In this document: piece after piece, positions 1-64,000 of the stretch | How positions within the stretch are numbered: position 1 is the first letter of the stretch | How the letters are laid out: each line of letters starts with the position of its first letter | NCBI RefSeq assembly: GCF_001570565.1 | Contig: NZ_BBXE01000043.1 | Location: 1-64,000 of the forward strand | Length of the DNA stretch: 64,000 bases | Source of the DNA: Herbidospora yilanensis | GTDB lineage: Bacteria; Actinomycetota; Actinomycetes; Streptosporangiales; Streptosporangiaceae | Reading direction: 5' to 3' | Made by a program: the position numbers and the translations under genes | Notes under the pieces: model-generated | Database searches by the model: none | Told to the model about the DNA's origin: nothing | What the model saw: the letters and a program-made list of their open reading frames with translations, nothing else

Positions 1-68
1 CACTGCGAAGGAACTGACGGGCCTCTGAGACCATCGGGGTTACCAACGACCGATGTCAGGAGATCCCT

Positions 69-1202
69 GTGGCCGTCGACCGGCTCCTCCCCACCCCGGA
101 GGCCCGTGACCTGCTCGACCTCACCCGTGATGTGGCAGACAAGGAACTGCTGCCCATCGTGGACCGGCACGAGCGCGCCGAGACCTATCCCGAGGGCCTG
201 TTCGCCACCCTTGGCGCGGCCGGCCTGCTGAGCCTCCCCTATCCGGAGGAGTTCGGCGGCGGTGGCCAGCCCTACGAGGTCTACCTCCAAGTACTCGAAG
301 AACTCGCCGCGCGCTGGGCGGCGGTCGCCGTGGCCGTGAGCGTGCACTCGTTGTCGTGCCATCCGCTGGCGACGTTCGGCACCTCCGAGCAGATCGAACG
401 CTGGTTGCCCGACATGCTCGCCGGCGACCTCGTCGGCGGCTACAGCCTGTCCGAACCCCAGGCCGGCTCCGACGCCGCGGCCCTGACCTGCCGCGCGACC
501 CGCGTCGCCGACGGCTACGAGATCAACGGCGCCAAGGCGTGGATCACCCACGGCGGCCGGGCCGACTTCTACGCCCTGTTCGCCCGGACGGGCGAGCGGT
601 CGATCTCCTGTTTCCTGACTCCAGGCCAGGTCGACGGCCTGACCTTCGGCAAGCCAGAAGAGAAGATGGGCCTGCACGCCGTCCCCACGACGAGCGCCCA
701 CTGGGACGGCGCGGTGCTGCCCGCCGACCGGCTGATCGGCGCGGAGGGCCAGGGCCTCCAGATCGCCTTCAGCGCCCTCGACTCGGGCCGGCTCGGCATC
801 GCGGCCTGCGCGACCGGCCTGGCCCAGGCCGCCCTCGACGCGGCGGTCTCCTACGCGAAGGAGCGCACCACCTTCGGCAAGCGCATCATCGACCACCAGG
901 GCCTCGGCTTCCTGCTCGCCGACATGGCCGCGGCCGTCGACTCGGCGAGGGCGACGTACGTCGACGCGGCCCGGCGCAAGGACGCGGGGTTGCCGTTCTC
1001 CCGCCAGGCGTCGGTGGCCAAACTCGTGGCGACGGACGCGGCGATGAAGGTGACGACGGACGCGGTCCAGGTGTTCGGGGGATACGGGTACACGCGCGAG
1101 TTCCCGGTGGAGAGGTACATGCGCGAGGCGAAGATCATGCAGATCTTCGAGGGCACGAACCAGATCCAGCGCCTGGTCATCGCGAGAGGCCTGGCCCGCT
1201 AA
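69..1202 (+). CDS. Acyl-CoA dehydrogenase
   Basis: A 377-residue flavoprotein of the acyl-CoA dehydrogenase family, expected to introduce an alpha-beta double bond into an acyl-CoA and pass electrons to ETF. The usual order is visible: helical N-terminal domain, a middle beta domain with the segment YSLSEPQAGSDAAA near residues 125-140 that contacts FAD/substrate, and a C-terminal helical domain with FGGYGYTREFPVERYMREAK and EGTNQIQR. The Glu at about 361 sits where short/medium-chain enzymes carry the catalytic base. Length is normal for the family (about 380). The GTG start has an AGGAG (58-62) six bases upstream. The stop overlaps that of the convergent PIN gene. Chain-length or branched-chain specificity cannot be read from the sequence. 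Confidence 0.93.
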   Translation: MAVDRLLPTPEARDLLDLTRDVADKELLPIVDRHERAETYPEGLFATLGAAGLLSLPYPEEFGGGGQPYEVYLQVLEELAARWAAVAVAVSVHSLSCHPLATFGTSEQIERWLPDMLAGDLVGGYSLSEPQAGSDAAALTCRATRVADGYEINGAKAWITHGGRADFYALFARTGERSISCFLTPGQVDGLTFGKPEEKMGLHAVPTTSAHWDGAVLPADRLIGAEGQGLQIAFSALDSGRLGIAACATGLAQAALDAAVSYAKERTTFGKRIIDHQGLGFLLADMAAAVDSARATYVDAARRKDAGLPFSRQASVAKLVATDAAMKVTTDAVQVFGGYGYTREFPVERYMREAKIMQIFEGTNQIQRLVIARGLAR

Positions 1203-1777
1203 CCGAGCCGCTTCTGACGGCGAAGCCACGAGCGTACTTCCGAGACGAAGACCGGGACGCCGCAGGTCTCCAGTGAACCGATCACCTCTTCGAGGGTCAT
1301 CGGCCGATGTGGCGGCCTGCCGGTGGCCGCGGCCTGTTCCGTCAACACGTTGAGGATGACGCCTGGGGCCGCCTCCAGTTCGTACAGCAGGAAGGTGTCC
1401 GGATGCTGGGCCTGGACATCCCAGGGTTCGCAGGCGGCCGGCGTGAAGTCGCGGAGGTTGAAGGTGACGATCACGTCGGCGTGCCCGCGGACTGCGGCGG
1501 CGAGGACATGCCGATCTTTGACGTGGTTGCCCATCGAGTCTTCGAGCGGTTCCCAGCCCTCGACCATCGCCTCGGGAAACGCGGCCCGTGCAAAAGACAA
1601 AGTGCGCTCTACTTTTTGTGCGGAAAGCCCGTTTCGCACCAGAGCTTCCTGCACTTCGGTCAGAATGCGCTCACTCCATAAGGGCTGGTAGACGCCGGCT
1701 TCCGCCACTCGCAGAAGAGTGTCGCGCAGGGCGTTCGGATAGAGCACGCATGCGTCAAGCACGGCCGAGAATGGCAT
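1199..1777 (-). CDS. PIN-domain ribonuclease toxin (VapC50-like)
   Basis: A 192-residue protein with a PIN nuclease fold. The acidic residues expected to hold Mg2+ are visible: Asp in FSAVLDACVLYP near the start, Asp in KDRHVLAAA mid-protein, and VTFNLRDF as the last strand. The protein is longer than a minimal VapC (about 130) and carries a C-terminal extension of about 60 residues (PMTLEEVIGSLETCGVP...), as in VapC50-like PIN proteins. The gene directly upstream on the same strand encodes an excisionase-type HTH protein, 18 bases away, so the two form a toxin-antitoxin operon by inference. The family cleaves RNA; the target here is unknown. Its TAG stop overlaps the TAA of the acyl-CoA dehydrogenase gene on the other strand. 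Confidence 0.85.
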   Translation of the reverse strand: MPFSAVLDACVLYPNALRDTLLRVAEAGVYQPLWSERILTEVQEALVRNGLSAQKVERTLSFARAAFPEAMVEGWEPLEDSMGNHVKDRHVLAAAVRGHADVIVTFNLRDFTPAACEPWDVQAQHPDTFLLYELEAAPGVILNVLTEQAAATGRPPHRPMTLEEVIGSLETCGVPVFVSEVRSWLRRQKRLG

Positions 1778-1795
1778 CGGACCAGCATATGCCGG

Positions 1796-2302
1796 TCAGA
1801 ATTCGCCGGCAGGCTTGTCGTACATGCCCGAACCTACGGATTCCTGGGTCAGTTCATCGAGGAGCCGCCGTCGTTCGGTCCGGCGCTTCTCCTGATATGC
1901 CAGGACATCTTCCAGCTTTACCCGCCGATGGGCGCCAGGGCGATCCGTCGCGCGCTGATGGGGAATTTCGCCGCCCTCCAGGAGTTTGACCAGAGTCGGC
2001 CGGGAGATTCCCAGGAGTTCGGCGGCCTCGTAGGTCGACATGGTCATGTGCTGGGGCGCCACCGTCACCGCCAGACCCTGCGACAGCGCCTCGGCGACTT
2101 GCAGCAGGGCCTCGTACAGCGGGAGCGGCAACGGCAGCCGGGGAGATCCGTCCGGGCCGGTCAGGAGAGCGGGCCTGTCGGCGACGGCACGCCCTCTTCT
2201 GTGCAACTCCGCGACAAGGTCGACGATGGCCGCCTGGGTGCGCGGATCCTCTTCTGGCAGGAAGGTTCTGGCGTCCGCGGCGGTCAACGGTGTGTCGCCC
2301 AT
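1796..2302 (-). CDS. Excisionase-type HTH antitoxin
   Basis: A 168-residue protein with a MerR/excisionase-like helix-turn-helix at about residues 85-145: MSTYEAAELLGISRPTLVKL followed by a wing ending RRVKLEDVLAYQEKRR. The N-terminal half (LPEEDPRTQAAIVDLVAELHRRGRA...) is helical and probably mediates dimer or toxin contact. It is the first gene of a two-gene unit with the PIN toxin. Such antitoxins usually bind their own promoter and the toxin. The start ATG at 2300-2302 leaves 86 bases to the kinase gene. The role is inferred from the pairing and the HTH; the family level call is solid. Confidence 0.8.
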   Translation of the reverse strand: MGDTPLTAADARTFLPEEDPRTQAAIVDLVAELHRRGRAVADRPALLTGPDGSPRLPLPLPLYEALLQVAEALSQGLAVTVAPQHMTMSTYEAAELLGISRPTLVKLLEGGEIPHQRATDRPGAHRRVKLEDVLAYQEKRRTERRRLLDELTQESVGSGMYDKPAGEF

Positions 2303-2388
2303 CCGGGTCCTCCCTCACCGCTGGTCCGTGTTCATGGGGACTGTACCCCAAAACGAAACTAACGAAAGCTGGGTCGGCTATTCGGAGA

Positions 2389-4347
2389 TCAGCCGGGTAG
2401 CGGGGGCGACAGGTTCCAGACGCGGATCGACTCGTCGCGGCCGCCCGTGATGGCGACCGGTTTTCCGCCGACCGAGCCGAAGGCCGCGCAGTAGACGCGG
2501 TCGGTGTGGCCCTCCAGGGGGGCGCCGAGTTCGGCGCCGGTCGCCAGGTCCCAGACGCGGGCGGTCTTGTCCTCGCTCGCGGTGATCGCGATCGGCTTGC
2601 CGTCCGACTCGCCCAGGGCCACGCCCCAGACCCAGCTCGTGTGGCCGGTCAGCGGGGTGCCGAGGCTGGTGCGGGTGGTCAGGTCCCAGATGCGGGCGGT
2701 CTTGTCCTCGCCGCCCGTCACGGCGATGGGCCTGCCGTCGAGTTCGCCGATCTCGACCGACCTGGCCCAGCCGATGTGGCCGGTCATCGGCTCGCCGAGT
2801 TGTCGGCGGGTGGTCAGGTCCCAGACCCGGACCACGCCCTCGTCGCCGGTGCTGACCACGATCGGGACGCCGTTGGCCTCGCCCAGCGCGACCGCCCAGA
2901 CGGTGCCCGTGGTGCCGGTCATCGGGTCGCCGATCTGCTCGCCGCTGTGCAGGTCCCAGACGCGGACGGTGCCGTCGCTGCCGCCGCTGACCGCGATGGG
3001 GTCGCCGTTGAGCGTGCCGATGTCGACGCCCTTGACGTTGCCCTGGTGGCCGAGCATGGGGTTGCTCATCTGGGTGCCGTCGCGGAGGTCCCAGATGCGC
3101 AGGGAGCCGTCGTCGGCGGCGGTGACGGCGATCTCGGTGCCGTCGAGCAGGCCGACGGCGACGTCTCTCACCCATTTCTCGTGGCCGGCCATGGCGTACA
3201 ACTCGGTGCCGGTGTTGAGGTCGACGACGCGGACGGTGTTGTCGTCGCCGCCGCTCACCGACGTCGGCACGCCGTCGATGTCGATGAAGCCGATGCCGCG
3301 GACGTCGTTCTCCTGCACGTTCACCGGGCCGCCCACCGGCCGGCCGAAGGTCACCGGGGCGGGGGTGAGCGTGGTGGCCATGCGCGGGCCCCCGCCGGTC
3401 ACGGTGCCGTTGTCGGGCCAGAGTTGCCAGGTCAGGATCCCGCCGGCCACCACGACCGCCGCGGCGCCGGCCAGCCAGGCCGGTTTCCGGTTCTTGACCG
3501 GAGGCGCCAGCGGCATGGTCTCGACCGCGAACTCGTCGCCCGTCAGGGCCTTGACCAGGTCGGGGGCCGTCGGGCGGAGCGCCGGGTTCTTGTTCAGCGC
3601 CTGCTCGATCAGCGGCCTGAGGCCGGCGGGCACCCCGTCGAGCTGCGGTTCGCGGTTCATGATGGCGTTGATGAGCTGCGGCACGGTCGTGCCGGGGAAG
3701 GCGCGTCTGCCGGTCGCGGCGAAGGCCATCGTGGCCGCCCACGCGAACACGTCGGCGGCGGGGGTGACCTCGCCGTTCTCGATCTGCTCCGGGGCCATGT
3801 AGCCGGGGGTGCCGATCGAGCCCGACATCGTCGCGGTGTGGTCGAGGGCGCGGGAGATGCCGAAGTCGATCACGACCGGGCCCTCGGGGCCCATCAGGAC
3901 GTTGCTCGGCTTGAAGTCGCGGTGCACGATCCCGGCCCGGTGGATCGCCGCCAGCGCGGTCGCGGTCGCCACGGCCAGGCGTTCGAGGCCGCCGCCCGTG
4001 CGGGGGCCCTCCTGCTGCACCACGTGGTGGAGGGAGGCGCCGGGCACGAACTCGCTCACGATGTAGGGGCGGTCGCCGAAGACGCCCATGTCGAGCACGC
4101 GGGCGGTGCAGAACGGGGCGACCCGCCGGGCCAGCTCGACCTCGCGCAGGAAACGCCGCCGGTGGTCGGCGTCCTTCGACAGTTCGTCGTGGAGGACCTT
4201 CAGCGCGACGGGGGTGCCGTCGCGGTCTTCGGCCCGGTAGACCGCGCCCTGGCCGCCGTGTCCGATGCGGTGGAGGATGCGATAGTCGTCGATCGACGCC
4301 GGTATGCCAGGCTCCGCGTTCACGACCTCATGATAGGAGCGGTCCAC
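2389..4347 (-). CDS. Membrane Ser/Thr protein kinase with WD40 propeller
   Basis: A PknB-type kinase of 652 residues. The N-terminal catalytic domain has the Gly-rich loop GHGGQGAVY (29-37), Lys50, the HRDFKPSNV loop (142-150) and DFG (161-163), all intact. One membrane segment lies at about 289-311 (WLAGAAAVVVAGGILTWQLW). The outside half holds seven WD40 repeats, each ending in RVWDL-like residues (RVVDL, RIWDL, RVWDL, RVWDL, RIWDL, RVWDL, RVWNL), enough for a closed seven-bladed propeller. This suggests a sensor kinase with an extracytoplasmic ligand-binding propeller. The reading frame opens at a GTG at 4347; a second GTG at 4323 has a GAGG just upstream and is a good alternative. It lies 12 bases behind the LuxR-type gene on the same strand. 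Confidence 0.92.
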   Translation of the reverse strand: MDRSYHEVVNAEPGIPASIDDYRILHRIGHGGQGAVYRAEDRDGTPVALKVLHDELSKDADHRRRFLREVELARRVAPFCTARVLDMGVFGDRPYIVSEFVPGASLHHVVQQEGPRTGGGLERLAVATATALAAIHRAGIVHRDFKPSNVLMGPEGPVVIDFGISRALDHTATMSGSIGTPGYMAPEQIENGEVTPAADVFAWAATMAFAATGRRAFPGTTVPQLINAIMNREPQLDGVPAGLRPLIEQALNKNPALRPTAPDLVKALTGDEFAVETMPLAPPVKNRKPAWLAGAAAVVVAGGILTWQLWPDNGTVTGGGPRMATTLTPAPVTFGRPVGGPVNVQENDVRGIGFIDIDGVPTSVSGGDDNTVRVVDLNTGTELYAMAGHEKWVRDVAVGLLDGTEIAVTAADDGSLRIWDLRDGTQMSNPMLGHQGNVKGVDIGTLNGDPIAVSGGSDGTVRVWDLHSGEQIGDPMTGTTGTVWAVALGEANGVPIVVSTGDEGVVRVWDLTTRRQLGEPMTGHIGWARSVEIGELDGRPIAVTGGEDKTARIWDLTTRTSLGTPLTGHTSWVWGVALGESDGKPIAITASEDKTARVWDLATGAELGAPLEGHTDRVYCAAFGSVGGKPVAITGGRDESIRVWNLSPPLPG

Positions 4348-4359
4348 CGAACCGCAGGA

Positions 4360-6324
4360 TCACGATTCGGCCAGCCCGCGCAGGCAGCGGTCGGCGCAGC
4401 GCAGATCGCCGATCCGGCGGAACTCGGGGAGCAGCCGGGCATAGTCGTCGCGGGCCTCCTCGGGGTCGCGCAGGGCGGCGCGGAAGACCTGGGCGTGCAG
4501 GCGTTCGTGGTCGTTGTCGCTGGCCTCGGCCAGCCGCTCCGCCTCGGTCAGCCAGGCGGCGGCCTCGTCGAGGCGCACCCCCGCGTCGATCGCCCGCAGG
4601 GCCATGTGGTTGAGCGCGTTGGCCCGTTTGACCTGGTCGCCGAGGCCGCCGAAGAGGTCGGCCGCCTCCGCGGTGGGGCCGATCGACCCGGCCGCCTGGC
4701 CCAGGGCGGTCAGGGCCAGCGCGCGGTGCCACGTGTCGCCGGTCTCCGCGTAGCGGGTCGCCGCGTCTTCGAGATGGGGCAGGGCGGCGGTGGGGTCGGC
4801 GTACATGAGACACCAGCCGAGCGCGAGGGCGGTCACGGCTCGGTCGTCGGGCGATTCGGCCAGTTCGGCGGCCCGTCTCGCGAAGGCCAGGGCCTTCGGG
4901 ACGTCCTGGAAGCAGTGGACGATCGCGGCCGTGGTCAGCGCCGGCACGGTCGCGACCGGGTCGGCGAGCCAGTCGAACAGGTCGGCCCGCGCCCCGATGA
5001 TCTCCCAGGCGGTGCCGACCCCGGCCAGGAACGGCCAGGGGTCGTCGGTGTGCCTGACGGCCTGACGCAGGTCGGGCCAGTGCCGGTTGAACCAGCGGTG
5101 CGCGCGGGCCTGGTCGGCGCCGCGCAGCGCGGCGACCAGCGAGACCGCGGTGGTGAGGTGGTGGTCCGCGTGCCGGTCGCGGGCCTCGGCGGCGTCGTCG
5201 CCCAGCCGGGCGGCGGCGAACTGCCGGACGCTGTCGAGCAGCCGGTAACGCGTCGTCTCGCCGGCCCGGCGGCGCGACACCAGCGAGCGGTCGAGCAGCC
5301 GGGGAAGCAGCCGGGACATCGCCGGGCGGTCGAGCGGCTCGTAGGCGAGCACGTCGGCGGCGGTGTCGTGGTCGAACTCGCCGGGGAACACCGAGAGCCG
5401 GGCCAGCAGCAGCCGCTCGTCGGCGTGCAGCAGGTCGTAGCTCCAGCGCAGCGCCTCTTCGAGGGTGCGGTGGCGGCCGACCGGGCCGTCGGTGAGCAGG
5501 GTGAACCTGCTGTCGAGCAGACCGACGAGCTCGGCGGGGGTGAACGCGCGCACCCGGGCGGCGGCCAGTTCCAGCGCCAGCGGCAGGCCGTCGAGGCGGC
5601 GGCAGATGCGCGCCACGTCACGGGCGTTGTCGTCGGTGACCGCGAACCCCGGCGAGGAGGACGCGGCCCGGTCGGCGAACAACCGGGCCGACGCGGCCGA
5701 CAGGACCTCCTCCGGCCGCGACGACTCGGGCGGCACCGGCAGCGGCGCGATCTCACAGACCCGTTCACCCGGCACGCCCAACGGCCCGTGTGACGTGGCC
5801 AGCACCCGGACGCCGGACCCGCTCCGCAGGAGACCGGTGAGCAGCGGCGCCACCTGGACGTGCTCGCAGTTGTCCACCACCAGCGTCCGCCCGGCCGCCC
5901 CGCGCAGCACGTCGCCGAAGGCGGCCGCCACGTCGTCGCCGGGCGCGAGCGGGGCCAGGTCGACCAGCACCGCCTGCGGCAGCGTGGCCGCCACGTGCAG
6001 GGCGAGCCGGGTCTTGCCCGTGCCGGCCGGGCCGGTGAGCGTGACCAGCCGATGGGCCGCCAGCAACTCGGCGACCAGCGGAATCTCCGACTCGCGGCCG
6101 ACGAACGACGACAACGCCGCCGGAAGGTCGCGGCGGCGCAGCCGTTCGGCGTGCGCGACCAGGGCCAGCCGGTTCTCGCCGCCGAGTTTGCGCAGCAGCG
6201 CCGACACGTGGCTCTCCACGGTCCGTTCCGAGAGGTGGAGGCGGCGGGCGATCTCGCGGTTCTGCAGGCGCTCCCCGACGAGCCGGAGGATCTCCCGCTC
6301 GCGTGGGGTCGGCTCCGTGGTCAT
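4360..6324 (-). CDS. LuxR-type HTH regulator with STAND ATPase and TPR
   Basis: A 654-residue regulator. The order is unusual: the LuxR/NarL-type HTH (about residues 6-62, TPREREILRLVGERLQNREI...SERTVESHVSALLRKLG) is at the N-terminus, followed by an NB-ARC/AAA-like ATPase with P-loop GPAGTGKT (98-105) and a sensor-like LVVDNCEHV, then a helical C-terminal region with TPR-like repeats. Classical LAL regulators have the HTH at the end. The ATG at 6324 was chosen because homology-like sequence begins there; the frame stays open to 6585 but that part antisenses the rhodanese gene and reads as noise. It probably forms an operon with the WD40 kinase downstream. Ligand and target genes are unknown. 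Confidence 0.85.
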   Translation of the reverse strand: MTTEPTPREREILRLVGERLQNREIARRLHLSERTVESHVSALLRKLGGENRLALVAHAERLRRRDLPAALSSFVGRESEIPLVAELLAAHRLVTLTGPAGTGKTRLALHVAATLPQAVLVDLAPLAPGDDVAAAFGDVLRGAAGRTLVVDNCEHVQVAPLLTGLLRSGSGVRVLATSHGPLGVPGERVCEIAPLPVPPESSRPEEVLSAASARLFADRAASSSPGFAVTDDNARDVARICRRLDGLPLALELAAARVRAFTPAELVGLLDSRFTLLTDGPVGRHRTLEEALRWSYDLLHADERLLLARLSVFPGEFDHDTAADVLAYEPLDRPAMSRLLPRLLDRSLVSRRRAGETTRYRLLDSVRQFAAARLGDDAAEARDRHADHHLTTAVSLVAALRGADQARAHRWFNRHWPDLRQAVRHTDDPWPFLAGVGTAWEIIGARADLFDWLADPVATVPALTTAAIVHCFQDVPKALAFARRAAELAESPDDRAVTALALGWCLMYADPTAALPHLEDAATRYAETGDTWHRALALTALGQAAGSIGPTAEAADLFGGLGDQVKRANALNHMALRAIDAGVRLDEAAAWLTEAERLAEASDNDHERLHAQVFRAALRDPEEARDDYARLLPEFRRIGDLRCADRCLRGLAES

Positions 6325-6436
6325 ACGCCCGAGTATCTCCGTACTGACCACGGATGTGCGGGCGGATGCGACCGCACACGCTGGTTCACACGGCATCCGC
6401 GAACAGTCGGGCGCACACCACGAAGGGGGAGGACAG

Positions 6437-6823
6437 ATGAGTGAGTCCGTGCAGGACCTGATCGCCCAGGCACGCGCGCAGATCGACAATCTGCCGGTCG
6501 ACGAGGTCGCCAAGGCGGTCGAGGGCGGCGGCGTCACGCTGGTCGACCTGCGGGAGCCGGGCGAGGTCGAGCAGGAGGGCACCATCCCGGGGGCCGTCCT
6601 CGCTCCCAGGGGGATGCTCGAGTTCTACGCCGACCCGGCCAGCCCGTACCACCGCGCCGAGTTCGACCCGGCCGGGACCGTGATCCTGTTCTGCGCCTCG
6701 GGCGGCCGGTCGGCGCTGGCCGCCCGGACGCTCCAGTCGCTCGGCTACCGGGACGTAGCCCACCTCGACGGCGGGTTGAAGGCCTGGAAGGACGCCGGCC
6801 GTCCGACCACCCGCCAGAACTGA
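6437..6823 (+). CDS. Rhodanese-like sulfurtransferase domain protein
   Basis: A 128-residue single-domain rhodanese. After a helical lead of about 20 residues come the typical TLVDLREPGEVEQEGTIPGAVLAPRG strand and the active-site loop LFCASGGRSALAA, whose Cys would carry the persulfide, ending in LDGGLKAWKDAG. It starts at ATG 6437 behind a strong GGGGGAGGA (6425-6433). It is transcribed divergently from the LuxR-type gene. The family moves sulfane sulfur or detoxifies thiol-reactive compounds; the specific partner here is not evident. Confidence 0.9.
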   Translation: MSESVQDLIAQARAQIDNLPVDEVAKAVEGGGVTLVDLREPGEVEQEGTIPGAVLAPRGMLEFYADPASPYHRAEFDPAGTVILFCASGGRSALAARTLQSLGYRDVAHLDGGLKAWKDAGRPTTRQN

Positions 6824-6888
6824 AAGTGGATCTGGGCCGATGCCGGTCATCGATGTTCAACTGATCGAAGCGGGGAGGGAGCGGGGTC

Positions 6889-8682
6889 ATGGTGTCGATC
6901 CGGCTGCTCGGGCCGCCGGTCGTCGAGATCGGCGGCCGAGCGGCGAAGCCGCCGCGCGGCCGGAAGGCGTGGGCCCTGCTCGCCTATCTGCTGCTGGCCG
7001 AACGGCCGCCCAGCCGCAGACGCGTCGCCGAGCTGCTGTTCGGCGACGCCGACGACCCGCTCGGGGCGCTGCGCTGGACGTTGGCCGAACTGCGCCGCTC
7101 GCTGGGCCTCAGGGAGGCCCTCTCGGGTGACCCGGTTCGCACCGACTTCGGGGCGGACGTCACGGTCGACGTGCACGTCCTCCTCGACCAGGACGCCGAT
7201 CCGGCGCCGCTGCTCGAACTCGGGGGAGAGCTGCTGGAGGGTGTGCACCTCGCGTCCTCCCTTGAGTTCGAGTCCTGGCTCCTGGTGGCCCGCCACCGGG
7301 TCTCGGGGATGATCGAGGCCCGGCTCCGGCAGGCCGCCGCCCGGCTGCTCGCGGCCGGCCGGGCGAAAGAGGCGGTGCCGTACGCCGCCGGAGCGGTCGA
7401 GCACAACCCGCTCGACGAGGGCAACCACGAACTGCTGGTACGCAGCCTCACCATGGCCGGCGACCGGCCCGCCGCGCTGAAGCAGGTCGCCGTGTGCGAA
7501 GACCTGATGCGGCGCGAACTGGGCGTGCGGACGTCCCCCGCCCTGCGGGAGGCGGCCACGGTCGGCTCCGGCTCGGCGATGTTGCCGCCGCTCAGCGGCC
7601 GGGCCGCCGCGATCGGCCAGCTCGACGCGGGCCGGGCCGCGATCACGGCCGGGGCCGTGGCGGCCGGCGTCCAGTGTCTGCGCACGGCGGTCGCCGAGGC
7701 CTCCCGGACGGGGGACGCGGCGCTGAAGGCGCGGGCCTACTGCGCGCTCGGCAGCGCCCTGGTCCACGCCGTGCAGGGGCGGGACGAGGAGGGTTCGCTG
7801 GCGCTGCACGAGGCGATCCTGCACGCGGTCGCCTCGGGCGACCGGTCGGTCGCGGTGACCGCCCACCGGGAACTCGGCTTCGTCGAGGTCAAGGCGGGCC
7901 GGCGGACGGCCGCGACCATGTGGCTGACCAGGGCCGCCGCGATGGCGCAGACCGACGCCGAGATGGCGGCGATCTGCGGGGTGCTCGGCCAGAACACCTC
8001 CGACCAGGGCGACTACCGGGCCGCGATCGGGCATCTGGAGGAGTCGATCGAGCGGGCCGCCCGCTGCGGCGACCACAAACAGCACGCGTGGTCGTTGTCG
8101 ATCCTCGGACGTGTGCACCTGATGCGCGACGAACGCTCCCAGGCGCACACGGTGCTCCGGCGTTCGCTGGAGCTGACCGAGGAGCAGCGCTGGATGGCGT
8201 TCCTGCCCTGGCCGACCGCGCTGCACGCCGAGATCGACCTGCGCATGGGCGACGTCGAGGCCGCCGCCGACGCCCTCGAACGGGCGTGGGTGCTGGCCTG
8301 CCAGGTCGAGGACCCGTGCTGGGAGGGGACCGCCGCGCGGGGGCTCGGTCTGCTCAGCCGCGACCGGGGCGACCACGCCGCCGCCTTGCGCTGGTTCGGC
8401 CAGGCGACCGACAGTTGCAACCGGCTGCCCGACCGCTACCAGTGGGTGCACGCCAACGTGCTCGACGCGACGATCGCCTGTGCGCTCGACGTCGGCGACA
8501 CCCGGCGGGCCCGCCCGCTCGTGACCACGCTCGGGTCCCTGGCGGCCCGATGCGACATGCGCGAATGGGTCGTCCGCGCCCATCTGCACAACGCCCGTCT
8601 CGGTGACCGGACGGCGCTCGCCTCCGCGCGGATGCTCGGGACGGGGATCGACAACCCCGCTCTCGCCGCGCTGCTTCGTTAG
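6889..8682 (+). CDS. SARP-like transcriptional activator (BTAD) with TPR
   Basis: A 597-residue regulator. The N-terminus (MVSIRLLGPPVVEIGG...AKPPRGRKAWALLAYLLL) is an OmpR-type winged helix as in SARPs, followed to about residue 230 by a bacterial transcriptional activation domain (ASSLEFESWLLVARHRVSGMIEARLRQAA...LLVRSLTMAGDRPAALKQVAVCEDLMRRELG). The rest is alanine-rich helical repeats of TPR type. SARP-like proteins commonly switch on adjacent biosynthetic genes. The neighbours downstream (methyltransferase, condensation domain, carrier protein) fit a pathway-specific role by inference. ATG 6889 is preceded by GGGGAGGGAG (6872-6881). Only 10 bases separate it from the methyltransferase gene, so they are co-transcribed. 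Confidence 0.85.
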   Translation: MVSIRLLGPPVVEIGGRAAKPPRGRKAWALLAYLLLAERPPSRRRVAELLFGDADDPLGALRWTLAELRRSLGLREALSGDPVRTDFGADVTVDVHVLLDQDADPAPLLELGGELLEGVHLASSLEFESWLLVARHRVSGMIEARLRQAAARLLAAGRAKEAVPYAAGAVEHNPLDEGNHELLVRSLTMAGDRPAALKQVAVCEDLMRRELGVRTSPALREAATVGSGSAMLPPLSGRAAAIGQLDAGRAAITAGAVAAGVQCLRTAVAEASRTGDAALKARAYCALGSALVHAVQGRDEEGSLALHEAILHAVASGDRSVAVTAHRELGFVEVKAGRRTAATMWLTRAAAMAQTDAEMAAICGVLGQNTSDQGDYRAAIGHLEESIERAARCGDHKQHAWSLSILGRVHLMRDERSQAHTVLRRSLELTEEQRWMAFLPWPTALHAEIDLRMGDVEAAADALERAWVLACQVEDPCWEGTAARGLGLLSRDRGDHAAALRWFGQATDSCNRLPDRYQWVHANVLDATIACALDVGDTRRARPLVTTLGSLAARCDMREWVVRAHLHNARLGDRTALASARMLGTGIDNPALAALLR

Positions 8683-8692
8683 GAAAAGGGAA

Positions 8693-9484
8693 ATGTACGA
8701 TTCGACGGCATGGACGCTGGTCGACGAGGGGTGGGGCCGCCGCGCGGTCGACTTCGCGACGCTCAGCGAACCGGGCAACTGCCGAGAATACGTCGCCATG
8801 CACCAGCATCTGGGCATCGGCGAGGGCGACCGGATACTCGACGTCGCGTGCGGCGCGGGGCTGGCCCTGGAACTGGCCGCCCTCCGGGGCGCATGGGGCG
8901 CGGGCATCGACGCCTCGGCCCGGCTGGTCGCGGTGGCCCGCGACCGCAACCCCGGCGCGGACGTCCGCGTCGGCGACATGCACGACCTGCCCTGGGACGA
9001 CGCGTCGTTCGACGTGGTGACCAGCTTCCGCGGGGTCTGGGGTACCACGCCGCTCGCCCTGCGGGAGATCCACCGGGTGCTGAGGCCCGGCGGCCGGGTG
9101 GGGCTGACCGTGTGGGGGCACATCAAGAAGTCCCCCGGCGCGTGGGCGCTGGAGCCGTTCCGGCTGGCCGCCCCGCCGAAGGTCGACAACCAGCGGAACA
9201 TGGTCGCCCTCGGGCGTCCGGGGGCCGGTGAGCGGTTGCTGGAGACGTTCGGGTTCACCGGCGTCCGGCGGGTGACGGTGCCGTTCGTGTGGGAGTTCGC
9301 CGACCCGGCGACCTACGCGCGGGCGCTGGCGTCGACCGGGCCGGCGTACGAGGCGATCCAGCACGTCGGCGAGGACGTGTTCGCCGCCGCCGCGATCGAG
9401 GGGGCCGGAGAACGGCTGCGCGCGGGGCTGCCGCTCCGCGCGAACGTCGACGTGGTCGGTTACCTGGCCCGGAAGGAGGGGTGA
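8693..9484 (+). CDS. Class I SAM-dependent methyltransferase
   Basis: A 263-residue methyltransferase. The SAM site motif I ILDVACGAGLALELA lies at about residues 48-62, the acidic end of strand 2 at GIDASARLV, motif II-like VRVGDMHDLPWDDASFDVVTSF follows, and LREIHRVLRPGGRVGLTVWG is the post-motif region. The acceptor cannot be predicted. The start at ATG 8693 (MYDSTAW) follows AGGAAAAGGG. The TGA overlaps the ATG of the next gene by one base (TGATG), indicating translational coupling. Its place between the SARP-like gene and the AhpD-fold gene suggests a tailoring step of the same small pathway. Confidence 0.88.
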   Translation: MYDSTAWTLVDEGWGRRAVDFATLSEPGNCREYVAMHQHLGIGEGDRILDVACGAGLALELAALRGAWGAGIDASARLVAVARDRNPGADVRVGDMHDLPWDDASFDVVTSFRGVWGTTPLALREIHRVLRPGGRVGLTVWGHIKKSPGAWALEPFRLAAPPKVDNQRNMVALGRPGAGERLLETFGFTGVRRVTVPFVWEFADPATYARALASTGPAYEAIQHVGEDVFAAAAIEGAGERLRAGLPLRANVDVVGYLARKEG

Positions 9485-10053
9485 TGAGCAGCTTCCTGGC
9501 CGACGTGGAGGCCGACCCGGCGGAGGCCGAGGTCGATCTCCAGGAGCTCGGGTACGTCATGAACGCCACCCGCCTCTGGGGCTACCGGCCCGAGGTGGCC
9601 GAGGGCATCTTCGGCCTGGCCCGCGAGGTCACGCGCGGGATGCCGCTGCGACTGCGGGGCATCATGGTGGCCGCCTGCGCGGCCGCCTACGGGAACTCCT
9701 ACTGCGCGTTGGCGTGGGGCAACAAGCTCGCGGCCTGGTCAGACCAGGAGACGGCGGTGTCGGTGCTCACGGGCGCCGACGCCGACCTGACCGAGGCCGA
9801 GCGCGCCGTGGCCGCGTGGACCCGCAAGGTCACCCGGCGCCCCCACGCGACCACCGAGGCCGACGTCGAGGAGCTGCGGGCCGCCGGGTTCACCGACGCG
9901 CAGATCTTCGACATCACGACGTTCGTCGCGCTCCGGATCGCCTTCTCCACCGTCAACGACGCGCTCGGCCTGCGCCCGGACGCGCAGTTGCGGACCACGA
10001 CACCCGAGGGCATCCTCGCGGCGGTCGACTTCGGCCGCCCGATCGCCGACTAG
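9484..10053 (+). CDS. AhpD-fold (CMD-like) protein with degenerate active site
   Basis: A 189-residue all-helical protein of the AhpD/carboxymuconolactone decarboxylase superfamily, recognised from LRGIMVAACAAAYGNSYCALAWGNKLA and VEELRAAGFTDAQIFDITTFVALRIAFSTVNDALG. Peroxidase members use CxxCxxxH. Here the matching stretch is N71-S-Y-C74-A-L-A-W78, so the first Cys is Asn and the His is Trp; only the second Cys remains. It is therefore unlikely to be a normal AhpD peroxidase and may be a repurposed member. Its start overlaps the methyltransferase stop. Its TAG stop shares a CTAG palindrome with the stop of the convergent condensation-domain gene. Confidence 0.8.
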   Translation: MSSFLADVEADPAEAEVDLQELGYVMNATRLWGYRPEVAEGIFGLAREVTRGMPLRLRGIMVAACAAAYGNSYCALAWGNKLAAWSDQETAVSVLTGADADLTEAERAVAAWTRKVTRRPHATTEADVEELRAAGFTDAQIFDITTFVALRIAFSTVNDALGLRPDAQLRTTTPEGILAAVDFGRPIAD

Positions 10054-11315
10054 ACCGCCCCGACCAGCCGGGCCTCGACGCTGCGCAACATCCGCTCCGC
10101 CGTGGTCCGGGGGAGGTAGGCGGTGTCGACGATGACGCTCAGCCGGCCGGTGCCGGCGTCGGCGCCGACCGTGAAGAACACCTTGAACCGCACCCCCGGC
10201 CAGGCGTTCTCCGTGTACGTCCTGGTGTTCGCCACCGACAGGTCGGCGTCGGGCGGCAGGGCGGGCCAGCCGGGGGCGGCCCGGCGGTCGTTGAAGAAGG
10301 CGTCCAGGTCGTGCCCGCCGGCCTTCTCCCGCATCGCCGTCATCGCGACCGGGTCGTAGTGGGCGTTGCGGTAGGCCTGGAGGGCGGCCCGATGGGTGGT
10401 GCGGCAGAACCCGGGGAAGTCGGGCTCCAGCAGGTCGAGGACGATCAGGGCGTCCTGGCCGACCGTGCCGACCATCTCCCGGGTCCTGGCGTCGCGGCGG
10501 TTGTTGTGCACGAGCTGCATGACCACCCGCGACCGCGCGCTGACCTCGCCCAGCACCCCGGCGCAGGCGGCCAGGACGACGCTGGTCGAGCTGACCGCGA
10601 GCCGGTTCGACAACCGGGTGGCGGCCACCGCCAGCGCGGGCGACTCCATGATGACCTCGATGAACCGGGGGTCCTCGGGTTCGCCCGGCGGATGGTCGAA
10701 GACGTCGAGCGGGACGTCGGCGAGCACGTCGCGCCAGTAGGCGATCGACCGCGCCGACCGGGCCTGCCAGGCGTCGGAGGCCTCCAGCGTGGCCTGGTCG
10801 CGGGGTTGCCACGCCACCGGCGGCAGCGCGGCCCCCTTCAGCAGGGCCTTCCACTCCACGGCCAGCAGGGCGAGGGCGTGGTAGTCGACCGACAGGTGGG
10901 TGAAGACGCAGGCCAGCGCGAACGGGCGGCCGTCCTTGAGCACGACCGCGCAGCGCAGCGGCCATTCCGCGCCGTGGTCGAAGACGATGTGTGCCATCTC
11001 CCCGGCCACCCGCCCGGCCACCTGGAGCCCGCGTTCCGGCCCCGCCTCGACCAGCTCGATCTCCAGCACGCCGTCGCGGGAGATCCGCTGGCCGGCGTCG
11101 GAGAAGGTGGTCCGCAGGGTCTCGTGCCGTTCGATCAGCACCCGCAGCGCGTCGAGCACGGTGGACAGATCCCGCCGGCCGTAGACCGGGAACACGAACG
11201 GGCAGTTCAGGTAGTTCTGGCTGGGGCCCATCAGGTGCACGGCCCGCCACATCAGCCGCTGGCCCCAGGTCAGCGGCGCCTCTCCCTCGGTGGCGCCGGT
11301 GAACTCGATCTTCAT
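10050..11315 (-). CDS. Stand-alone condensation-domain protein (NRPS type)
   Basis: A 421-residue protein with the size and motifs of a single nonribosomal-peptide condensation domain: LTWGQRLMW near the start, IERHETLRTTF (C2-like) at about 62-71, and the active-site region VFTHLSVDYHAL at 138-149. The HHxxxDG motif reads T139-H140-L-S-V-D144-Y145; the second (catalytic) His and the Asp are kept, the first His is Thr and the Gly is Tyr. FNDRR and later strands follow. Such proteins join acyl or aminoacyl groups from a carrier protein to an amine or hydroxyl. It overlaps the upstream carrier-protein gene by ATGA, so the two are coupled. Activity is plausible but the motif is not canonical. 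Confidence 0.85.
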   Translation of the reverse strand: MKIEFTGATEGEAPLTWGQRLMWRAVHLMGPSQNYLNCPFVFPVYGRRDLSTVLDALRVLIERHETLRTTFSDAGQRISRDGVLEIELVEAGPERGLQVAGRVAGEMAHIVFDHGAEWPLRCAVVLKDGRPFALACVFTHLSVDYHALALLAVEWKALLKGAALPPVAWQPRDQATLEASDAWQARSARSIAYWRDVLADVPLDVFDHPPGEPEDPRFIEVIMESPALAVAATRLSNRLAVSSTSVVLAACAGVLGEVSARSRVVMQLVHNNRRDARTREMVGTVGQDALIVLDLLEPDFPGFCRTTHRAALQAYRNAHYDPVAMTAMREKAGGHDLDAFFNDRRAAPGWPALPPDADLSVANTRTYTENAWPGVRFKVFFTVGADAGTGRLSVIVDTAYLPRTTAERMLRSVEARLVGAV

Positions 11316-11548
11316 TTCAGCGCCGCGACGAGGGTGTCGACGTCCTCGAACGACGGCAGGTCACCGCTGAGGTCGATCTCCAGGCCGAAGACGTCCTCGA
11401 TGGTGTCGATCAGGCTGATCCTGGCCAGCGACGTCAGCCCGAGCGCCGACAGCGTGTGCCGCCCGGCCAGCACCTCGTCGGGGCTGATCACGCCGCCGGA
11501 CGCGTCCGCGATCATGCCTGCCAGCCGGACCCTGAGCTCCTCCGTCAT
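11312..11548 (-). CDS. Acyl/peptidyl carrier protein
   Basis: A 78-residue four-helix carrier protein. The phosphopantetheine attachment motif is LGLTSL with Ser40 (HTLSALGLTSLARISLIDTIE), followed by the acidic helix EDVFGLEIDL and the terminal FEDVDTLVAALK. It would hold the thioester substrate for the condensation-domain protein encoded next, with which it overlaps (ATGA). The ATG at 11548 starts the domain exactly. The frame is also open upstream into the C-terminal part of a broken adenylating enzyme, so a fused product is possible, but the separate start is more likely. Confidence 0.85.
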   Translation of the reverse strand: MTEELRVRLAGMIADASGGVISPDEVLAGRHTLSALGLTSLARISLIDTIEDVFGLEIDLSGDLPSFEDVDTLVAALK

Positions 11549-12132
11549 GCCATCTCCAGATTGAGCAAGTTCCTTGTCGGTACGTCCAACTCCAGCGTTC
11601 ACCACCTTGCCGAGGTGGTTCTTGGGCAACTCGGCGACGAACACGAGACGGCCGGGCAGTTCGTGTGGCGCCAGCCGGTCGAGCAGGAACGTGCGCGGTT
11701 CGGCGGGCGTCACCGGGGCGCGGGTCACCACGGCCGCCCCGGTCACCCGGCCGAGCACCGTGTGCGGCAGCCCGGCGACGGACGCCTCGGCGACCGCCGG
11801 GTGTTCGTGCAGGGCCGCCTCGACCTGCGGCGTTCGACCCAGTCGCGCTCTCCGAAGACCAGCGCCACCGGGTCGCCGGGCGACAACCCGCGCTCGACGA
11901 GTGACCGGGCGGTGGCGTCGGCTCGCCGATCCCATTCACCGAACGTGATCTCTCCGACGTCGGCCACCACGATCGCCGTCTTCCCGGCCTGCTCGGCGGC
12001 CCGGAGCGCGAGCAGGTCGGGAAGCGTGAGGTGTCGGTCAACCCGCACGGCCACCACCGTTTCGAAATATTTCGAGCCACCATGAACCCGGTCAGGGGGC
12101 ACGGAAAGTGACAGCTTGCCCAGGCAGGACAA
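11549..12132 (-). pseudogene. Adenylating enzyme (AMP-ligase) with core deleted
   Basis: Two pieces of an AMP-forming acyl ligase/adenylation domain lie in different frames. The first, from about 12057 to 11850, encodes the usual N-terminus (LTLPDLLALRAAEQAGKTAI...GEITFGEWDRRADATARSLV...GLSPGDPVALVFGERDW). The second, from about 11850 to 11590, encodes the small C-terminal domain (VEAALHEHPAVAEASVAG...LDRLAPHELPGRLVFVAELP, then KNHLGKVV with the catalytic-type Lys). About 330 residues between them, including the AMP-binding core A3-A7, are missing and the join shifts frame. A second slip near 11595 is possible, since another frame gives a sensible tail ending in a TGA overlapping the carrier start. 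It cannot activate a substrate. An assembly error is the main alternative. Confidence 0.72.
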
Positions 12133-12201
12133 GCAGTGAAATTTCTCGTATCGGCAGGATAGGCAACGCTAGCGGGAAACGACAGAGAAATGTTTGAGAC
12201 G

Positions 12202-12810
12202 TTACTCCGAAACTTTCAGCCGTCCGCCCCGGGTGAAGTCTTCGCCCACCTCCGAGAGGCTGGCCTGGAGGACCTCGCCCAGGGGGCGCGACTCGCGCTC
12301 GTCGAGCCACACCACCATCGCCACGCGCAGCGCCGCCAGGAAGGCCGCCGCCATGACGCGTGGGCGCAGCGTGTGGTCGTCGAGGTCCTCGCGGGCGGCG
12401 ACCTCGACGGCGATCTCCTGTTCCAGCAGGGACTGATTGGCCAGTTGGCGGGCGAGCAGGGCCGGGTGGCGGCGGGCCAGCCGGGTGCGCGTCGCCCAGG
12501 CGCGGTCGGCCTCCTTGCCCTGGGCCGCGTAGAGCTCGGCGGAGGCCCGGCAGAGCGCGGGCCAGGCGCGTTCGCCGGCCGGGCGGCGGCGGATGCGTTC
12601 GACGAGGTCCTGGATGCGCTGCTCCTCGCCGTAGAGGACCGCGTCCTCCTTGCCGGCGAAGTAGTTGGAGAACGTCCGCCGGGAGATGTTGGCGGCGTCG
12701 GCGATGGCCTCGACGGTCACCGCGTCGAAGCCCAGCTCCACGGTCAGCCGCAGCGCGGCCTCGTGGACCGCCTGCCGGGTCTCGGCCTTCTTCCGCTCTC
12801 TCAGTCCCAC
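12202..12810 (-). CDS. TetR/AcrR family repressor
   Basis: A 202-residue TetR-type regulator. The N-terminal HTH is clear: TRQAVHEAALRLTVELGFDA then VTVEAIADAANISRRTFSNYFAGKEDAVL. The C-terminal ligand domain is ordinary in length. The GTG at 12810 was chosen as start; the GTG at 12819 would add three residues. It is divergent from a 14-helix MFS exporter with only 51 bases between starts, an arrangement typical of a repressor that controls its efflux pump and itself. Candidate operator sequences lie in that gap. Confidence 0.88.
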   Translation of the reverse strand: MGLRERKKAETRQAVHEAALRLTVELGFDAVTVEAIADAANISRRTFSNYFAGKEDAVLYGEEQRIQDLVERIRRRPAGERAWPALCRASAELYAAQGKEADRAWATRTRLARRHPALLARQLANQSLLEQEIAVEVAAREDLDDHTLRPRVMAAAFLAALRVAMVVWLDERESRPLGEVLQASLSEVGEDFTRGGRLKVSE

Positions 12811-12830
12811 AGGGGGCACCCTACTGGGCG

Positions 12831-12859
12831 GGCAAATTTGCGCAATGGGTAAAGTTGCC
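12831..12859. promoter_or_regulatory. Candidate TetR operator between tetR and MFS gene
   Basis: The 51-base gap between the divergent starts holds AT-rich dyads that stand out in this GC-rich DNA: GCAAATTTGC (12832-12841), TTGCGCAA (12838-12845), and outer arms GGCAA (12831-12835) and TTGCC (12855-12859). It is the natural place for the TetR protein to block both promoters. Inferred from symmetry and position only. Confidence 0.5.
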
Positions 12860-12861
12860 GT

Positions 12862-14307
12862 GTGAGCAAAAATTCCCGCCAAGTCCTGGAGGCGCTCAGC
12901 GGCCTCCTGCTCGTGCTGTTCGTCGCGATGATCTCCAGCACGATCGTCTCGGTCGCGCTCCCGCAGATCATCACCGCGCTGAAGGGCACCCAGTCGCAGT
13001 ACACCTGGGTCGTCACCGCCTCTCTGCTGACCGCGACGGCGACCACCCCGATCTGGGGGCGCCTCGCCGACCTCTACAACAAGAAGACGCTCCTGCAGAT
13101 CGCCGTCGGCCTGTTCCTCGTCGGCTCGCTGGCCTGCGGCTTCGCGCAGAACACCGCGCAGCTCATCGGCTTCCGGGCGGTGCAGGGCCTCGGCATGGGC
13201 GCGCTCCAGGTGCTGGTCCAGGTGATCATCGCGGCGATGATCCCGCCGAAGGAGCGCGGCAAGTACAACGGCTACCTGGGCGGCGTGATGGCCGTGGCCA
13301 CCGTCGGCGGCCCGCTGCTGGGCGGCGTCATCGCCGACACCTCGTGGCTCGGCTGGCGCTGGTGCTTCTGGATCGCCGTGCCGTTCTGCGTGGTCGCCTG
13401 GGCCCTGCTGTTCAAGACCCTCAAGGTGGAGACCGTCCGCCGCGACGTGACCGTCGACTACGCCGGGGCGGGCCTCATCGCGGCCGGCGTCAGCGTGCTG
13501 CTCGTCTGGATCACCTTCGTCGGCAACTCGTTCGACTGGATCTCCTGGCAGACCGCCGCCATGGTCGGCGGCTCGGTCGTCCTGCTCGGCCTGGCCACCT
13601 ATGTGGAGTCGCGGGTCAAGGACCCGGTCGTCCCGCTGCACGTCATCAAGCAGCGCACCCCCGCCCTGGCCATCCTCGCCAGCCTCGCGGTCGGCATGGC
13701 CATGTTCGGCGGCGCGGTCTTCCTCGGGCAGTACTACCAGGTCGGCCGCGGCTTCACGCCCACCGAGGCCGGGCTGATGACGATCCCGATGATGGCCGGC
13801 GTGCTGCTCTCCTCGGCGATCTCGGGCCAGATCATCTCCCGCACCGGCCGGGTCCGCCCGTGGATCATCTCGGGCGCGGTCATCCTCACCGTCGGCTTCC
13901 TCGGCCTCTCCCGGATCGACCACACCACCTCGATCTGGTGGATCATCCCGGCGATGGTCCTGGTGGGCGCCGGAGTCGGCATGTCCATGCAGAACCTCGT
14001 GCTGGCCCTGCAGAACACCGTCGCCCTGCACGACCTGGGCGCCGCCAGCGGCGCGATCACCTTCTTCCGCTCCCTCGGCGGCACCATCGGGGTCTCGGTC
14101 CTGGGCGCGATCCTGGCCGACCAGGTCGCCGAGAACGCCGTGCGGAACCCCCTCCCGGTGGCCTTCGCCGACGCGACCGGCCACATCTTCCTCGTCTCGG
14201 CCGCCATCGCCGCCCTCGGCGTCGTCGCGACGTTGTTCTTCCGCCCGGCCCCGCTGCGCGAGACCGTGGAGAAGGAGGATGCCCCGGTTCCGGCCGGAGT
14301 GAGCTGA
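12862..14307 (+). CDS. MFS drug exporter, DHA2 (EmrB/QacA) family
   Basis: A 481-residue major facilitator with about 14 membrane helices. DHA2 features are visible: motif A GRLADLYNKKTLL after helix 2, GFRAVQGLGMGALQVLVQVIIAAMIPPKERGKYNGYLG around helices 4-5 (motif C region), and long hydrophobic stretches throughout. Proteins of this family export drugs or metabolites by proton antiport. It starts at GTG 12862 and is likely repressed by the divergent TetR protein. The substrate is unknown; it may export an exogenous toxic compound, because the adjacent peptide pathway looks broken. Confidence 0.9.
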   Translation: MSKNSRQVLEALSGLLLVLFVAMISSTIVSVALPQIITALKGTQSQYTWVVTASLLTATATTPIWGRLADLYNKKTLLQIAVGLFLVGSLACGFAQNTAQLIGFRAVQGLGMGALQVLVQVIIAAMIPPKERGKYNGYLGGVMAVATVGGPLLGGVIADTSWLGWRWCFWIAVPFCVVAWALLFKTLKVETVRRDVTVDYAGAGLIAAGVSVLLVWITFVGNSFDWISWQTAAMVGGSVVLLGLATYVESRVKDPVVPLHVIKQRTPALAILASLAVGMAMFGGAVFLGQYYQVGRGFTPTEAGLMTIPMMAGVLLSSAISGQIISRTGRVRPWIISGAVILTVGFLGLSRIDHTTSIWWIIPAMVLVGAGVGMSMQNLVLALQNTVALHDLGAASGAITFFRSLGGTIGVSVLGAILADQVAENAVRNPLPVAFADATGHIFLVSAAIAALGVVATLFFRPAPLRETVEKEDAPVPAGVS

Positions 14308-14311
14308 CCTC

Positions 14312-15340
14312 TCAGGGGCGCTGCCCCACGCCCGTCGCCACTTCGCGGACGCGTCCCTCCAGGCCCGTCTCCGGCTTGAGCGGTGCGGTGCCCGCGCCCG
14401 CGCCCTCGCGAAGCCCCGCCAGGAAGGCGACGATCGCCTCCTGGGAGTCATGACGCGGCGTCCAGCCCAGCTCCTCGCGGGCCCGCGAGGTGTCCATGAC
14501 CGGGATGTGCAGGGCGATGTCCAGCATGCCCGGCATGGTCGGGATCAACCGCAGCCGCCAGGCCGCCGAGACCGCGATGCGGGCCAGCCCGACGGGCACC
14601 GGCACCAGTCGGGCGTCGAGCAGTTCGGCCAGCATGGGCATGTCGAGCACCGGCTCACTGGCGATGTTGAACGCGCCGCGCACCGGCCGGGTCGCCGCCA
14701 GGCGGTAAGCCTGTGCCGCGTCGTCGGTGTGCAGGATCTGCAGCTTGAGTCCCGGGATGTCGGGGACCAGCGGGATCCGGCCAGGCCGGGGGGCGAACGG
14801 GCCGACGAACAGCCGGCGCTGCTGGGTGGCGGCCTCGCGCTTGAAGATGAACCCGGGGCGCATCCGGACCACCCGGATGCCGGAGTGGTCGCGTTCGAAG
14901 ACGTCCAGGACCCGCTCCAGGTACGCCTTCTCGCGGCCGTAGGGCGCTCCCGGCCAGCCGTGGGTGGGCCAGCTCTCGTCGACGAGACCGCCGGGCGAGT
15001 AGGCGCCGACGGAGGAGGCGTACACGAGCGCGGGCACGCCGGCCTCGGCCACGGCGTTGAAGACCCGGATCCCGCCGATGACGTTGTTGCGCCAGGTCAG
15101 GATCGGGTCGCGCATGGGCTGGAAGAGCCAGGCGAGGTGGATGACCACGTCGGCCCCCGCGAAGATCTCCACCAGGTCGTCGGTGGAGATGTCCGCCGCC
15201 CGGAAGGCGGTCTTCCGTCCCGTCGATCCGGGCGGCCGACGGGCCACCCCCACGATCGAGGTGACCTCGGGATCCGATTCCAGCGCCGCGAGGACACTCG
15301 TGCCGACGTTCCCGGTCGCTCCAACCACGATTACTCGCAT
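14312..15340 (-). CDS. NAD-dependent epimerase/dehydratase (extended SDR)
   Basis: A 342-residue extended short-chain dehydrogenase/reductase. The N-terminal nucleotide-binding motif is MRVIVVGATGNVGTSVL, and DVVIHLAW marks strand 4. The catalytic Ser is in YASSVGAYSPG and the YxxxK motif reads YGREK at about residues 150-155. The C-terminal part binds the substrate. Members act on nucleotide sugars or other carbonyl/hydroxy substrates. The ATG at 15340 begins exactly at the Rossmann strand. It is convergent with the MFS gene (4-base gap) and isolated from other genes by function. Confidence 0.87.
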   Translation of the reverse strand: MRVIVVGATGNVGTSVLAALESDPEVTSIVGVARRPPGSTGRKTAFRAADISTDDLVEIFAGADVVIHLAWLFQPMRDPILTWRNNVIGGIRVFNAVAEAGVPALVYASSVGAYSPGGLVDESWPTHGWPGAPYGREKAYLERVLDVFERDHSGIRVVRMRPGFIFKREAATQQRRLFVGPFAPRPGRIPLVPDIPGLKLQILHTDDAAQAYRLAATRPVRGAFNIASEPVLDMPMLAELLDARLVPVPVGLARIAVSAAWRLRLIPTMPGMLDIALHIPVMDTSRAREELGWTPRHDSQEAIVAFLAGLREGAGAGTAPLKPETGLEGRVREVATGVGQRP

Positions 15341-15447
15341 ATCGGGCGAAATGCCCCAAGGTATGCGCCCGAAACTAGACCTCCGCCGTTGACGCCTCAC
15401 CCACGAGCTCAGACCCTCGAACTCCCCGTATTTTGGCGTTCGGGACG

Positions 15448-15474
15448 TGTCCGGCGGGAGTCCCCGGCTCCGAC
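15448..15474 (+). promoter_or_regulatory. Candidate ECF42-type promoter
   Basis: TGTCCG (15448-15453) and CGAC (15471-15474) are 17 bases apart, 30 bases ahead of the DGPF gene start at 15504. ECF42 sigma factors are reported to recognise TGTCGA/CGAC-type elements and to drive their own DGPF-sigma operon. The match to the upstream element is imperfect, so this is only a candidate. Confidence 0.4.
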
Positions 15475-15503
15475 GTACCAGGTGAGCGAAGGGAGAACAG
15501 ATC

Positions 15504-15890
15504 ATGAAATACATGATCATGCTGTACGGCTCACAGCGTGACTTCGACGCCATGGCGACCGGCGGCCCCGAAGTGGCCGAGATGCACGCGTTCATGGAGA
15601 AGTGGAACAACGACCTGGTCGAGTCGGGCGAGTTCGTCGACGCGAAGGGCCTGTCGGCGCCCGTCCACACGCGCCGCGTCTCGATGAAGGGCGGAGTCCC
15701 GGTCGTCACCGAGGGCCCCTACCCGGAGACCCAGGAGGTCCTGGTCGGCTACACGATCGTCGAGTGCGCCGGCTTCGACCGCGCCACCGAGATCGCCGCC
15801 CGGTTGGCCCACACGCCCGGCCAGGAGGCCGAGGGGCAGTACGTCGACGTGCGGCCGATCATGGAACACCTCGACGACATGTTCGAATGA
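15504..15890 (+). CDS. DGPF/YCII-family protein
   Basis: A 128-residue protein of the YCII/DGPF family (MKYMIMLYGSQRDFDAM..., VTEGPYPETQEVLVGYTIVEC, then RLAHTPGQEAEGQYVDVRPIMEHLD). The family is a ferredoxin-like fold of unknown biochemical function that accompanies ECF42 sigma factors. The DGPF signature here is EGPYPE. Its TGA overlaps the ATG of the sigma-factor gene (ATGA), so the two are co-translated. The start follows GAAGGGAGAAC. A regulatory or small-molecule role connected to the sigma factor is inferred from the pairing. Confidence 0.88.
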   Translation: MKYMIMLYGSQRDFDAMATGGPEVAEMHAFMEKWNNDLVESGEFVDAKGLSAPVHTRRVSMKGGVPVVTEGPYPETQEVLVGYTIVECAGFDRATEIAARLAHTPGQEAEGQYVDVRPIMEHLDDMFE

Positions 15891-17086
15891 CGGACCGATC
15901 CGGCGTGGAGGACCTGCTGCGCGAGCACGCGCCGCAGGTCCTCGCCGCGCTGGTGCGCCGGTACGGCCACTTCGACACGGCCGAGGACGCCGTCCAGGAG
16001 GCGCTCCTGGCCGCCGCCACCCAGTGGCCGGTCGACGGGGTGCCCGCCGACCCGAAGGCGTGGCTGATCACCGTCGCCGCGCGCCGCCTGACCGACCTGC
16101 TGCGCAGCCAGCGGGCCCGCCGGGAGCGCGAGGAGGCGGTGGCCCGCTGGACCCCCGTACCGGCCGACCCGCCCGCCGCCGGAGACGACACGCTGGTGCT
16201 GCTGTTCATGTGCTGCCACCCGGCGCTGTCCCCGGCCTCGCAGATCGCTTTGACCCTGCGCGCCGTCGGCGGCCTGACCACGGCGGAGATCGCCCGCGCC
16301 TTCCTGGTGCCCGAGGGGACCATGACCCGGCGCATCACCCGGGCCAAGCGGACCGTCAAGGAGAGCGGCCAGCCCTTCGGCCTGCCCCGCGACCGCGCCG
16401 ACCGTCTGGGCGTCGTCCTGCACGTGCTCTACCTGATCTTCAACGAGGGCTACGCGACCACCTCGGGCCCGGACCTCCAGCGCGTCGAACTGGCCCGCGA
16501 GGCGATCAGGCTGACCCGCATGCTCCGCCGGACCCTGCCGCACGACGGCGAGGTGGCGGGCCTGCTGGCCCTCATGCTGCTCACCGACGCCCGCCGCGCC
16601 GCCCGCACCGGCCCCGGCGGCGCACTGATCCCGATGGACGAACAGAACCGCGCCCTCTGGGACCGCGCGCAGATCGCCGAAGGCGTCGCCCTGCTCGAAG
16701 AGGCCCTCCCGCGCGGCGAACCGGGCCCCTACCAACTCCAGGCCGCCGTCGCGGCCCTCCACGACGAGGCCCCGACGCCCGCGCAGACCGACTGGCCCCA
16801 GATCCGCGCCCTGTACGACGTCCTCTACGAGCTCACCCCCACTCCGGTCGTGGCCCTGAACCGGGTGGTGGCCCTGGCCATGAGCGAGGGGCCGGTCGCC
16901 GGCCTGGCGGCCCTGGAGGCGATCTCACCGGTCGACCACCGGGTGATCGGCGTGCGGGCCCACCTGCTGGAGCTGACGGGCGACCTCCCGGCGGCGCGGA
17001 AGGCCTATCTCGAAGCCGCGGAGGCGTCGACGAGCCTGCCGCGGCAGCGCTACCTCCAGAGCAGGGCCGCCCGGTTGTCCGGCTGA
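15887..17086 (+). CDS. ECF42-type RNA polymerase sigma factor
   Basis: A 399-residue sigma factor, twice the size of an ordinary ECF. Region 2 (residues about 15-80: RRYGHFDTAEDAVQEALLAAATQWPVDGVPADPKAWL) and region 4 (about 115-165: SQIALTLRAVGGLTTAEIARAFLVPEGTMTRRITRAKRTVK) are followed by a long C-terminal extension, LPRDRADRLGVVLHVLYLIFNEGY onward, with TPR-like helices. This extension and the DGPF gene in front place it in group ECF42. No anti-sigma factor gene is adjacent; in this group the C-terminal domain is thought to take that role. The start ATG overlaps the DGPF stop. Confidence 0.92.
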   Translation: MTDRSGVEDLLREHAPQVLAALVRRYGHFDTAEDAVQEALLAAATQWPVDGVPADPKAWLITVAARRLTDLLRSQRARREREEAVARWTPVPADPPAAGDDTLVLLFMCCHPALSPASQIALTLRAVGGLTTAEIARAFLVPEGTMTRRITRAKRTVKESGQPFGLPRDRADRLGVVLHVLYLIFNEGYATTSGPDLQRVELAREAIRLTRMLRRTLPHDGEVAGLLALMLLTDARRAARTGPGGALIPMDEQNRALWDRAQIAEGVALLEEALPRGEPGPYQLQAAVAALHDEAPTPAQTDWPQIRALYDVLYELTPTPVVALNRVVALAMSEGPVAGLAALEAISPVDHRVIGVRAHLLELTGDLPAARKAYLEAAEASTSLPRQRYLQSRAARLSG

Positions 17087-17106
17087 GGGCGCTGCCGGCA
17101 CCCGCC

Positions 17107-17154
17107 TTGACAGCGAAGGCTAATAGCATTAGCTTTTAAGCTATGAGTATTAGC
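17107..17154 (+). promoter_or_regulatory. Promoter with 36-bp operator over a leaderless start
   Basis: A perfect -35 TTGACA (17107-17112) and a -10 TAGCTT (17130-17135) are 17 bases apart, so transcription should begin at about 17142, at or next to the ATG at 17143. No Shine-Dalgarno is present. A dyad runs from 17119 to 17154: outer arms GCTAATA (17119-17125) and TATTAGC (17148-17154), inner AGCTT/AAGCT around the centre 17136/17137. It covers the -10 element and the first four codons. The TetR protein of this operon is the obvious ligand-controlled binder. Confidence 0.7.
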
Positions 17155-17964
17155 TACTTGGCGCGCGAGGGCGGCCGGATCGCCTACGAGATCGACGGCG
17201 ACGGCCCCCTCGTCGTCCTGGCCCACGGGATGGGCGACAGCCGCAAGGCCTTCCGGTTCCTCGCGCCGAAGCTGGTCGCGGCCGGTTACCGGGTCGCCTC
17301 CGTCGACCTGCGCGGCCACGGCGACTCGTCCACCGCGTGGGCCTCCTACACGCGTACCGACACCGCGAACGACCTCGTCGCGCTGATCAGGGAGCTCGGC
17401 GGCCCGGCCGTCGTCGTGGGCCACTCGTTCGCCGGCGGATCGGCGACGATCGCGGCCGTCGACGCGCCCGAACTGGTCACCGCCGTCGTGCTGGTCGGGC
17501 CGTTCACGCGGGCACAGAAGATGGACTTCGGGGCGCTGCTGCGCAACGGCCACCACCGGCGCGGGATCATGCTGCTGATGGCGACCGCCGCCCTGCGCAG
17601 CACGAAGATGTGGAAGAAGTACCTCGACCACGCCTACCCGGGCCCCAAGCCCGCCGACTGGCCGGCCTACCTGACCGCTCTGGAGACCACGCTGCACATG
17701 GACGTCGTGGCGAAGATGGGCATGAACCCGCCGGTCGACGCCGGTGCGAAGCTGCCCCTGCTCAAGGCCCCGGCGCTCGTCGTGATGGGCGACCGCGACC
17801 CCGACTGGGGCGACCCCAGGGCCGAGGCCGAGGGCATCGTCGCCGCGACGCCGGCGGGGGCCGTGGCGATGATCCCGGGCGCCGGGCACTACCCCCACGC
17901 CCAGTTCCCCGACCAGGTCGCCGAGGTCGTGCTGCCGTTCCTCGCGGAGCACACACATGGCTAG
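17143..17964 (+). CDS. Alpha/beta hydrolase
   Basis: A 273-residue alpha/beta hydrolase. The nucleophile elbow is GHSFAG with Ser95; the oxyanion region is LAHGMGDS; VVMGDRDPDW supplies the likely acid and GAGHYPHAQFPDQV the His. Substrate is not predictable; relatives include esterases and epoxide- or lactone-cleaving enzymes. ATG 17143 lies inside a palindromic operator and at the predicted transcription start, with no ribosome site, so the message is probably leaderless. The end overlaps the TetR gene by 8 bases. Together they look like a self-regulated, inducible detoxification or signal-degrading unit. Confidence 0.88.
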   Translation: MSISYLAREGGRIAYEIDGDGPLVVLAHGMGDSRKAFRFLAPKLVAAGYRVASVDLRGHGDSSTAWASYTRTDTANDLVALIRELGGPAVVVGHSFAGGSATIAAVDAPELVTAVVLVGPFTRAQKMDFGALLRNGHHRRGIMLLMATAALRSTKMWKKYLDHAYPGPKPADWPAYLTALETTLHMDVVAKMGMNPPVDAGAKLPLLKAPALVVMGDRDPDWGDPRAEAEGIVAATPAGAVAMIPGAGHYPHAQFPDQVAEVVLPFLAEHTHG

Positions 17965-18511
17965 GGCGGGTCTGACGCCCGAGATCGTCGTCGACCTCGC
18001 CATGGCGATCATCGACGAGCACGGCCCGGCCGCCGTCACCCTGTCGGCGGTCGCGGCGCGGGCGGGAGTGGCCACGCCCTCGCTCTACAAGCACGTGCGC
18101 AGCCTGGCCGAACTCACCGAACTGGTGTCGATCAGGGTGATGGACCAGCTCGCCGACCGCGGCTTCGCCGCCGTCGCCGGCCGGTCGGGCGAAGACGCCC
18201 TGCGGGCCTACGCCGACGCCTGGCGGGGCTACGTGAAAGACCACCCGGGGCGCTACGCCGCCATGATCCAGACCGCGTCGCCGGAGTTGTCGAAGGCCGG
18301 CCAGAAGCTCATCGACATCACGCTGGCCGCGCTGCGGTCGTACGGGCTCGAAGGCGAGCAGGCCATCCACGCCACCCGGGCCTTCCGCGCCGCCGTCCAC
18401 GGGTTCGTCACCATCGAGGCGGTGGGCGGTTTCGGTCTCCCGTACGCCATCGACGAGAGTTACCACCGGCTGATCGGGATGGTGATCGGGGGCCTGCCGA
18501 AACCGGTGTGA
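17957..18511 (+). CDS. TetR family regulator (WHG-type C-terminal domain)
   Basis: A 184-residue TetR-type regulator. The HTH reads VTLSAVAARAGVATPSLYKHVRSLAELTEL at about residues 28-57. The C-terminal domain has the signature AFRAAVHGFVTIEAVGGFGLP (about 143-163), as in the WHG class. It is the second gene of the hydrolase operon, overlapping it by 8 bases. It most likely binds the 36-bp dyad over the hydrolase start and so represses both genes until a ligand, perhaps the hydrolase substrate, is present. Confidence 0.88.
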   Translation: MARAGLTPEIVVDLAMAIIDEHGPAAVTLSAVAARAGVATPSLYKHVRSLAELTELVSIRVMDQLADRGFAAVAGRSGEDALRAYADAWRGYVKDHPGRYAAMIQTASPELSKAGQKLIDITLAALRSYGLEGEQAIHATRAFRAAVHGFVTIEAVGGFGLPYAIDESYHRLIGMVIGGLPKPV

Positions 18512-18523
18512 CAGGATCGGCCC

Positions 18524-19246
18524 ATGTGTCACAGCACCGACAGCAGGCCACCCGCGCCGCCGGTGGCCGGGGCGGTCGCCTCTCATGAGCAGACCACGCT
18601 GACCAGCGAAGACGGCACCCGCTTCCTGGCCTACCGGGCCGAACCCGCCGAGCCCAACGGCCGATCGGTGATCATCCTGCCGGACATCCGCGGCCTTCAC
18701 CCCTATTACCGGGACCTGGCCGTCAGGTTCGCCGAGGCGGGTTTCCACACCATCGCGATCGACTATTTCGGCCGCACCGCGGAAACCGACGATCGGGGCG
18801 AAGGCTTCGAGTGGCAGCCCCACGTCGCCCAGGTCACCCCGGAACAGGTCGACATGGACGTCGCCGCCGCACGGGCCGAATTGCCCGCGCCGGTGTTCAC
18901 CGTGGGCTTCTGCTTCGGCGGCTCCCACTCGTGGCGGCTGGGCGCCCACGGCAGCGGCCTGGCCGGCGCGGTCGGCTTCTACGGCACCATCCGCCGCGTC
19001 GGCGAGGTGCCGGCCACACCCGGCGCCCCGGTCCTGCTGCTGCGCGGCGGCGCCGACACGGCGTCGACCCCCGAGGAGTTCGACGGCTTCACCGCCGCCC
19101 TCGACGCCGCGGGCACACCCAACAGGTCTGTCATTTATGACGGCGCCCCCCACTCGTTCTTCGACCGTTCGTTCGCCGAATGGGCCGAGGCCTGCGACGA
19201 CGCGTGGCGGCAGATCATGGACTTCACGACGGTTCACTCCCAGTAA
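18524..19246 (+). CDS. Dienelactone hydrolase family protein
   Basis: A 240-residue hydrolase. The nucleophile is the Cys in GFCFGGSHSW (about residue 127), typical of dienelactone hydrolases, with Asp in LLRGGADTASTPEEF and His in YDGAPHSFFDRSF completing a Cys-Asp-His triad. The N-terminus MCHSTDSRPP is common in actinobacterial members. It begins 12 bases after the TetR gene and may be read through from the same promoter. Dienelactone hydrolases open lactones in chloroaromatic breakdown, but many act on other esters, so the substrate stays open. Confidence 0.88.
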   Translation: MCHSTDSRPPAPPVAGAVASHEQTTLTSEDGTRFLAYRAEPAEPNGRSVIILPDIRGLHPYYRDLAVRFAEAGFHTIAIDYFGRTAETDDRGEGFEWQPHVAQVTPEQVDMDVAAARAELPAPVFTVGFCFGGSHSWRLGAHGSGLAGAVGFYGTIRRVGEVPATPGAPVLLLRGGADTASTPEEFDGFTAALDAAGTPNRSVIYDGAPHSFFDRSFAEWAEACDDAWRQIMDFTTVHSQ

Positions 19247-19331
19247 GAGAACTGTCACTGAGGGTGTCATCGTGGCCACTCGCCCGGGTTGGTGACCATC
19301 AAGGTCCCCCACCCGTGAAAGGAGTGGCCCG

Positions 19332-19862
19332 ATGGCTACCAAGTTCCAGCACCGCAAGATCACCGGCGTCTTCCGCGCGATGGACGTCGACGGCGACGGC
19401 TACCTGACCGAGTCCGACTTCGAGGCGCTGGCGAGCCGGTGGGCGGCGATCCAGGGCCAGCCGAAGGGCCGCATCTACGCGATCATGATGAACTGGTGGG
19501 CCACCCTCCTCACGGCCGACCGCGACGGCGACGACCGGGTCACCCTCGACGACGTGATGCTGATCGTCGACCGGCTCAACGAGATGCCCCACGCGATGGC
19601 CACCACGGCCCTGTCGATGTTCGACGCGGTCGACGTGAACGGCGACGGCCTGATCTCGGCTCGGGAGTACAACCAGCTCATCGAGGGGTGGACGGGCGCG
19701 CCGACCGACACCGACGACATCTTCGACGAGCTCGACGGCGACGGCGACGGCTACCTGTCCCGCACCGAGTTCGGGGAGTTGTGGGCGGAGTTCTGGTCGG
19801 GCGACGACCAGCGGGCGTCGGGGTCGCTGGTGTTCGGGCGGATCGACGTGCCGGCGCGCTGA
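19332..19862 (+). CDS. EF-hand calcium-binding protein (calerythrin-like)
   Basis: A 176-residue soluble protein with four EF-hand loops: DVDGDGYLTESDFE (about 17-30), DRDGDDRVTLDDVM (about 58-71), DVNGDGLISAREYN (about 103-116) and DGDGDGYLSRTEFG (about 138-151). All have Asp at position 1 and an acidic residue at position 12 (the second has Asp). This matches the calerythrin/sarcoplasmic calcium-binding type found in filamentous actinomycetes, thought to buffer Ca2+. No signal peptide is present. The start follows GAAAGGAGTGG. Confidence 0.92.
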   Translation: MATKFQHRKITGVFRAMDVDGDGYLTESDFEALASRWAAIQGQPKGRIYAIMMNWWATLLTADRDGDDRVTLDDVMLIVDRLNEMPHAMATTALSMFDAVDVNGDGLISAREYNQLIEGWTGAPTDTDDIFDELDGDGDGYLSRTEFGELWAEFWSGDDQRASGSLVFGRIDVPAR

Positions 19863-19879
19863 GTTGCGACAATGGCGCG

Positions 19880-20524
19880 ATGCCGCGCGAACTCGAAGAC
19901 CTCCCCTACGCCCCCTACCTCGAACCCCTGACCGGCGGTCTCGAACGAGAGGGCGACTACGACGGCGTCCACCTCCGTGACGCCACGTTCGACGACGTCA
20001 ACACGGTCGGCGCCCGGTTCATGGAGTCGGCGGTCCAGCAGGTCACGATCAACGACAGCCGCATGGACCGGAGCCGCTACAACGACGTCTGGTTCCACAC
20101 CGTCCGGTGGATCGGGGTGAACCTCGCCGAGACCGACTGGTTCGACGTCGAGGTCGTCTCCAGCGCCATGTCGGGCGTGCCGATGTTCGGCTCGAAGGTC
20201 CACCAGGTGACCTTCCACAACTGCAAGCTCGACTCGGTCAACCTGCGGTCGGCCACGCTGCGGAACGTCACGTTCGAAGACTGCCTGCTGCGCGAGGTCG
20301 ACTTCGCCGGGGCGACCCTCAAGGAGGTGTCGTTCCCCGGGTCGGAGCTGGAGGACCTCCGGTTCGACAAGGCCCAGCTCACCAAGGTCGACTTCCGGGG
20401 GGCGCGCAGCCTCGGCATCGCCGGCGGTCTGGAGTCGCTGCGCGGCGCGACGATCTCGATGAGCCAGCTATTCGACCTGGCGCCACGAATGGCTCACTCG
20501 CTGGGCATCTCCGTACGCGATTGA
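19880..20524 (+). CDS. Pentapeptide-repeat protein
   Basis: A 214-residue protein in which five-residue steps of the form A(D/N)LXX-like run through most of the length (for example VHLRDATFDDVNTVGARFMES, CKLDSVNLRSATLRNVTFEDCLLREVDFAGATLKEVSF). Such repeats fold as a right-handed quadrilateral beta helix; some members mimic DNA and protect gyrase, most are of unknown function. It starts at ATG 19880, 18 bases after the EF-hand gene, probably co-transcribed with it. The 3' end overlaps the convergent PrsW-like gene by 57 bases. Confidence 0.87.
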   Translation: MPRELEDLPYAPYLEPLTGGLEREGDYDGVHLRDATFDDVNTVGARFMESAVQQVTINDSRMDRSRYNDVWFHTVRWIGVNLAETDWFDVEVVSSAMSGVPMFGSKVHQVTFHNCKLDSVNLRSATLRNVTFEDCLLREVDFAGATLKEVSFPGSELEDLRFDKAQLTKVDFRGARSLGIAGGLESLRGATISMSQLFDLAPRMAHSLGISVRD

Positions 20525-21331
20525 CCGGCGGTCCATGTGCCGGGCCGCGATGAACACCACGATCGCGACGACCAGCAGCGGGATCCCCTTGGCGAACGTC
20601 GAGTCGGCGAGCAGGGGCGAGTCCCACCAGGCGTGCATCAGCATGGCCAGGATCCAGGCCGAGACGGCGACCGTCACGCGTGCGGCGAGGGTCCGGTCGG
20701 TGCGCGCGATGGCGTAGCCGAGGCCGGCTCCGGCGACCGCGGTCATCGCCCAGTGGCTCCACCAGGCCGAATACACCAGCCGGGCGAACAGGGAGCTCAT
20801 CGTGTCGCCGCTCTGCTGGATGCCGCCGGTCGCGATGATGGTGTTGAAGACGTACAGGAGGTCTTCGACGATCTGGAAGGCCAGGCCGATGATCGCGCCG
20901 TAGCCGAATCCGGCCAGCGCGCCCGACATGACCCAGGGCGCGATCAGCGCGATCAGGGCCACTCCGGCCAGTTTCGCGGTCTCCTCGTCGAGGGGCGCGA
21001 CGATGGCGTCGGCCCAGCGGTCGGCGAAGAGGAGGCTGGTGGTCTTGGCGATGATGGCGCTGAACGCCGTGTTGGCCAGGAACGCGACGCCGAAGGCGGC
21101 CAGGCCGCCCCAGGCCAGGGCCATCCACGAATAGCCGATCGGCGCCGCGCGGAGCGGGCGGATGCGGGTGAACAGCCAGAACGCGGCCAGGAGAACCGGT
21201 ACCAGCACGCACAGGGCGATCAGGGTGCCGATCGTGAACACCCGGGCCTGCGGGACCAGCGTCGTCCAGACCAGCAGGGTGCCCGTGACGACGCCGAGCA
21301 GCCAGACCCAGAAGGCCGGGCGGCCGGTCAC
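20468..21331 (-). CDS. PrsW-like intramembrane metalloprotease
   Basis: A 287-residue membrane protein with about eight helices. The motif APLDEETAKLAG (Glu-Glu), the later FGYGAIIGLAFQIVEDLLY with Glu in a helix, and His in WWSHWAM and LMHAWWDS fit the PrsW (CPBP-related) family of intramembrane proteases. Members cleave anti-sigma factors or other membrane substrates. The GTG start at 21331 overlaps the stop of the upstream gene (GTGA), so both are one unit. It overlaps the pentapeptide gene tail to tail by 57 bases. Confidence 0.82.
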   Translation of the reverse strand: MTGRPAFWVWLLGVVTGTLLVWTTLVPQARVFTIGTLIALCVLVPVLLAAFWLFTRIRPLRAAPIGYSWMALAWGGLAAFGVAFLANTAFSAIIAKTTSLLFADRWADAIVAPLDEETAKLAGVALIALIAPWVMSGALAGFGYGAIIGLAFQIVEDLLYVFNTIIATGGIQQSGDTMSSLFARLVYSAWWSHWAMTAVAGAGLGYAIARTDRTLAARVTVAVSAWILAMLMHAWWDSPLLADSTFAKGIPLLVVAIVVFIAARHMDRRSIAYGDAQRVSHSWRQVE

Positions 21332-21894
21332 TGCGGGGCTCCGGCGAACTGGATCGAGGAGATCATCTGGGTGATGTCGTCGCTGTGGGAGGCGATGGCG
21401 GCCGGGTCGCCGGCCACCAGGACGCTCGCGCCCTGCTCGGGGGCGGCGAAGACGGCCTGGGTGCCGACGCGGTCGTCCACGGTGATCACGCCGGCCAGGC
21501 CGGGCACCCCCTGAGTGGTCGAGATCGGCATGGGGTCTTGGGCCTTCACCGGCAGGCCCTGCGCCTGGAAGATGAGGTGCTGGCCGGTCCAGAGCTCCTG
21601 CGGGGTGGCGGCCTCGACGTCGATGACCCCGAGCTGGACGGTCGCCCCGCCGCTGACCAGCGACACCGACTCCGACAACGACGACGCGCCCTCGTCGAGC
21701 GACCATCCGGCGGGCACGAGCATGGAGACGGGGCGTGAGCCGCCGTCGAACTCCTGGCCGACCTCGATGACCGTGCCCGCTCTGAGGGGCACCGCGTCGT
21801 CGGCGACGACGGCGTTGGCCAGCGGCAGGCCGATGGCCAGGATTGCGAGTATCACCAGGATCGCGATCGATCCGGGCCATCCGGTGCGCGACAT
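21328..21894 (-). CDS. Membrane-anchored exported protein of unknown function
   Basis: A 188-residue protein with one N-terminal hydrophobic segment (IAILVILAILAIGLPLANAVV) acting as signal or anchor, and an outside domain with EFDGGSRPVSMLVPAGWSLDEGAS and VITVDDRVGTQAVFAAPEQGASVLVAGDP. I do not recognise a family. It resembles small lipoprotein-like domains that accompany PrsW-type proteases. ATG 21894 was preferred to the upstream ATG 21930 because AGGGG lies six bases before it. It overlaps the PrsW-like gene by GTGA and may be its partner or substrate (inference). Confidence 0.7.
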   Translation of the reverse strand: MSRTGWPGSIAILVILAILAIGLPLANAVVADDAVPLRAGTVIEVGQEFDGGSRPVSMLVPAGWSLDEGASSLSESVSLVSGGATVQLGVIDVEAATPQELWTGQHLIFQAQGLPVKAQDPMPISTTQGVPGLAGVITVDDRVGTQAVFAAPEQGASVLVAGDPAAIASHSDDITQMISSIQFAGAPQ

Positions 21895-21936
21895 GAGACC
21901 CCTAAAGACCAGGGGGGATCCTCGACTCATAACCGG

Positions 21937-22977
21937 CTACGTCAGAACAAAACCTGCTTCGCGGGCGAGCTGGAGCTCTTCCCGGGTCTCGACCACCAGG
22001 ACCGGCACCCCGTCGGTGCTGATCAGGCCGTCGTCGGTACGGTTGCCGCCCACCGGCTCCCGCACCCCCAGCAGGCCCAGGCGGCGGCAGACACCCGCGC
22101 GGACCTCGGGCTGGTCCCACCCGATCTCGCCGGTGAAGACGAGGGCGTCGAGGCGGTCGAGAGAGGTCGCGCTGGCGGCGATCTCGCGGGCCACGCGGTG
22201 ACAGTAGACGTCGAGGGTGAACGTGTCGCCCGCTTTGACCAGGTCGCGGGTGTCGCCGGAGAACCCGTCCGAGAGGCCCAGCAGCCCGGAGTGCCGCTCC
22301 AGCCCGTCGCGCAGCTCGGCGAGGGTGAGCCGCCCGTCGAGGAGCCAGAGCAGCATGCCGGGGTCGACGCTGCCCGACCGTTTGCTCATCGGGACACCCT
22401 CCAGGGGCGTGAAGCCCATCGAGGTGTCCAAAGACCGTCCGTCGCGCACGGCGCAGACGGACGCGCCGCCGCCCAGGTGACACATGACGAGCCGGCACGC
22501 CCCGACCAGCTCGCCGGCCCGCCGGAGCGCGTGCGCGTAGGAGAGGCCGTGGAAGCCGTATCGGCGCAGGCCGAAACGGGCCCGCCAGTCGGCGGGCAGC
22601 GGATAGGTCCAGGCCACCTCGGGCATGCCGGCGTGGAAGGCGGTGTCGGGGCAGAGCACCTGCGGAACGTCGGGCAGGGCCTCCAGCGACGCCGTGATCA
22701 GCTTCAGCGCGGGCGGCAGGTGCAGCGGGGCGAGGTCGGAGATCTCCGTGAGGCGGTCGACCAGCTCCCGCGTGGCCCGTACGGGCTGCCGCACGATCGG
22801 CCCGCCGTGCACCAGCCGGTGGGCGATCGCGTCGGGCCTCTCGTCGAGGAACTCCAGGAGCGCGTCGGCCGAGGTCGGAGCCTGTTCCACGTGGTGCTTG
22901 GCGAGCACTTCGCCGTCCGAGGTGACGAGGTGGAGCTGCAGACTCGATGAACCGGCGTTGACCGTCAGAACTCTCAC
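21937..22977 (-). CDS. ackA: Acetate kinase
   Basis: A 346-residue acetate kinase converting acetyl-phosphate and ADP to acetate and ATP. Family motifs: VLTVNAGSSSLQ at the start, HRLVHGG, CPDTAFHAGMP with the catalytic Asp, RRYGFHGLSYAHALRR, LVMCHLGGGASVCAV, and ETREELQLAREAG at the end. It is shorter than typical enzymes (about 400), mainly through trimmed loops, with all core motifs kept. The GTG at 22977 begins directly at the first strand. It is divergent from phosphoketolase with a 40-base gap, so the two enzymes form one fermentative route. Confidence 0.92.
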   Translation of the reverse strand: MRVLTVNAGSSSLQLHLVTSDGEVLAKHHVEQAPTSADALLEFLDERPDAIAHRLVHGGPIVRQPVRATRELVDRLTEISDLAPLHLPPALKLITASLEALPDVPQVLCPDTAFHAGMPEVAWTYPLPADWRARFGLRRYGFHGLSYAHALRRAGELVGACRLVMCHLGGGASVCAVRDGRSLDTSMGFTPLEGVPMSKRSGSVDPGMLLWLLDGRLTLAELRDGLERHSGLLGLSDGFSGDTRDLVKAGDTFTLDVYCHRVAREIAASATSLDRLDALVFTGEIGWDQPEVRAGVCRRLGLLGVREPVGGNRTDDGLISTDGVPVLVVETREELQLAREAGFVLT

Positions 22978-23017
22978 AACGAGGACACTTCCCCGCGAAG
23001 CCGGGTAGAGACCCCGA

Positions 23018-25315
23018 ATGGACGCACTGCAGCAGGTCTCCGCGTACTGGCGTGCCGCCAACTATCTCTCGGCAGGGCAGATCTATCTGCTGGACAACCC
23101 CCTGCTGACCGAGCCGCTGCGTCCGGAGCACATCAAACCGCGTCTGCTGGGCCACTGGGGCACCACGCCGGGCCTCAACTTCGTCTTCGCCCACCTGAAC
23201 CGGATCATCACCGAGCGCGACCAGGACATGATCTACATCGCCGGCCCGGGGCACGGCGGCCCGGCGACGGTGGCGCACGCGTGGCTGGAGGGCACCTACA
23301 GCGAGCTCTACCCCGACGTCTCCCAGGACGCCGCCGGCATGCGCCGCCTGTTCCGCCAGTTCTCCTTCCCCGGCGGCATCCCCAGCCACGCCGCCCCCGA
23401 GACGCCCGGGTCGATCCACGAGGGCGGCGAGCTGGGCTACTCGCTGGCGCACGCGTACGGCGCCGCGTTCGACAATCCCGACCTGGTCGTGGCCTGCGTG
23501 ATCGGCGACGGCGAGGCCGAGACCGGGCCGCTGGCCGGAAGCTGGCACTCGAACAAGTTCCGGCACCCCCGCAAGGACGGGGTCGTGCTGCCGATCCTCC
23601 ACCTCAACGGCTACAAGATCGCCAACCCGGCCTTCCTGGCCCGGATCCCCCCGGCCGAGCTCGCCAAGCTGATGGAGGGCTACGGCTACCGCCCCTACGT
23701 CGTCGAGGGCGACGACCCCGACGAGGTGCACCCGATGATGGCGAGCACCCTCGACGCGGTCTTCGACGAGATCGCGACCCGCCCGCGACACCTCCCGATG
23801 ATCATCCTCAGGACCCCGAAGGGGTGGACGGGCCCCAAGAAGGTCGACGGCAAGCCCGTCGAGGGCACGTGGCGGGCCCATCAGGTGCCGCTCCCGGAGG
23901 TCCGCACCAACGACGAACACCGGGAGCAGTTCCGGGAGTGGATGTTGTCGTACCGGCCGGAGGAACTGTTCGACGAGTCGGGCCGGCCTCGCCCCGAGGT
24001 CGTCGGGCTGGTGCCGAAGGGCACGCGGAGGATGAGCGCCAACCCGCACGCCAACGGCGGGGAACTGCTCCGGCCGCTCGTGCTGCCCGACTTCCGCGAC
24101 TACGCCGTGGCGGTCGAGCGGCCCGGCACCAAGTCGGCCTCGCCCACGCAGGTGCTCGGCACCTTCCTGCGCGACGTCATCGCCCGCAACCCACGCTCGT
24201 TCCGGCTGATGGGCCCCGACGAGACCGCCTCCAACCGCCTCCAAGCGGTCTTCGAGGCGACCGGGAAGGAGTGGCAGGCGGCGATGTTCCCGACCGACGA
24301 GCACCTCCAGCCGGGCGGGCGGGTCATGGAGGTGTTGTCGGAGCACCTGTGCCAGGGCTGGCTGGAGGGGTATCTGCTGACCGGCCGGCACGGCCTGTTC
24401 AACTGCTACGAGGCGTTCATCCACATCGTCGACGCGATGTTCAACCAGCACGCCAAGTGGCTCGACACCGCGCGCGAGATCCCGTGGCGGCGGCCGGTGG
24501 CCTCGCTCAACTACCTGCTCTCGTCGCACGTCTGGCGGCAGGACCACAACGGGTTCACCCACCAGGATCCGGGCTTCCTCGACGTCGTGCTGAACAAGAA
24601 GGCGAGCGTCGTGCGGGTCTACCTGCCGCCGGACGCCAACACGCTGCTCTCGGTCGCCGACCACTGTCTCCGGTCGCGGGACTACGTCAACGTGATCGTC
24701 GCCGGGAAGCAGCCGGTCCTGCACCTGTTCGGTCGCGAGGAGGCCGTCACCCACTGCACCCGCGGTCTCGGCATCATCGAGTGGGCCTCCAACGACGCCG
24801 GGCAGGAGCCCGACGTGGTGCTGGCCTGCGCGGGCGACGTGCCGACGCTGGAGACCCTCGCCGCCGCCTCGCTGCTCCGGGAGAAACTGCCCGACCTGCG
24901 GGTACGCGTCATCAACGTCGTCGACCTGATGCGCCTCCAGCCGCCGGCCGAGCACCCGCACGGCCTGCCCGACGCCGAGTTCGACGCCCTGTTCACCACC
25001 GACCGGCCGGTGATCTTCAACTTCCACGGCTACCCCTGGCTGATTCACCGGCTGACCTACAAACGGCACGGCCACGACAACTTCCACGTGCGCGGCTACC
25101 GCGAGGAGGGCACCACCACGACCCCGTTCGACATGGCCATGCTCAACGGCATCGACCGGTTCCACCTGGTCAGAGACGTGATCGACCGGGTGGAGGGGCT
25201 GGCGGTCCGGTACGCCGCCCTGCGCCAGGAGATGACCGACGCGCGGCTGCGGGCGCGTGCGTACACCCGTGAACACGGGGAGGACGCGCCCGAGATCCGC
25301 GACTGGACCTTCTAG
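23018..25315 (+). CDS. xfp: Xylulose-5-phosphate/fructose-6-phosphate phosphoketolase
   Basis: A 765-residue thiamine-diphosphate enzyme splitting xylulose-5-P (and often fructose-6-P) into acetyl-phosphate and an aldose phosphate. Seen motifs: [51 protein letters not shown], the TPP/Mg site [25 protein letters not shown], and [29 protein letters not shown]. Length is close to the family norm (about 790). Its product is the substrate of the divergent acetate kinase. The TAG stop and that of the convergent MFS gene lie in the same CTAG. Confidence 0.95.
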
Positions 25316-26637
25316 GCGAAGACGGTCTCCGGCTTGCCGGCCCTCGCCGCGACCAGCACCCCGGCCAGGGCCGCTCCCACCACGGGGATGAACAGGGCGG
25401 CGTGCAGCGACCCGGTCGCGTAGACGGCGGTGGCGGCCGAGATCCCGAGGGCCATGCCGAACTGGGTGCACGTGTAGAGCAGGCCCCCGGCCAGGCCGTG
25501 CTCCCGGTCGGCGACCCCGTCGGTCGCCGCGATCGTGTAGGGCCCGTAGGCCAGCGCGAACGCCACCCCGACCAGCAGCAGCGCGGGCAGCATGGCCAGC
25601 GCGGCCCGGTCGACGCCCGTGGGCAGGAACAGCAGGTAGGCCACCGCCCCGACGGCCGCGCCCGCGAAGATCACCCGGACCGTGCCGTACTTCCTGATCA
25701 GCCATGGGGTGACCGTCGGCCCCAGGATGGCGTCGACCCCCATCGTCGCCATGATCAGCCCGGTCTCCAGCGTCGACCAGCCGCGCTCCTCCTGCAGATG
25801 CAGGGTGACCAGGAACTGGAACGCCGAGAAGGAGGCCATGAACAGGATCGCGCTGACATTGGTGCGGGCGATCGTGCCGGTCTTCAGCAGGCCGAGGCGG
25901 AGCAGCGGGTGTTCGGCCCGGCGTTCGATGGCGACGAAGGCCGCGACCAGCCCGAATCCGGCGGCGAAGATCGGCACCGCCCACAGGTCGGGCTGCTCCA
26001 GCCGGACCACCCCGTAGATGAGCAGCAACATCGCGCCGGTCACGGTGAACGCCCCGGCCAGGTCGAAGCGGCCCCCGGCGCGTTCACCGTTGTCGCGGAT
26101 CAGCGGGACCGCCGCCGCGAGCAGCAGCGAGGCGAAGATGACCGGCGCGAAGAACACCCACCGCCAGCCGAACGTGGTCAGCACGCCCCCGGCGACCATG
26201 CCGAGCGAGTATCCGGCGCCGCCGACCGCGCCGTAGATGACCAGGGCCCGGTTCCGTAACGTGCCCTCGGCGAAGTTGTTGGTGATCAGCGACAGCCCGG
26301 CCGGCGCGATGAAGGCCGCCGCCACCCCCGTGACGAACCGCGCCAGCAGCAACATCCATCCCTCGGTGGCCAGCCCGCCCAGCCCGCTGAAGACGACGAA
26401 GATCCCCAGCCAGAGCAGGAACATCCGCCGCCGGCCCAGCATGTCGGCGGCCCGCCCGCCCAGCAGGATGAACCCGCCGAACCCGAGCACGTAGGCCGAC
26501 ACCACCCCGCTCAGGACCCCCGTCGACAATCCGAGATCGGCTCTGATGGCCGGAAGGGCGACGTTCAGCAGAGCGACGTCGACGCCTTCCATGAAAATCG
26601 TTCCGCACAACACGAAAAGCACGCCCCACGTGCGCAT
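25312..26637 (-). CDS. MFS exporter (DHA2-like)
   Basis: A 441-residue major facilitator protein with about 14 hydrophobic helices. It begins [36 protein letters not shown], with motif [16 protein letters not shown] and motif C-like [28 protein letters not shown]. The frame stays open to 27069 but the true start is ATG 26637 at the first helix; the upstream part antisenses the HxlR gene. It is divergent from that regulator with a 63-base gap that contains inverted repeats. Substrate unknown; a drug or metabolite exporter is likely. Confidence 0.9.
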
Positions 26638-26654
26638 GTGCAGCCCCCTGAGTC

Positions 26655-26690
26655 GGTTACCTCTTGTAAGCGACTCCATCCTGGGTAACC
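26655..26690. promoter_or_regulatory. Candidate HxlR operator
   Basis: In the 63-base gap between the MFS and HxlR genes are an inverted pair GGTTACC (26655-26661) and GGTAACC (26684-26690), and a tighter dyad TTAC-CTCTT-GTAA (26657-26669). Position between divergent starts suggests control of both genes by the HxlR protein. Not tested. Confidence 0.5.
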
Positions 26691-26700
26691 ATGGCGAGCT

Positions 26701-27135
26701 ATGGAAGACGGGACTTTTTTGACACCCGGTCACTGTGGAGATACCGGCCCCGACTACGACGCATTCCAATGGGACAGCCGCGAAGACTGCGAAGTGCGGC
26801 AGATTCTCGACCGCATCGCCGACAAATGGTCGCTCCTGGTGATCGCGCTCCTCGACCACAAGACGATGCGTTTCACCGAGTTGAAGCGGGAGATCGACGG
26901 CATCAGCCAGCGCATGCTCGCCCGCACCCTGCGCCACCTCGAACGCGACGGCCTGGTCAAACGCACCGTCTTCCCGGTCGTCCCGCCCCGCGTCGACTAC
27001 GAGCTGACCCCGCTCGGCGAGAGCCTGCACGAGACGATCCAGGCCCTGGTGACCTGGACCGAGGCCCACCAGACCCAGATCGCCGCCGCCCGCGAGAACT
27101 ACGACCGCCTGGTCAGTGAATCTTCTCCGGGATGA
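26701..27135 (+). CDS. HxlR-family transcriptional regulator
   Basis: A 144-residue winged-helix protein of the HxlR type: ILDRIADKWSLLVIALLDHKTMRFTELKREIDGISQRMLARTLRHLERDGLVKRTVFPVVPPRVDYELTPLG marks helix, recognition helix and wing. The Cys in SREDCEVRQIL just before the domain is where redox- or electrophile-sensing members (HypR, QorR types) have their reactive Cys; a second Cys lies in the N-terminal tail. The ATG at 26701 has no strong Shine-Dalgarno. It is divergent from the MFS gene that it probably controls. Its 3' end overlaps the next gene tail to tail by 23 bases. Confidence 0.9.
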   Translation: MEDGTFLTPGHCGDTGPDYDAFQWDSREDCEVRQILDRIADKWSLLVIALLDHKTMRFTELKREIDGISQRMLARTLRHLERDGLVKRTVFPVVPPRVDYELTPLGESLHETIQALVTWTEAHQTQIAAARENYDRLVSESSPG

Positions 27136-28264
27136 TCTGGGTCAGCCGCGTGCGCGGGCGCAGCCGTTCCCGCAACTGGGTCACCTGCCGCTGCACGTCG
27201 AGTTCCTGCACGCAGGTGAGGGGGCCGGCACCCAGTTCCCGTACGGACAGCCGGGCGCCGTGGTCATAGGCGACGTCGGGCCTTCTGGCCTTGGGCGCGA
27301 ACAGCCGGCACAGGCGCACCGGCGCCAGGAGGACGTCCACGGCCAGTTCCTCCCCGCGGACCGACAACGAGCCTCGCGCGATCTTCAGCAGGCCGCGCGG
27401 CAGCAGGTCGGCCAGCCGGTAGTCGTCGGCCACCGGCGGCAGCACGGTCACCACGACCTCGCCGTAACGGCCGTCGGCGCGCAGGAAGGCGGTGACGACG
27501 ATCTCGTCGTCCTGGAGGACCACCCGGCGGTAGCAGCGGGGACCCTCGGTCACGGTGATCACTGGGCGGGCGTGGTCGAGCAGCGGCGAACCGGGTTCCA
27601 GCACCCCTGAGGCGACGAAGACGTGGTCCCCCTCCGGCAGCTCCAGGTCGGGCGAGGGCCACGTCTCGCGGACCGTCCCCCACCCGATGAACGCCCGCTT
27701 CGACAACGTGAGGTTGCCGTGCTGGGCGCGGACCAGGTAGTCGAGCCTCGGGTCGTCGACCGGCGGGGCCGCCGCGCCGGCCCGCAGCCTCCTCGCCAGG
27801 ATCACTCCGGCCCTGACCCGGAATCCCGCCACCACGACCACGGTGAGCACGATCAGCGACATCCCAAGCGGCATGGTGCCCAGGTCGACCGGCTGGCCGC
27901 TGACCAGCGCCTCCAGCCACGGCACCTTGACCATCAGCAGCACCCCGACGCCCATCACGACGACCGGGCCGCCCCTGCGGGAGTGCCGGAACCACACGAA
28001 CCCGCCCAGGACGACGAGCCAGCTCACGATCCGCCAGAAGTCGAGGACCATGCCCGCCGCGATCACCAGGGAGACGAGCAGATCCCGGTACGCCATCAAC
28101 CGTCGCGCCCGCAGGCAGTGCCGCACCACCGGGACCACGTCGAAGTCGCCCGCCGAGGGGGCCACGCCCCGGTAGGGGTCGCGGGTGAGTTCCCGGAGAA
28201 CCGCCTCGCGGAACCGGGTGTCGAGATATCCGGCCGCGCAGAGATAACGCGTCGTGTTCGACAT
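27113..28264 (-). CDS. Membrane protein of unknown function
   Basis: A 383-residue protein I cannot assign. Residues about 55-150 hold four or five hydrophobic helices (LLVSLVIAAGMVLDFWRIVSWLVVLGGFVWF, PVVVMGVGVLLMVKV, MSLIVLTVVVVAGF). The rest (from RLDYLVRAQHGNLTLSK) is a soluble domain with regular beta-like segments (GDHVFVASGVLEPGSPLLDHARPVITVTEGPRCYRRVVLQDDEIVVTAFLRADGR). The start at ATG 28264 (MSNTTRYLCAAGYLD) was chosen over 28318, which lies in AT-richer upstream DNA. No operon partner is evident. Similar architecture is common in actinomycete genomes as 'hypothetical membrane protein'. Confidence 0.6.
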   Translation of the reverse strand: MSNTTRYLCAAGYLDTRFREAVLRELTRDPYRGVAPSAGDFDVVPVVRHCLRARRLMAYRDLLVSLVIAAGMVLDFWRIVSWLVVLGGFVWFRHSRRGGPVVVMGVGVLLMVKVPWLEALVSGQPVDLGTMPLGMSLIVLTVVVVAGFRVRAGVILARRLRAGAAAPPVDDPRLDYLVRAQHGNLTLSKRAFIGWGTVRETWPSPDLELPEGDHVFVASGVLEPGSPLLDHARPVITVTEGPRCYRRVVLQDDEIVVTAFLRADGRYGEVVVTVLPPVADDYRLADLLPRGLLKIARGSLSVRGEELAVDVLLAPVRLCRLFAPKARRPDVAYDHGARLSVRELGAGPLTCVQELDVQRQVTQLRERLRPRTRLTQIIPEKIH

Positions 28265-28383
28265 GATTGTGGCCACAGCACCAGTAAGAGGTGCGATATT
28301 CGTTTTGTCTGCTCGCAAATGCGGCTATTGGCTACCTTTTGTCAATTCCTTGCGGGGGGCCGCCTATCGTCGGACGTGTGGAG

Positions 28384-29346
28384 ATGAACGCCTGGGTGGT
28401 GGCCCGGCCGGGCACGCTGGAGTTCACCCGGTTGCCGGTCCCCGTGCCGGGGCCGGGCGAGGTGCTCGTGAAGGTCGAGGTCTGCGGCGTGTGCCGTACC
28501 GACCTGCATCTTCTCGACGGCGACCTCGACGTTCACCGGCCGCGGACCGTGCCCGGCCACGAGGCGGTCGGGCGCATCGCCGACACCGGTGAACGCGTCG
28601 GGGTGGCGTGGTTGCGGTCGACCGACGGCACCTGCCGTTATTGCCGGCAGGGGAACGAGAATCTGTGCCCGAATTCGACGTACACGGGATGGGACGCCGA
28701 CGGCGGTTACGCCGAATATCTCGTCGCGCCGCGCGACTACGTCTATCCGCTGCCCGAGGACTATCCGGCCGAGAAACTCGCGCCGCTGCTGTGCGCCGGG
28801 ATCATCGGCTACCGGTCGCTGCTGCGGGCCGACCTGCCCCCCGGCGGACGGCTCGGCATCTACGGGTTCGGCGCGTCCGCCCACCTGACCGCCCAGGTCG
28901 CGATCGAGCAGGGCGCGACCGTCCACGTGCTGACCCGGTCGGAGGAGGCGCGGCGGCTCGCCCTCGAACTCGGCGCGGCCTCGGCCCGCGGCGCCTACGA
29001 CCAGCCGCCCGAGAAGCTCGACGCCGCGATCCTGTTCGCGCCGGTCGGCGACCTGGTGCCGACCGCGCTCGAAGCCCTCGACCGGGGCGGCACCCTCGCC
29101 GTCGCCGGCATCCACCTGACCGACATCCCGGTCCTGAACTACGAGCGCCACCTGTTCCAGGAGCGCGATCTGCGCTCGGTGACGGCCAACACCCGCGCCG
29201 ACGGCCGGGCCTTCCTGGAGTTCGTCGCCGAGCACCCGCTCACCGTCGAGACCACCCCCTACCCGCTCGACCGCGCCGACGAGGCGCTCACCGATCTGGC
29301 CCAGGACCGAGTGAACGGCGCCGCGGTGTTGCGGATCGGGTCATGA
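28384..29346 (+). CDS. Zinc-dependent alcohol dehydrogenase (MDR)
   Basis: A 320-residue medium-chain dehydrogenase. Catalytic zinc ligands appear in [13 protein letters not shown] (Cys) and VPGHEAVG (His-Glu); the structural zinc site has Cys residues in [14 protein letters not shown]. The Rossmann part is [20 protein letters not shown] near residue 160, and NERHLF-like sequence [18 protein letters not shown] marks the C-terminal lobe. It oxidises an alcohol or reduces an aldehyde with NAD(P). A GTG at 28378 would add two residues. The closest relatives by motif are adhP-like enzymes, substrate not determined. Convergent with the membrane-protein trio; ends overlap by 59 bases. Confidence 0.9.
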
Positions 29347-30679
29347 CCCACGCGCCTGTGGCAGCCGTCACCGCGCCGAACACGACGGCGAGCACGGTCG
29401 CCTGGTTGTAGGTGGGCACCAACCCGGCACTCCAGGCCTCGAACGGAGCCACCACGACCAGCCAGGTGACCACGCCCGTGCCGGCTCCGAAGGGCCAGAC
29501 CCACCACGGGGGCCGCGCGTCAGCCGCACTGAAGATCGCGAGGGGGACCGCGATCGGCGGCAGCGCGATTCTGCATACGAAGACGTCCACACCCATGGGG
29601 AAGACCATGCTGCCGGTGTCGGGGTGCGGCGCGATCCACCCCCACGCCACCGCCGAGAGCGCCAAGGCGCCGAGCCCGAACGCGACGCTGCGCGTCCCGA
29701 GCACCAGAACCAGCAGCCCGGCGGCGATCGCGACCAGCGCGGCGTGGCGGGGCAGGTCGTCGTCGTAGCGGCCGGGCGCGTCCACCGGCACCGCGAGCGC
29801 CTCGTCGGGCCCGTCGTAGTCGAGTCCCAGCCGCCGCCATGCGCCCGAGGCGTCGCGGACCGCCACCCCGTCGGCGCCGTTGGCGACCACGACCAGCCCG
29901 GGGAGCGCCGACACGCTCAGCGACTCGACCGGCGGGGCCAGCCTGGGCAGGTCGGCCGGGTCGGCACGACGGAGCCGATCCTGTACGTGTTCCGACAACT
30001 CCCAGGAGGTCGTCCAGTGGCCTCCACCGGATGACTCCTCGACCATCAGCCGTCCGGGCACGATCCGGTAGCACCGGCCGGCCGCGCACGACGAGACGGA
30101 GGGCGGCGGGCTCTTCAGGGCCGACCACCGCAGCCACGCCCGCCCGTCGGTGGTCGCGTAGCCGCCCCATTCCCCTAGCTCCCCGGTGTGGACGATGATC
30201 GAATCACCGATGACCTGGGTGGAGTAGGCGGCGGGCGGCACATAAGGCTGCGCGGGACTGGTCGCGGTGATCGCGAGCACGGCGGCCGGGGTCAGCAGCA
30301 GGACCACCGTCCTCCCCACGGGCACCGGGTGCCGGGAGGCGTACCAGGCGACGTACAGGGCGGGCAGGGTCAGGAGGTCGGTGAGGTCGGCGCGGATGAC
30401 CGACGGCCCCCACGCCAGCGACCAGGTCTCGGAGGCCAGCCAGGCGCCGGTCTCGGAGGCCTTGACCAGGGTGAACCCGGCGCCGGTGATCGCGATCGAG
30501 ACGGCCGGGCGGCGGATCAGCAGGTCGAGCACGGCCGGCAGCAGGATCAGCCCGGCGACGTCGCTGAGTTTCCCGGTGACCGGCCCGGGCCAGGTGAACT
30601 TCAGCAGGTGGTCGTTGACGACGAGCACGACCAGCGACAACACGGTCAGCGGATGGGCGATCCACGGGGCCGGCCTCAT
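29288..30679 (-). CDS. Paralogue 3 of a [10 protein letters not shown] membrane-protein family
   Basis: A 463-residue protein, third of three tandem relatives. It opens [32 protein letters not shown] then [25 protein letters not shown], about four helices to residue 150, an outside region of about 170 residues, and about five helices at the end. The outside region has Asp-box-like pieces ([33 protein letters not shown]) and [19 protein letters not shown], whose Cys pair is shared by all three. A charged tail [13 protein letters not shown] is unique to this copy. No function is known to me. Its ATG overlaps the stop of the middle copy (ATGA). Confidence 0.7.
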
Positions 30680-32016
30680 CGCGGCCTGCTCGTCACGAAT
30701 CCGGCCACCGCTCCCGCGATCGCCATGACCATGAACGTGACCCTGGCCAGGTCGCTCGCCTGGGCGTAGAAGTCCGGCCAGCCGTGACTCCAGCCGGCGA
30801 ACGGTGCCAGCACGGCCAGCCCGCCCAGCAGCCCCGAGACCACCGTCACCGCGGCCAGTCGCGCCGGCGGCGCGGCCAGCGCGACCCCCCAGGCGACCAG
30901 ACCGCCTCCCGGTAACCACAGCAGCACCCCGTTGGCCAGCCCCAGAAGGCCCCAATCCTCGGCCGTGCTCAGGCCGAATCGCACGCCGGCGACCATCAAG
31001 GCCCCGCCGATCAGGACCAAGGGGTGCCGGGTGCCCGTGAAGACCGCCAGCAGCGCGGCGGCGAGGGCCGCCACCGCCACGTGGTCGAGCACGTCATAGC
31101 GGCCCGGTGTGGTCAACGGCGCGGCCAGGGCGGCGTCGAAGCCGTCGGGGCCGAGGCCCAGCCGGTGCCAGGCGCCCCCGGCGTCCCGCAGGGCGATGCC
31201 GTCGGTGCCGTTCGCGGCCACCACGAGCCGTTCGGTCACCGCCACGCTCACCGCCCCCACCGGTTCACCGTTGCTGTAGGGGATCTCGGGATGGCTGCGC
31301 GCCAGGCGGTCGCGCACCTCGTCAGGGACCTGCCAAACGGTCGTCCAGCGCCCGTCGCGTCCTTCGTCGACCCGCAGGCGACCGGGCGTGATCCGGTAGC
31401 AGACGTCGGGGAGGCAGGCCCGGGTCACCGGCTTGGGTTGTTCGAGCGAGATCCACTTGTGCCAGGTGACGCCGTCGCGGGTCCGGTAGGCGATCGTGTC
31501 GTCGCCGTGGCCGTATCCGCCCGAGGTGTGGACGACGATCTCGTCACCCGCCGACTCGACGTTGCGGGCCTCATAGGGCCAGTCGTACGCCGCGGCGCTC
31601 GTCGCGGCCACCGCCAGCACGGCGGGCGGGACGACCAGGTAGACCACGGCCTTGTGCACGGGCACCGGATGCCGACAGGCCCACCAGGCGACCCAGAGCG
31701 CGGGCAGCGCCAGCAGGTCGGTCGGGTCGGCGAGCACCTTCGACGGCCCCCAGACGGCCGTCCACGCCTCGGAGGCCAGCCACGCGCCCGCCGCGGTCGT
31801 CTTGACCAGCGTGAACCCGACCCCCGTGATCGCGATCGAGACCCCCGGGCGCCTGATCACCAGGTCGAGCAGCGCGGGGAAGAGGATCAGCCCGGCGACG
31901 TCGCTGAGCTTCCCGGTCACGAACCCGGGCCAGGCCGCTTTCAGCATGTGGTCGTTCACGACGAGAACGACCAGGGCCAGCACGGTCTGGGGCTGGCCGA
32001 CCCACGTATGCCTCAC
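30676..32016 (-). CDS. Paralogue 2 of a [10 protein letters not shown] membrane-protein family
   Basis: A 446-residue relative of its two neighbours: [85 protein letters not shown], then the outside region with RTRDGVTWHKW, ACLPDVCYRITPGRLRVDE, VVAANGTDGIALRDAGGAWHRLG, and C-terminal helices. It has Thr-Thr-Ala-Ala-Gly after LVK like paralogue 1, so these two are closer to each other than to paralogue 3. It overlaps paralogue 3 by ATGA and follows paralogue 1 after 44 bases; the three form one transcription unit by inference. Confidence 0.7.
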   Translation of the reverse strand: MRHTWVGQPQTVLALVVLVVNDHMLKAAWPGFVTGKLSDVAGLILFPALLDLVIRRPGVSIAITGVGFTLVKTTAAGAWLASEAWTAVWGPSKVLADPTDLLALPALWVAWWACRHPVPVHKAVVYLVVPPAVLAVAATSAAAYDWPYEARNVESAGDEIVVHTSGGYGHGDDTIAYRTRDGVTWHKWISLEQPKPVTRACLPDVCYRITPGRLRVDEGRDGRWTTVWQVPDEVRDRLARSHPEIPYSNGEPVGAVSVAVTERLVVAANGTDGIALRDAGGAWHRLGLGPDGFDAALAAPLTTPGRYDVLDHVAVAALAAALLAVFTGTRHPLVLIGGALMVAGVRFGLSTAEDWGLLGLANGVLLWLPGGGLVAWGVALAAPPARLAAVTVVSGLLGGLAVLAPFAGWSHGWPDFYAQASDLARVTFMVMAIAGAVAGFVTSRPR

Positions 32017-32060
32017 TCCCTAAGAGAAAGCGCCAGGCGCCCTGAAACCGATACCCGTGA

Positions 32061-33407
32061 TCATTTTGGGACCGGATCGTACGTACGCCGATGCCCCCGC
32101 CCCGCCCGATGCCCGGCCACGGCCCCGAGGACGAGCAGCACCACGAACAGGACGGTCGCCAGCCGGACGGCGTCGGCGTAGAAGGTCAGCAGGCCGATGT
32201 TCCACGAGGCGAACACCGTTGTGGTCGCGCCGAAGGTCGTGATCCCGAAGGCCAGGGCCGCCAAGGGGACCTTCCACGGGATCCTGCGCCGGTCGTAGGC
32301 CAGGCACAACACCAGGACCCCGGGGGCGGCGAACAGGCCGCCCACGGACAGGGCGACCAGGAGGGCGTCCCGCGTCCAGGCCGCCAGCACCCAGCCGGCG
32401 GCCACCAGGACCGCGCCGACGCCGACCCAGGCTCTCCGGGAGCCCGCGACCAGGACCAGCAGGGCGGCGAGCACCCCGGCGGTCAGCGTGTAGTCGAAGG
32501 TGTCGTGCCGGCCCGGGGTGGTCAGGGAGACCGCTGGGTGACGACCGCCCAGGGCGCTCATCGGGACACGCCGCCAGGCGCCCGTCTCGTCGCGGACGAC
32601 GACCCCGTCGGCGCCGTTCGCGACGACCACCAGCCGCTCGGTCGCGGCCACGGACACCGACTCGACCGATGTCCGGCCGGAAGGGTCGTGGGCGCGTGAC
32701 AGGCGGTCGCGGGTCTCCTCCGGGACCTCCCACGCGGTGGTCCAGCTCCCGCCGGTCGACTCCTCGACCTTCAGGCGGCCCGGCACGATCCGGTGGCAGC
32801 GCTCCCGCACGCACGCGGTCGCCGCCGCCTTCCCCAGGCCCACGTCGGGATCGTAGGTCCAGCTCCGGCCGTCGGTGGTGTGACGACCGGCCAGATAGGG
32901 GTCGGCGCCGGGCACCTCGGTGTAGACGGTGATCCGGTCGCCGTCCGACCCGGCGGCATAGGCGACGCCGAGCCGCTCAGGAAGGGTCGACGACGCGGCC
33001 AGCCCCAGCACCGCGAGCGGGACGACCGTGAGCACCACCGCCTCCCGCACGGGAACCCGCCGCCGGGAGGCCCACCAGGCCGCCCAGAGCGCGGGCAGCG
33101 CCAGCAGGTCGGTGGGGTCGGCGAGCACCTTCGACGGTCCCCAGACGGCCGTCCACGCCTCGGAGGCCGTCCACGCGCCCGCCGCAGTCGTCTTGACCAG
33201 CGTGAACCCGATGCCCGTGACCACGATCGAGACCTCCGGGCGGCGCAGCACCAGGTCGAGCAGGGGAGGCAGGACCAGGAGCCCCGCGACGTCGCTCAGC
33301 TTCCCGGTCACGAATCCCGGCCACGCCGCCTTCAGCACGTGGTCGTTCACCATGAGCACCACGAGGGCCAGCAGGGTCAGGGGGTGGCCGATCCAGGTAA
33401 GCCGCAC
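32061..33407 (-). CDS. Paralogue 1 of a [10 protein letters not shown] membrane-protein family
   Basis: A 448-residue protein, first of the tandem set: [61 protein letters not shown], then outside segments [52 protein letters not shown] and five C-terminal helices. The GTG at 33407 was selected because the family start (RLTWIGHPLT) begins there; the frame is open to 33467 but the extra residues are not shared with the paralogues. The region upstream to the ABC transporter gene (about 145 bases) should hold the promoter of the three-gene unit. Confidence 0.7.
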   Translation of the reverse strand: MRLTWIGHPLTLLALVVLMVNDHVLKAAWPGFVTGKLSDVAGLLVLPPLLDLVLRRPEVSIVVTGIGFTLVKTTAAGAWTASEAWTAVWGPSKVLADPTDLLALPALWAAWWASRRRVPVREAVVLTVVPLAVLGLAASSTLPERLGVAYAAGSDGDRITVYTEVPGADPYLAGRHTTDGRSWTYDPDVGLGKAAATACVRERCHRIVPGRLKVEESTGGSWTTAWEVPEETRDRLSRAHDPSGRTSVESVSVAATERLVVVANGADGVVVRDETGAWRRVPMSALGGRHPAVSLTTPGRHDTFDYTLTAGVLAALLVLVAGSRRAWVGVGAVLVAAGWVLAAWTRDALLVALSVGGLFAAPGVLVLCLAYDRRRIPWKVPLAALAFGITTFGATTTVFASWNIGLLTFYADAVRLATVLFVVLLVLGAVAGHRAGRGHRRTYDPVPK

Positions 33408-33551
33408 GCGCCCCAGCTTGCTGATCCAAGATCGCGAAAGGATTTCGCAGACACTCTGTGACCACATCGGAACGGTTCCGGGTATTTGCCGAGGTCGGAC
33501 ATTTCCGACATCATCTGGGGGTTAGTCACGTACGACCCCGGAGGCTCCCTC

Positions 33552-34421
33552 ATGCACCGTTCCTCGCTAGTCCTGGCGGCCGGTGTGCTCATCCTGGCGA
33601 CCGCCTGCGCCCCGGAAGAGACGCCGCCCCCGGTGGCGGAGCTCACCGCTTCAGGCCCCGCCGCCGACGCGTGCGCCAAGGAGGGCCTCAAGCTGGTCAC
33701 GCCCGGCAAGCTGACCATCGGCACCGACAAGCCGGCGTACGAGCCCTGGTTCAAGGACGACGACCCCGCCAACGGGCAGGGCTTCGAGGGCGCGGTCGCC
33801 GCGGCCGTCGCCAAGGGGCTCGGGTTCACGCCGCAGGAGGTCGCCTGGGAGACCGTGCCGTTCGACTCCTCGTTCGCCCCCGGGCCGAAGAAGTTCGACT
33901 TCGACATCAACCAGATCTCCATCACGCCCGAGCGGGCCAAGGCCGTCGACTTCTCCGAGGGCTACTACACGGTCAAGCAGGCCGTCGTGGCGCTCGGCGA
34001 CTCGAAGTTCGCCTCGGCGGCGAACCTGGCGGCGCTCAAGGACGCGAAGATCGGCGTACAGGCCGGGACGACCGCGCTGAGCGCGGTGCGCGAGGTCATC
34101 CGGCCCGGCGCCGACCCGAGCGTCTTCAACCAGCAGATCGACGCCGTGAACGCGCTGAAGAACAAGCAGATCGACGCCATCGTGGTCGACCTGCCGACCG
34201 CGTTCTACGTCACCGCCGCTCAGGTCGAGGGGTCGAAGATCGTCGGGCAGTTCGCCGCGTCGGGCGGCACGCCCGAGGAGTTCGGCCTGCTCTTCGAGAA
34301 GGGCAACACCCTCGTGAGCTGCGTCAACAAGGCGCTGGCCGAGCTCAAGTCGTCAGGTGAGCTGGGCGAGATCGAGCAGCAGTGGCTGACCGCGACCGCG
34401 GGCGCGCCCGAACTCTCGTGA
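33552..34421 (+). CDS. ABC transporter substrate-binding lipoprotein (polar amino acid)
   Basis: A 289-residue family-3 solute-binding protein. The lipobox LILATAC lies at about residues 13-19, so the mature protein would be anchored at Cys19. TIGTDKPAYEPWFKDDDPANGQGFEGAVAAAVAKGLGF and FDINQISITPERAKAVDFSEGYY are the conserved ligand-binding segments, ending VNKALAELKSSGELGEIEQQWL. Binding of a polar amino acid is inferred from the family; the exact ligand is unknown. ATG 33552 was chosen because it starts the signal peptide. It is the first of three genes (binding protein, permease, ATPase) with overlapping ends. Confidence 0.92.
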   Translation: MHRSSLVLAAGVLILATACAPEETPPPVAELTASGPAADACAKEGLKLVTPGKLTIGTDKPAYEPWFKDDDPANGQGFEGAVAAAVAKGLGFTPQEVAWETVPFDSSFAPGPKKFDFDINQISITPERAKAVDFSEGYYTVKQAVVALGDSKFASAANLAALKDAKIGVQAGTTALSAVREVIRPGADPSVFNQQIDAVNALKNKQIDAIVVDLPTAFYVTAAQVEGSKIVGQFAASGGTPEEFGLLFEKGNTLVSCVNKALAELKSSGELGEIEQQWLTATAGAPELS

Positions 34422-35266
34422 CCACCGCCTGGGTCAAGAGCGACCGCCAGAAGGAGCGCGAGAAGCTTCTCCGGGCCCAGGGACGGCGCTCGGTGTCGGC
34501 CGCGACGATCTCGACGATCGTCGTGGCCGGCCTCGTCGTGTTCGGGCTGCTCGCCTCGCCGGGCTGGCCCCGGGTGCGGGAGACCTTCTTCAGCTGGGAC
34601 GCCCTGGTCGCGTCGCTGCCGGACATCCTCCGGGGCTTCCTGCTGAACGTGGTGATCTTCCTGGTCGCCGAGCCGATCGTGCTGGTGCTCGGGCTCGGGG
34701 TGGCGCTGGTGCGCGGGTTGCGGTCGCCGGTGTTCTTCCCGCTGCGGGCGCTCGCCGCGCTCTACACCGACGTCTTCCGCGGCATCCCGGTCGTGCTGCT
34801 GATCTACCTGGTCGGGTTCGGCGTCCCGGCGCTCCAGCTCCAGGGGGTGCCGAGCGATCCGGTGGTGCTCGGCACGATCGCGCTGATCCTGTCGTACACC
34901 TCGTTCGTCGCCGAGGTGTTCCGGTCGGGCATCGACTCCGTTCACCCGAGCCAGAAGGCCGCCGCGCGCTCGCTCGGGTTGTCACATGGGCAGACGATGC
35001 GGTACGTCGTCGTCCCGCAGGCCGTCAGGCGGGTCGTGCCGCCGCTGCTCAACGACTTCGCGTCGCTCCAGAAGGACTCCGCGCTCGTCGCCATGCTCGG
35101 GCCCCTGGAGGCGCTGCGGCAGGCGCAGATCCACGCGGCCGAGATGTTCAACTACACGCCCTACGTCGCCGCCGCGCTGCTGTTCGTGGCGCTCACGGTG
35201 CCGCTGGCCCGCTTCACCGACCATCTGGCCGCCCGCGCGGCACGTCAGCGCGGAGGCGCGACATGA
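34418..35266 (+). CDS. Amino-acid ABC transporter permease
   Basis: A 282-residue membrane protein with about five helices and the EAA-type loop AARSLGLSHGQTMRYVVVPQAVRRVVPPLLNDFASLQKDSALVAMLG, typical of HisMQ permeases. The GTG at 34418 overlaps the stop of the binding-protein gene (GTGA); an ATG at 34382 is also in frame but would overlap far more. An N-terminal charged stretch (KSDRQKEREKLLRAQGRR) precedes helix 1. It forms the channel with a partner copy of itself and the ATPase encoded next. Confidence 0.9.
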   Translation: MTTAWVKSDRQKEREKLLRAQGRRSVSAATISTIVVAGLVVFGLLASPGWPRVRETFFSWDALVASLPDILRGFLLNVVIFLVAEPIVLVLGLGVALVRGLRSPVFFPLRALAALYTDVFRGIPVVLLIYLVGFGVPALQLQGVPSDPVVLGTIALILSYTSFVAEVFRSGIDSVHPSQKAAARSLGLSHGQTMRYVVVPQAVRRVVPPLLNDFASLQKDSALVAMLGPLEALRQAQIHAAEMFNYTPYVAAALLFVALTVPLARFTDHLAARAARQRGGAT

Positions 35267-35988
35267 CCCTCCTCACAGTCGACGGGGTCTGGAAGCGGTA
35301 CGGGGACCATGACGTCCTCAAGGGCGTCGACCTGACCGTCGACTCGCACGAGGTCGTCTGCCTCATCGGGGCCTCCGGCTCCGGGAAGTCGACCCTGCTG
35401 CGCTGCGTGAACCTGCTGGAGACCGTCGACGACGGCGCGATCCTGCTCGACGGCGCCGACATCACCGACGTCCGGGCCGACCCCGACGACGTGCGGAAGC
35501 GGATCGGCATCGTCTTCCAGGCCTACAACCTGTTCCCGCACATGACCGTGCTCGACAACATCACCCTCGCCCCCCGGAAGGTGCATGGCGTCGGCCGCGC
35601 CCAGGCCGAGGAGCAGGCACGCGAGCTGCTGACCCGGTTCGGGCTGGAGTCGAAGGCCCGCGACTACCCCGACCGGTTGTCGGGCGGCCAGCAGCAGCGG
35701 GTGGCGATCATCCGGGCCATCGCGACGCAGCCCCGGCTGCTGCTGCTCGACGAGGTGACCTCGGCGCTCGACCCGACCCTGGTCAACGAGGTGCTCGGGG
35801 TGATCAGGGAGCTCAAGGAGTCGGGCATGACGATGATCCTGGCCACCCACGAGATGGGCTTCGCCCGCGACATCGCCGACACGGTGTGCTTTCTGGCCGA
35901 CGGGGTGCTGCTGGAGCGCGGGCATCCCGACCAGATCTTCGGGTCGCCGCAGCACCCGCGCACCCGGGAGTTCCTGTCGCGCACGTGA
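35263..35988 (+). CDS. Amino-acid ABC transporter ATP-binding protein
   Basis: A 241-residue ATPase with Walker A GASGSGKST (about 38-46), Q-loop VFQAYNLFPHM, signature LSGGQQQRVAI, Walker B LLLLDEVTSALDP and switch His in LATHEMGFARD. This completes the polar amino-acid importer with the two genes before it; the start ATG overlaps the permease stop (ATGA). A good match to GlnQ/HisP-like subunits. The direction is import by family. Confidence 0.94.
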   Translation: MTLLTVDGVWKRYGDHDVLKGVDLTVDSHEVVCLIGASGSGKSTLLRCVNLLETVDDGAILLDGADITDVRADPDDVRKRIGIVFQAYNLFPHMTVLDNITLAPRKVHGVGRAQAEEQARELLTRFGLESKARDYPDRLSGGQQQRVAIIRAIATQPRLLLLDEVTSALDPTLVNEVLGVIRELKESGMTMILATHEMGFARDIADTVCFLADGVLLERGHPDQIFGSPQHPRTREFLSRT

Positions 35989-36058
35989 CCGGATCGGTCC
36001 GGGGCGGGACCCGATCCGGCCTGTTCTCCCGGTGTCCGACCAGGTCAGACTGGTGGAC

Positions 36059-36586
36059 ATGAGCCGAGCGCTGATCGTCATCGATGTCCAGGAATCCTTC
36101 CGCGCCCGCCCCGAGTGGGACCTGATCGGCAATCCCAAGATCGCCGAGCCGGTCAACCGGCTGGTCCGGGCGGCCCGCTCGAAGGGTGACCTCGTCGTCT
36201 GGGTGCTGCACGAGGAAGCGGGCAGCGGCGGGGTGTTCGACCCCGCGTCGGGGCACGTCATGCTGCTGGCCGAGCTCGACCAGCCGGTGGCGGGCGAGCC
36301 GATCCTGCGCAAGTCGGCCCACAACGCGTTCACCACGACCAACCTCCAGCAGCGGCTCGTCGAGGCCGGGGTGCGGGAGCTGGTGGTGTGCGGGATCCGT
36401 ACCGAGCAGTGTGTGGAGACGACCGCCCGCCTCGCCAGTGACCTTGGCTATCAGGTCGTCTTCGTGAGCGACGCGACCACCACCGAGGGCGTCGGCGGCT
36501 TCTCCCCTGACGAGATCGTCGCCCGCACCGAGGCGGTGCTCCGCGACCGCTTCGCCCGCATCGCGATGGTGTCTGAGCTGGTATGA
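36059..36586 (+). CDS. Isochorismatase-like cysteine hydrolase
   Basis: A 175-residue hydrolase with the catalytic triad Asp9 (ALIVIDVQ), Lys85 (ILRKSAHNAF) and Cys118 (GIRTEQCVETTARLA). Members hydrolyse amides or vinyl ethers such as nicotinamide, N-carbamoyl compounds or isochorismate; which one cannot be told. ATG 36059 starts at the first strand; an upstream in-frame ATG at 36032 is weaker. Its stop overlaps the ATG of the GlxA-type regulator (ATGA), so they are a unit. Confidence 0.9.
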   Translation: MSRALIVIDVQESFRARPEWDLIGNPKIAEPVNRLVRAARSKGDLVVWVLHEEAGSGGVFDPASGHVMLLAELDQPVAGEPILRKSAHNAFTTTNLQQRLVEAGVRELVVCGIRTEQCVETTARLASDLGYQVVFVSDATTTEGVGGFSPDEIVARTEAVLRDRFARIAMVSELV

Positions 36587-37476
36587 CCCTGGTCGTCTTC
36601 GCCCTGGTCGACGGCGTGCACCTGCTCGACCTGGCCGGTCCGGCCCAGGTGTTCGACACGGCCGGCTACCGCCTGGCCTACGTCGCCGACCACCCGCAGG
36701 TCATGAGCGCCCAGGGACTGCCGGTCGTGGCCGGGCGAGAGTGGCCCGCTCTGGGCGTGGACGACCTGGTCGTGGTGCCCGGCTGGCGCGGCGAGACCCA
36801 TCTCTCCGACCGCCTGCTCGCGGGTCTCAGGCATCACCACGAGGCGGGCGGCGTGGTGGCGAGCGTCTGCGCCGGCGCCCGCGCGCTCGGCGCGGCCGGC
36901 CTGCTCGACGGCCGCCGCTGCACCACCCACCACGACCTCCAGGACGACCTGGCCCGCCGCCACCCGAGGGCCACCGTCGTCCGCGACGTGCTGTTCACCG
37001 TGGACGACCGCGTCATCACCTCGGCCGGCATCGCCAGCGGCGTCGACCTGGCCCTCCACGTGGTCACGACCCGCCACGGCCCGGCCAAGGCCGCCCGGGT
37101 GGCCCGCGAGATGGTCGTCTACGCCCGCCGCAACGGCACGGAACCGCAGGCCAGCGCCATGCTCCGGCACCGTGACCACCTCGACGACACCGTCCACGAG
37201 GTCCAGGACCTGATCGACACCCGCTTCACCGAACCCCTGCCGCTGTCCCGCCTGGCCGCCCACGCGGGCGTCAGCGAACGCACGCTGACCAGGCTGTTCA
37301 CCCGCGCCACCGGCCTCACTCCCTTGCGCTACCAGCAGGCGCTCCGGATGGAACACGCCGAACACCTGATCGGCCACGGTACGACGGTGGAGGCGGCGGC
37401 GAGAGAGGCGGGCTTCGACGACGCCCGCATGCTCCGCCGCCTGCGGTCCCGTTTCCGCCCGGTGCAAGCCGGGTAA
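36583..37476 (+). CDS. GlxA-type AraC regulator with DJ-1/PfpI domain
   Basis: A 297-residue regulator. Residues about 1-165 are a DJ-1/PfpI domain (DGVHLLDLAGPAQVFDTAGY, VVASVCAGARALGAAGLLDGRRCTTHH) with Cys in ASVCAGA at the nucleophile elbow; about 205-297 is a double AraC-type HTH (LSRLAAHAGVSERTLTRLFTRATGLTPLRYQQALRMEHAEHLI... VEAAAREAGFDDARMLRRLRSRF). Such proteins sense small molecules and activate or repress nearby genes. It overlaps the cysteine hydrolase gene, which it probably regulates together with it. Confidence 0.9.
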   Translation: MTLVVFALVDGVHLLDLAGPAQVFDTAGYRLAYVADHPQVMSAQGLPVVAGREWPALGVDDLVVVPGWRGETHLSDRLLAGLRHHHEAGGVVASVCAGARALGAAGLLDGRRCTTHHDLQDDLARRHPRATVVRDVLFTVDDRVITSAGIASGVDLALHVVTTRHGPAKAARVAREMVVYARRNGTEPQASAMLRHRDHLDDTVHEVQDLIDTRFTEPLPLSRLAAHAGVSERTLTRLFTRATGLTPLRYQQALRMEHAEHLIGHGTTVEAAAREAGFDDARMLRRLRSRFRPVQAG

Positions 37477-37517
37477 AACGAAACGAATGGGGTGATCTTC
37501 AATAGGGGCGGGGTGCC

Positions 37518-38063
37518 ATGGCCACGTTCGACAGAGACGCCGGTTTAGCCGAATACCACGAGGCCCTCGCCAAGGCGAACGAGAGCGGGCGGGAGACCCC
37601 CTCGTCGATGAGCCATCGCGTGCGCGGCGTCCTGATAGGGCTCATGGGTCTGGTGATCCTGGCGGCCGCCGCGTTCTTCCTCTACGACGAGTGGTATGGG
37701 CCGACCTACGGCAAGCCCGCCACCGGGACCGTGGTCGAGATCGAATACCGGAAGGTGTACGTCGAGTTCACCCCGGCCGGGGGCGTGCCCCAGGTGGGCT
37801 TCGTCTACATCCCCAGGGGAGAGCCGCTGCCGAAGGCGGGCGAGCCGTTCGAGATCCGCTACCTCGAAGGTTCGGCCCCCGGCGGGATCGTCGGCGTCTG
37901 GACCACGGACGAGCCGTCGCCCATCGCATGGCCGGTGATCATGACTCTCCTGGCTCTCGGCGCGTTGGCGGCCGGGGCCATGGAGTTCTCCGGCCGCGCG
38001 CCCTGGCATGACGCCGTCGTGCTGGACGAGCGGTCGATCAAGGCTCGATCAAGCCGGCCCTGA
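37518..38063 (+). CDS. DUF3592-like membrane protein
   Basis: A 181-residue protein with two hydrophobic helices at about 37-57 (GVLIGLMGLVILAAAAFFLY) and 137-156 (WPVIMTLLALGALAAGAM), and between them a beta-rich outside segment (TGTVVEIEYRKVYVEFTPAGGVPQVGFVYIPRGEPLPKAGEPFEIRYLEG). The pattern of two helices around a 70-residue beta domain fits DUF3592. Function unknown. The 3' end overlaps the response-regulator gene tail to tail by 26 bases. Confidence 0.6.
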   Translation: MATFDRDAGLAEYHEALAKANESGRETPSSMSHRVRGVLIGLMGLVILAAAAFFLYDEWYGPTYGKPATGTVVEIEYRKVYVEFTPAGGVPQVGFVYIPRGEPLPKAGEPFEIRYLEGSAPGGIVGVWTTDEPSPIAWPVIMTLLALGALAAGAMEFSGRAPWHDAVVLDERSIKARSSRP

Positions 38064-38682
38064 TCGCGTAGCGGGTCAGGTCGAGCCGGTCGCTCATGCC
38101 CAGCTTGGCCAGGATGTTGGCGCGGTGCCGGTCGACCGTCTTCGGGCTGATGACCAGGGTCTCGGCGATGGCCTTCGCCGAGTTGCCCTCGGCGATCAGC
38201 TTGACGATCTCCTCCTCGCGCGGGGTCAGTATCTGGTCGGGCAGCGCCTCGCCCCGGCGGTGCCGGTGGAGGTAGTCGCGGATCAGCGCGGTGACCGCGC
38301 CGGGGTAGAGGAACGGCTCGCCGCGTACGGCGGCCCGGCAGGCCTCGATGAGATCGCGGTCGGCGACCGACTTCAGCACGTAGCCCGAGGCGCCGGCCTT
38401 GAGCGACTCGAAGAAGTACTGCTCGTTGTCGTACATCGACAGGATCAGGATGCGGATGCCCGGCCACCGCTTGGAGATCTCCCTGGCGGCCTGCAGGCCG
38501 GTCATCCGGGGCATCGCGATGTCGAGGACGGCCAGGTCGACGTCCTGGTCCCGGCAGGCGTCGACGGCCTCCGCGCCGTCGGCGGCCTCCGCGACGACCT
38601 CCAGGTCGGGTTCGGCGTCGAGGATCAGGCGCACCCCCCGGCGCACCAGCGCGTGGTCGTCGGCCAGCAGGATCCGCGTCAT
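38038..38682 (-). CDS. NarL/FixJ-type response regulator
   Basis: A 214-residue regulator: receiver domain with acidic pair DD at 8-9, phospho-acceptor Asp54 (VDLAVLDIAMPRMTG), switch Ser/Thr and Lys (VLKSVAD), then a LuxR-type HTH (LTPREEEIVKLIAEGNSAKAIAETLVISPKTVDRHRANILAKLG). It is paired with the histidine kinase gene upstream on the same strand, with one base of overlap (TGATG). The family turns a membrane signal into transcription control. A possible target site lies ahead of the kinase gene. Confidence 0.95.
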   Translation of the reverse strand: MTRILLADDHALVRRGVRLILDAEPDLEVVAEAADGAEAVDACRDQDVDLAVLDIAMPRMTGLQAAREISKRWPGIRILILSMYDNEQYFFESLKAGASGYVLKSVADRDLIEACRAAVRGEPFLYPGAVTALIRDYLHRHRRGEALPDQILTPREEEIVKLIAEGNSAKAIAETLVISPKTVDRHRANILAKLGMSDRLDLTRYAIRAGLIEP

Positions 38683-39608
38683 CAGATCACCCCGGGTATC
38701 GTCAGCGTGACCTCGGTGCCCTGCTCCGACGTCACGGTCAGGCGGGCGCCGATCAGCAGCGCCCGTTCCTGCATACCCCGCATTCCGGCTCCGTCGGCAC
38801 GCGCGCCGCCGATTCCGTCATCGGTGATCTTGAGCACGAGGTCGCGACCCTCAGGGCGGAGCGAGAGCCGCACCGAAGAGGCCTTGGAGTGGCGCACCAC
38901 GTTGGTGAGGCTCTCCTGGGCGATGCGGTAGATGACCAGTTCGACCTCCGGGGTGAGCGGCGGCAGCGCCTCGATCCGGCGGGTCACGTCGACGGCGGGG
39001 GCCACGTCGGCGGTCAGCGCGGTCAGCGCGCTGTGCAGGCCGAGGTCTTCCAGCACCCCCGGGCGGAGCCGCCGGGCGACCTGCCTGACCTCGTCGAGGC
39101 TGCCCCGCACGGTGTCTCTGACCAGTTGCAGTTCCTCCGACAACTCGGCGGGGGCGCGGTCGGCGACCCGCTTCAGGCCGAGCAGCGCCACGGTCAGGCT
39201 CTGGCCGATCTCGTCGTGCAGCTCGCGGGCGATGCGCTGGCGTTCGTTCTCCTGGGCGGCCAGGGCGTGGGCGGTGGCCGACGACCGTTCGGTCTCCAGG
39301 CGTTCGAGCATCGTGTTGAAGGAGTCGATCAGGTAGGTCAGGTCGCCGTTCCCCCGGTCGACCGCCCGGTCGTGGGTGTGCAGGTCGACGCGGTGCATGA
39401 GCGCCGTGAGGGTGGTGAGCGGCGCCAGGCTGCGCCGCAGCAGCAGCGCGTTGGTGACCAGGATGAGGGCCAGCCCCGCCCCCAGCACCAGGATCTCGCG
39501 GAGCAGGACCGGCGAGGACACCGTCGCCGGCGAGAACGCCAGCGCGAGCGCGCCGATCGTGAACACCGCGCCGTTGATCACGCACAGTCGCCAGAACAAG
39601 GGCCCCAT
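38682..39608 (-). CDS. Sensor histidine kinase (HPK7 type)
   Basis: A 308-residue kinase. Two hydrophobic segments (about 8-28 and 34-58) flank a very short loop, so sensing is probably within the membrane. A HAMP-like linker follows (RRSLAPLTTLTALMHRVDLH...). The phospho-acceptor is His131 in ENERQRIARELHDEIGQSLTVALLGLKR, then the ATPase domain with VVRHSKASSVRLSL, DDGIGG and GMRGMQERA. The start ATG 39608 (MGPLFWRL) marks the first helix; the frame is open far upstream but that is not plausible protein. It feeds the NarL-type regulator encoded next. Confidence 0.93.
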   Translation of the reverse strand: MGPLFWRLCVINGAVFTIGALALAFSPATVSSPVLLREILVLGAGLALILVTNALLLRRSLAPLTTLTALMHRVDLHTHDRAVDRGNGDLTYLIDSFNTMLERLETERSSATAHALAAQENERQRIARELHDEIGQSLTVALLGLKRVADRAPAELSEELQLVRDTVRGSLDEVRQVARRLRPGVLEDLGLHSALTALTADVAPAVDVTRRIEALPPLTPEVELVIYRIAQESLTNVVRHSKASSVRLSLRPEGRDLVLKITDDGIGGARADGAGMRGMQERALLIGARLTVTSEQGTEVTLTIPGVI

Positions 39609-39665
39609 GGTTCCAGGTTGGCAAGGCTTGTCGGTTCTGTCCATGCAGGCTGCGGGGCCCCGAAG

Positions 39666-39683
39666 ATGGGTGCCAGACCCCAT
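39666..39683. promoter_or_regulatory. Candidate response-regulator box
   Basis: In the 135-base gap between the kinase and CBS genes, ATGGG (39666-39670) and CCCAT (39679-39683) are inverted, and GGGT-GCCAG-ACCC (39668-39680) is a tighter dyad; GGGGCCCC lies just before. The two genes diverge from here, and NarL-type regulators often bind such dyads. Inferred from symmetry and position. Confidence 0.4.
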
Positions 39684-39743
39684 AGTCGGACAAAAGGTTG
39701 CAAGGAAGACTGAAGGAGTTCCTAACTCCGGAGGTGACAGGCC

Positions 39744-40235
39744 GTGACCGAAACCTACGCGACCTCCCGTCCGGCGCGAGTGGATGGTGACATGCAAGCG
39801 CGCGACATCGCCGCGACCCTGCCGACCGTGACCTCGACCGACCCGGTCGTCCGTGCGGTTCGGATCATGGTCCTCAACCGGCTCCCCGGCCTCATCGTGG
39901 TCGACGGGCAGAGCCGGCCCTGGACGGTGCTGCCGGGCACCCAGGTGCTCCGGCTGGCGATACCGCTGAGCATCCACGAGGACCCCGCCCTGGCGCGGAC
40001 GCTGGACGAGACCCATGCCGATGTGTTCTGGCAGGAGATCGGCAACCTGACGGTGGGCGACTGCCTGCCCAAACCCGTGGCCCGACCCGTTACCGTCCCG
40101 ATGGGGGCGACGCTGCTGGAGATCGCCGCGCTGATGGCGCGGGCCCGCAGCCCGCTGGTGGCGGTGGTACGCGACGACGGCACACTCCATGGCGCGATCA
40201 CGCTCGAACGTCTGCTGATCAGCCTGTCCATCTGA
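39744..40235 (+). CDS. CBS-domain protein
   Basis: A 163-residue protein with two CBS motifs: residues about 17-75 ([49 protein letters not shown]) and about 100-160 ([56 protein letters not shown]). A pair forms a Bateman module that binds adenosine nucleotides. GTG 39744 has a good GGAGGTGACA ahead. It precedes the ArsB/NhaD transporter, and may regulate it or act as an energy sensor (inference). Confidence 0.85.
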
Positions 40236-40255
40236 GGCCTGACCTTTTCTGACTT

Positions 40256-40300
40256 GGGCGCCGGCGGCCGTGACTGTGCGGGCGGTCCCCGCCGGCGTCC
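40256..40300 (+). promoter_or_regulatory. Strong hairpin in the leader of the ArsB/NhaD gene
   Basis: Bases 40256-40267 pair with 40289-40300, 12 base pairs with one G-T, including a perfect GCCGGCGG/CCGCCGGC core, around a 21-base loop that itself holds GGCGG/CCGCC. No T-run follows, so it is not a typical terminator. It sits between the CBS gene and a short upstream ORF, and may be a structured control region, or a weak terminator of the CBS gene. Confidence 0.5.
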
Positions 40301-40331
40301 AACCCCTCACTTGCCCGGAGGTCGTTTTCGC

Positions 40332-40364
40332 ATGCCCACCGTTCCGCTGGCCAGGCCGGGATGA
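40332..40364 (+). CDS. Ten-codon upstream ORF (MPTVPLARPG)
   Basis: A reading frame of ten codons follows GGAGG (40317-40321) at a 10-base spacing and ends at TGA 40362-40364, overlapping the ATG of the transporter by ATGA. The transporter itself has no ribosome site of its own. Translation of this ORF could therefore couple to, or control, transporter translation. Whether it is translated is not known; chance is possible. Confidence 0.35.
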   Translation: MPTVPLARPG

Positions 40365-41644
40365 GCGCAATCCTCGCCGTCGCCGTCTTCGTGATCGCGT
40401 TCTACTTCATCGCCACGGAGAAGGCGGACAAGGTCAAGGTCGTTCTCATCGCCGCCGGGGTCATGACCGTCCTCGGTTTCGCGCCCGGAGCGGAAGTGTT
40501 CTTCTCCGAGCATTCCGGCGTCGACTGGAACGTCATCTTCCTGCTGCTCGGCATGATGGTCATCGTCGGGGTGGTCAAGCAGACCGGGTTGTTCGACTAT
40601 CTGGCCATCTGGGCGGCGAAACGGTCACTCGGGCGGCCCTACCGGCTGATGGTCATGTTGATGGCCATCACGGCCGTCGCCTCGCCGTTCCTCGACAACG
40701 TCACCACGATCATGCTGGTCGCACCGGTGACGGTGATGGTCTGCAACCGGCTGCGCATCCCGGCCCAGCCCTATCTGATCGCCGAGATCCTCGCCTCGAA
40801 CATCGGCGGCGCCGCCACCCTGATCGGCGACCCGCCCAACATCATCATCGGCAGCCGCGCGGGCCTGACCTTCAACGACTTCCTGATCCACATGGCCCCG
40901 GCCGTCGTCGTGATCTTCGCGGCGTTCGTGCTGCTCACCTACCCGCTGTTCCGCAAGTCCTTCGAATACCACCCCGAGCACGTCGCGGCCGTCATGGCCC
41001 TCCAGGAGAGGCGTGCCATCACCGACACGCGGCTCCTGATCAAGTCGCTGGCGGTGCTGGGCGGCGTGGTGGTCGCGTTCGGGCTGCACTCGGTCGTGCA
41101 CCTCCAGCCGTCGATCGTCGCCCTGGTGGGCGCCGGCGTCATGCTGCTGGTCACCAAGGTCGACCTCTCGGACGTGCTCAAAGAGGTCGAATGGCCCACG
41201 CTGGTCTTCTTCATGGGCCTGTTCGTGATGGTCGCCGGGCTCACCCACACCGGGGCGATCCGGGCGATCGGCGAGTGGACCGTGGACCTGTTCGGCCAGA
41301 ACCACTTCGCCGCCGCCACGTCACTTCTCTTCGGATCGGCCGTGCTGGGGGCGTTCTTCGACAACATCCCGTACGTCGCCACGATGGCCCCGGTGGTCGA
41401 GGGCATGGCCGCCGCCGCCCCCGACCCGCAGACCTCGCAGGCCCTCTGGTGGTCGTTCGCCTTCGGCGCCGACTTCGGGGGCAACGGCACGGCCGTCGCG
41501 GCCAGCGCCAACGTGGTCGCGATCGGCATCGCCGCCCGGACGGGCAACCCGATCTCGTTCTGGCAGTTCACCCGCTACGGAATCGTGGTGACCCTGCTGA
41601 GCACGACCATGGCGTGGGCCTACATCTGGCTCCGCTACTTCTGA
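40361..41644 (+). CDS. ArsB/NhaD-type ion transporter
   Basis: A 427-residue membrane protein with about 11-12 helices of the ion transporter superfamily. Motifs: SASPFLDNVTTIMLVAPVT, EILASNIGGAATLIGDPPNIIIGSRAGLTFNDFL (the conserved GDPPN), FFDNIPYVATMAPVVEGM, and GADFGGNGTAVAASANVVAIGIAARTG. Members export arsenite (ArsB) or exchange Na+/H+ (NhaD); no arsenic genes are nearby, so a Na+/H+ or anion role is as likely. ATG 40361 overlaps the short upstream ORF. The 3' end overlaps the convergent phytase-like gene by 10 bases. Confidence 0.9.
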   Translation: MSAILAVAVFVIAFYFIATEKADKVKVVLIAAGVMTVLGFAPGAEVFFSEHSGVDWNVIFLLLGMMVIVGVVKQTGLFDYLAIWAAKRSLGRPYRLMVMLMAITAVASPFLDNVTTIMLVAPVTVMVCNRLRIPAQPYLIAEILASNIGGAATLIGDPPNIIIGSRAGLTFNDFLIHMAPAVVVIFAAFVLLTYPLFRKSFEYHPEHVAAVMALQERRAITDTRLLIKSLAVLGGVVVAFGLHSVVHLQPSIVALVGAGVMLLVTKVDLSDVLKEVEWPTLVFFMGLFVMVAGLTHTGAIRAIGEWTVDLFGQNHFAAATSLLFGSAVLGAFFDNIPYVATMAPVVEGMAAAAPDPQTSQALWWSFAFGADFGGNGTAVAASANVVAIGIAARTGNPISFWQFTRYGIVVTLLSTTMAWAYIWLRYF

Positions 41645-42795
41645 TGGGCCTTGCCGTGCGCCACGGGGCAGCCCTTGGCGGCGTACAGGAGGAACTGGGT
41701 CGACTCCTCGGCGGAGAAGTTGTCGTCGGAACCGATCACCAGGGTGCACTCGCCGGTCTTCAGGCGCGGTCCCCAGGCCAGGCTTTCGAGGTTCTGCGTG
41801 GGCTCGGGCCGGTTGATGTCGAGGACCAGCGTCTTGCGGACCGGCCGGTAGAACATGCGGGTCATCAGGCTGTCGCGGTTCAGGATGTTGGTCGCGCCGC
41901 GCAGGTCGATCTCGTAGAGCCGCACCCGGTAGTTGACGCCCTCGATCCACGACCGCTCCAGCGCCAGGTAGCGGTGGTCGTCGATGGCCAGCAGCTCCGA
42001 TACCCCGCTGTCGGTGGCGCCGGTCGGCGGGATCGGGGCGGCGGGCAGCTTCTCGATCGGGTAGGCGTACTGGGCGCGGACCCGGCCCTCGCGGTTCCAG
42101 ACGGTGATCCGGGCGGGGGCGCCGCCGTCGACGGTCGGCGGGGCGCCGTCCTCGAAGCGCGGACCCTCGACGATCGCGGTGATCCGGCGTTTGGTCAGCG
42201 TCAGGCCCTCGATGCCGAAGTTGCGGCGCGGCCCCCGGTTCTCGTCGGTCAGCAGCAGGTTGTCGGGTAGCTGGAGGCCCCGGACGTGCTCGCCCTGCCG
42301 GTTGACCCAGCGGATGAACTGCTGCGACAGCGGGATGGCGGTGTTCTGCGGGTCGGGCCGGTCACCCTCGCTCGACCAGACCAGCTTCCGGTTCAGCGGG
42401 TCCCAGCGGATGCTCTCGGGGTCGGCCGAGTCGGGCTGCGCGTAGGCGGGGTAGGGCGAGCCGTCGGGCCGCTTCAGGGTGTGGACGCTCTTGATCGACA
42501 CCCCGCGGAACTCGCCGGTCCGCCGGTTGATGTCGAGCTTTCCGGTGTAGAACCGGGCCGGCTGGTAGCGCCAGCGGTCGTCGGAGATGAAATACCAGGT
42601 CCCGGTGGCCGGGTCGCGGTCGATCCCGGAGATGCCGCCGAACGTGGTGCCCTCGACCTGAGTCAGGTGCGGCAACCGCTGCTCACCGAGGAACCGGGTG
42701 ATCCGGAAGTCCGGCCGGTCGGCCGCCAGCGCGGGCGGGGCCAGGCCGATCAGGGCCATGGCCACCAGGGCGATCCGGGCAAGATGGTGTCGCAC
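41635..42795 (-). CDS. Exported esterase-like/phytase-like beta-propeller protein
   Basis: A 386-residue secreted protein: signal peptide about 1-25 (VRHHLARIALVAMALIGLAPPALA), then DRPDFRITRFLGEQRLPHLTQVEGTTFGGISGIDRDPATGTWYFISDDR, ESIRWDPLNRKLVWSSEGDR, NFGIEGLTLTKRRITAIVEGP, and NLESLAWGPRLKTGECTLVIGSDDNFS. These are blades of the esterase-like-activity-of-phytase propeller family. The catalytic chemistry is uncertain. The GTG at 42795 has AGGAG five bases upstream; the frame continues to 42888 but that part reads as noise. Confidence 0.85.
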   Translation of the reverse strand: MRHHLARIALVAMALIGLAPPALAADRPDFRITRFLGEQRLPHLTQVEGTTFGGISGIDRDPATGTWYFISDDRWRYQPARFYTGKLDINRRTGEFRGVSIKSVHTLKRPDGSPYPAYAQPDSADPESIRWDPLNRKLVWSSEGDRPDPQNTAIPLSQQFIRWVNRQGEHVRGLQLPDNLLLTDENRGPRRNFGIEGLTLTKRRITAIVEGPRFEDGAPPTVDGGAPARITVWNREGRVRAQYAYPIEKLPAAPIPPTGATDSGVSELLAIDDHRYLALERSWIEGVNYRVRLYEIDLRGATNILNRDSLMTRMFYRPVRKTLVLDINRPEPTQNLESLAWGPRLKTGECTLVIGSDDNFSAEESTQFLLYAAKGCPVAHGKAHQK

Positions 42796-42939
42796 GATTC
42801 TCCTCGTCCCCCGAACAATTCGATCGGGGTCATGAGATCGCGTACGACGGCGCAAGTCACGCGTGGAGATCCGGGCGCGCTTCCGCAATTCCCCGCATTT
42901 CGCGCCTAGCGGGACGGTTCCTTGACCTTCCCCTGATAC

Positions 42940-43599
42940 TCACGGGAGTTCGGCGAACCGCTCCACATCGTCGGTGCGCCCGGAGATCAGGATCACGTCG
43001 CCGTAGGAGAGCTCGGTGTCGGCGGTCGCGTACGTGAAATCCTCGTTCGGACTCTTCACGGCCACCACCGTGACCCCGTATTTGCGGCGCAGGTTCGACT
43101 CTCCGAGGGGCCGCCCCACGTATTCGCGCGGCGGGCGCGTCTTGCAGAGCGCGAAGTCGTCGTCGACCTGCATGTAGTCGAGCATCCGGCCGCTCACCAG
43201 CCGCGCCACCCGCTCGCCCATGTCGTTGTCGGGGAACACCACGTGGTGGACGCCGATGCGGCGCAGGATCTGGCCGTGCTGCTTGGTGACGGCCTTGGCC
43301 CAGATGTCGTCGATCTCCATCTCGACCAGCAGGGCGGCGGTCAGGATGCTCGCCTCCAGGCCGGTCCCGATCGCGACCACGGCCCGGTAGAAGTCGGGCA
43401 CGCCGAGCTGCCGCAGCGCCTCCAGGTCGGTCGCGTCGGCGGTCGCCACGTGGGTGATGCTCCCGGCCAGGTGTTGCACGGTCTTGGGGTTGTTGTCGAT
43501 GGCCAGCACCTCGGTGCCCCGGCGGGTGAGTTCGAGAGCCAGCGAGCTCCCGAACCGGCCCAGTCCGATGACCACGACCGCGTCGCTCTTGTCAGCCAA
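42940..43599 (-). CDS. Potassium uptake regulatory subunit KtrA/TrkA
   Basis: A 219-residue cytoplasmic RCK protein. The N-terminal nucleotide-binding part reads AVVVIGLGRFGSSLALELTRRGTEVLAIDNNPKTV, with GxGxxG and Asp after strand 2; the C-terminal TrkA_C piece includes GESNLRRKYGVTVVAVKSP and LSYGDVILISGRTDDVERF. It gates the KtrB channel using NAD/ATP and cyclic-di-AMP in known members. The start is TTG at 43599, eight bases inside the end of the ktrB gene, so the two are coupled. Confidence 0.93.
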   Translation of the reverse strand: MADKSDAVVVIGLGRFGSSLALELTRRGTEVLAIDNNPKTVQHLAGSITHVATADATDLEALRQLGVPDFYRAVVAIGTGLEASILTAALLVEMEIDDIWAKAVTKQHGQILRRIGVHHVVFPDNDMGERVARLVSGRMLDYMQVDDDFALCKTRPPREYVGRPLGESNLRRKYGVTVVAVKSPNEDFTYATADTELSYGDVILISGRTDDVERFAELP

Positions 43600-44956
43600 C
43601 GATCACACGCTCCTCGGGGAGTTCGTAACGGCGGGTGCGTTCCTTCAACGCCAGCGCCGAGCCAAGAGTGAGGGGGCCGATGCGCCCGATGAACATCAGG
43701 ACCAGCAGCAGCACCTGCCCCGCCTGCGGCAGATCAGCCGTGATGCCGGTCGACAGGCCCACCACGCCGGTGGCCGACACGACCTCGAACAGCACCTCTC
43801 CCAGCGGATGGGGGCTGATCACCAGCAGCACGTACGTCGACACGGCCACCAGCGCCGCGCTCATCGCCGTGATGACGATCGCCTGCCGCTGCACCGACGA
43901 CGACAACCGCCGATGGCCGACGTTGACGTGGTTCTCGCCGCGCATCTCGGCCCACACGATCAGGACGACGAGCCCGAAGGTGGTCACCTTGATCCCGCCG
44001 GCCGTGCCGGCGCTGCCGCCGCCGATGAACATCAGCAGTTCGGTGGCCAGCCAGCTCGACGGCTCCATCGAGGCGATGTCGATGCTGTTGAACCCGCCCG
44101 ACCGGGGCATCACGGCGGTGAAGAACGCGGCCAGCAGCTTCCCCGGGTCGTCGAGCGCGCCCAGCGTCTTCGGGTTGTGCCACTCGGCCGACAGGAAGAC
44201 GAGCGTGCCGCCGGCCAGCAGGACGGTCGTCACGAACAGGGTGATCCGGGTCAGCACCGACCAGCGGCCGGGGTGGCGCCAGACCCGCACCAGCTCGAAG
44301 ATGACGGGGAACCCGAGGCCGCCGACGATGACCGCGACGGCGATGGTCAGGCAGATCCACGGATCGGCGGCGAACCTGATCAGGCCGTCGGGCCACAGGG
44401 CGAAACCGGCGTTGTTGAACGCCGAGATCGCATGGAAGAAGCCCAGATAGGCGCCGCGCAGCACGGGTTCGTCGTAGGCGACGACGAACCGGACACTCAG
44501 GATCGTGCCCGCGACCGTCTCGCAGAAGAGGCTGAACAACACGACGTTGCGGACCACCCGCCGCACGTCGCTCATGTTCATCGCGCGGGTCTCCACCTGC
44601 GCGATCATCTGGGTGCGCAGCTTCAGCCGCCGCGCGAGCAGGACCGTGAACAGGGTGGCCAGGGTCATGATCCCGAGGCCGCCCATCTTGATGAGCGCCG
44701 CGATCACGATCTCGCCGAACACCGACCAGTGGGCCGCGGTGTCGACCATGACCAGGCCGGTCACGCACGCCGCCGAGGTGGCGGTGAACAGGGCCGGCAT
44801 CAGCCCGGGTGAGGTCCCGGACGTCGTCGCGACGGGCAGCGACAGCAGGAGGGTGCCCACCAGGATGGCGAACCCGAACCCGCCGACGACCACCCGAGCG
44901 GGATGGTGAAAGATCGACGGCCGGCGGACGCGCCGCGCCGTTAACAACCCAGCCAT
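43592..44956 (-). CDS. Potassium uptake protein KtrB/TrkH
   Basis: A 454-residue membrane protein with four repeated helix-pore-helix units of the TrkH/KtrB family. Pore-like segments: TATSAACVTGLVMVDT, HAISAFNNAGFALWPDG, VMPRSGGFNSIDIASM and VVSATGVVGLSTGITADLP, each carrying the conserved pore Gly. With the KtrA-type subunit it makes a Na+- or proton-linked K+ uptake system. It starts at ATG 44956 and is divergent from a MarR gene. Confidence 0.95.
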   Translation of the reverse strand: MAGLLTARRVRRPSIFHHPARVVVGGFGFAILVGTLLLSLPVATTSGTSPGLMPALFTATSAACVTGLVMVDTAAHWSVFGEIVIAALIKMGGLGIMTLATLFTVLLARRLKLRTQMIAQVETRAMNMSDVRRVVRNVVLFSLFCETVAGTILSVRFVVAYDEPVLRGAYLGFFHAISAFNNAGFALWPDGLIRFAADPWICLTIAVAVIVGGLGFPVIFELVRVWRHPGRWSVLTRITLFVTTVLLAGGTLVFLSAEWHNPKTLGALDDPGKLLAAFFTAVMPRSGGFNSIDIASMEPSSWLATELLMFIGGGSAGTAGGIKVTTFGLVVLIVWAEMRGENHVNVGHRRLSSSVQRQAIVITAMSAALVAVSTYVLLVISPHPLGEVLFEVVSATGVVGLSTGITADLPQAGQVLLLVLMFIGRIGPLTLGSALALKERTRRYELPEERVIVG

Positions 44957-44998
44957 TGGAGAAACGCCTCCGGGAGCACGGCGTGATCGGCCCCCACG

Positions 44999-45020
44999 CT
45001 AACAGCAACCACCGGGTTAG
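44999..45020. promoter_or_regulatory. Candidate MarR operator
   Basis: CTAAC (44999-45003) and GTTAG (45016-45020) are inverted around a 12-base spacer in the 74-base gap between ktrB and the MarR gene. It overlaps the likely start region of the MarR transcript. The role of the MarR protein in potassium uptake is only inferred from position. Confidence 0.4.
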
Positions 45021-45030
45021 GGTGGAATGC

Positions 45031-45501
45031 ATGGCTTCCCGGCTCGCATCCAACTTCGGCTGGTCCATGGCGATGGTCCTGCGGCGCTGGCAGGAGTTCG
45101 CCGAGGAGGCCTTCAAAGACCTCCCCCACGGCAGCCGCGGGTTCCATTTACTCTCAGTGGTGGTGCACGAAGAAGTCCGCACCCAGGGCGCGCTCGCGAC
45201 CAGGCTGGCCGTCGACCGGACCGTCCTGACCTATGTGATCGACGACCTTGAGAAGGCCGGGCTGATCGAGCGTCAGCAGGACCCACGCGACCGGCGTGCG
45301 TGCCGGATCGTCGCCACCGAGCAGGGCCGCAAGGTCCAGGCCGAGGGCGAGCGACGCATGGCCGACGCCGAGAGGCACGTGCTCGGCGGCCTCCCGGAAG
45401 ATCAGCGGGAGGCCTTTCGCGACTTCGCCGACCGGGCCGCCGAAGCGATCTTCAACGCCGCCCCCGGCACCGATCCCTGCCGCGCGACCGAGCGACCGTA
45501 G
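45031..45501 (+). CDS. MarR-family transcriptional regulator
   Basis: A 156-residue winged-helix protein: SRGFHLLSVVVHEEVRTQGALATRLAVDRTVLTYVIDDLEKAGLIERQQDPRDRRACRIVATEQGRK contains recognition helix, wing and the DxRxR signature DPRDRRAC. Family members sense small ligands or oxidation. ATG 45031 follows AGGGTGG; an upstream in-frame GTG at 45022 is possible. It is divergent from ktrB; a link to potassium uptake is plausible but not shown. Confidence 0.87.
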   Translation: MASRLASNFGWSMAMVLRRWQEFAEEAFKDLPHGSRGFHLLSVVVHEEVRTQGALATRLAVDRTVLTYVIDDLEKAGLIERQQDPRDRRACRIVATEQGRKVQAEGERRMADAERHVLGGLPEDQREAFRDFADRAAEAIFNAAPGTDPCRATERP

Positions 45502-45502
45502 G

Positions 45503-45727
45503 TCAGGCGTACAGGAACCAGAACCACTGGTTGCCGCCCATGGTCTGGTAGACGCACCGGTAGCTGGTCCACCAGCCCCACTGGATGCCCAGGTTGCCGC
45601 CGTTGTAGCAGTCGGACTGGAGGTAGTAGGCGTACCGGATGCTGTCGGCCTGGGCGGGCGCGGCCGTGACCGAGACGGTGAGGAACACGCCGCTGACGAG
45701 GGCGGCCGCGGCGAGCAGTCTGCGCAT
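45503..45727 (-). CDS. Small secreted aromatic-rich protein
   Basis: A 74-residue protein: signal peptide MRRLLAAAALVSGVFLTVSVTAAPAQA with probable cleavage after AQA (about residue 27), then a 47-residue mature part rich in aromatics (five Trp, seven Tyr, two Phe) with two Cys (YYLQSDCYNGGN, TSYRCVYQ) that could form a disulfide, ending NQWFWFLYA. I do not recognise a family. Its stop faces the MarR gene one base away. It is short but has a plausible signal peptide and start; a surface, adhesive or small-ligand role is speculative. Confidence 0.65.
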   Translation of the reverse strand: MRRLLAAAALVSGVFLTVSVTAAPAQADSIRYAYYLQSDCYNGGNLGIQWGWWTSYRCVYQTMGGNQWFWFLYA

Positions 45728-45864
45728 GTCGATCCTTCGGGGGGAGTGGGGGCCGGCACCCGGAATATCGCACCGGCTCGGGCCGTCTCCCAGGCGTGCG
45801 CTCCGGAACGGGCGGCGACCTCGGCGGATGGTGTCCCGCTCGTGAAACCTTCAGCGGAGGAATG

Positions 45865-46815
45865 ATGCAGACCACCCTCATCCGGCTGGACCACTTACCG
45901 GCCGGCGAGCGGTTCGACTTCTGGTGGGAGGCCGTCGCCCGGTCGGTGGTGTCGGTGGACGCCGCCAGCGCGCACGCGGCCGACTTCTGGGCCGAGATGA
46001 CCGCCGTGGACCTCGGGCTGATCCAGATCTCCCGGGTCCGCTCGGCGTCGTTCGAGGCCCGCCGGACCACCCGGCGCATCCGCCAGTCGGACCCCGGGTT
46101 CTACCAGCTCAACTACACCGTGACCGGCAGATCGGGCCTGGAGCAGCAGGGCCGCCAGTGCTCGCTGAATGCCGGCGACTTCACCCTGTACGACACCTCG
46201 CGCCCCTTCCACGCCTGGTCGGCGGCCACCCCGAGCCAGCCGCCCCACGGCATCGTCGTCCAGTTCCCGCACCGGGCCATCCCCCTCCCGGCGGGCACGG
46301 TCGAACGCCTGCTGTGCCGGCCGATCCCCGGCCGCACCGGCGTCAACGGACTGCTGGCCGGCCTGCTCATGCGGCTCGTCGGCTCCCGGCCCGCCCCGGC
46401 CCCGCCGACCACGACCGTCCTGGAACTGATCACCGGACTGCTGGCCGACCACGCCGGCGTCGCCAAGCCCGCAGACGTCCCGCTCATCAGGATCCAGGCC
46501 TTCATCGAAGACCACCTCCCCGACACCGGCCTGTCTCCCGCGTCGGTCGCCCAGGCCCACCACATGTCCCTGCGCAACCTCCAGCGCCTCTTCGAACGCC
46601 AGGGCCTCACCGCGGCGAGCTGGATCCGCGACCGCCGCCTGGCCCGCGTCCGCCGCGACCTGACCGACCCGCGCTGCGACACCCTCGCGGTCCGGTCGAT
46701 CGGGGCCCGATGGGGATTCCAGAACGACGCCCACTTCAACCGCACGTTCCGGGCCGCCTACGGGGTGTCGCCGGGGGCCTACCGGACGGGCGTGCGCTCG
46801 ACTCTCACACGGTGA
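45865..46815 (+). CDS. AraC-family transcriptional regulator
   Basis: A 316-residue regulator with an N-terminal AraC-binding-like domain (SVVSVDAASAHAADFWAEM..., YQLNYTVTGRSGLEQQGRQCSLNAGDFTLYDTSRPFH) and a C-terminal double HTH (IRIQAFIEDHLPDTGLSPASVAQAHHMSLRNLQRLFERQGLTAASWIRDRRLARVRRDLTDPRC... GARWGFQNDAHFNRTFRAAYGVSPGAYR). The two ATGs at 45862 and 45865 are next to a GGAGG; the second has better spacing. It is followed 19 bases later by a BtrH-like gene that it may control. Confidence 0.9.
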   Translation: MQTTLIRLDHLPAGERFDFWWEAVARSVVSVDAASAHAADFWAEMTAVDLGLIQISRVRSASFEARRTTRRIRQSDPGFYQLNYTVTGRSGLEQQGRQCSLNAGDFTLYDTSRPFHAWSAATPSQPPHGIVVQFPHRAIPLPAGTVERLLCRPIPGRTGVNGLLAGLLMRLVGSRPAPAPPTTTVLELITGLLADHAGVAKPADVPLIRIQAFIEDHLPDTGLSPASVAQAHHMSLRNLQRLFERQGLTAASWIRDRRLARVRRDLTDPRCDTLAVRSIGARWGFQNDAHFNRTFRAAYGVSPGAYRTGVRSTLTR

Positions 46816-46834
46816 GAGGGCCCAGGCTTGTCCT

Positions 46835-47752
46835 GTGCACCACTGCGAGACCACGACCCTGGGCGTGCTGCTGCGCCACGAAGGGCTCCACCTGTCCGAA
46901 CCGATGTTGTTCGGGCTCGGCGCCGGCCTGTCGTTCGTCTATTGGGACGCCAGGGCGATGCCGTTCCCCTTTCTGGGCGGCCGGGTCAAGCCGTTCGAGC
47001 TCACCAGGAACCTGACCACCCGGCTGGGCCTCACGCTGCGGGTCGAGGAGACCACCTCGCCGCGTAGGGCGTGGCAGAACGTGGCGACCCCCCTCGACGC
47101 CGGACGCCCGGTCGGCCTGCAGCTCGACTGCTACCACCTGGAGTACTTCCGGTCGAAGGTCCACTTCGGCGGCCATGTCGTCGCCGTGTGCGGCTACGAC
47201 GAGCACGACGTCCACCTCGTCGACACCGATCAGCAGGGCGGGCGGGTCCGCACCAGCCGCGAGAGCCTGGCCCTGGCACGGGCCGAACGCGGCCCGATGA
47301 CCGCCAGGAACCGGTCGTTCACGATCGCCCTGCCGGAGACCCCGGTCCGCTGGCAGGACGCGATCGGGCCGGCCATCAGAGACTGCGCCGTGGCCTTCCT
47401 TTCCGCGCCCATCGCCAACCTCGGCCATCGCGGCATCGGGAAGGCCGCGAAACTGGTGCCGAAATGGCGGTTGCCGGCCGAAGACCGGCGGCAGGCGGCC
47501 CTCCTCATGGAGAAGGGCGGAACCGGCGGCGCGCTGTTCCGCAACCTCTATCGGGACTTCCTCGCCGAGTGCCTGGAGACGGTCGACCACCCGGAGATCC
47601 GCGCCGCCCACGAGCTGTACGCCGAAGCCGCCGCCCGGTGGACCGAGGTGGCCGCGCTGATCGAGCAGGGGCGTCTCGACGAGGCGGGCGCCGTTCTCGG
47701 CGACCTCGCCCGCATCGAGGAAAACGCCATGCGGCTGCTCCGGCAGATGTAG
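46835..47752 (+). CDS. BtrH-N domain (cysteine acyltransferase-like) protein
   Basis: A 305-residue protein. The start MHHCETTTLGVLLRHEG is that of the BtrH N-terminal family, with Cys4 in the position of the catalytic Cys, and later GGHVVAVCGYDEHDVHLVDTD supplies His and Asp. The fold is related to papain-like C39 peptidases; BtrH moves an acyl group from an ACP to a substrate in butirosin synthesis. The C-terminal half is helical (LYRDFLAECLETVDHPEIRAAHELYAEAAARW). The GTG start (46835) follows directly behind the AraC-type gene. No ACP or peptide gene is next to it; its partner is unknown. Confidence 0.8.
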   Translation: MHHCETTTLGVLLRHEGLHLSEPMLFGLGAGLSFVYWDARAMPFPFLGGRVKPFELTRNLTTRLGLTLRVEETTSPRRAWQNVATPLDAGRPVGLQLDCYHLEYFRSKVHFGGHVVAVCGYDEHDVHLVDTDQQGGRVRTSRESLALARAERGPMTARNRSFTIALPETPVRWQDAIGPAIRDCAVAFLSAPIANLGHRGIGKAAKLVPKWRLPAEDRRQAALLMEKGGTGGALFRNLYRDFLAECLETVDHPEIRAAHELYAEAAARWTEVAALIEQGRLDEAGAVLGDLARIEENAMRLLRQM

Positions 47753-47853
47753 CACCCGAGTCACGAACCCCTCAAGCTTGTTCCTCCTGTGCTGATATGT
47801 GGTTGTTTGTCCGACTTGTGGGGATGGTGGGCCTGTTCGGGAAGGGATGAGCG

Positions 47854-48069
47854 ATGGCCACGCCGAAGGAACCGGTCCCCGGAGGGGAACGGCCGCTCGC
47901 GCGGCTGATCCGGGAACTGGGCGGCCTTCTCCTGGCCCTCGTCCAACGCGCCTCGCCCTCCGCCGGCGAGACGCCGATCGTCGTCCGGGAAGGGCCGAAC
48001 GCGAACGTCGCCCGGCCGGTACGGCGCCTCACCCGACCCCAGGGAGAAACGACCAGCAGGGAGAGGTAA
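47854..48069 (+). CDS. Small protein at the head of the gas-vesicle operon
   Basis: A 71-residue protein beginning MATPKEPVPGGERPLARLIRELGGLLLALVQRA: an amphipathic helix, then a polar Arg/Pro-rich tail. I do not recognise a family; it shares no GvpA motif. It lies three bases ahead of gvpA, in the same direction and with a good AAGGGAT ahead of the start, so it is probably part of the vesicle operon. Its role is unknown; possibilities are an assembly helper or a small lineage-specific protein. Confidence 0.6.
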   Translation: MATPKEPVPGGERPLARLIRELGGLLLALVQRASPSAGETPIVVREGPNANVARPVRRLTRPQGETTSRER

Positions 48070-48072
48070 CTC

Positions 48073-48507
48073 ATGACGGTGCAGCCTGTGGGAAGCCGGC
48101 CGGGAGGCGGCGTACAGAGGGGCTCCTCCGGCAGCGGCCTGGCCGACGTCATCGACACGATCCTCGACAAGGGGCTCGTCATCGACGCCTACGTCAGCGT
48201 CTCGCTGATCGGCATCGAGATCCTGAGCATCGACGCCCGGATCGTCGTGGCGAGCGTGGACACCTACCTGCGTTTCGCCGAGGCGACGAACCGGCTCGAC
48301 CTCACCAAGTCCAGGAAACCCGGGCTTCCCGAGGTCGTCCAGACGGCCACGAGCGGCGGAGGCGGCCAGCAGGCCCCTCAGCCCGAACAGCCCGAACAGC
48401 TCGAACAACTGGAGCAGAACAAGGAACGCAGCCCGCTGGAGGCCGCCGGCGACAAGCTGAGCGACTTCTCCGATGCGGTTCCCCGCCAGCGCAGGCAGGA
48501 GGGCTGA
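48073..48507 (+). CDS. gvpA: Gas vesicle structural protein GvpA
   Basis: A 144-residue protein. The core [49 protein letters not shown] (about residues 23-71) is the GvpA coat sequence, two helices and two strands that polymerise into the vesicle ribs. It is longer than a standard GvpA (about 70) by an N-terminal Gly-rich lead and a C-terminal tail of repeated [11 protein letters not shown] and a charged end. It starts the gvp set ahead of gvpF/L, gvpG, gvpO and others. Confidence 0.93.
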
Positions 48508-48508
48508 C

Positions 48509-49267
48509 ATGGACCAGTCGGCGACCTACATCTACGGCGTCGTCCCGCAGGACATCGAGGTCGACGCGGAGGCCACCGGAGTGGGCGACCCGCCCGCGAA
48601 GATCACGTCGATCCGCCACGGCAAGATCGCCGCTCTGGTGAGCGACGTCAGTCCGGGCCGTCCGCTCGGCACACCCAAGGATCTGTACGCCCACGAGCAA
48701 CTCCTCAACGCCACCGCCGCAGAGGTGCCCGTGCTGCCGATCCGCTTCGGCGCCGTGGTGGCCAGCCGCGAGGCCGTCGTCGAGGAGTTCCTGGCCCCCT
48801 ATCACGACGAGTTCGCCGCCGCCCTCACCGAGCTGGAGGGCCGCTCCCAGTACGTGATCAAGGGGCGGTTCGACGAGGACACGGTGCTCGGCGAGATCCT
48901 GGCCGAGAACCCCGAGGCGGCCCGGCTCCGCGAGGAGATCAGCGCGCTGCCCGAGGACGCCGCCCGCGACCACCGCATCCGCCTCGGCGAGATCATCAAC
49001 CAGTCGATCGAGGCCAAACGCGACGCCGACACGGCCGCCATGTGGGACCAGGTCGAACCCGTCACCGTCATGCGGACCGTCCGCCAGCCGTCGCACGAAC
49101 TCGACGCCGTCCACCTCGCCGTCCTCGTCGAGAACACCCGGCAGGACGACCTGGAGCACGCCGTCGAGGACCTCGGGCGCAAGTGGGCCAACCAGGTCAC
49201 GCTGAGCCTGTTCGGCCCGATGGCGCCGTACGACTTCATCGTCTCGCAGGATCAGGACGGCGAGTGA
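48509..49267 (+). CDS. Gas vesicle protein GvpF/GvpL (first copy)
   Basis: A 252-residue protein of the GvpF/L family. It opens ATYIYGVVPQDIEVD and has IAALVSDVSPGRPLGTPKDLYAHEQLLNATAAEVPVLPIRFGAVVASREAVVEEFL, the conserved centre, ending LSLFGPMAPYDFIV. Members are needed for vesicle assembly and contact GvpA. ATG 48509 follows GGAGGG. Its TGA overlaps the gvpG start (TGATG). A second copy lies at the other end of the operon. Confidence 0.93.
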   Translation: MDQSATYIYGVVPQDIEVDAEATGVGDPPAKITSIRHGKIAALVSDVSPGRPLGTPKDLYAHEQLLNATAAEVPVLPIRFGAVVASREAVVEEFLAPYHDEFAAALTELEGRSQYVIKGRFDEDTVLGEILAENPEAARLREEISALPEDAARDHRIRLGEIINQSIEAKRDADTAAMWDQVEPVTVMRTVRQPSHELDAVHLAVLVENTRQDDLEHAVEDLGRKWANQVTLSLFGPMAPYDFIVSQDQDGE

Positions 49268-49500
49268 TGGGCCTGTTCACCGCGATCCTCGAACTGCCGC
49301 TGGCCCCGGTCAAAGGGGTGATCCGGCTCGGCGAACTGCTGCGCGACGAGGCTGAGCGCACGATGCGCGACCCGACCGTGGCCAGACGGGAACTGGAGCA
49401 GATCGAGGCGGCCCAGGCCGCGGGCGAGCTCACCGACGAGGAGGCGTCCGAGGCGATGAACGCGGTCCTGCGGCGCATGATGCCGCCGGAGGGAGAGTGA
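49267..49500 (+). CDS. gvpG: Gas vesicle protein GvpG
   Basis: A 77-residue helical protein: MGLFTAILELPLAPVKGVIRLGELLRDEAERTMRDPTVARRELEQIEAAQAAGELTDEEASEAMNAVLRRMM. The LxLPLAPVKGV start and coiled helical body are typical for GvpG. It is required for assembly, with the coat and GvpF. It overlaps the gvpF/L copy by one base. Confidence 0.92.
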   Translation: MGLFTAILELPLAPVKGVIRLGELLRDEAERTMRDPTVARRELEQIEAAQAAGELTDEEASEAMNAVLRRMMPPEGE

Positions 49501-49503
49501 CCG

Positions 49504-49761
49504 ATGGGCACCCTGACGGCCGTGACCGCGGGAGAGGCCGGAGTGAAGCTCATCTCCGGCCTCACCTCGAAGGAGGCGGAGGGCGTCACCCTCGTCGAAC
49601 CGGCCGAGTCGGGCTGGCTGGTGGTCGTCGAGGTCGTCGAAGACCGCCGCATCCCCTCCTCCGGCGACATCCTGGCGCTCTACGAGGCAGACCTCGACAA
49701 GGAGGGCAACCTGCTGTCGTACCGGAGAAAGGCCAGGTACCGGCGAGGCACGGGAGGCTGA
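49504..49761 (+). CDS. gvpO: Gas vesicle protein GvpO
   Basis: An 85-residue protein. VEPAESGWLVVVEVVEDRRIPSSGDILALYEADLDKEGNLLSYRRKARYRRG is the GvpO core. GvpO is a small helper needed for vesicle production in many actinomycetes and haloarchaea. It starts three bases after gvpG. No other domain is present. Confidence 0.92.
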   Translation: MGTLTAVTAGEAGVKLISGLTSKEAEGVTLVEPAESGWLVVVEVVEDRRIPSSGDILALYEADLDKEGNLLSYRRKARYRRGTGG

Positions 49762-49765
49762 TGAG

Positions 49766-50116
49766 ATGACCGACGGGTCCCGATACGCGCCGGCCGTACG
49801 TCCCGGCTCCCAGCCCGCCGCGCGCAGAGAACCCGCCAACCTCGGCGACATCCTGGAGCGGGTCCTCGACCGGGGTGTCGTCATCGCGGGCGACATCCGC
49901 GTGAACCTGCTCGACATCGAACTGCTCACGATCAAACTCCGCCTGGTGATCGCCTCGGTCGACACGGCCAAGGAGATGGGCATCGACTGGTGGGAACACG
50001 ACCCGTGGCTGACCGGCGACAGCAAGGCCCTCCAGGACGAGAACCGCCGGCTCCGCGCCCGCCTCGACGCCCTGGAGGAGAACCGGTCACTCGAATCGGG
50101 AGACCACCATGACTGA
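49766..50116 (+). CDS. GvpA-family minor protein (GvpJ/GvpS type)
   Basis: A 116-residue protein. LGDILERVLDRGVVIAGDIRVNLLDIELLTIKLRLVIASVDTAKEMGIDWWEHDPWL (about residues 25-82) resembles GvpA but with the specific NLLDIELLTIKLRL and DWWEHDP stretch of GvpJ/GvpS proteins. A helical tail follows. Minor members cap or nucleate vesicles. It overlaps the second GvpF/L gene by eight bases. Confidence 0.88.
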   Translation: MTDGSRYAPAVRPGSQPAARREPANLGDILERVLDRGVVIAGDIRVNLLDIELLTIKLRLVIASVDTAKEMGIDWWEHDPWLTGDSKALQDENRRLRARLDALEENRSLESGDHHD

Positions 50117-50876
50117 CACCGGCACCTACCTGTACGCGGTGACGGAGGAGACCCCGTCCTCCGGCGTGGCGGGCCTGCACGGCGTCGCCGGGACGACGGT
50201 GCGCACCATCCCGTGCGAAGGCCTGGTCGCCTACGTGAGCACCGTCCCGCTCGACCAGTTCGGCGCCGAACCGCTGAGACGGTCGATGGAAGACCTCGAC
50301 TGGCTGGGCGAGACGGCCGGAGCCCACCACCACGTGGTGGAGGAGGTCGCCGACCGGTCACCCGTCGCCCCCGTCCGCCTGGTGACCGTCTACCGAGGCG
50401 ACGAGCAGGTGAGAGACCTCCTCCGGGAACGCCACGACGATTTCGTGCACGTCCTCTCGACCGTCGCCGGCCGCCGGGAGTGGGGCGTGAAGGCGTACGC
50501 CGACCTGAGCGCCCCCGCCCCCGCCGCGGCCGCGCCTTCGCGGGGCGGCCCGGGAACGGCCTATCTGAAGAAGCGCCAGGCGGGCCTGCGCAGCCGCGAG
50601 GAGGCGTGGAGACAGGCCGCCGCGCAGGCGGAACACCTGCACGACACCCTGTCGGCGGTCGCCGTCGCCAGCCACCGCCACCGTGCCCAGGACCCCGAAC
50701 TGTCCGGACGCAGGGAGGCGATGCTCCTCAACGGGGCCTACCTCGTCGAGAGCTCGCGCGACGAGGAGTTCCTCAAGACCGTCGACGGCCTGCGCGGCCG
50801 GGGCGTGGAAGTGGAGCTCACCGGCCCCTGGGCGCCCTACTCCTTCACCGACCTGGAGGTGCGGGGTGACGGTTGA
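50109..50876 (+). CDS. Gas vesicle protein GvpF/GvpL (second copy)
   Basis: A 255-residue second GvpF/L protein: TYLYAVTEETPSSGVAGLHG, VAYVSTVPLDQFGAEPLRRSMEDLDWLGETAGAHHHVVEEVADRSPVAPVRLVTVYRGDEQVRDLLRERHDDF, ending VELTGPWAPYSFTDLEV. It differs considerably from the first copy (for example it has an Ala-rich linker APAPAAAAPS), so the two probably have distinct jobs. The end overlaps the next short gvp gene by 11 bases. Confidence 0.9.
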   Translation: MTDTGTYLYAVTEETPSSGVAGLHGVAGTTVRTIPCEGLVAYVSTVPLDQFGAEPLRRSMEDLDWLGETAGAHHHVVEEVADRSPVAPVRLVTVYRGDEQVRDLLRERHDDFVHVLSTVAGRREWGVKAYADLSAPAPAAAAPSRGGPGTAYLKKRQAGLRSREEAWRQAAAQAEHLHDTLSAVAVASHRHRAQDPELSGRREAMLLNGAYLVESSRDEEFLKTVDGLRGRGVEVELTGPWAPYSFTDLEVRGDG

Positions 50877-51078
50877 CAACCCTCGCGGCGCCGCCCTGGC
50901 CGAGCAGGGGCGGCTTCCGGCCGAGCGGGTGGCCCTGGTCGACCTCCTCGACCGGTTGCTGGCCGGGGGCGTGGTGGTCAGCGGCGACCTGGTGTTGTCC
51001 ATCGCCGACATCGACCTGGTGCGCATCTCGCTGCGGGTTCTGATCATGTCCGTGCGCGAGAACCTGGGGGAGGCATGA
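50866..51078 (+). CDS. Short GvpA-family protein
   Basis: A 70-residue protein beginning with GTG 50866 inside the end of the second gvpF/L. VALVDLLDRLLAGGVVVSGDLVLSIADIDLVRISLRVLIMSVRENL is a GvpA/GvpJ/GvpM-type core, shorter than GvpA and GvpJ. It probably is a minor coat or cap component. Its end overlaps gvpK by ATGA. Confidence 0.85.
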   Translation: MTVDNPRGAALAEQGRLPAERVALVDLLDRLLAGGVVVSGDLVLSIADIDLVRISLRVLIMSVRENLGEA

Positions 51079-51371
51079 GCGAACCTGTCCGGACGACCCG
51101 GATGCGGATCCAGACCGACTCGGAGGCCATGGAGCGGGACCTGTCCCGGCTCGTGCTGACGTTGGTGGAACTGGTCCGGCAACTGGTGGAACGTCAGGCC
51201 ATACGGCGGATGGAGCAGACCGATCTGACCGATGAGCAGATCGAGGTGCTGGGCCTGACCTTGATGCGGCTGGAAGAGGCGATGACCGAGGTGTGCGAAC
51301 GGTTCGGGTTGTCTCCGTCGGAGCTCAACCTCGATCTCGGCCCTCTCGGCACTCTCCTGCCGCAGGAGTGA
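51075..51371 (+). CDS. gvpK: Gas vesicle protein GvpK
   Basis: A 98-residue helical protein, MRIQTDSEAMERDLSRLVLTLVELVRQLVERQAIRRMEQTDLTDEQIEVLGLTLMRLEEAMTEVCERFGLSPSELNLDLGPLGTLL. The motif ELVRQLVERQAIRRME and the DLGPLG end identify GvpK. It is the last gene of the vesicle cluster; the end overlaps the universal stress protein gene on the other strand by 47 bases. Confidence 0.93.
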   Translation: MSEPVRTTRMRIQTDSEAMERDLSRLVLTLVELVRQLVERQAIRRMEQTDLTDEQIEVLGLTLMRLEEAMTEVCERFGLSPSELNLDLGPLGTLLPQE

Positions 51372-52206
51372 GGCCGGCGGCGCGCACCACCGCCACGGGG
51401 CACGACGCGTGGTGCAGGACACCGTGGCTGACCGACCCCAGCACGGCCGAGCGGATCGTCCCCCTGCCCCGCGAACCCACGACGACCAGGTCGGCGCGCA
51501 CGGACGCCTGGCACAGCGCCGCGACGGCATTCCCGCGCACCACCGACACGGCCGGCTCGACCATGGGGTACCGCTCCGTCCAGGGCGCCAGCACGCCGCG
51601 AGCACGTTCCCGCAGCGCCTGGGCGATGATCTCGGGGTCCAGCCGGCCGGACGGCATGTCCCAGGCGTACACGACCCGTAGCCGGGAACCGCGTGCCCGC
51701 GCCTCCTCGAAGGCGTAGTCGAGGGCAGGGTGCACGTCGTCCTCGGGATCGAGCCCGGCCACGATCTCCCGCCGCATGACGGCGGGCGCGCCGTGCACCA
51801 CCACCACGGGCACCGCCACCTGCCCCGCGAGGCCCATGGCCACCGAGCCCAGCAGAAGCCCCGCGAAGCCGTTCAGACCGCGGCTTCCCACCACGACGGC
51901 CGCCGCGTCGACGGCCTGTGCGCGCAGTATCTCCGTGGCGTCGCCGTAGAGCAGTTCGGTGGTCGTCCGGACGTCGGCACGGGACTCGGCGGCCAGGTCG
52001 GCCGCCTCGGTCAGCATCCGCTCGCCTTCCTCGCGGGCCGCGTCGTCGAGCGCCCGCTCGTATGGCCGCCCGCCGAGGACGACGGGCGGCACGACGTGGA
52101 CGATCCGCAGGTCGCGGCCGTGTCTCTCCGCGTCGTCGACGGCCCACAACACCGCGGCCAGCGCCTGCCGCGATCCGTCGACGCCCACGACGACCGGCTC
52201 GGACAT
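51325..52206 (-). CDS. Tandem-domain universal stress protein
   Basis: A 293-residue protein with two Usp domains. Domain 1 opens VVVGVDGSRQALAAVLWAVDDAERHG and has the ATP motif GSRGLNGFAGLLLGSVA; domain 2 has RVVYAWDMPSG and GSRGRGTIRSAVLGSVSHGVLHHASCPVAVV. Both G-2x-G-9x-G-S/T motifs are intact, so ATP binding is expected. Such proteins rise in dormancy, hypoxia and starvation. Placed behind the gas-vesicle cluster and near two other stress genes. Confidence 0.93.
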   Translation of the reverse strand: MSEPVVVGVDGSRQALAAVLWAVDDAERHGRDLRIVHVVPPVVLGGRPYERALDDAAREEGERMLTEAADLAAESRADVRTTTELLYGDATEILRAQAVDAAAVVVGSRGLNGFAGLLLGSVAMGLAGQVAVPVVVVHGAPAVMRREIVAGLDPEDDVHPALDYAFEEARARGSRLRVVYAWDMPSGRLDPEIIAQALRERARGVLAPWTERYPMVEPAVSVVRGNAVAALCQASVRADLVVVGSRGRGTIRSAVLGSVSHGVLHHASCPVAVVRAAGLTPAAGECREGRDRG

Positions 52207-52211
52207 GCCGG

Positions 52212-52655
52212 TCAGCCCGTCCCGTTCCTCTCCGTGGGCCACAACACGGCACGCACGTCGTGGGGCAACCGCTCAAGCAGATGCATGACCGCCGGTTCGG
52301 AGAGCTCACCGCAGAGGAACTCCGTGACCGTGGGAGCGAGCTTCGGGACGTCGTGGAGGGCGATGCGGCCGGAGCGGGCGAAGTATTCGACGAACTCCTC
52401 CCGGCCGCGGCGGATCGGCACCCGGTTGGGGTCCCAGCCGTTGTAGTACACCCCGCGCAGCAGATCGGGCAGTTGCGCGGCGAAATGGGCCCCGTTCTGC
52501 ACCGTCAGACCGTCTCTGACCGCGTGCAACCAGGCCCTCAGCACCCGCTGGGAGAAGTCGCGATCTTCGGTGCCGATCGCCTCGGAGAGGTGGGCCAGCC
52601 ACCGGTTGGTGGTTTGAACGGTGTGCTCGATGCTCTGTACTCGTGTGTGCGACAT
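52212..52655 (-). CDS. DUF2267 family protein
   Basis: A 147-residue helical protein: TVQTTNRWLAHLSEAIGTEDRDFSQRVLRAWLHAVRDGLTVQNGAHFAAQLPDLLRGVYYNGWDPNRVPIRRGREEFVEYFARSGRIALHD. The LPDLLRGVYYNGW motif is that of DUF2267. The family has no known function; it appears near Usp and other stress genes. It lies five bases ahead of the Usp gene on the same strand and is probably co-transcribed. Confidence 0.85.
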   Translation of the reverse strand: MSHTRVQSIEHTVQTTNRWLAHLSEAIGTEDRDFSQRVLRAWLHAVRDGLTVQNGAHFAAQLPDLLRGVYYNGWDPNRVPIRRGREEFVEYFARSGRIALHDVPKLAPTVTEFLCGELSEPAVMHLLERLPHDVRAVLWPTERNGTG

Positions 52656-52749
52656 TGTCTCCCCCGAGATGTGGTGTCGCTCTCACCGGCTCGATGCGTT
52701 GTCATCGGGCGTGTCGTTTCAACCAGTTCATCCCCCTCACCGTCGTTTC

Positions 52750-54027
52750 CTACCCGGCCGGGAGATGGTCGGTGAACCAGTCGCGCGCCAGACCGGCGAC
52801 GATCTCCAGCGCTCCCGGCTCCTCGAACAGGTGAGTGGCGTCAGGGACGATCTCCAGGTGGTTCTCGCAACGCAACCGCTGCTGCGCCCTCTGGTTGAGA
52901 TCGAGCACCAGTTCGTCCCGCCCGCCCACGATCAGCAGCGTCGCCGCGCGCACCTCCGGCAGACGCGGCCCGGCCAGATCCGGCCGCCCGCCACGGGAGA
53001 CGACGGCGGCCACCGGGTTGCCCGGCTCCGCCGCCGCCCACAACGCGGCCGCGGCGCCGGTGCTGGCCCCGAAGTAGCCGATCGGCAACCCCGCCACCAC
53101 AGGCTCGTCGGCCAGCCAGGCCGTCACCGGCCCCAGCCGCCCGGCCAGCAACCCGATGTCGAACACCTTGCCGCGGTCATCCTCCTCGTCGGCCGTGAGC
53201 AGGTCGAACAGGAAGGTGGCCAACCCCGCCTGATTGAGCACCGAGGCCACGTACCGGTTACGCGGACTGTGCCGGCTGCTGCCGCTCCCGTGCACGAACG
53301 CCACCACCCACTCGGCGTTCTCCGGGACGACGAGCTGCCCCGGCAGGCGAACCGGGCCGACGTCCACCAGCACATCCAGTTGATCGGATTTCACCGCGCC
53401 GCCGGCCCGCCGCAGCAACTCGGCCACCTCCTCATCGGTGGTCTGCGTGAAATCGGAGTAGCAGACGCCAATGGCCCAGAGCGCGGACGGCGTCTCCACG
53501 CAGATCACCTCATCGGCGTCCCGACGCAGCCTCGCCAGCACGTCCGGAGTGCCGACCGGGACCGCCAGGACCACACGCGCGGCGCCGCGCGCCCGAGCCA
53601 CCTGGCAGGCCGCACGAGCCGTGCCCCCAGTGGCGACCCCGTCGTCCACGATGACGACCGTCCGCCCGGCGAGGTCGAGCGGCGCCCGACCAGGCCGGAA
53701 GCGGCGCGCACGATCCCGGACCTCCGCCTGCTCACGCTCCTCGACGGTCGCCATCTCCTCCTGAGTCACGCCCGTCATCCGGACGACCTCCGGATTGACC
53801 ACCCGCACACCGCCCTCACCGATCGCGCCGAACCCGAGCTCGGACTGGAACGGCACCCCCAGCTTGCGGACCACGATCACATCCAGCGGCGCACCCAGGG
53901 CCTGCGCCACCTCGAAGGCCACGGGCACACCACCCCGAGGCAACCCGAGGACGACCGGCCTTTCTCCGGCCAGCCCGATCAGACGTTCCGCCAGCCGAAC
54001 ACCCGCATCATGACGATCAACGAACAT
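52750..54027 (-). CDS. Phosphoribosyltransferase fused to alpha/beta hydrolase
   Basis: A 425-residue two-domain protein. Residues about 1-205 are a PRTase with the PRPP loop VVIVDDGVATGGTARAA (124-140) and the substrate strand VVLGLPRGGVPVAFEVA. Residues about 215-425 are a hydrolase with GYFGASTGAAAALWA (Ser nucleophile about 317), LLIVGGRDELVLDLN (Asp) and IVPDATHLFEEPG (His). Such fusions are common near stress genes. Both active sites look intact. The reaction is not known; the pair may link nucleotide salvage to hydrolysis. Confidence 0.88.
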   Translation of the reverse strand: MFVDRHDAGVRLAERLIGLAGERPVVLGLPRGGVPVAFEVAQALGAPLDVIVVRKLGVPFQSELGFGAIGEGGVRVVNPEVVRMTGVTQEEMATVEEREQAEVRDRARRFRPGRAPLDLAGRTVVIVDDGVATGGTARAACQVARARGAARVVLAVPVGTPDVLARLRRDADEVICVETPSALWAIGVCYSDFTQTTDEEVAELLRRAGGAVKSDQLDVLVDVGPVRLPGQLVVPENAEWVVAFVHGSGSSRHSPRNRYVASVLNQAGLATFLFDLLTADEEDDRGKVFDIGLLAGRLGPVTAWLADEPVVAGLPIGYFGASTGAAAALWAAAEPGNPVAAVVSRGGRPDLAGPRLPEVRAATLLIVGGRDELVLDLNQRAQQRLRCENHLEIVPDATHLFEEPGALEIVAGLARDWFTDHLPAG

Positions 54028-54380
54028 CGGCGTACCTGCCTCCCCGACGCTGTGACGAAGGACCCCCTCTCATCACCATCGGGCGTCAGGGAGCACGGTG
54101 GACAGGGTCGAAAGGCCCGGTTCGTGAACGGCCGAGTATCGAGACGCTGGTCAACGCGTCAAGCGGACCTGGTCGGTCGGGGTTCTAAGGCACAGGGAGA
54201 TTGACCTGTCGGCCGTCGAAACAGTAAGTGGAGGCTCGGCGGTGGGCCCGGCCTTCACTGCGCATCGAAATCGAATATGTGACGGTGGGGGTCTGAGTTG
54301 CGTCCAGACCGCTGGATTCGGCTCACGACGAGGTGAACTGGGCTGATGCGCCATTCGCAGGACGGCGCACTTGCCAGGCT
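54028..54380. other. Intergenic region between hydrolase fusion and toxin-antitoxin genes
   Basis: This 353-base stretch has no convincing coding sequence on either strand. It contains the upstream regions of the PRTase-hydrolase gene (minus strand) and of the toxin gene (plus strand). GC content and codon pattern are less extreme than in the genes. I see no RNA gene or clear repeat. Confidence 0.5.
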
Positions 54381-54397
54381 TATAACGTCCATGTTAT
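54381..54397 (+). promoter_or_regulatory. Promoter and operator of the RelE/XRE operon
   Basis: A very good -10 box TATAAC (54381-54386) would place the transcript start at about 54393, three bases before the ATG at 54396, giving a nearly leaderless message. ATAAC (54382-54386) and GTTAT (54393-54397) form a dyad around it and include the start codon. The XRE antitoxin of this operon probably binds here and represses its own synthesis. Confidence 0.55.
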
Positions 54398-54740
54398 GAC
54401 TTGGGGAGAGGTGGAACTGGAGCCCGAGGTCGACAAGTGGTTCGACTCGCTCAGCCAGGATGATCAGGAGACGGCCGTCTTCTACGTCGACCTCCTGGTA
54501 CAGCGGGGCGTGCTGCTCGGCGAGCCGTACACCAGGCAGTTGCACGGCAAGCTCCGGGAACTTCGCTTCCATCTCTCTCGCGAGGCAGTGCGGATCACCT
54601 ACTGGATCGCCTCGGGCAGGAGGATCATCCTGCTCACGGTGTTCAAGAAACAGCGGATGCGCGAGGCCGGTGAGATCGAGCGGGCGATGCGGGCCATGGA
54701 GCGGTGCATCGCCGAGGCGCACACTGCAGATGAGGAGTGA
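54396..54740 (+). CDS. RelE/HigB-type toxin
   Basis: A 114-residue RelE-superfamily protein: VELEPEVDKWFDSLSQDDQETAVFYVDLLVQRGVLLGEPYTRQLHGKLRELRFHLSREAVRITYWIASGRRIILLTVFKKQRMREAGEIERAMRAME. The KLRELRF, LLTVFKKQ and REAGEIERA motifs match HigB/phage-derived Gp49-like toxins that cleave mRNA on ribosomes. ATG 54396 is the start. The XRE gene follows; this toxin-first order is that of higBA. No ribosome site, consistent with a leaderless start. Confidence 0.9.
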   Translation: MTWGEVELEPEVDKWFDSLSQDDQETAVFYVDLLVQRGVLLGEPYTRQLHGKLRELRFHLSREAVRITYWIASGRRIILLTVFKKQRMREAGEIERAMRAMERCIAEAHTADEE

Positions 54741-54745
54741 GGGCC

Positions 54746-55045
54746 ATGGCGGAGCGCAGGGCGTGGGCTGACAAGCGTGCCGAGATCATGAGCCGTCCGG
54801 GTGCCGGTGCCGCTTATGAGGCCGCTCGTCTTCGGTTCGAGTTGGGAGAGGCGGTAAGACAGCGCCGCGAGGAACTGGGGCTCACGCAGGCGGAACTGGC
54901 TGAGCGGGCCGGCCTCAAGCAGCCCGCGGTCGCCCGCTTCGAGGCGGGAGGCACGATGCCCACCATCCCCATGCTGGAACGCCTCGCTGAGGCGCTCGAG
55001 GTGCGGCTCAACGTCCAATTCCAGCCACTCCGCCAGGCAAGCTGA
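54746..55045 (+). CDS. XRE-family antitoxin
   Basis: A 99-residue protein with a Cro/C1-type HTH at about 36-92: LGEAVRQRREELGLTQAELAERAGLKQPAVARFEAGGTMPTIPMLERLAEALEVRLNVQFQPL. It follows the RelE-type toxin by five bases and neutralises it by family analogy. ATG 54746 has AGGAG eight bases before; an upstream in-frame GTG at 54737 is possible. It likely also binds the dyad over the toxin start. Confidence 0.9.
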   Translation: MAERRAWADKRAEIMSRPGAGAAYEAARLRFELGEAVRQRREELGLTQAELAERAGLKQPAVARFEAGGTMPTIPMLERLAEALEVRLNVQFQPLRQAS

Positions 55046-55499
55046 CCCAGCGCAAGGAAGCAGCTCACGCAGAGTGGAGGACTTCTGGTCGGGGCCCGGC
55101 TCGCGCGATCACATCACGCAGTTGTGCCCAGCGGCCGGAGGTTTTCGCCACGCGCTGTCGTTCGACCTCGGCTCCCGGCAGACGCTCGCGCACCTGACGC
55201 GGGGAATATCACGGGGCACACCACTGCTGCGGCCCTCGTTCTGGCAGCCATAGATCAGGTCCCCACTGTTTGAGCCGGTTGCGTCGAGGCGGCGGGCGAC
55301 ATCACGCCGTACCAAGCGATGCCGGAATTCCAGGGTGCCCTCATCGTCAGGACGTTCCCTCCGCCAACTGTCAACCTGGCGGCAGAGGTTGTCACGTTCC
55401 CTCGTACTGAATGCGCCTGCATCGCCTCTCCGTGGCCATTGCCCTAGGCGGGCGCATGCCCATTGACGGCTTTAGCGGCGACGCCGACGAAGTAAGGCA
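55046..55499. other. Gene-poor scar region
   Basis: No intact gene is seen here. Short open frames on both strands (for example 55109-55315 minus and parts of 55392-55499) have no good start or codon pattern, and composition is lower in GC than the neighbours. Together with the recombinase remnant beside it, this suggests decayed mobile DNA next to tRNA-Leu. Confidence 0.5.
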
Positions 55500-55714
55500 G
55501 CCCTGGAACAGCAACTCCGACGGCTGCCCGCGCGCCTCAAGTCCGGTCACTGGACCGCGACGGCCTGGCTGCTGCTCTGAAGGACCCCGGGGGGATGGTG
55601 GACGTCCTCGGCCGCGCCGAACTGGCAGACAAGACCAAGATCTACGGCCACCTCGGCCTGACGTTTGACTTACCACTCGGGACAAAACGAAGTCCTGGTC
55701 GCCTCTTCGGCTGA
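55500..55714 (+). pseudogene. Remnant of a serine recombinase C-terminal end
   Basis: Two frames carry pieces that look like the tail of a site-specific recombinase. The first, from about 55500, gives ALEQQLRRLPARLKSG, a coiled-coil piece. The second, in the next frame (55550-55714), gives DGLAAALKDPGGMVDVL then GRAELADKTKIYGHLGLTFDL. Intact recombinases end in similar form (a loss-of-coil helix, then ADKAEVYRQLGLRLTY-like sequence). The frame change and lack of the N-terminal catalytic domain show it is dead. It lies 26 bases from the tRNA-Leu gene. Confidence 0.6.
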
Positions 55715-55740
55715 CCAGGACTCCATGGGGTTACGGTTTG

Positions 55741-55826
55741 TGTCCGAGGGGGGACTTGAACCCCCATGCCCATCACTGGGCACTAGCACCTCAAGCTAGC
55801 GCGTCTGCCTATTCCGCCACCCGGAC
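55741..55826 (-). tRNA. tRNA-Leu (anticodon GAG)
   Basis: An 86-base class II tRNA on the minus strand. The acceptor arms GTCCGGG and CTCGGAC pair (one G-T), the anticodon stem CTAGC/GCTAG holds loop TTGAGGT with anticodon GAG, the long variable arm TGCCC/GGGCA and the T-loop GGTTCAAGTCC are seen. It reads CUC (and CUU by wobble). The discriminator is A; CCA is not encoded. It is next to recombinase debris, as in integration hot spots. Confidence 0.93.
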
Positions 55827-55957
55827 CGGTGACCCACACACGGAACGTCTTCCCCGCGTCGGCTGTTAAAGGTTAGCACTCCCGGCCGCGTGGTTCATCC
55901 CGAGATCCAACCGGCAGGATGGGACGCGCAAGCCGAACCACGCTCTGGAGGAACGCC

Positions 55958-57256
55958 ATGACCGCCGTCACCGGCGAGAACGACGTCGTCACCCTGTGCC
56001 AGGAACTCATCCGCATCGACTCCACGAACGCGGGCGACAACCGCGGGCCGGGGGAACGTGAGGCGGCGGAGTACGTAGCGGCAAAGCTGGACGAGGTCGG
56101 GATCGAGGCCACGATCCTGGAAAGCGATCACAAGCGGGCGAACGTCATCGCCCGGATCGAGGGCACCAACCCCGACCGTGAAGGTCTGATCCTCCACGGC
56201 CACCTCGACGTCGTCCCGTTCCGCGCCGAGGACTGGCGGCATCATCCCCTGTCGGGGGAGATCGCCGACGGGTGCGTCTGGGGGCGGGGGGCGGTGGACA
56301 TGAAGGACATGGACGCCATGATCCTCGCCACCGTCCGCAAGCGGCTCAGGGAGGGGCGCCGGCCCGAGCGGGACGTCGTCCTCATCTTCACCGCCGACGA
56401 GGAGGCCGGCGGGAGCTATGGCGCGCAGTGGCTCGTCGACAACCATCCGCACCTCTTCGAGGGGGCCACCGAGGCCATCGGTGAGGTGGGCGGGTTCAGT
56501 GTCACCCTGGCCGAGGACAAGCGGCTCTATCTCATCGAGGCCGCGGAGAAGGGCATCGCCTGGATGAAGCTGACCGCCACGGGGCGGGCCGGGCACGGGT
56601 CGATGCTCAACCAGGAGAACGCCATCACCGAGCTCTCGGAGGCGCTCGCGCGGCTGGGGCGTTACGAGTGGCCGATCCGGATCACCCCCACGGTCAGGTC
56701 GTTCTTCAAGGAGGCCTTCGACATCGAGATCGAGGCCGAGAGCGCCGAGGCGGCCGTGGCCAAGCTCGGGCCGCTCGCGCGCATGGTCGGCGCGACGCTG
56801 CGAAACACGACCAACCCGACGATGCTGGAGTCGGGATACAAGGCCAACGTCATCCCTCAGACCGCGACCGCCCGGGTCGACGGCCGCTTCCTGCCCGGCC
56901 AGGAGGAGGAGTTCTTCCAAACCGTGGACGAGCTCCTCGGGCCCAACGTCACGCGCGAGTTCGACTACCACGACATCGCCGTCGAGACCTCGTTCGACGG
57001 GCGGCTGGTCAAGGCCATGGCCGACGCGCTCGAACTGGAGGACCCGGGTGCGAAGGCCGTGCCCTACATGCTCTCCGGCGGCACCGACCTCAAGGCGTTC
57101 ACCCGGCTGGGAATTCGCGGATTCGGGTTCGCTCCGCTGAAGTTGCCCGCTGACCTGGACTTCTCTGGGATGTTCCATGGCGTGGACGAGAGGGTGCCGG
57201 TCGATTCGCTCCAGTTTGGGGTGCGGGTGCTTGATCGGTTCCTGGACTTCTCCTGA
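55958..57256 (+). CDS. M20-family metallopeptidase (ArgE/DapE type)
   Basis: A 432-residue M20 peptidase. Metal ligands: His82 and Asp84 in LILHGHLDVVP, the bridging Asp in GRGAVDMKDMDA, and the Glu pair in FTADEEAGG; the dimerisation lid is in the middle (TGRAGHGSMLNQENAITELSEAL), and the last ligand His lies in GMFHGVDE. Family members cut peptides, N-acyl amino acids or desuccinylate intermediates; no substrate can be assigned. The ATG 55958 has GGAGGAAC ahead. Confidence 0.92.
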   Translation: MTAVTGENDVVTLCQELIRIDSTNAGDNRGPGEREAAEYVAAKLDEVGIEATILESDHKRANVIARIEGTNPDREGLILHGHLDVVPFRAEDWRHHPLSGEIADGCVWGRGAVDMKDMDAMILATVRKRLREGRRPERDVVLIFTADEEAGGSYGAQWLVDNHPHLFEGATEAIGEVGGFSVTLAEDKRLYLIEAAEKGIAWMKLTATGRAGHGSMLNQENAITELSEALARLGRYEWPIRITPTVRSFFKEAFDIEIEAESAEAAVAKLGPLARMVGATLRNTTNPTMLESGYKANVIPQTATARVDGRFLPGQEEEFFQTVDELLGPNVTREFDYHDIAVETSFDGRLVKAMADALELEDPGAKAVPYMLSGGTDLKAFTRLGIRGFGFAPLKLPADLDFSGMFHGVDERVPVDSLQFGVRVLDRFLDFS

Positions 57257-57350
57257 GTAACGGGTTGCGATCACTTGGTGTGCCTGTAAAGTTACTCCCC
57301 GTTGAGGGGTTGATCCGCACTGGGCGGCTCGACGGCACCTGGGAGGTCGC

Positions 57351-57890
57351 GTGTTCCGCATGCCGAGTGTTCAGCGAGGGGCGTTCGCGCCCGTCGTTGA
57401 CCGGCATGAGGGCGCGGCCGTCCCGGCCGGGAGCCGGGAAGCTCGGATGGCGCGGTTCGCGGCCGGTTCCCGGCTGAGTCGCCTTTTGGTCGTCGGTGGT
57501 CTGATCGCCGTCGGCTGGGTGCTCGGAGTGGTCTTCGGGTTCGCCGGTGAGGCACACGCCTCCACCGGCACCGTCCCCTCACCTGTCGTCGCCGGGTCGG
57601 TGCAGGTCGCCGACGGGTTCCCCACGGCGGGCGACGCGCAGGCCATGGCCGGGCGCAACGTCGACGGGCTCACCAGCTCGTCCACGCCGGTCGCGCCTCC
57701 ACCCGCCTCCGCCGAACACTCTCAGGGCAACGGGCTCGTTCCCCAGAACGGCGGCGGTTCCATCCTTTTCGGGGATGTCGCTCGGTCATTCTCCGGCCCG
57801 CGGCCCGCGGCCCTGCCTGTTCCCATGGCGGCCGTGCTTCCCCCGGTCGTCCGCACAGCGGCGGACGACCCATCTTTCTCCCCTGACTGA
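57351..57890 (+). CDS. Secreted/anchored protein of unknown function
   Basis: A 179-residue protein with a long N-terminal region (about 45 residues, Arg-rich) and a hydrophobic segment (RLLVVGGLIAVGWVLGVVFGFAGEAHA) likely to be a signal peptide cleaved after AHA. The mature part is short (about 107 residues), Ser/Pro/Gly-rich, without cysteine or known motif. GTG 57351 follows GGGAGG; ATG 57447 is an alternative start that would still keep the hydrophobic segment. It precedes the chaplin-like gene by 188 bases and may share its expression time. Confidence 0.6.
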   Translation: MFRMPSVQRGAFAPVVDRHEGAAVPAGSREARMARFAAGSRLSRLLVVGGLIAVGWVLGVVFGFAGEAHASTGTVPSPVVAGSVQVADGFPTAGDAQAMAGRNVDGLTSSSTPVAPPPASAEHSQGNGLVPQNGGGSILFGDVARSFSGPRPAALPVPMAAVLPPVVRTAADDPSFSPD

Positions 57891-58078
57891 TCCCGCGACC
57901 CGGTGGTCGGTCTCGCCTGAGCCCTGGCTCTTCCCCGCCAGGCAGGCATCTCTTTCTCCGCGCGGAAGTCGCGGAATTCGCCAATCCTCGTGACGCTCCA
58001 TGGCACCGCTGTGCCTTCGGCCTGGAGTTCTTCTGTCACGAGTTGTCAGGTACCCCCAGAACAAATGGAGTTTTCATC
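57891..58078 (+). promoter_or_regulatory. Upstream region of the chaplin-like gene
   Basis: This 188-base stretch has no coding frame I accept. It is the expected promoter and 5' leader of the chaplin-like gene. I checked by eye for a known riboswitch core and saw none. No clear ribosome site is seen before ATG 58079, where the sequence reads GGAGTTTTCATC; GGAG lies eight bases upstream. Confidence 0.45.
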
Positions 58079-59998
58079 ATGCGAACGTGGGCGAAGGGCT
58101 CTGCCCCCGCGGCTCTCCTCGCGGCCGGCGTCATGGCCCTCGGCACGGGGACCGCTGTCGCCGACACCGACGGCCAGAGCTCGATCGGTGGCGGCAACCA
58201 GGTCAACCTGCCGGTGTCCCTCCCGATCGACCTGAGCGGCAACGCCGTCGGGGTCGCGGGCGGCTCGACCGCCACGTCGAAGGGCGGCGCGTCCGTCGAC
58301 AACAGCGGCACCTCTGGTAAGGGCATCCAGGGCAACACCTCCGGCAAGAGCAGCGTCCTGGGCGGAAACCAGGTGAACGCGCCGGTCAGCGCGCCGATCA
58401 ACGCCTGCGGCAACGCGATCGCGCTGTTCGGCAACTCCGACGCCGGGTGCAAGGGCGGCTCCGAGGTCAAGACCTCCGGCCACGGCGGCGCCGGCAAGAA
58501 CACCACCAACGGCGACCACAGCCTGCTGGGCGGCAACCAGGTCACGGCGCCGATCAGCGCCCCCATCAACGCCTGCGGCAACGCGGTGGCCATCTTCGGC
58601 GACGCGGTCGCGGGCTGCAAGGGCGGCTCGACCGTCAAGAACACCGGCGCCGGGCCCGGCGGCAACTCCACGTCCGGTCGTTCCGCCGCGCTCGGCGGCA
58701 ACCAGGTCATCGCGCCGGTCAGCGCGCCGATCAACGTCTGCGGCGTCACCGTCGCGGTCTTCGGTGACGCGTTCTCGGGCTGCAAGGGCGGCTCGACCTC
58801 GACCAACGGCGACCCCGGTCCGAAATACCAGCACGGTCCCGGCAAGCCCGGCTCGACCGGCAACGACACCGACGGCCGGTTCGGCGCCGGCAGCGGCAAC
58901 CAGGTGATCGCCCCGGTCAACCTGCCCGTCAACGTCTGCGGCAACGCCATCGGGGGCGCGCTGGCCGGATGCAAGGGCGGCTCCGAGGCGGTCAACACCA
59001 CGCCCGGCACCGGCGCCGGCGGCAACACCACCGACGGCCGTTCCGGGGTCGTCTCGGGCAACCAGGTCGTGGCGCCGATCACCGCGCCGATCAACATCTG
59101 CGGCAACGCGGTCGCCCTGTTCGGCGAGGCCTTCGCCGGGTGCAAGGGCGGGGCCACCGCCAAGAACGGCGGCAAGGGCGCCGGGGGCAACACCACTTCG
59201 GGCCGGTCGGGCGTCGTCGCGGGCAACCAGGTCATCGCGCCGATCACCGCGCCGATCAACGCGTGCGGCAACGCCGTCGCGGCGGCGGGCGGGGCCGAGG
59301 CCCACTGCACTGGCGAGGTCTCCGCCGAGGGCGGGCCCGGCGGCGGTGGCAACAGGACCAACGGCAAGTCCGGCGTGCTCGCCGGGAACCAGATCATCGC
59401 GCCGATCACGGCGCCGATCAACGCGTGCGGCAACGCGGTCGCCGGGCTGGGCGACGCCGCCGCCGGGTGCCTCGGGGGCAGCCGCGTCGGCCGTTCGGTC
59501 AACCACACCACCGGCGACGGTTACGACAACCTGACCCAGAGCTGGGGCAAGGTCGACGCGGCCGAGACCTCCGGCCCGCTGCCCGCCCTGCCGGCGATGA
59601 GCTCGGCCCGTCAGCTCACCAAGATGAGCGCCGCCGGTCTGCCGCTGGTCGGCGACCTGCCCGGCATGCTCGGCCTCCCGGCGCTGCCGGGTCTGCCCGG
59701 CGCTCCTGCCGTGCCGGCCGCCGCGGGTGGCAAGAAGGCTCCCGCCAAGAACGCGCAGGCCAGCCCGCTGGCCCCGGTCACCGGTGCGGCCCAGGGCCTG
59801 CCGGTCGCGGGTTCGCTCGGTTCGGCCGCCTCGGCCCTGCCCGTCGGCGGGCTCGGCCTGATGAGCGCCGCCCAGCCCGACTCGATCACCGGGATGAACT
59901 CGGGTTCGCTGGCCGCTCTGCTGCTGGGCGCCATGTTCGCCGCCTCGGCCACCCTGTTCGCCGGCGCCCGCCGCCTGCGCTTCGGCCGCCGCAAGTAA
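58079..59998 (+). CDS. Chaplin-like surface protein with eight repeats
   Basis: A 639-residue exported protein: signal peptide about 1-29 (APAALLAAGVMALGTGTAVA), eight repeats of the form GNQVxAPxxAPINxCGNAVAxFGxAxAGCKGG, separated by Gly/Thr/Asn-rich spacers, then an Ala/Pro-rich region and a C-terminal helix with RRLRFGRRK. Each good repeat has two Cys, as in the chaplins that form amyloid-like films on aerial hyphae. The first repeat lacks both (LSG and TSKGG). Repeat 5 is shortened. No LPXTG or LAXTG sorting signal is seen, though a membrane helix and basic tail are present. ATG 58079 begins the signal peptide. Confidence 0.85.
   Translation: MRTWAKGSAPAALLAAGVMALGTGTAVADTDGQSSIGGGNQVNLPVSLPIDLSGNAVGVAGGSTATSKGGASVDNSGTSGKGIQGNTSGKSSVLGGNQVNAPVSAPINACGNAIALFGNSDAGCKGGSEVKTSGHGGAGKNTTNGDHSLLGGNQVTAPISAPINACGNAVAIFGDAVAGCKGGSTVKNTGAGPGGNSTSGRSAALGGNQVIAPVSAPINVCGVTVAVFGDAFSGCKGGSTSTNGDPGPKYQHGPGKPGSTGNDTDGRFGAGSGNQVIAPVNLPVNVCGNAIGGALAGCKGGSEAVNTTPGTGAGGNTTDGRSGVVSGNQVVAPITAPINICGNAVALFGEAFAGCKGGATAKNGGKGAGGNTTSGRSGVVAGNQVIAPITAPINACGNAVAAAGGAEAHCTGEVSAEGGPGGGGNRTNGKSGVLAGNQIIAPITAPINACGNAVAGLGDAAAGCLGGSRVGRSVNHTTGDGYDNLTQSWGKVDAAETSGPLPALPAMSSARQLTKMSAAGLPLVGDLPGMLGLPALPGLPGAPAVPAAAGGKKAPAKNAQASPLAPVTGAAQGLPVAGSLGSAASALPVGGLGLMSAAQPDSITGMNSGSLAALLLGAMFAASATLFAGARRLRFGRRK
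58154..59490 (+). repeat. Eight chaplin-like repeats
   Basis: The repeats follow roughly every 110-190 bases within the coding sequence. The strongest shared DNA stretch in each repeat encodes GGNQV-APxSAPINxCGNA. Copies 6-8 are close to one another and carry PITAPIN; copies 2-4 carry PVSAPIN or PISAPIN. Expansion by unequal exchange is likely. Confidence 0.8.
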
Positions 59999-60077
59999 GA
60001 CGTGCCGTCGCCGTCAGGCGGCGAGTCGATTAGGTGTCTCCCCCGGCCGGGCGGTTCCCGCTGGGGGAGGCGGGAAA

Positions 60078-60118
60078 GCTTTGCCCGTCTCGGGGGCGCG
60101 GCCCGGGGCGGGCAAAGC
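60078..60118 (+). terminator. Strong terminator hairpin after the chaplin-like gene
   Basis: GCTTTGCCCG (60078-60087) pairs with CGGGCAAAGC (60109-60118), extended inward to about 17 base pairs with two G-T. It is followed by CATGTTTAAA rather than a full T-run. It lies between the chaplin-like gene (plus) and the convergent DUF5703 gene (minus) and may serve both. Confidence 0.75.
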
Positions 60119-60123
60119 CATGT

Positions 60124-60309
60124 TTAAAGGGTGCTGACCGCGCGTATGATCTTCCGTCGCAGCCAGACCCTGCGGCTGCCGTCGGAATAGAGGCGCAGAC
60201 GGTGGAGTTCCCAATGGCCGTATTCGGCATGTTCCGTCAGGAGTTGACGAGCCGCTTCACGTGAGGTTCCGCGTGGAAGGAAGAGCTCCATGTAGGAGTA
60301 GTCGAGCAC
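60124..60309 (-). CDS. DUF5703 family small protein
   Basis: A 61-residue protein: YMELFLPRGTSREAARQLLTEHAEYGHWELHRLRLYSDGSRRVWLRRKIIRAV. The LPRGxSREAARQLLTEHAEYGHWEL motif is a small actinobacterial protein family DUF5703. GTG 60309 was taken as start; ATG at Met7 is possible. Function unknown. The strong conservation of this motif by memory suggests a basal role. Its end faces the chaplin terminator hairpin. Confidence 0.8.
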   Translation of the reverse strand: MLDYSYMELFLPRGTSREAARQLLTEHAEYGHWELHRLRLYSDGSRRVWLRRKIIRAVSTL

Positions 60310-60501
60310 AGCGATTAGTCTCCCGTTGGGGACGGTGGAGTCCGATGGGCTCTATTCTGCGTCCTCGTGGGATAACGGGTCCAGGTGGTTACAGACCGGG
60401 GCCCACCCGGGTAGCCCGAGGGGGAGGGCCGCTCGTGACGGGTTACCGTGAAAGGCCCACACCGACGGGGAAAAGCAGCGAACAGCGAGGTAGGTAGCAG
60501 C

Positions 60502-63261
60502 GTGCCAGCGAACAACGGCAACGCCGGCGGAACCCGCCTGGTGATCGTCGAGTCGCCCGCCAAGGCGAAGACGATCGCCGGGTACCTCGGGCGCGGTTAC
60601 GTCGTCGAGTCCAGCATCGGCCACATCCGCGATCTTCCGGGGAAGGGCGACACGATCCCCGAGGAGTACGCGAGCCAGGCCTGGGCCAAGCTCGGCGTGA
60701 ACGTCGAAGAGGACTTCGAGCCGCTCTACATCGTGAACAGCGACAAGAAGTCGCAGGTCTCGAAGCTGAAGCAGCTTCTGAAAGAGGCCGACGAACTCTA
60801 CCTCGCCACTGACGAAGACCGCGAGGGCGAGGCCATCGCGTGGCACCTGCGCGAGGTGCTGAAGCCGAAGGTGCCCGTCCACCGCATGGTGTTCCACGAG
60901 ATCACCCCGCAGGCGATCCGCGACGCCGTGGCCAACCCGCGCGACCTCAACCTGCGCCTGGTCGACGCGCAGGAGACCCGGCGCATCCTCGACCGTCTCT
61001 ACGGTTTCGAGGTCAGCCCGGTCCTGTGGAAGAAGGTCAAGCAGGGGCTCTCCGCGGGCCGCGTGCAGTCGGTCGCGACGCGTCTGGTGGTCGAGCGGGA
61101 GCGTGACCGCATCGCGTTCACCAGCGCCGCCTACTGGGACCTTTCCGCCGTTTTCGACACCGGGCTCGGCAGTGACGATCCCAGCCGGTTCGGTGCGACT
61201 CTGCTGTCGGTCGCGGGCAAGCGCGTCGCCCAGGGCCGCGACTTCGGCTCCGACGGCCTGCTGACCAGGCAAGACGTGCTCCACCTCGACCAGGCCGCCG
61301 CCACCGCGCTGGCCGGTCGGCTGAACGGGGCTTCTTATGCCGTACGTTCGGTCGAGCGCAAGCCGTACACGAGGAAGCCCTACGCGCCGTTCCGGACGAC
61401 CACCCTCCAGCAGGAGGCGAGCCGGAAGCTGGGGTTCTCGGCCAAGTTCACCATGCAGGTGGCCCAGAAGCTCTACGAGAACGGGTTCATCACCTACATG
61501 CGTACCGACAGCATCACGCTGTCGGAGACCGCCGTCGCGGCGGCGCGGGCCCAGGCGATCAAGCTCTACGGGTCGGCCTACGTGCCCGACAAGCCGAGGG
61601 TGTACGCCAGCAAGGTCAAGAACGCGCAGGAGGCCCACGAGGCGATCCGCCCGTCGGGCGAGGAGTTCCGCACCCCCGGCGAGACCGGGCTCTCCGGCGA
61701 CATGTTCCGCCTCTACGAGCTCATCTGGCAGCGCACCGTCGCCTCCCAGATGAAAGACGCCGAGGGCGAGTCGGTGTCGGTCCGTGTCCTGGCCGACCGC
61801 GAGCAGGCCGAGTTCAGCGCGACCGGCCGCACCATCACCTTCTACGGCTTCCTGAAGGCCTACGTCGAAGGCGCCGACGACCCGTCGACCGACCGTGACG
61901 ACTCCGAGAAGCGGCTGCCGAACCTCGCCGAGGGGCAGGCGGTCAACGTCCTGGAGCTCGCCCCGGCCGGCCACGCGACCAAGCCGCCCGCCCGCTACAC
62001 CGAGGCGTCTCTGGTCAAGGAGCTGGAAGACCGCGAGATCGGACGGCCGTCGACCTACGCGTCGATCATCGGGACGATTTTGGAACGCGGATACGTGTTC
62101 AAGAAGGGCACCGCGCTGGTGCCGTCGTTCCTGGCGTTCGCCGTGGTCAACCTGCTGGAGCAACACTTCGGCAACCTGGTCGACTACGACTTCACGGCCG
62201 AGATGGAGAAGGTCCTCGACGACATCGCCAACGACCGCGCCGAGCGGGTGCCCGAACTGCGGCGCTTCTACTTCGGCGACGGCGGCGACGGTGACGAGGG
62301 CCTGAAAGACCTGGTCAGCGACCTGGGCAACATCGACGCCAAGGAGATCAGCTCGTTCCCGATCAAGGGAACCGACATCGTGATCCGGGTGGGCCGCTAC
62401 GGCACCTACCTCGACCGCGAGGGTGCCAAGGTCAACGTGCCCAGCGACGTCACGCCCGACGAACTGACCGCCGAGAAGGCCGAGGAGCTGTTCGCCCAGC
62501 CGTCCAGCGCCCGCGAGCTGGGCACCGACCCGGTGACCGGGCACGCGATCTGGGTGCGCAACGGGCCCTACGGCCACTACGTGACCGAGGTGCTCCCCGA
62601 GGAGGCGCCGGCCGCCGACGCCCCGAAGAAGCGGGTGAAGAAGGCCGACCAGCCGAAGCCGCGCATCAGCTCGCTGTTCAAGTCGATGGACCCCGAGACG
62701 ATCACCCTCGACGACGCGCTGCGGCTGCTGACGATCCCCCGCGTGATCGGGGAGATCGACGGCGAGGAGGTCGTCGCCCACAACGGCAAGTTCGGTCCCT
62801 ACATCAAGAAGGGCACCGACTCCCGGTCGCTGACGGCCGAGGAGGAGCTGCTCACGATGACGATCGAGCAGGCCAAGGAGGTGTTCGCGCAGCCGAAGCA
62901 GCGGGGCCGCAGGGCCGCCGCCGCGCCGCTGCGCGAGCTGGGCGAAGACCCGGTGTCGAAGAAGCCGGTCGTGGTGAAGGAAGGCCGGTTCGGGCCCTAT
63001 GTGACCGACGGCGAGACGAACGCCTCGCTGCGCAAGGGCGACACGGTCGAAGACATCACCATCGAGCGGGCGGCCGAGCTGCTCGCCGACCGGCGTGAGA
63101 AGGCCCCGGTGAAGAAGGCGCCCGCCAAGAAGGCTCCGGCGAAGAAGACCACCACGGCCAAGACCACCACGGCCAAGACCACCGCCACGAAGACCAAGAC
63201 GGCGGCGGCGAAGTCGACGACCTCGAAGCCGACGGCTCGGGCGAACACCAAGGCGAAGTAG
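60502..63261 (+). CDS. topA: DNA topoisomerase I (type IA)
   Basis: A 919-residue type IA topoisomerase that relaxes negative supercoils. Toprim: RLVIVESPAKAKTIAGYLG with catalytic Glu and TDEDREGEAIAWHL (DxDxE); then the gate domains with FITYMRTDS carrying the catalytic Tyr332. The C-terminus has repeated small domains (GRYGTYLDREGAKVNVP..., GPYGHYVTEV..., GKFGPYIKKGTDSRSL, GRFGPYVTDGETNASL) instead of zinc fingers, then a tail of KKAPAKK and TAKTT repeats to the end. This is the actinobacterial form. The start is GTG 60502 after TAGGTAG. A full-length frame upstream (60448) is less likely. Confidence 0.96.
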   Translation: MPANNGNAGGTRLVIVESPAKAKTIAGYLGRGYVVESSIGHIRDLPGKGDTIPEEYASQAWAKLGVNVEEDFEPLYIVNSDKKSQVSKLKQLLKEADELYLATDEDREGEAIAWHLREVLKPKVPVHRMVFHEITPQAIRDAVANPRDLNLRLVDAQETRRILDRLYGFEVSPVLWKKVKQGLSAGRVQSVATRLVVERERDRIAFTSAAYWDLSAVFDTGLGSDDPSRFGATLLSVAGKRVAQGRDFGSDGLLTRQDVLHLDQAAATALAGRLNGASYAVRSVERKPYTRKPYAPFRTTTLQQEASRKLGFSAKFTMQVAQKLYENGFITYMRTDSITLSETAVAAARAQAIKLYGSAYVPDKPRVYASKVKNAQEAHEAIRPSGEEFRTPGETGLSGDMFRLYELIWQRTVASQMKDAEGESVSVRVLADREQAEFSATGRTITFYGFLKAYVEGADDPSTDRDDSEKRLPNLAEGQAVNVLELAPAGHATKPPARYTEASLVKELEDREIGRPSTYASIIGTILERGYVFKKGTALVPSFLAFAVVNLLEQHFGNLVDYDFTAEMEKVLDDIANDRAERVPELRRFYFGDGGDGDEGLKDLVSDLGNIDAKEISSFPIKGTDIVIRVGRYGTYLDREGAKVNVPSDVTPDELTAEKAEELFAQPSSARELGTDPVTGHAIWVRNGPYGHYVTEVLPEEAPAADAPKKRVKKADQPKPRISSLFKSMDPETITLDDALRLLTIPRVIGEIDGEEVVAHNGKFGPYIKKGTDSRSLTAEEELLTMTIEQAKEVFAQPKQRGRRAAAAPLRELGEDPVSKKPVVVKEGRFGPYVTDGETNASLRKGDTVEDITIERAAELLADRREKAPVKKAPAKKAPAKKTTTAKTTTAKTTATKTKTAAAKSTTSKPTARANTKAK

Positions 63262-63279
63262 CCGTTTCACAACTTGCCG

Positions 63280-63303
63280 GCCTGCGCGGTCCCCCGCGCA
63301 GGC
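63280..63303 (+). terminator. Hairpin behind topA
   Basis: A perfect 10-base stem GCCTGCGCGG/CCGCGCAGGC around TCCC lies 19 bases after the topA stop. There is no T-run, as is common for actinomycete terminators. It probably ends topA transcription. Confidence 0.7.
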
Positions 63304-63307
63304 GGCG

Positions 63308-63342
63308 GTTGTCCACAGGCGGCAGGTTGTCCACAGGCGGCT
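63308..63342. repeat. Tandem repeat with two DnaA-box sequences
   Basis: The unit GTTGTCCACAGGCGGC occurs twice with an 18-base period (63308 and 63326). Each contains TTGTCCACA (63309-63317 and 63327-63335), identical to the preferred DnaA box of Streptomyces. They lie between topA and the next gene, without dnaA or dnaN close by. Confidence 0.75.
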
Positions 63343-63405
63343 CTCCCGGCTGCGCCGCACGGGTTCTTTGCTCGTAGCATGAGCGCGGTCCGATAGGGGG
63401 TACCC

Positions 63406-64000
63406 GTGGGTTTTCTCGTCGTCGTGTTCGGCGTGGTCTTCGCCGTCCACTACTACCTCTACCGGCGGCTGATCCGGTCGACGACGTTGCCGGGGCGGGC
63501 CAGGAGGGCCCTGACCGGCGGGTTGGTCGTGCTGCTCGGGCTGCTGCTGGTGGCGCTGGTGGGCAGTCGCGTGTCGTCGTCGTGGATCGTCCACGTGCTG
63601 GCCTGGCCCGGGTTCATCTGGGTCGCGATCATGTTCTACCTGACGCTGATCTGCCTCGTGCTGGAGATCCCCCGGCTGATCCTGAACCGCCGCTTCAAGG
63701 GCGACCCGGTCAAGGAGGCGCCGCCGGCCAAGGTCATCCCGGCCACGGTGGGGTCGGCGTCCGGGCTGAAGAAGATCGAGATCCAGGTCGAAGACGTCGT
63801 CGAGCCGCCCGAACGGCCCGACCGGCGGTTGTTCATCAACCGTGCGACCGCCGTCGCGGCAGGGGTCGGCGCGGGCACGATCGTCGGGTTCGGCCTGAAG
63901 ACGGGGCTGGGCGCACCGGTCATCGAGAAGGTGCGGATCTCGCTGCCCGACTTCGCCGGCGGCATGCGGGTCGCCCTGGTCAGCGACATCCACCTCGGGC
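63406..64000 (+). CDS. Membrane metallophosphoesterase, N-terminal part (truncated by window)
   Basis: A frame of 198 codons open to the window end. It begins MGFLVVVFGVVFAVHYYLYRRLIRSTTL, with four hydrophobic helices to about residue 90, a charged linker (PPAKVIPATVGSASGLKKIEIQVEDVVEPPERPDRR), then a Rossmann-like/TM bit FINRATAVAAGVGAGTIVGFGLKTG and the phosphoesterase start MRVALVSDIHLG, whose Asp and His are metal ligands. Its type is the YkuE-like membrane phosphoesterases. GTG 63406 follows GATAGGGGG. Confidence 0.85.
   Translation, partial: MGFLVVVFGVVFAVHYYLYRRLIRSTTLPGRARRALTGGLVVLLGLLLVALVGSRVSSSWIVHVLAWPGFIWVAIMFYLTLICLVLEIPRLILNRRFKGDPVKEAPPAKVIPATVGSASGLKKIEIQVEDVVEPPERPDRRLFINRATAVAAGVGAGTIVGFGLKTGLGAPVIEKVRISLPDFAGGMRVALVSDIHLG

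Follow-up and report, generated by a model that had tools for sequence, protein, structure and literature searches.

Three adjacent genes of Herbidospora yilanensis encode membrane proteins of an unnamed family with a conserved core and a predicted bladed outside domain

The gene array

The window analysed here is the whole stretch of 64,000 nucleotides at positions 1 to 64,000 of contig NZ_BBXE01000043.1 of the soil actinobacterium Herbidospora yilanensis, in which three intact open frames on the minus strand exactly fill positions 29288-33407. The first gene of the array, P0003 (32061..33407, read 33407-32061), has a GTG start and encodes 448 aa comprising a membrane core, an outside domain and C-terminal helices. 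It is followed by P0002 (30676..32016, read 32016-30676; GTG start, 446 aa) and P0001 (29288..30679, read 30679-29288; ATG start, 463 aa), the 3′ end of which overlaps a convergent alcohol-dehydrogenase-like gene (28378-29346). A previous sequence-only reading had described three tandem copies of 446-463 residues sharing a start motif and a Cys-pair block, and the open frames confirmed all of this, with the motif residues and the CxxxxC(Y/H)RIxPGRLxV(E/D)E block present in P0001, P0002 and P0003. The same reading placed the genes in one unit with ATGA overlap, which holds for the stop of P0002 and the start of P0001, but not for P0003 and P0002, which are separated by 44 bp.

The copies share 47-52% pairwise identity, and a search with P0002 recovered the other two (E 3e-114 and 5e-106) but nothing else from its own genome. 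No Pfam or NCBIfam model matched P0001, P0002 or P0003 at E≤1, in keeping with the earlier claim of an undescribed family. PADLOC held no model for the three proteins or for one stand-alone core, and the open-access texts searched yielded nothing on TGKLSD-type proteins, on propeller membrane proteins of Herbidospora or on BNR repeats in Nonomuraea. A search of the same texts on three-bladed propellers returned no protein of the present build among the matches listed.

The membrane core

The AlphaFold model of P0002 (pLDDT 92.3) has three parts, the first being the TGKLSD core of about 140 residues (residues 1-140; 31597..32016, minus strand), delimited by the models, the positive-inside signal and conservation, and also predicted with confidence when modelled alone. 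Its predicted membrane helices span residues 9-28, 32-54, 57-73, 98-115 (with a break at 104-105) and 122-137, and a further helix (residues 75-89) is predicted on the outer side. Hydropathy at a fixed threshold counted fewer core helices than this model, namely three in 44 of 90 sequences, two in 21, four in 18, five in 5 and one in 2. The core signature consists of N-D-H..K, G-K-x-S-D and D-x-T-D, and the model places the polar residues N21, D22, H23, K26, G35, K36, S38, D39, K72, D97 and D100 at the outer membrane face.

The proposed search for TGKLSD-motif proteins was productive, two motif peptides retrieving 65 loci. The core alignment comprised 79 rows, that is, the window core and 78 of 82 relatives, with L039, L094, L095 and L096 dropped. 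N21, D22, G35, K36, S38, D39, D97 and D100 were kept in 79/79 cores, including the rows from other phyla, although this invariance is partly built in, since those 65 loci came from pattern searches with the motif peptides themselves. Invariant acidic and Lys residues lie inside or beside the membrane helices of the core.

The outside domain

The second part of P0002 (residues 146-300; 31117..31581, minus strand) was delimited by the AlphaFold model, fold comparison, Pfam matches of relatives and alignment, and is predicted, as a single chain, to form three four-stranded blades. Asp-box-type turns had been noticed before and were found again, but as three rather than two, one per predicted blade (residues 179-185, 219-224 and 277-283), each properly placed between strands in the model. 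These were followed in a full-length alignment of 90 sequences, made up of the three window copies and 87 of 91 relatives, from which L039, L054, L057 and L064 had been removed by hand as long or atypical. The canonical pattern occurred in box A of 61/90 sequences, in box B (P0002 219-224) of 56/90 and in box C of none (0/90). Box A of the window copies fits the short form S/t-x-D/n-x-x-x-W, as given in PMC2716378, and their box B is degenerate, P0001 and P0003 lacking its Asp. Cys201 and Cys206 of P0002 were present in 90/90 aligned sequences, with exactly two Cys in 87/90 outside domains, and the pair probably forms a disulfide.

A BNR/Asp-box Pfam match at E≤0.01 was obtained for 22/90 full-length members, the weak matches at that threshold falling to PF02012, PF13088 and PF15902 in 22, 7 and 2 of 90 relatives, respectively; the BNR scores of two relatives, 19.6 and 19.5, lay below the gathering score of 27. 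The same full-length scan matched one of the 90 members to Sulfate_transp (E 2.7e-5) and one to PAP2_3. In the fold comparison, Foldseek reached a best E of 2.4e-3, with rmsd of 10.5-15.5 over the 50 rows listed, and VIA-align gave Z up to 8.4, so that the predicted likeness to propellers rests on middling scores. The nearest folds by VIA-align included sugar lectins (RSL, AofleA) and, equally, WD40 proteins, EED and UVR8, so that no ligand, be it the sugar polymer or wall ligand suggested earlier or another, can be named from the fold by itself. The model, the fold matches, the Pfam matches in relatives and the alignment together support the earlier suggestion of an outside-facing membrane protein of Asp-box type.

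The C-terminal helices and topology

Five C-terminal membrane helices are predicted for P0002 (residues 310-442; 30691..31089, minus strand) by the AlphaFold model, the alignment and hydropathy, which agrees with the "about five" counted earlier. Over the 90 sequences, mean K+R was 1.07-3.42 in cytoplasmic loops and ends versus 0.00-0.74 in outside loops, and it is this positive-inside signal, together with the model, that places the invariant polar residues of the core at the outer face. The cytoplasmic loops are all short in the model; thus, the protein most likely works outside.

Distribution and neighbourhood

Matches to the motif family were found in 32 of 120 genomes sampled from Streptosporangiaceae, the family of the window; 12 of these 32 had one match only, and several more had additional matches that were pieces of one gene. 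Among 140 genomes drawn from the phylum to which a Polyangia MAG belongs, 35 also had the core. In other phyla it was joined to different outside domains or stood alone, and at two loci (L159 and L196) it was immediately preceded by a small, separate gene of the same orientation. The family has a patchy, accessory distribution. Neighbours, named by eye, were an alcohol-dehydrogenase-like gene and an amino-acid-type ABC transporter in Herbidospora, and serS- and pheA-like genes in Nonomuraea and others. These look like housekeeping-type genes at a fixed position rather than functional partners, and for Actinomycetota the neighbourhood was accordingly rejected as a clue to function. Neither a ligand nor an enzyme motif nor an interacting gene was found in the analysis as a whole.

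Age and divergence of the copies

In a tree built from 94 sequences, each 370 residues or longer and the window copies among them, the three copies fell into three orthologous groups common to other Herbidospora species, and tandem copies had arisen independently in related genera. The duplication, as judged from this tree, predates the split of the Herbidospora species, which contradicts the recent duplication supposed at first. Two or three copies lie side by side at the Herbidospora loci L004, L005, L006, L008, L009 and L012, among which only L012 carries an orthologue of P0003; the P0003 orthologue of H. sakaeratensis is 85% identical.

Rates were obtained across several species for P0001 and P0002, and for P0003 against L012 alone. 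Compared with five Herbidospora loci, P0001 and P0002 gave dN/dS of 0.21-0.33 for the core, close to that of neighbour genes (0.21-0.28), 0.42-0.88 for the outside domain and 0.53-1.12 for the C-terminal part; between L005 and L008 the C-terminal value reached 1.37. For P0003, dividing dN by dS gave 0.46 for the core, 0.31 for the outside domain and 0.83 for the C-terminal part. The divergence of the outside parts that had been proposed is thus seen in P0001 and P0002, where this domain changes much faster than the core, but P0003 shows little contrast.

The part of P0001 and P0002 that changes fastest is, however, the C-terminal membrane helices, ahead of the outside domain, and varied ligands are therefore not the sole reading of the divergence; relaxed constraint fits the fast C-terminal change as well as varied partners do. 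Synonymous change is also raised in the C-terminal part, so that some of the divergence is old or stems from exchanged sequence. Window copies 2 and 3 share 92-93% DNA identity at alignment positions 181-300, and copy 2 shares 85-88% with its H. sakaeratensis orthologue over the same positions, no more than a hint of gene conversion between copies.

A proposed role and its alternatives

P0001-P0003 may be cell-envelope membrane proteins in which the core carries an outward-facing polar site, formed by Asn-Asp-His..Lys, Gly-Lys-x-Ser-Asp and Asp-x-Thr-Asp, and serves as the anchor of a domain outside the cytoplasm that has three blades of Asp-box type and the Cys pair. The bladed domain would bind an envelope partner, either a protein or a glycopolymer, and carry it to the core, where the polar residues, acting as one site, would bind or process it. 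In such a scheme the core step would be kept, while the outside domain and the C-terminal helices would vary between copies and, for two of them, also between species. As the core is kept and the outer part and C-terminal helices are variable, the three copies probably serve different partners. We offer this recruitment of an extracytoplasmic partner, differing from copy to copy, as the favoured but tentative reading, which stands somewhat below an even chance. Surface proteins that partners or rivals put under pressure often combine a conserved core with a rapidly changing outer part; P0001 and P0002 resemble them in this pattern, which makes their ligand worth finding.

Alternatively, the proteins could form an assembly platform, in which an incomplete three-blade propeller closes by pairing of copies (two times three blades), tandem copies build homo- or heteromers and the membrane part is mainly an anchor. 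Such a platform is favoured by the three predicted four-stranded blades, by the independent recurrence of tandem copies and by the presence of RSL variants, which are oligomeric lectin folds, among the top matches (Z 8.1-8.3). PMC6805158 reports natural propellers of 4-12 blades and an assembly of three-bladed WD40 fragments into dimers or trimers, but no hetero-oligomers among its constructs. Heteromers, moreover, cannot be general, since 12 of the 32 matching Streptosporangiaceae genomes have one match and in several others the additional ones are pieces of one gene, and eight strictly conserved core residues exceed the needs of an anchor, so that the platform appears unlikely. About equally unlikely is that the core is a membrane-embedded enzyme or transporter, performing chemistry or moving an ion or small molecule, with the bladed domain as regulator or lid. 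The invariant acidic and Lys residues in or near the helices and the stand-alone cores of other phyla are what such an activity would predict, but no credible counterpart of the core was found among solved folds or families, hhalign links it neither to VanZ nor to signal peptidase II, and its strictly conserved residues lie on one face, which speaks against a path across the membrane.

Two further explanations seem more doubtful still. A chaperone or other factor that helps an envelope complex to assemble, comparable to YCF48 for photosystem II, might show the short cytoplasmic loops and the patchy, accessory distribution observed here, and one relative, L043, weakly resembles PSII_BNR; but no obvious client gene lies nearby in Actinomycetota, and the rapid divergence of the outside domain in P0001 and P0002 would be odd with a conserved client, which makes this role improbable. 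The copies could also be duplicates of little function that persist by chance while they decay from the 3′ end, as the high C-terminal dN/dS (in the window comparisons, between L005 and L008, and for P0003) and the missing P0003 orthologue at five of the Herbidospora loci might suggest. Against decay, which we regard as just as improbable, the three frames are open and keep their motif residues, the core of P0001 and P0002 evolves at nearly the rate of neighbouring genes, and adjacent copies are maintained at all six Herbidospora loci named above.

The partner-recruiting reading could be widened to a new membrane fold with an outward catalytic site, present in several phyla and given specificity by interchangeable outside domains, of which that of Streptosporangiaceae would be an Asp-box half-propeller completed by chain pairing, tandem duplication and fast 3′ divergence then yielding sets of different receptors; this we consider a long shot. 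The core itself is a membrane module that recurs, has a strict polar signature and lacks a credible Pfam or NCBIfam match. A name for it would provide an annotation for many proteins now called hypothetical, and its eight strictly conserved residues are open to direct test by mutation.

Comparison with known systems

VanZ and signal peptidase II (LspA), both of them small membrane proteins that have several helices and conserved polar residues, were considered as relatives of the core because of their motifs. For VanZ (PF04892; alignment of 8 sequences), hhalign gave a probability of 0.4%, and 0.2% versus 2.2% for the reversed control; for LspA (PF01252; alignment of 13 sequences), the probability was 1.1% and 0.37%, with a score of 13.97 versus 20.32 for the reversed control and 29 of 200 block shuffles as high, and both were rejected. 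Among solved structures, phmmer with P0002 returned two chains at E 0.65 and 1.1, and the core profile a transcriptional repressor at E 0.093 over 41 positions, none of them judged credible. The fold searches with the core gave a best E of 0.81 in Foldseek and a best Z of 5.7, to a designed protein, in VIA-align, which does not amount to proof of a new fold. Matches of the 79 cores to Pfam and NCBIfam (E≤0.5) were scattered over families, with at most 4 of 79 cores per family among the matches listed, and were judged to be chance; the best E was 0.0026 for Pfam, among 25 of 30 families listed, and 4.6e-4 for NCBIfam (SemiSWEET, one member).

For the outside domain, bacterial sialidases (GH33) combine a six-blade propeller with a catalytic Arg triad, an Asp and a Tyr/Glu pair, and the YRIxP stretch after the Cys pair may resemble their FRIP motif. 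YCF48/HCF136 (PSII_BNR) is an Asp-box propeller outside the cytoplasm that aids assembly, YCF48 serving photosystem II; L043 alone among 10 relatives scanned matched this family (E 0.024, below the cut-off), and PSII_BNR was absent from the families matched by the 90 members at E≤0.01. In fold, the outside domain also aligns with RSL-type fucose lectins (7e7n, 7e7v, 7e7t), which are soluble proteins with fucose-binding residues in each blade. The alignment with 7e7n covers 115 residues at Z 8.3, with an rmsd of 3.3 and 16% identity, and extends along the entire lectin chain, but the likeness is one of fold alone, and EED and other WD40 folds score equally. A parallel in build is offered by the Asp-box (BNR) beta-propellers of sialidases and Vps10/sortilin, with which the window family would share four-stranded blades, putative Asp-box-type turns between strands 3 and 4 and the outside location, although none of the window proteins matches Pfam BNR at E≤1. 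Those propellers are listed with 6, 7 or 10 blades in PMC2716378, whereas the single-chain model of the window family has three predicted blades and no such ring and, unlike them, carries its blades inserted between two membrane parts.

Gene Array and Predicted Architecture

The three-gene array that the sequence-only reading had placed at 29288-33407 was found at exactly that place, with P0003 (33407-32061), P0002 (32016-30676) and P0001 (30679-29288) as its first, second and third genes, all on the minus strand and sharing 47-52% pairwise protein identity. The ATGA overlap ascribed to the whole unit holds for P0002/P0001, but not for P0003/P0002, which lie 44 bp apart. The description of the family as undescribed was borne out, as the Pfam and NCBIfam searches with P0001, P0002 and P0003 returned zero matches at E ≤ 1. 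When the organism's own genome (7.85 Mb, 67 contigs) was searched with P0002, the three copies in the window were matched and no others.

The 3′ end of P0001 shares 59 bp (29288-29346) with the 3′ end of a convergent plus-strand gene (28378-29346), named by eye as alcohol-dehydrogenase-like, and a comparable overlap of 56 bp with such a gene was observed in the H. sakaeratensis locus L012 (7361-7416). Beyond it, the minus-strand stretch 27116-28267 encodes an uncharacterised protein of 383 residues that has counterparts at the same place in the related loci L004, L006, L008, L009 and L012.

The AlphaFold model of P0002, built with 90 sequences (mean pLDDT 92.3, pTM 0.80), comprises a helical membrane core (residues 1-140), thirteen strands (146-294), interpreted as three sets of four with one short strand at the end, and five helices (310-442), the latter in agreement with the about five C-terminal helices expected beforehand. 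Across the 90 sequences, the inside loops and ends averaged 1.07, 1.94, 3.42, 1.73, 1.43 and 2.02 Lys plus Arg residues, and the outside loops 0.00, 0.74, 0.07 and 0.24, an alternation that matches what is expected with both ends cytoplasmic and the strand domain outside. The C-terminal helices are sometimes absent, since in three of the 90 members (L035, L043 and L055) no more than 45 residues follow the outside domain.

A Membrane Core with an Outward Polar Signature

The membrane core is a new part, unnamed, widespread and marked by a strict outward polar signature. According to the model and the topology, the end of helix 1 holds N21, D22, H23 and K26, the start of helix 2 holds G35, K36, S38 and D39, the end of helix 3 holds K72, and the start of the membrane helix that follows holds D97 and D100. 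The loop-charge topology therefore places the invariant polar residues at the outer helix ends, and it is from this topology that they are inferred to form one site in space. Among 79 diverse cores, N21, D22, G35, K36, S38, D39, D97 and D100 were each kept in all 79, K26 in 78, H23 in 75 and K72 in 59 (Asn in 12 and Gln in eight at this position), counts to be read with caution since the patterns used to find the 65 loci of the species-genome scan described below included part of the core motif.

Predicted alone from 79 sequences, the core reached a pLDDT of 92.8, and no credible match was found among solved structures for this model (Foldseek best E 0.81, VIA best Z 5.7). VanZ and LspA were both considered as relatives of the core and rejected, the reversed control having scored higher than the profile comparison in each case.

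Distribution and Other Partners of the Core

The scan of species genomes yielded 65 loci, the majority from Streptosporangiaceae (Herbidospora, Nonomuraea, Microtetraspora and others) and the remainder from Micromonospora, Amycolatopsis, Nocardioides and other actinobacteria, a Pseudoxanthomonas, a Polyangia MAG and a Planctomycetota MAG. Judged by its closest relatives, the window derives from a Herbidospora-like species. The full profile was matched in 32 of 120 sampled whole genomes of the family to which the window belongs. With the core profile, and counting the starting genome each time, matches were obtained in 8/296 genomes of the window's own phylum (two of the eight being short and weak, E about 2e-4), 2/299 of the Pseudoxanthomonas phylum (Pseudomonadota), 35/140 of that of the Polyangia MAG (Myxococcota) and 2/149 of that of the Planctomycetota MAG.

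Elsewhere in Actinomycetota, and among genomes from the phylum of the Polyangia MAG, the core occurs either by itself, at about 130-190 residues, or joined to other outside domains. In L159 and L196, a stand-alone core is directly preceded by a small same-strand gene that encodes one membrane helix and an outside domain; the gene finder called a comparable gene in L160 but no core there, and a similar-looking one, judged by eye, follows the core in L067. A separate secreted or lipoprotein-like family (cluster c1) was called in nine of 40 fetched loci (L158, L162, L163, L168, L169, L170, L172, L173 and L187); in eight of them it directly follows a long core gene on the same strand, and in the ninth (L169) the core was not called. 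A von Willebrand A domain is present in both members scanned (L158 and L172), and L166 carries a long core without such a neighbour.

In the actinomycetotal loci L174 (4854-6817) and L065 (1356-4142), genes for a Ser/Thr-kinase-like protein (by eye), a secreted protein of the DUF4352 type and a stand-alone core are consecutive, the DUF4352 naming coming from the scan of the L174 protein (E 3.7e-26); an aroG-like gene (by eye) is next in L065, on the opposite strand. Cluster c3, a family of small lipoprotein-like proteins about 190 residues long, adjoins core genes in four loci (L167:7669-8247, L189:7965-8528, L195:2198-2785 and L194), and its L167 member gave nothing against Pfam at E ≤ 0.01.

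History and Divergence of the Copies

A 94-row tree, built by a quick method with SH-aLRT support only, places each copy with its own set of Herbidospora genes (support 99 for the P0001 set, 98 for the P0002 set and 100 for P0003 with the L012 gene), which indicates that the array is older than these species. The recent duplication proposed earlier is thus contradicted, the array being placed before the split of these Herbidospora species. Tandem pairs arose independently in the genome G118 (L087) and in Nonomuraea antri (L024, support 94), as well as in an ancestor shared by N. typhae and N. endophytica (L034, L046) and in one shared by the genomes G112 and G087 (L083, L084); the L053 pair is weakly placed.

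Six neighbouring genes are 88-97% identical between the window and L012. P0001 and P0002 are 86% identical to L012 over the core, but identity drops to 57% and 61%, respectively, over the outside domain and to 45% and 48% over the C-terminal part. When the two were compared with five Herbidospora loci, dN/dS came to 0.21-0.33 for the core, 0.42-0.88 for the outside domain and 0.53-1.12 for the C-terminal part (up to 1.37 across all 15 locus pairs), with 0.21-0.28 for the neighbours; their dS was also raised, up to 0.98 versus 0.15-0.30 for the neighbours. DNA identity between the window copies falls sharply at codon 140. From these rates and this fall, the 3′ two-thirds of P0001 and P0002 therefore carry older or exchanged variation, a pattern that could reflect varied partners, relaxed constraint or allele exchange. 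P0003 departs from this pattern: it is 89%, 86% and 82% identical to its L012 counterpart in the core, outside and C-terminal parts, with a neighbour-like overall dS of 0.18 and dN/dS, calculated from dN and dS, of 0.46, 0.31 and 0.83.

At alignment positions 181-300, in the first third of the genes, P0002 and P0003 share 92-93% DNA identity versus 85-88% between copy 2 and its H. sakaeratensis orthologue, a hint of gene conversion within the core of copies 2 and 3.

The Outside Domain and Proposed Function

The Asp-box-type outside domain is an ordinary part of the protein. Each of the three predicted blades carries an Asp-box-type turn between strands 3 and 4 (P0002 179-185, 219-224 and 277-283, boxes A, B and C). 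The canonical pattern, following the consensus in PMC2716378, was found in 61, 56 and none of 90 sequences for boxes A, B and C, respectively; W283 of box C is kept in all 90, and in the window copies box A takes the short form while box B is degenerate. Pfam matches at E ≤ 0.01 among the 90 members were to BNR (22), BNR_2 (7) and Sortilin-Vps10 (2). Cys201 and Cys206 occur in 90/90, and 87/90 outside domains contain exactly two Cys.

Beta-propellers with four to 12 blades have been reported, and three-bladed WD40 fragments form dimers or trimers, as described in PMC6805158; by this analogy, the three blades would suggest assembly between chains. As for function, the outside domain could bring an envelope partner to the polar site of the core, the copies differing in partner, a proposal that we put forward tentatively, as possible rather than probable.

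Judged from the model, the outside domain appears to resemble beta-propellers. Foldseek gave a best E of 2.4e-3, with rmsd of 10.5-15.5 and TM-scores ≤0.22 in the best 50 rows, and the structural alignments span nearly whole target chains, so that matching blades are not distinguishable from them. VIA-align gave Z up to 8.4, values near 8 being middling by the tool's own note. RSL lectin variants stand at Z 8.1-8.3 alongside EED and WD40 proteins, and the likeness of the outside domain to these lectins is thus one of fold, no greater than its likeness to EED and WD40 proteins.
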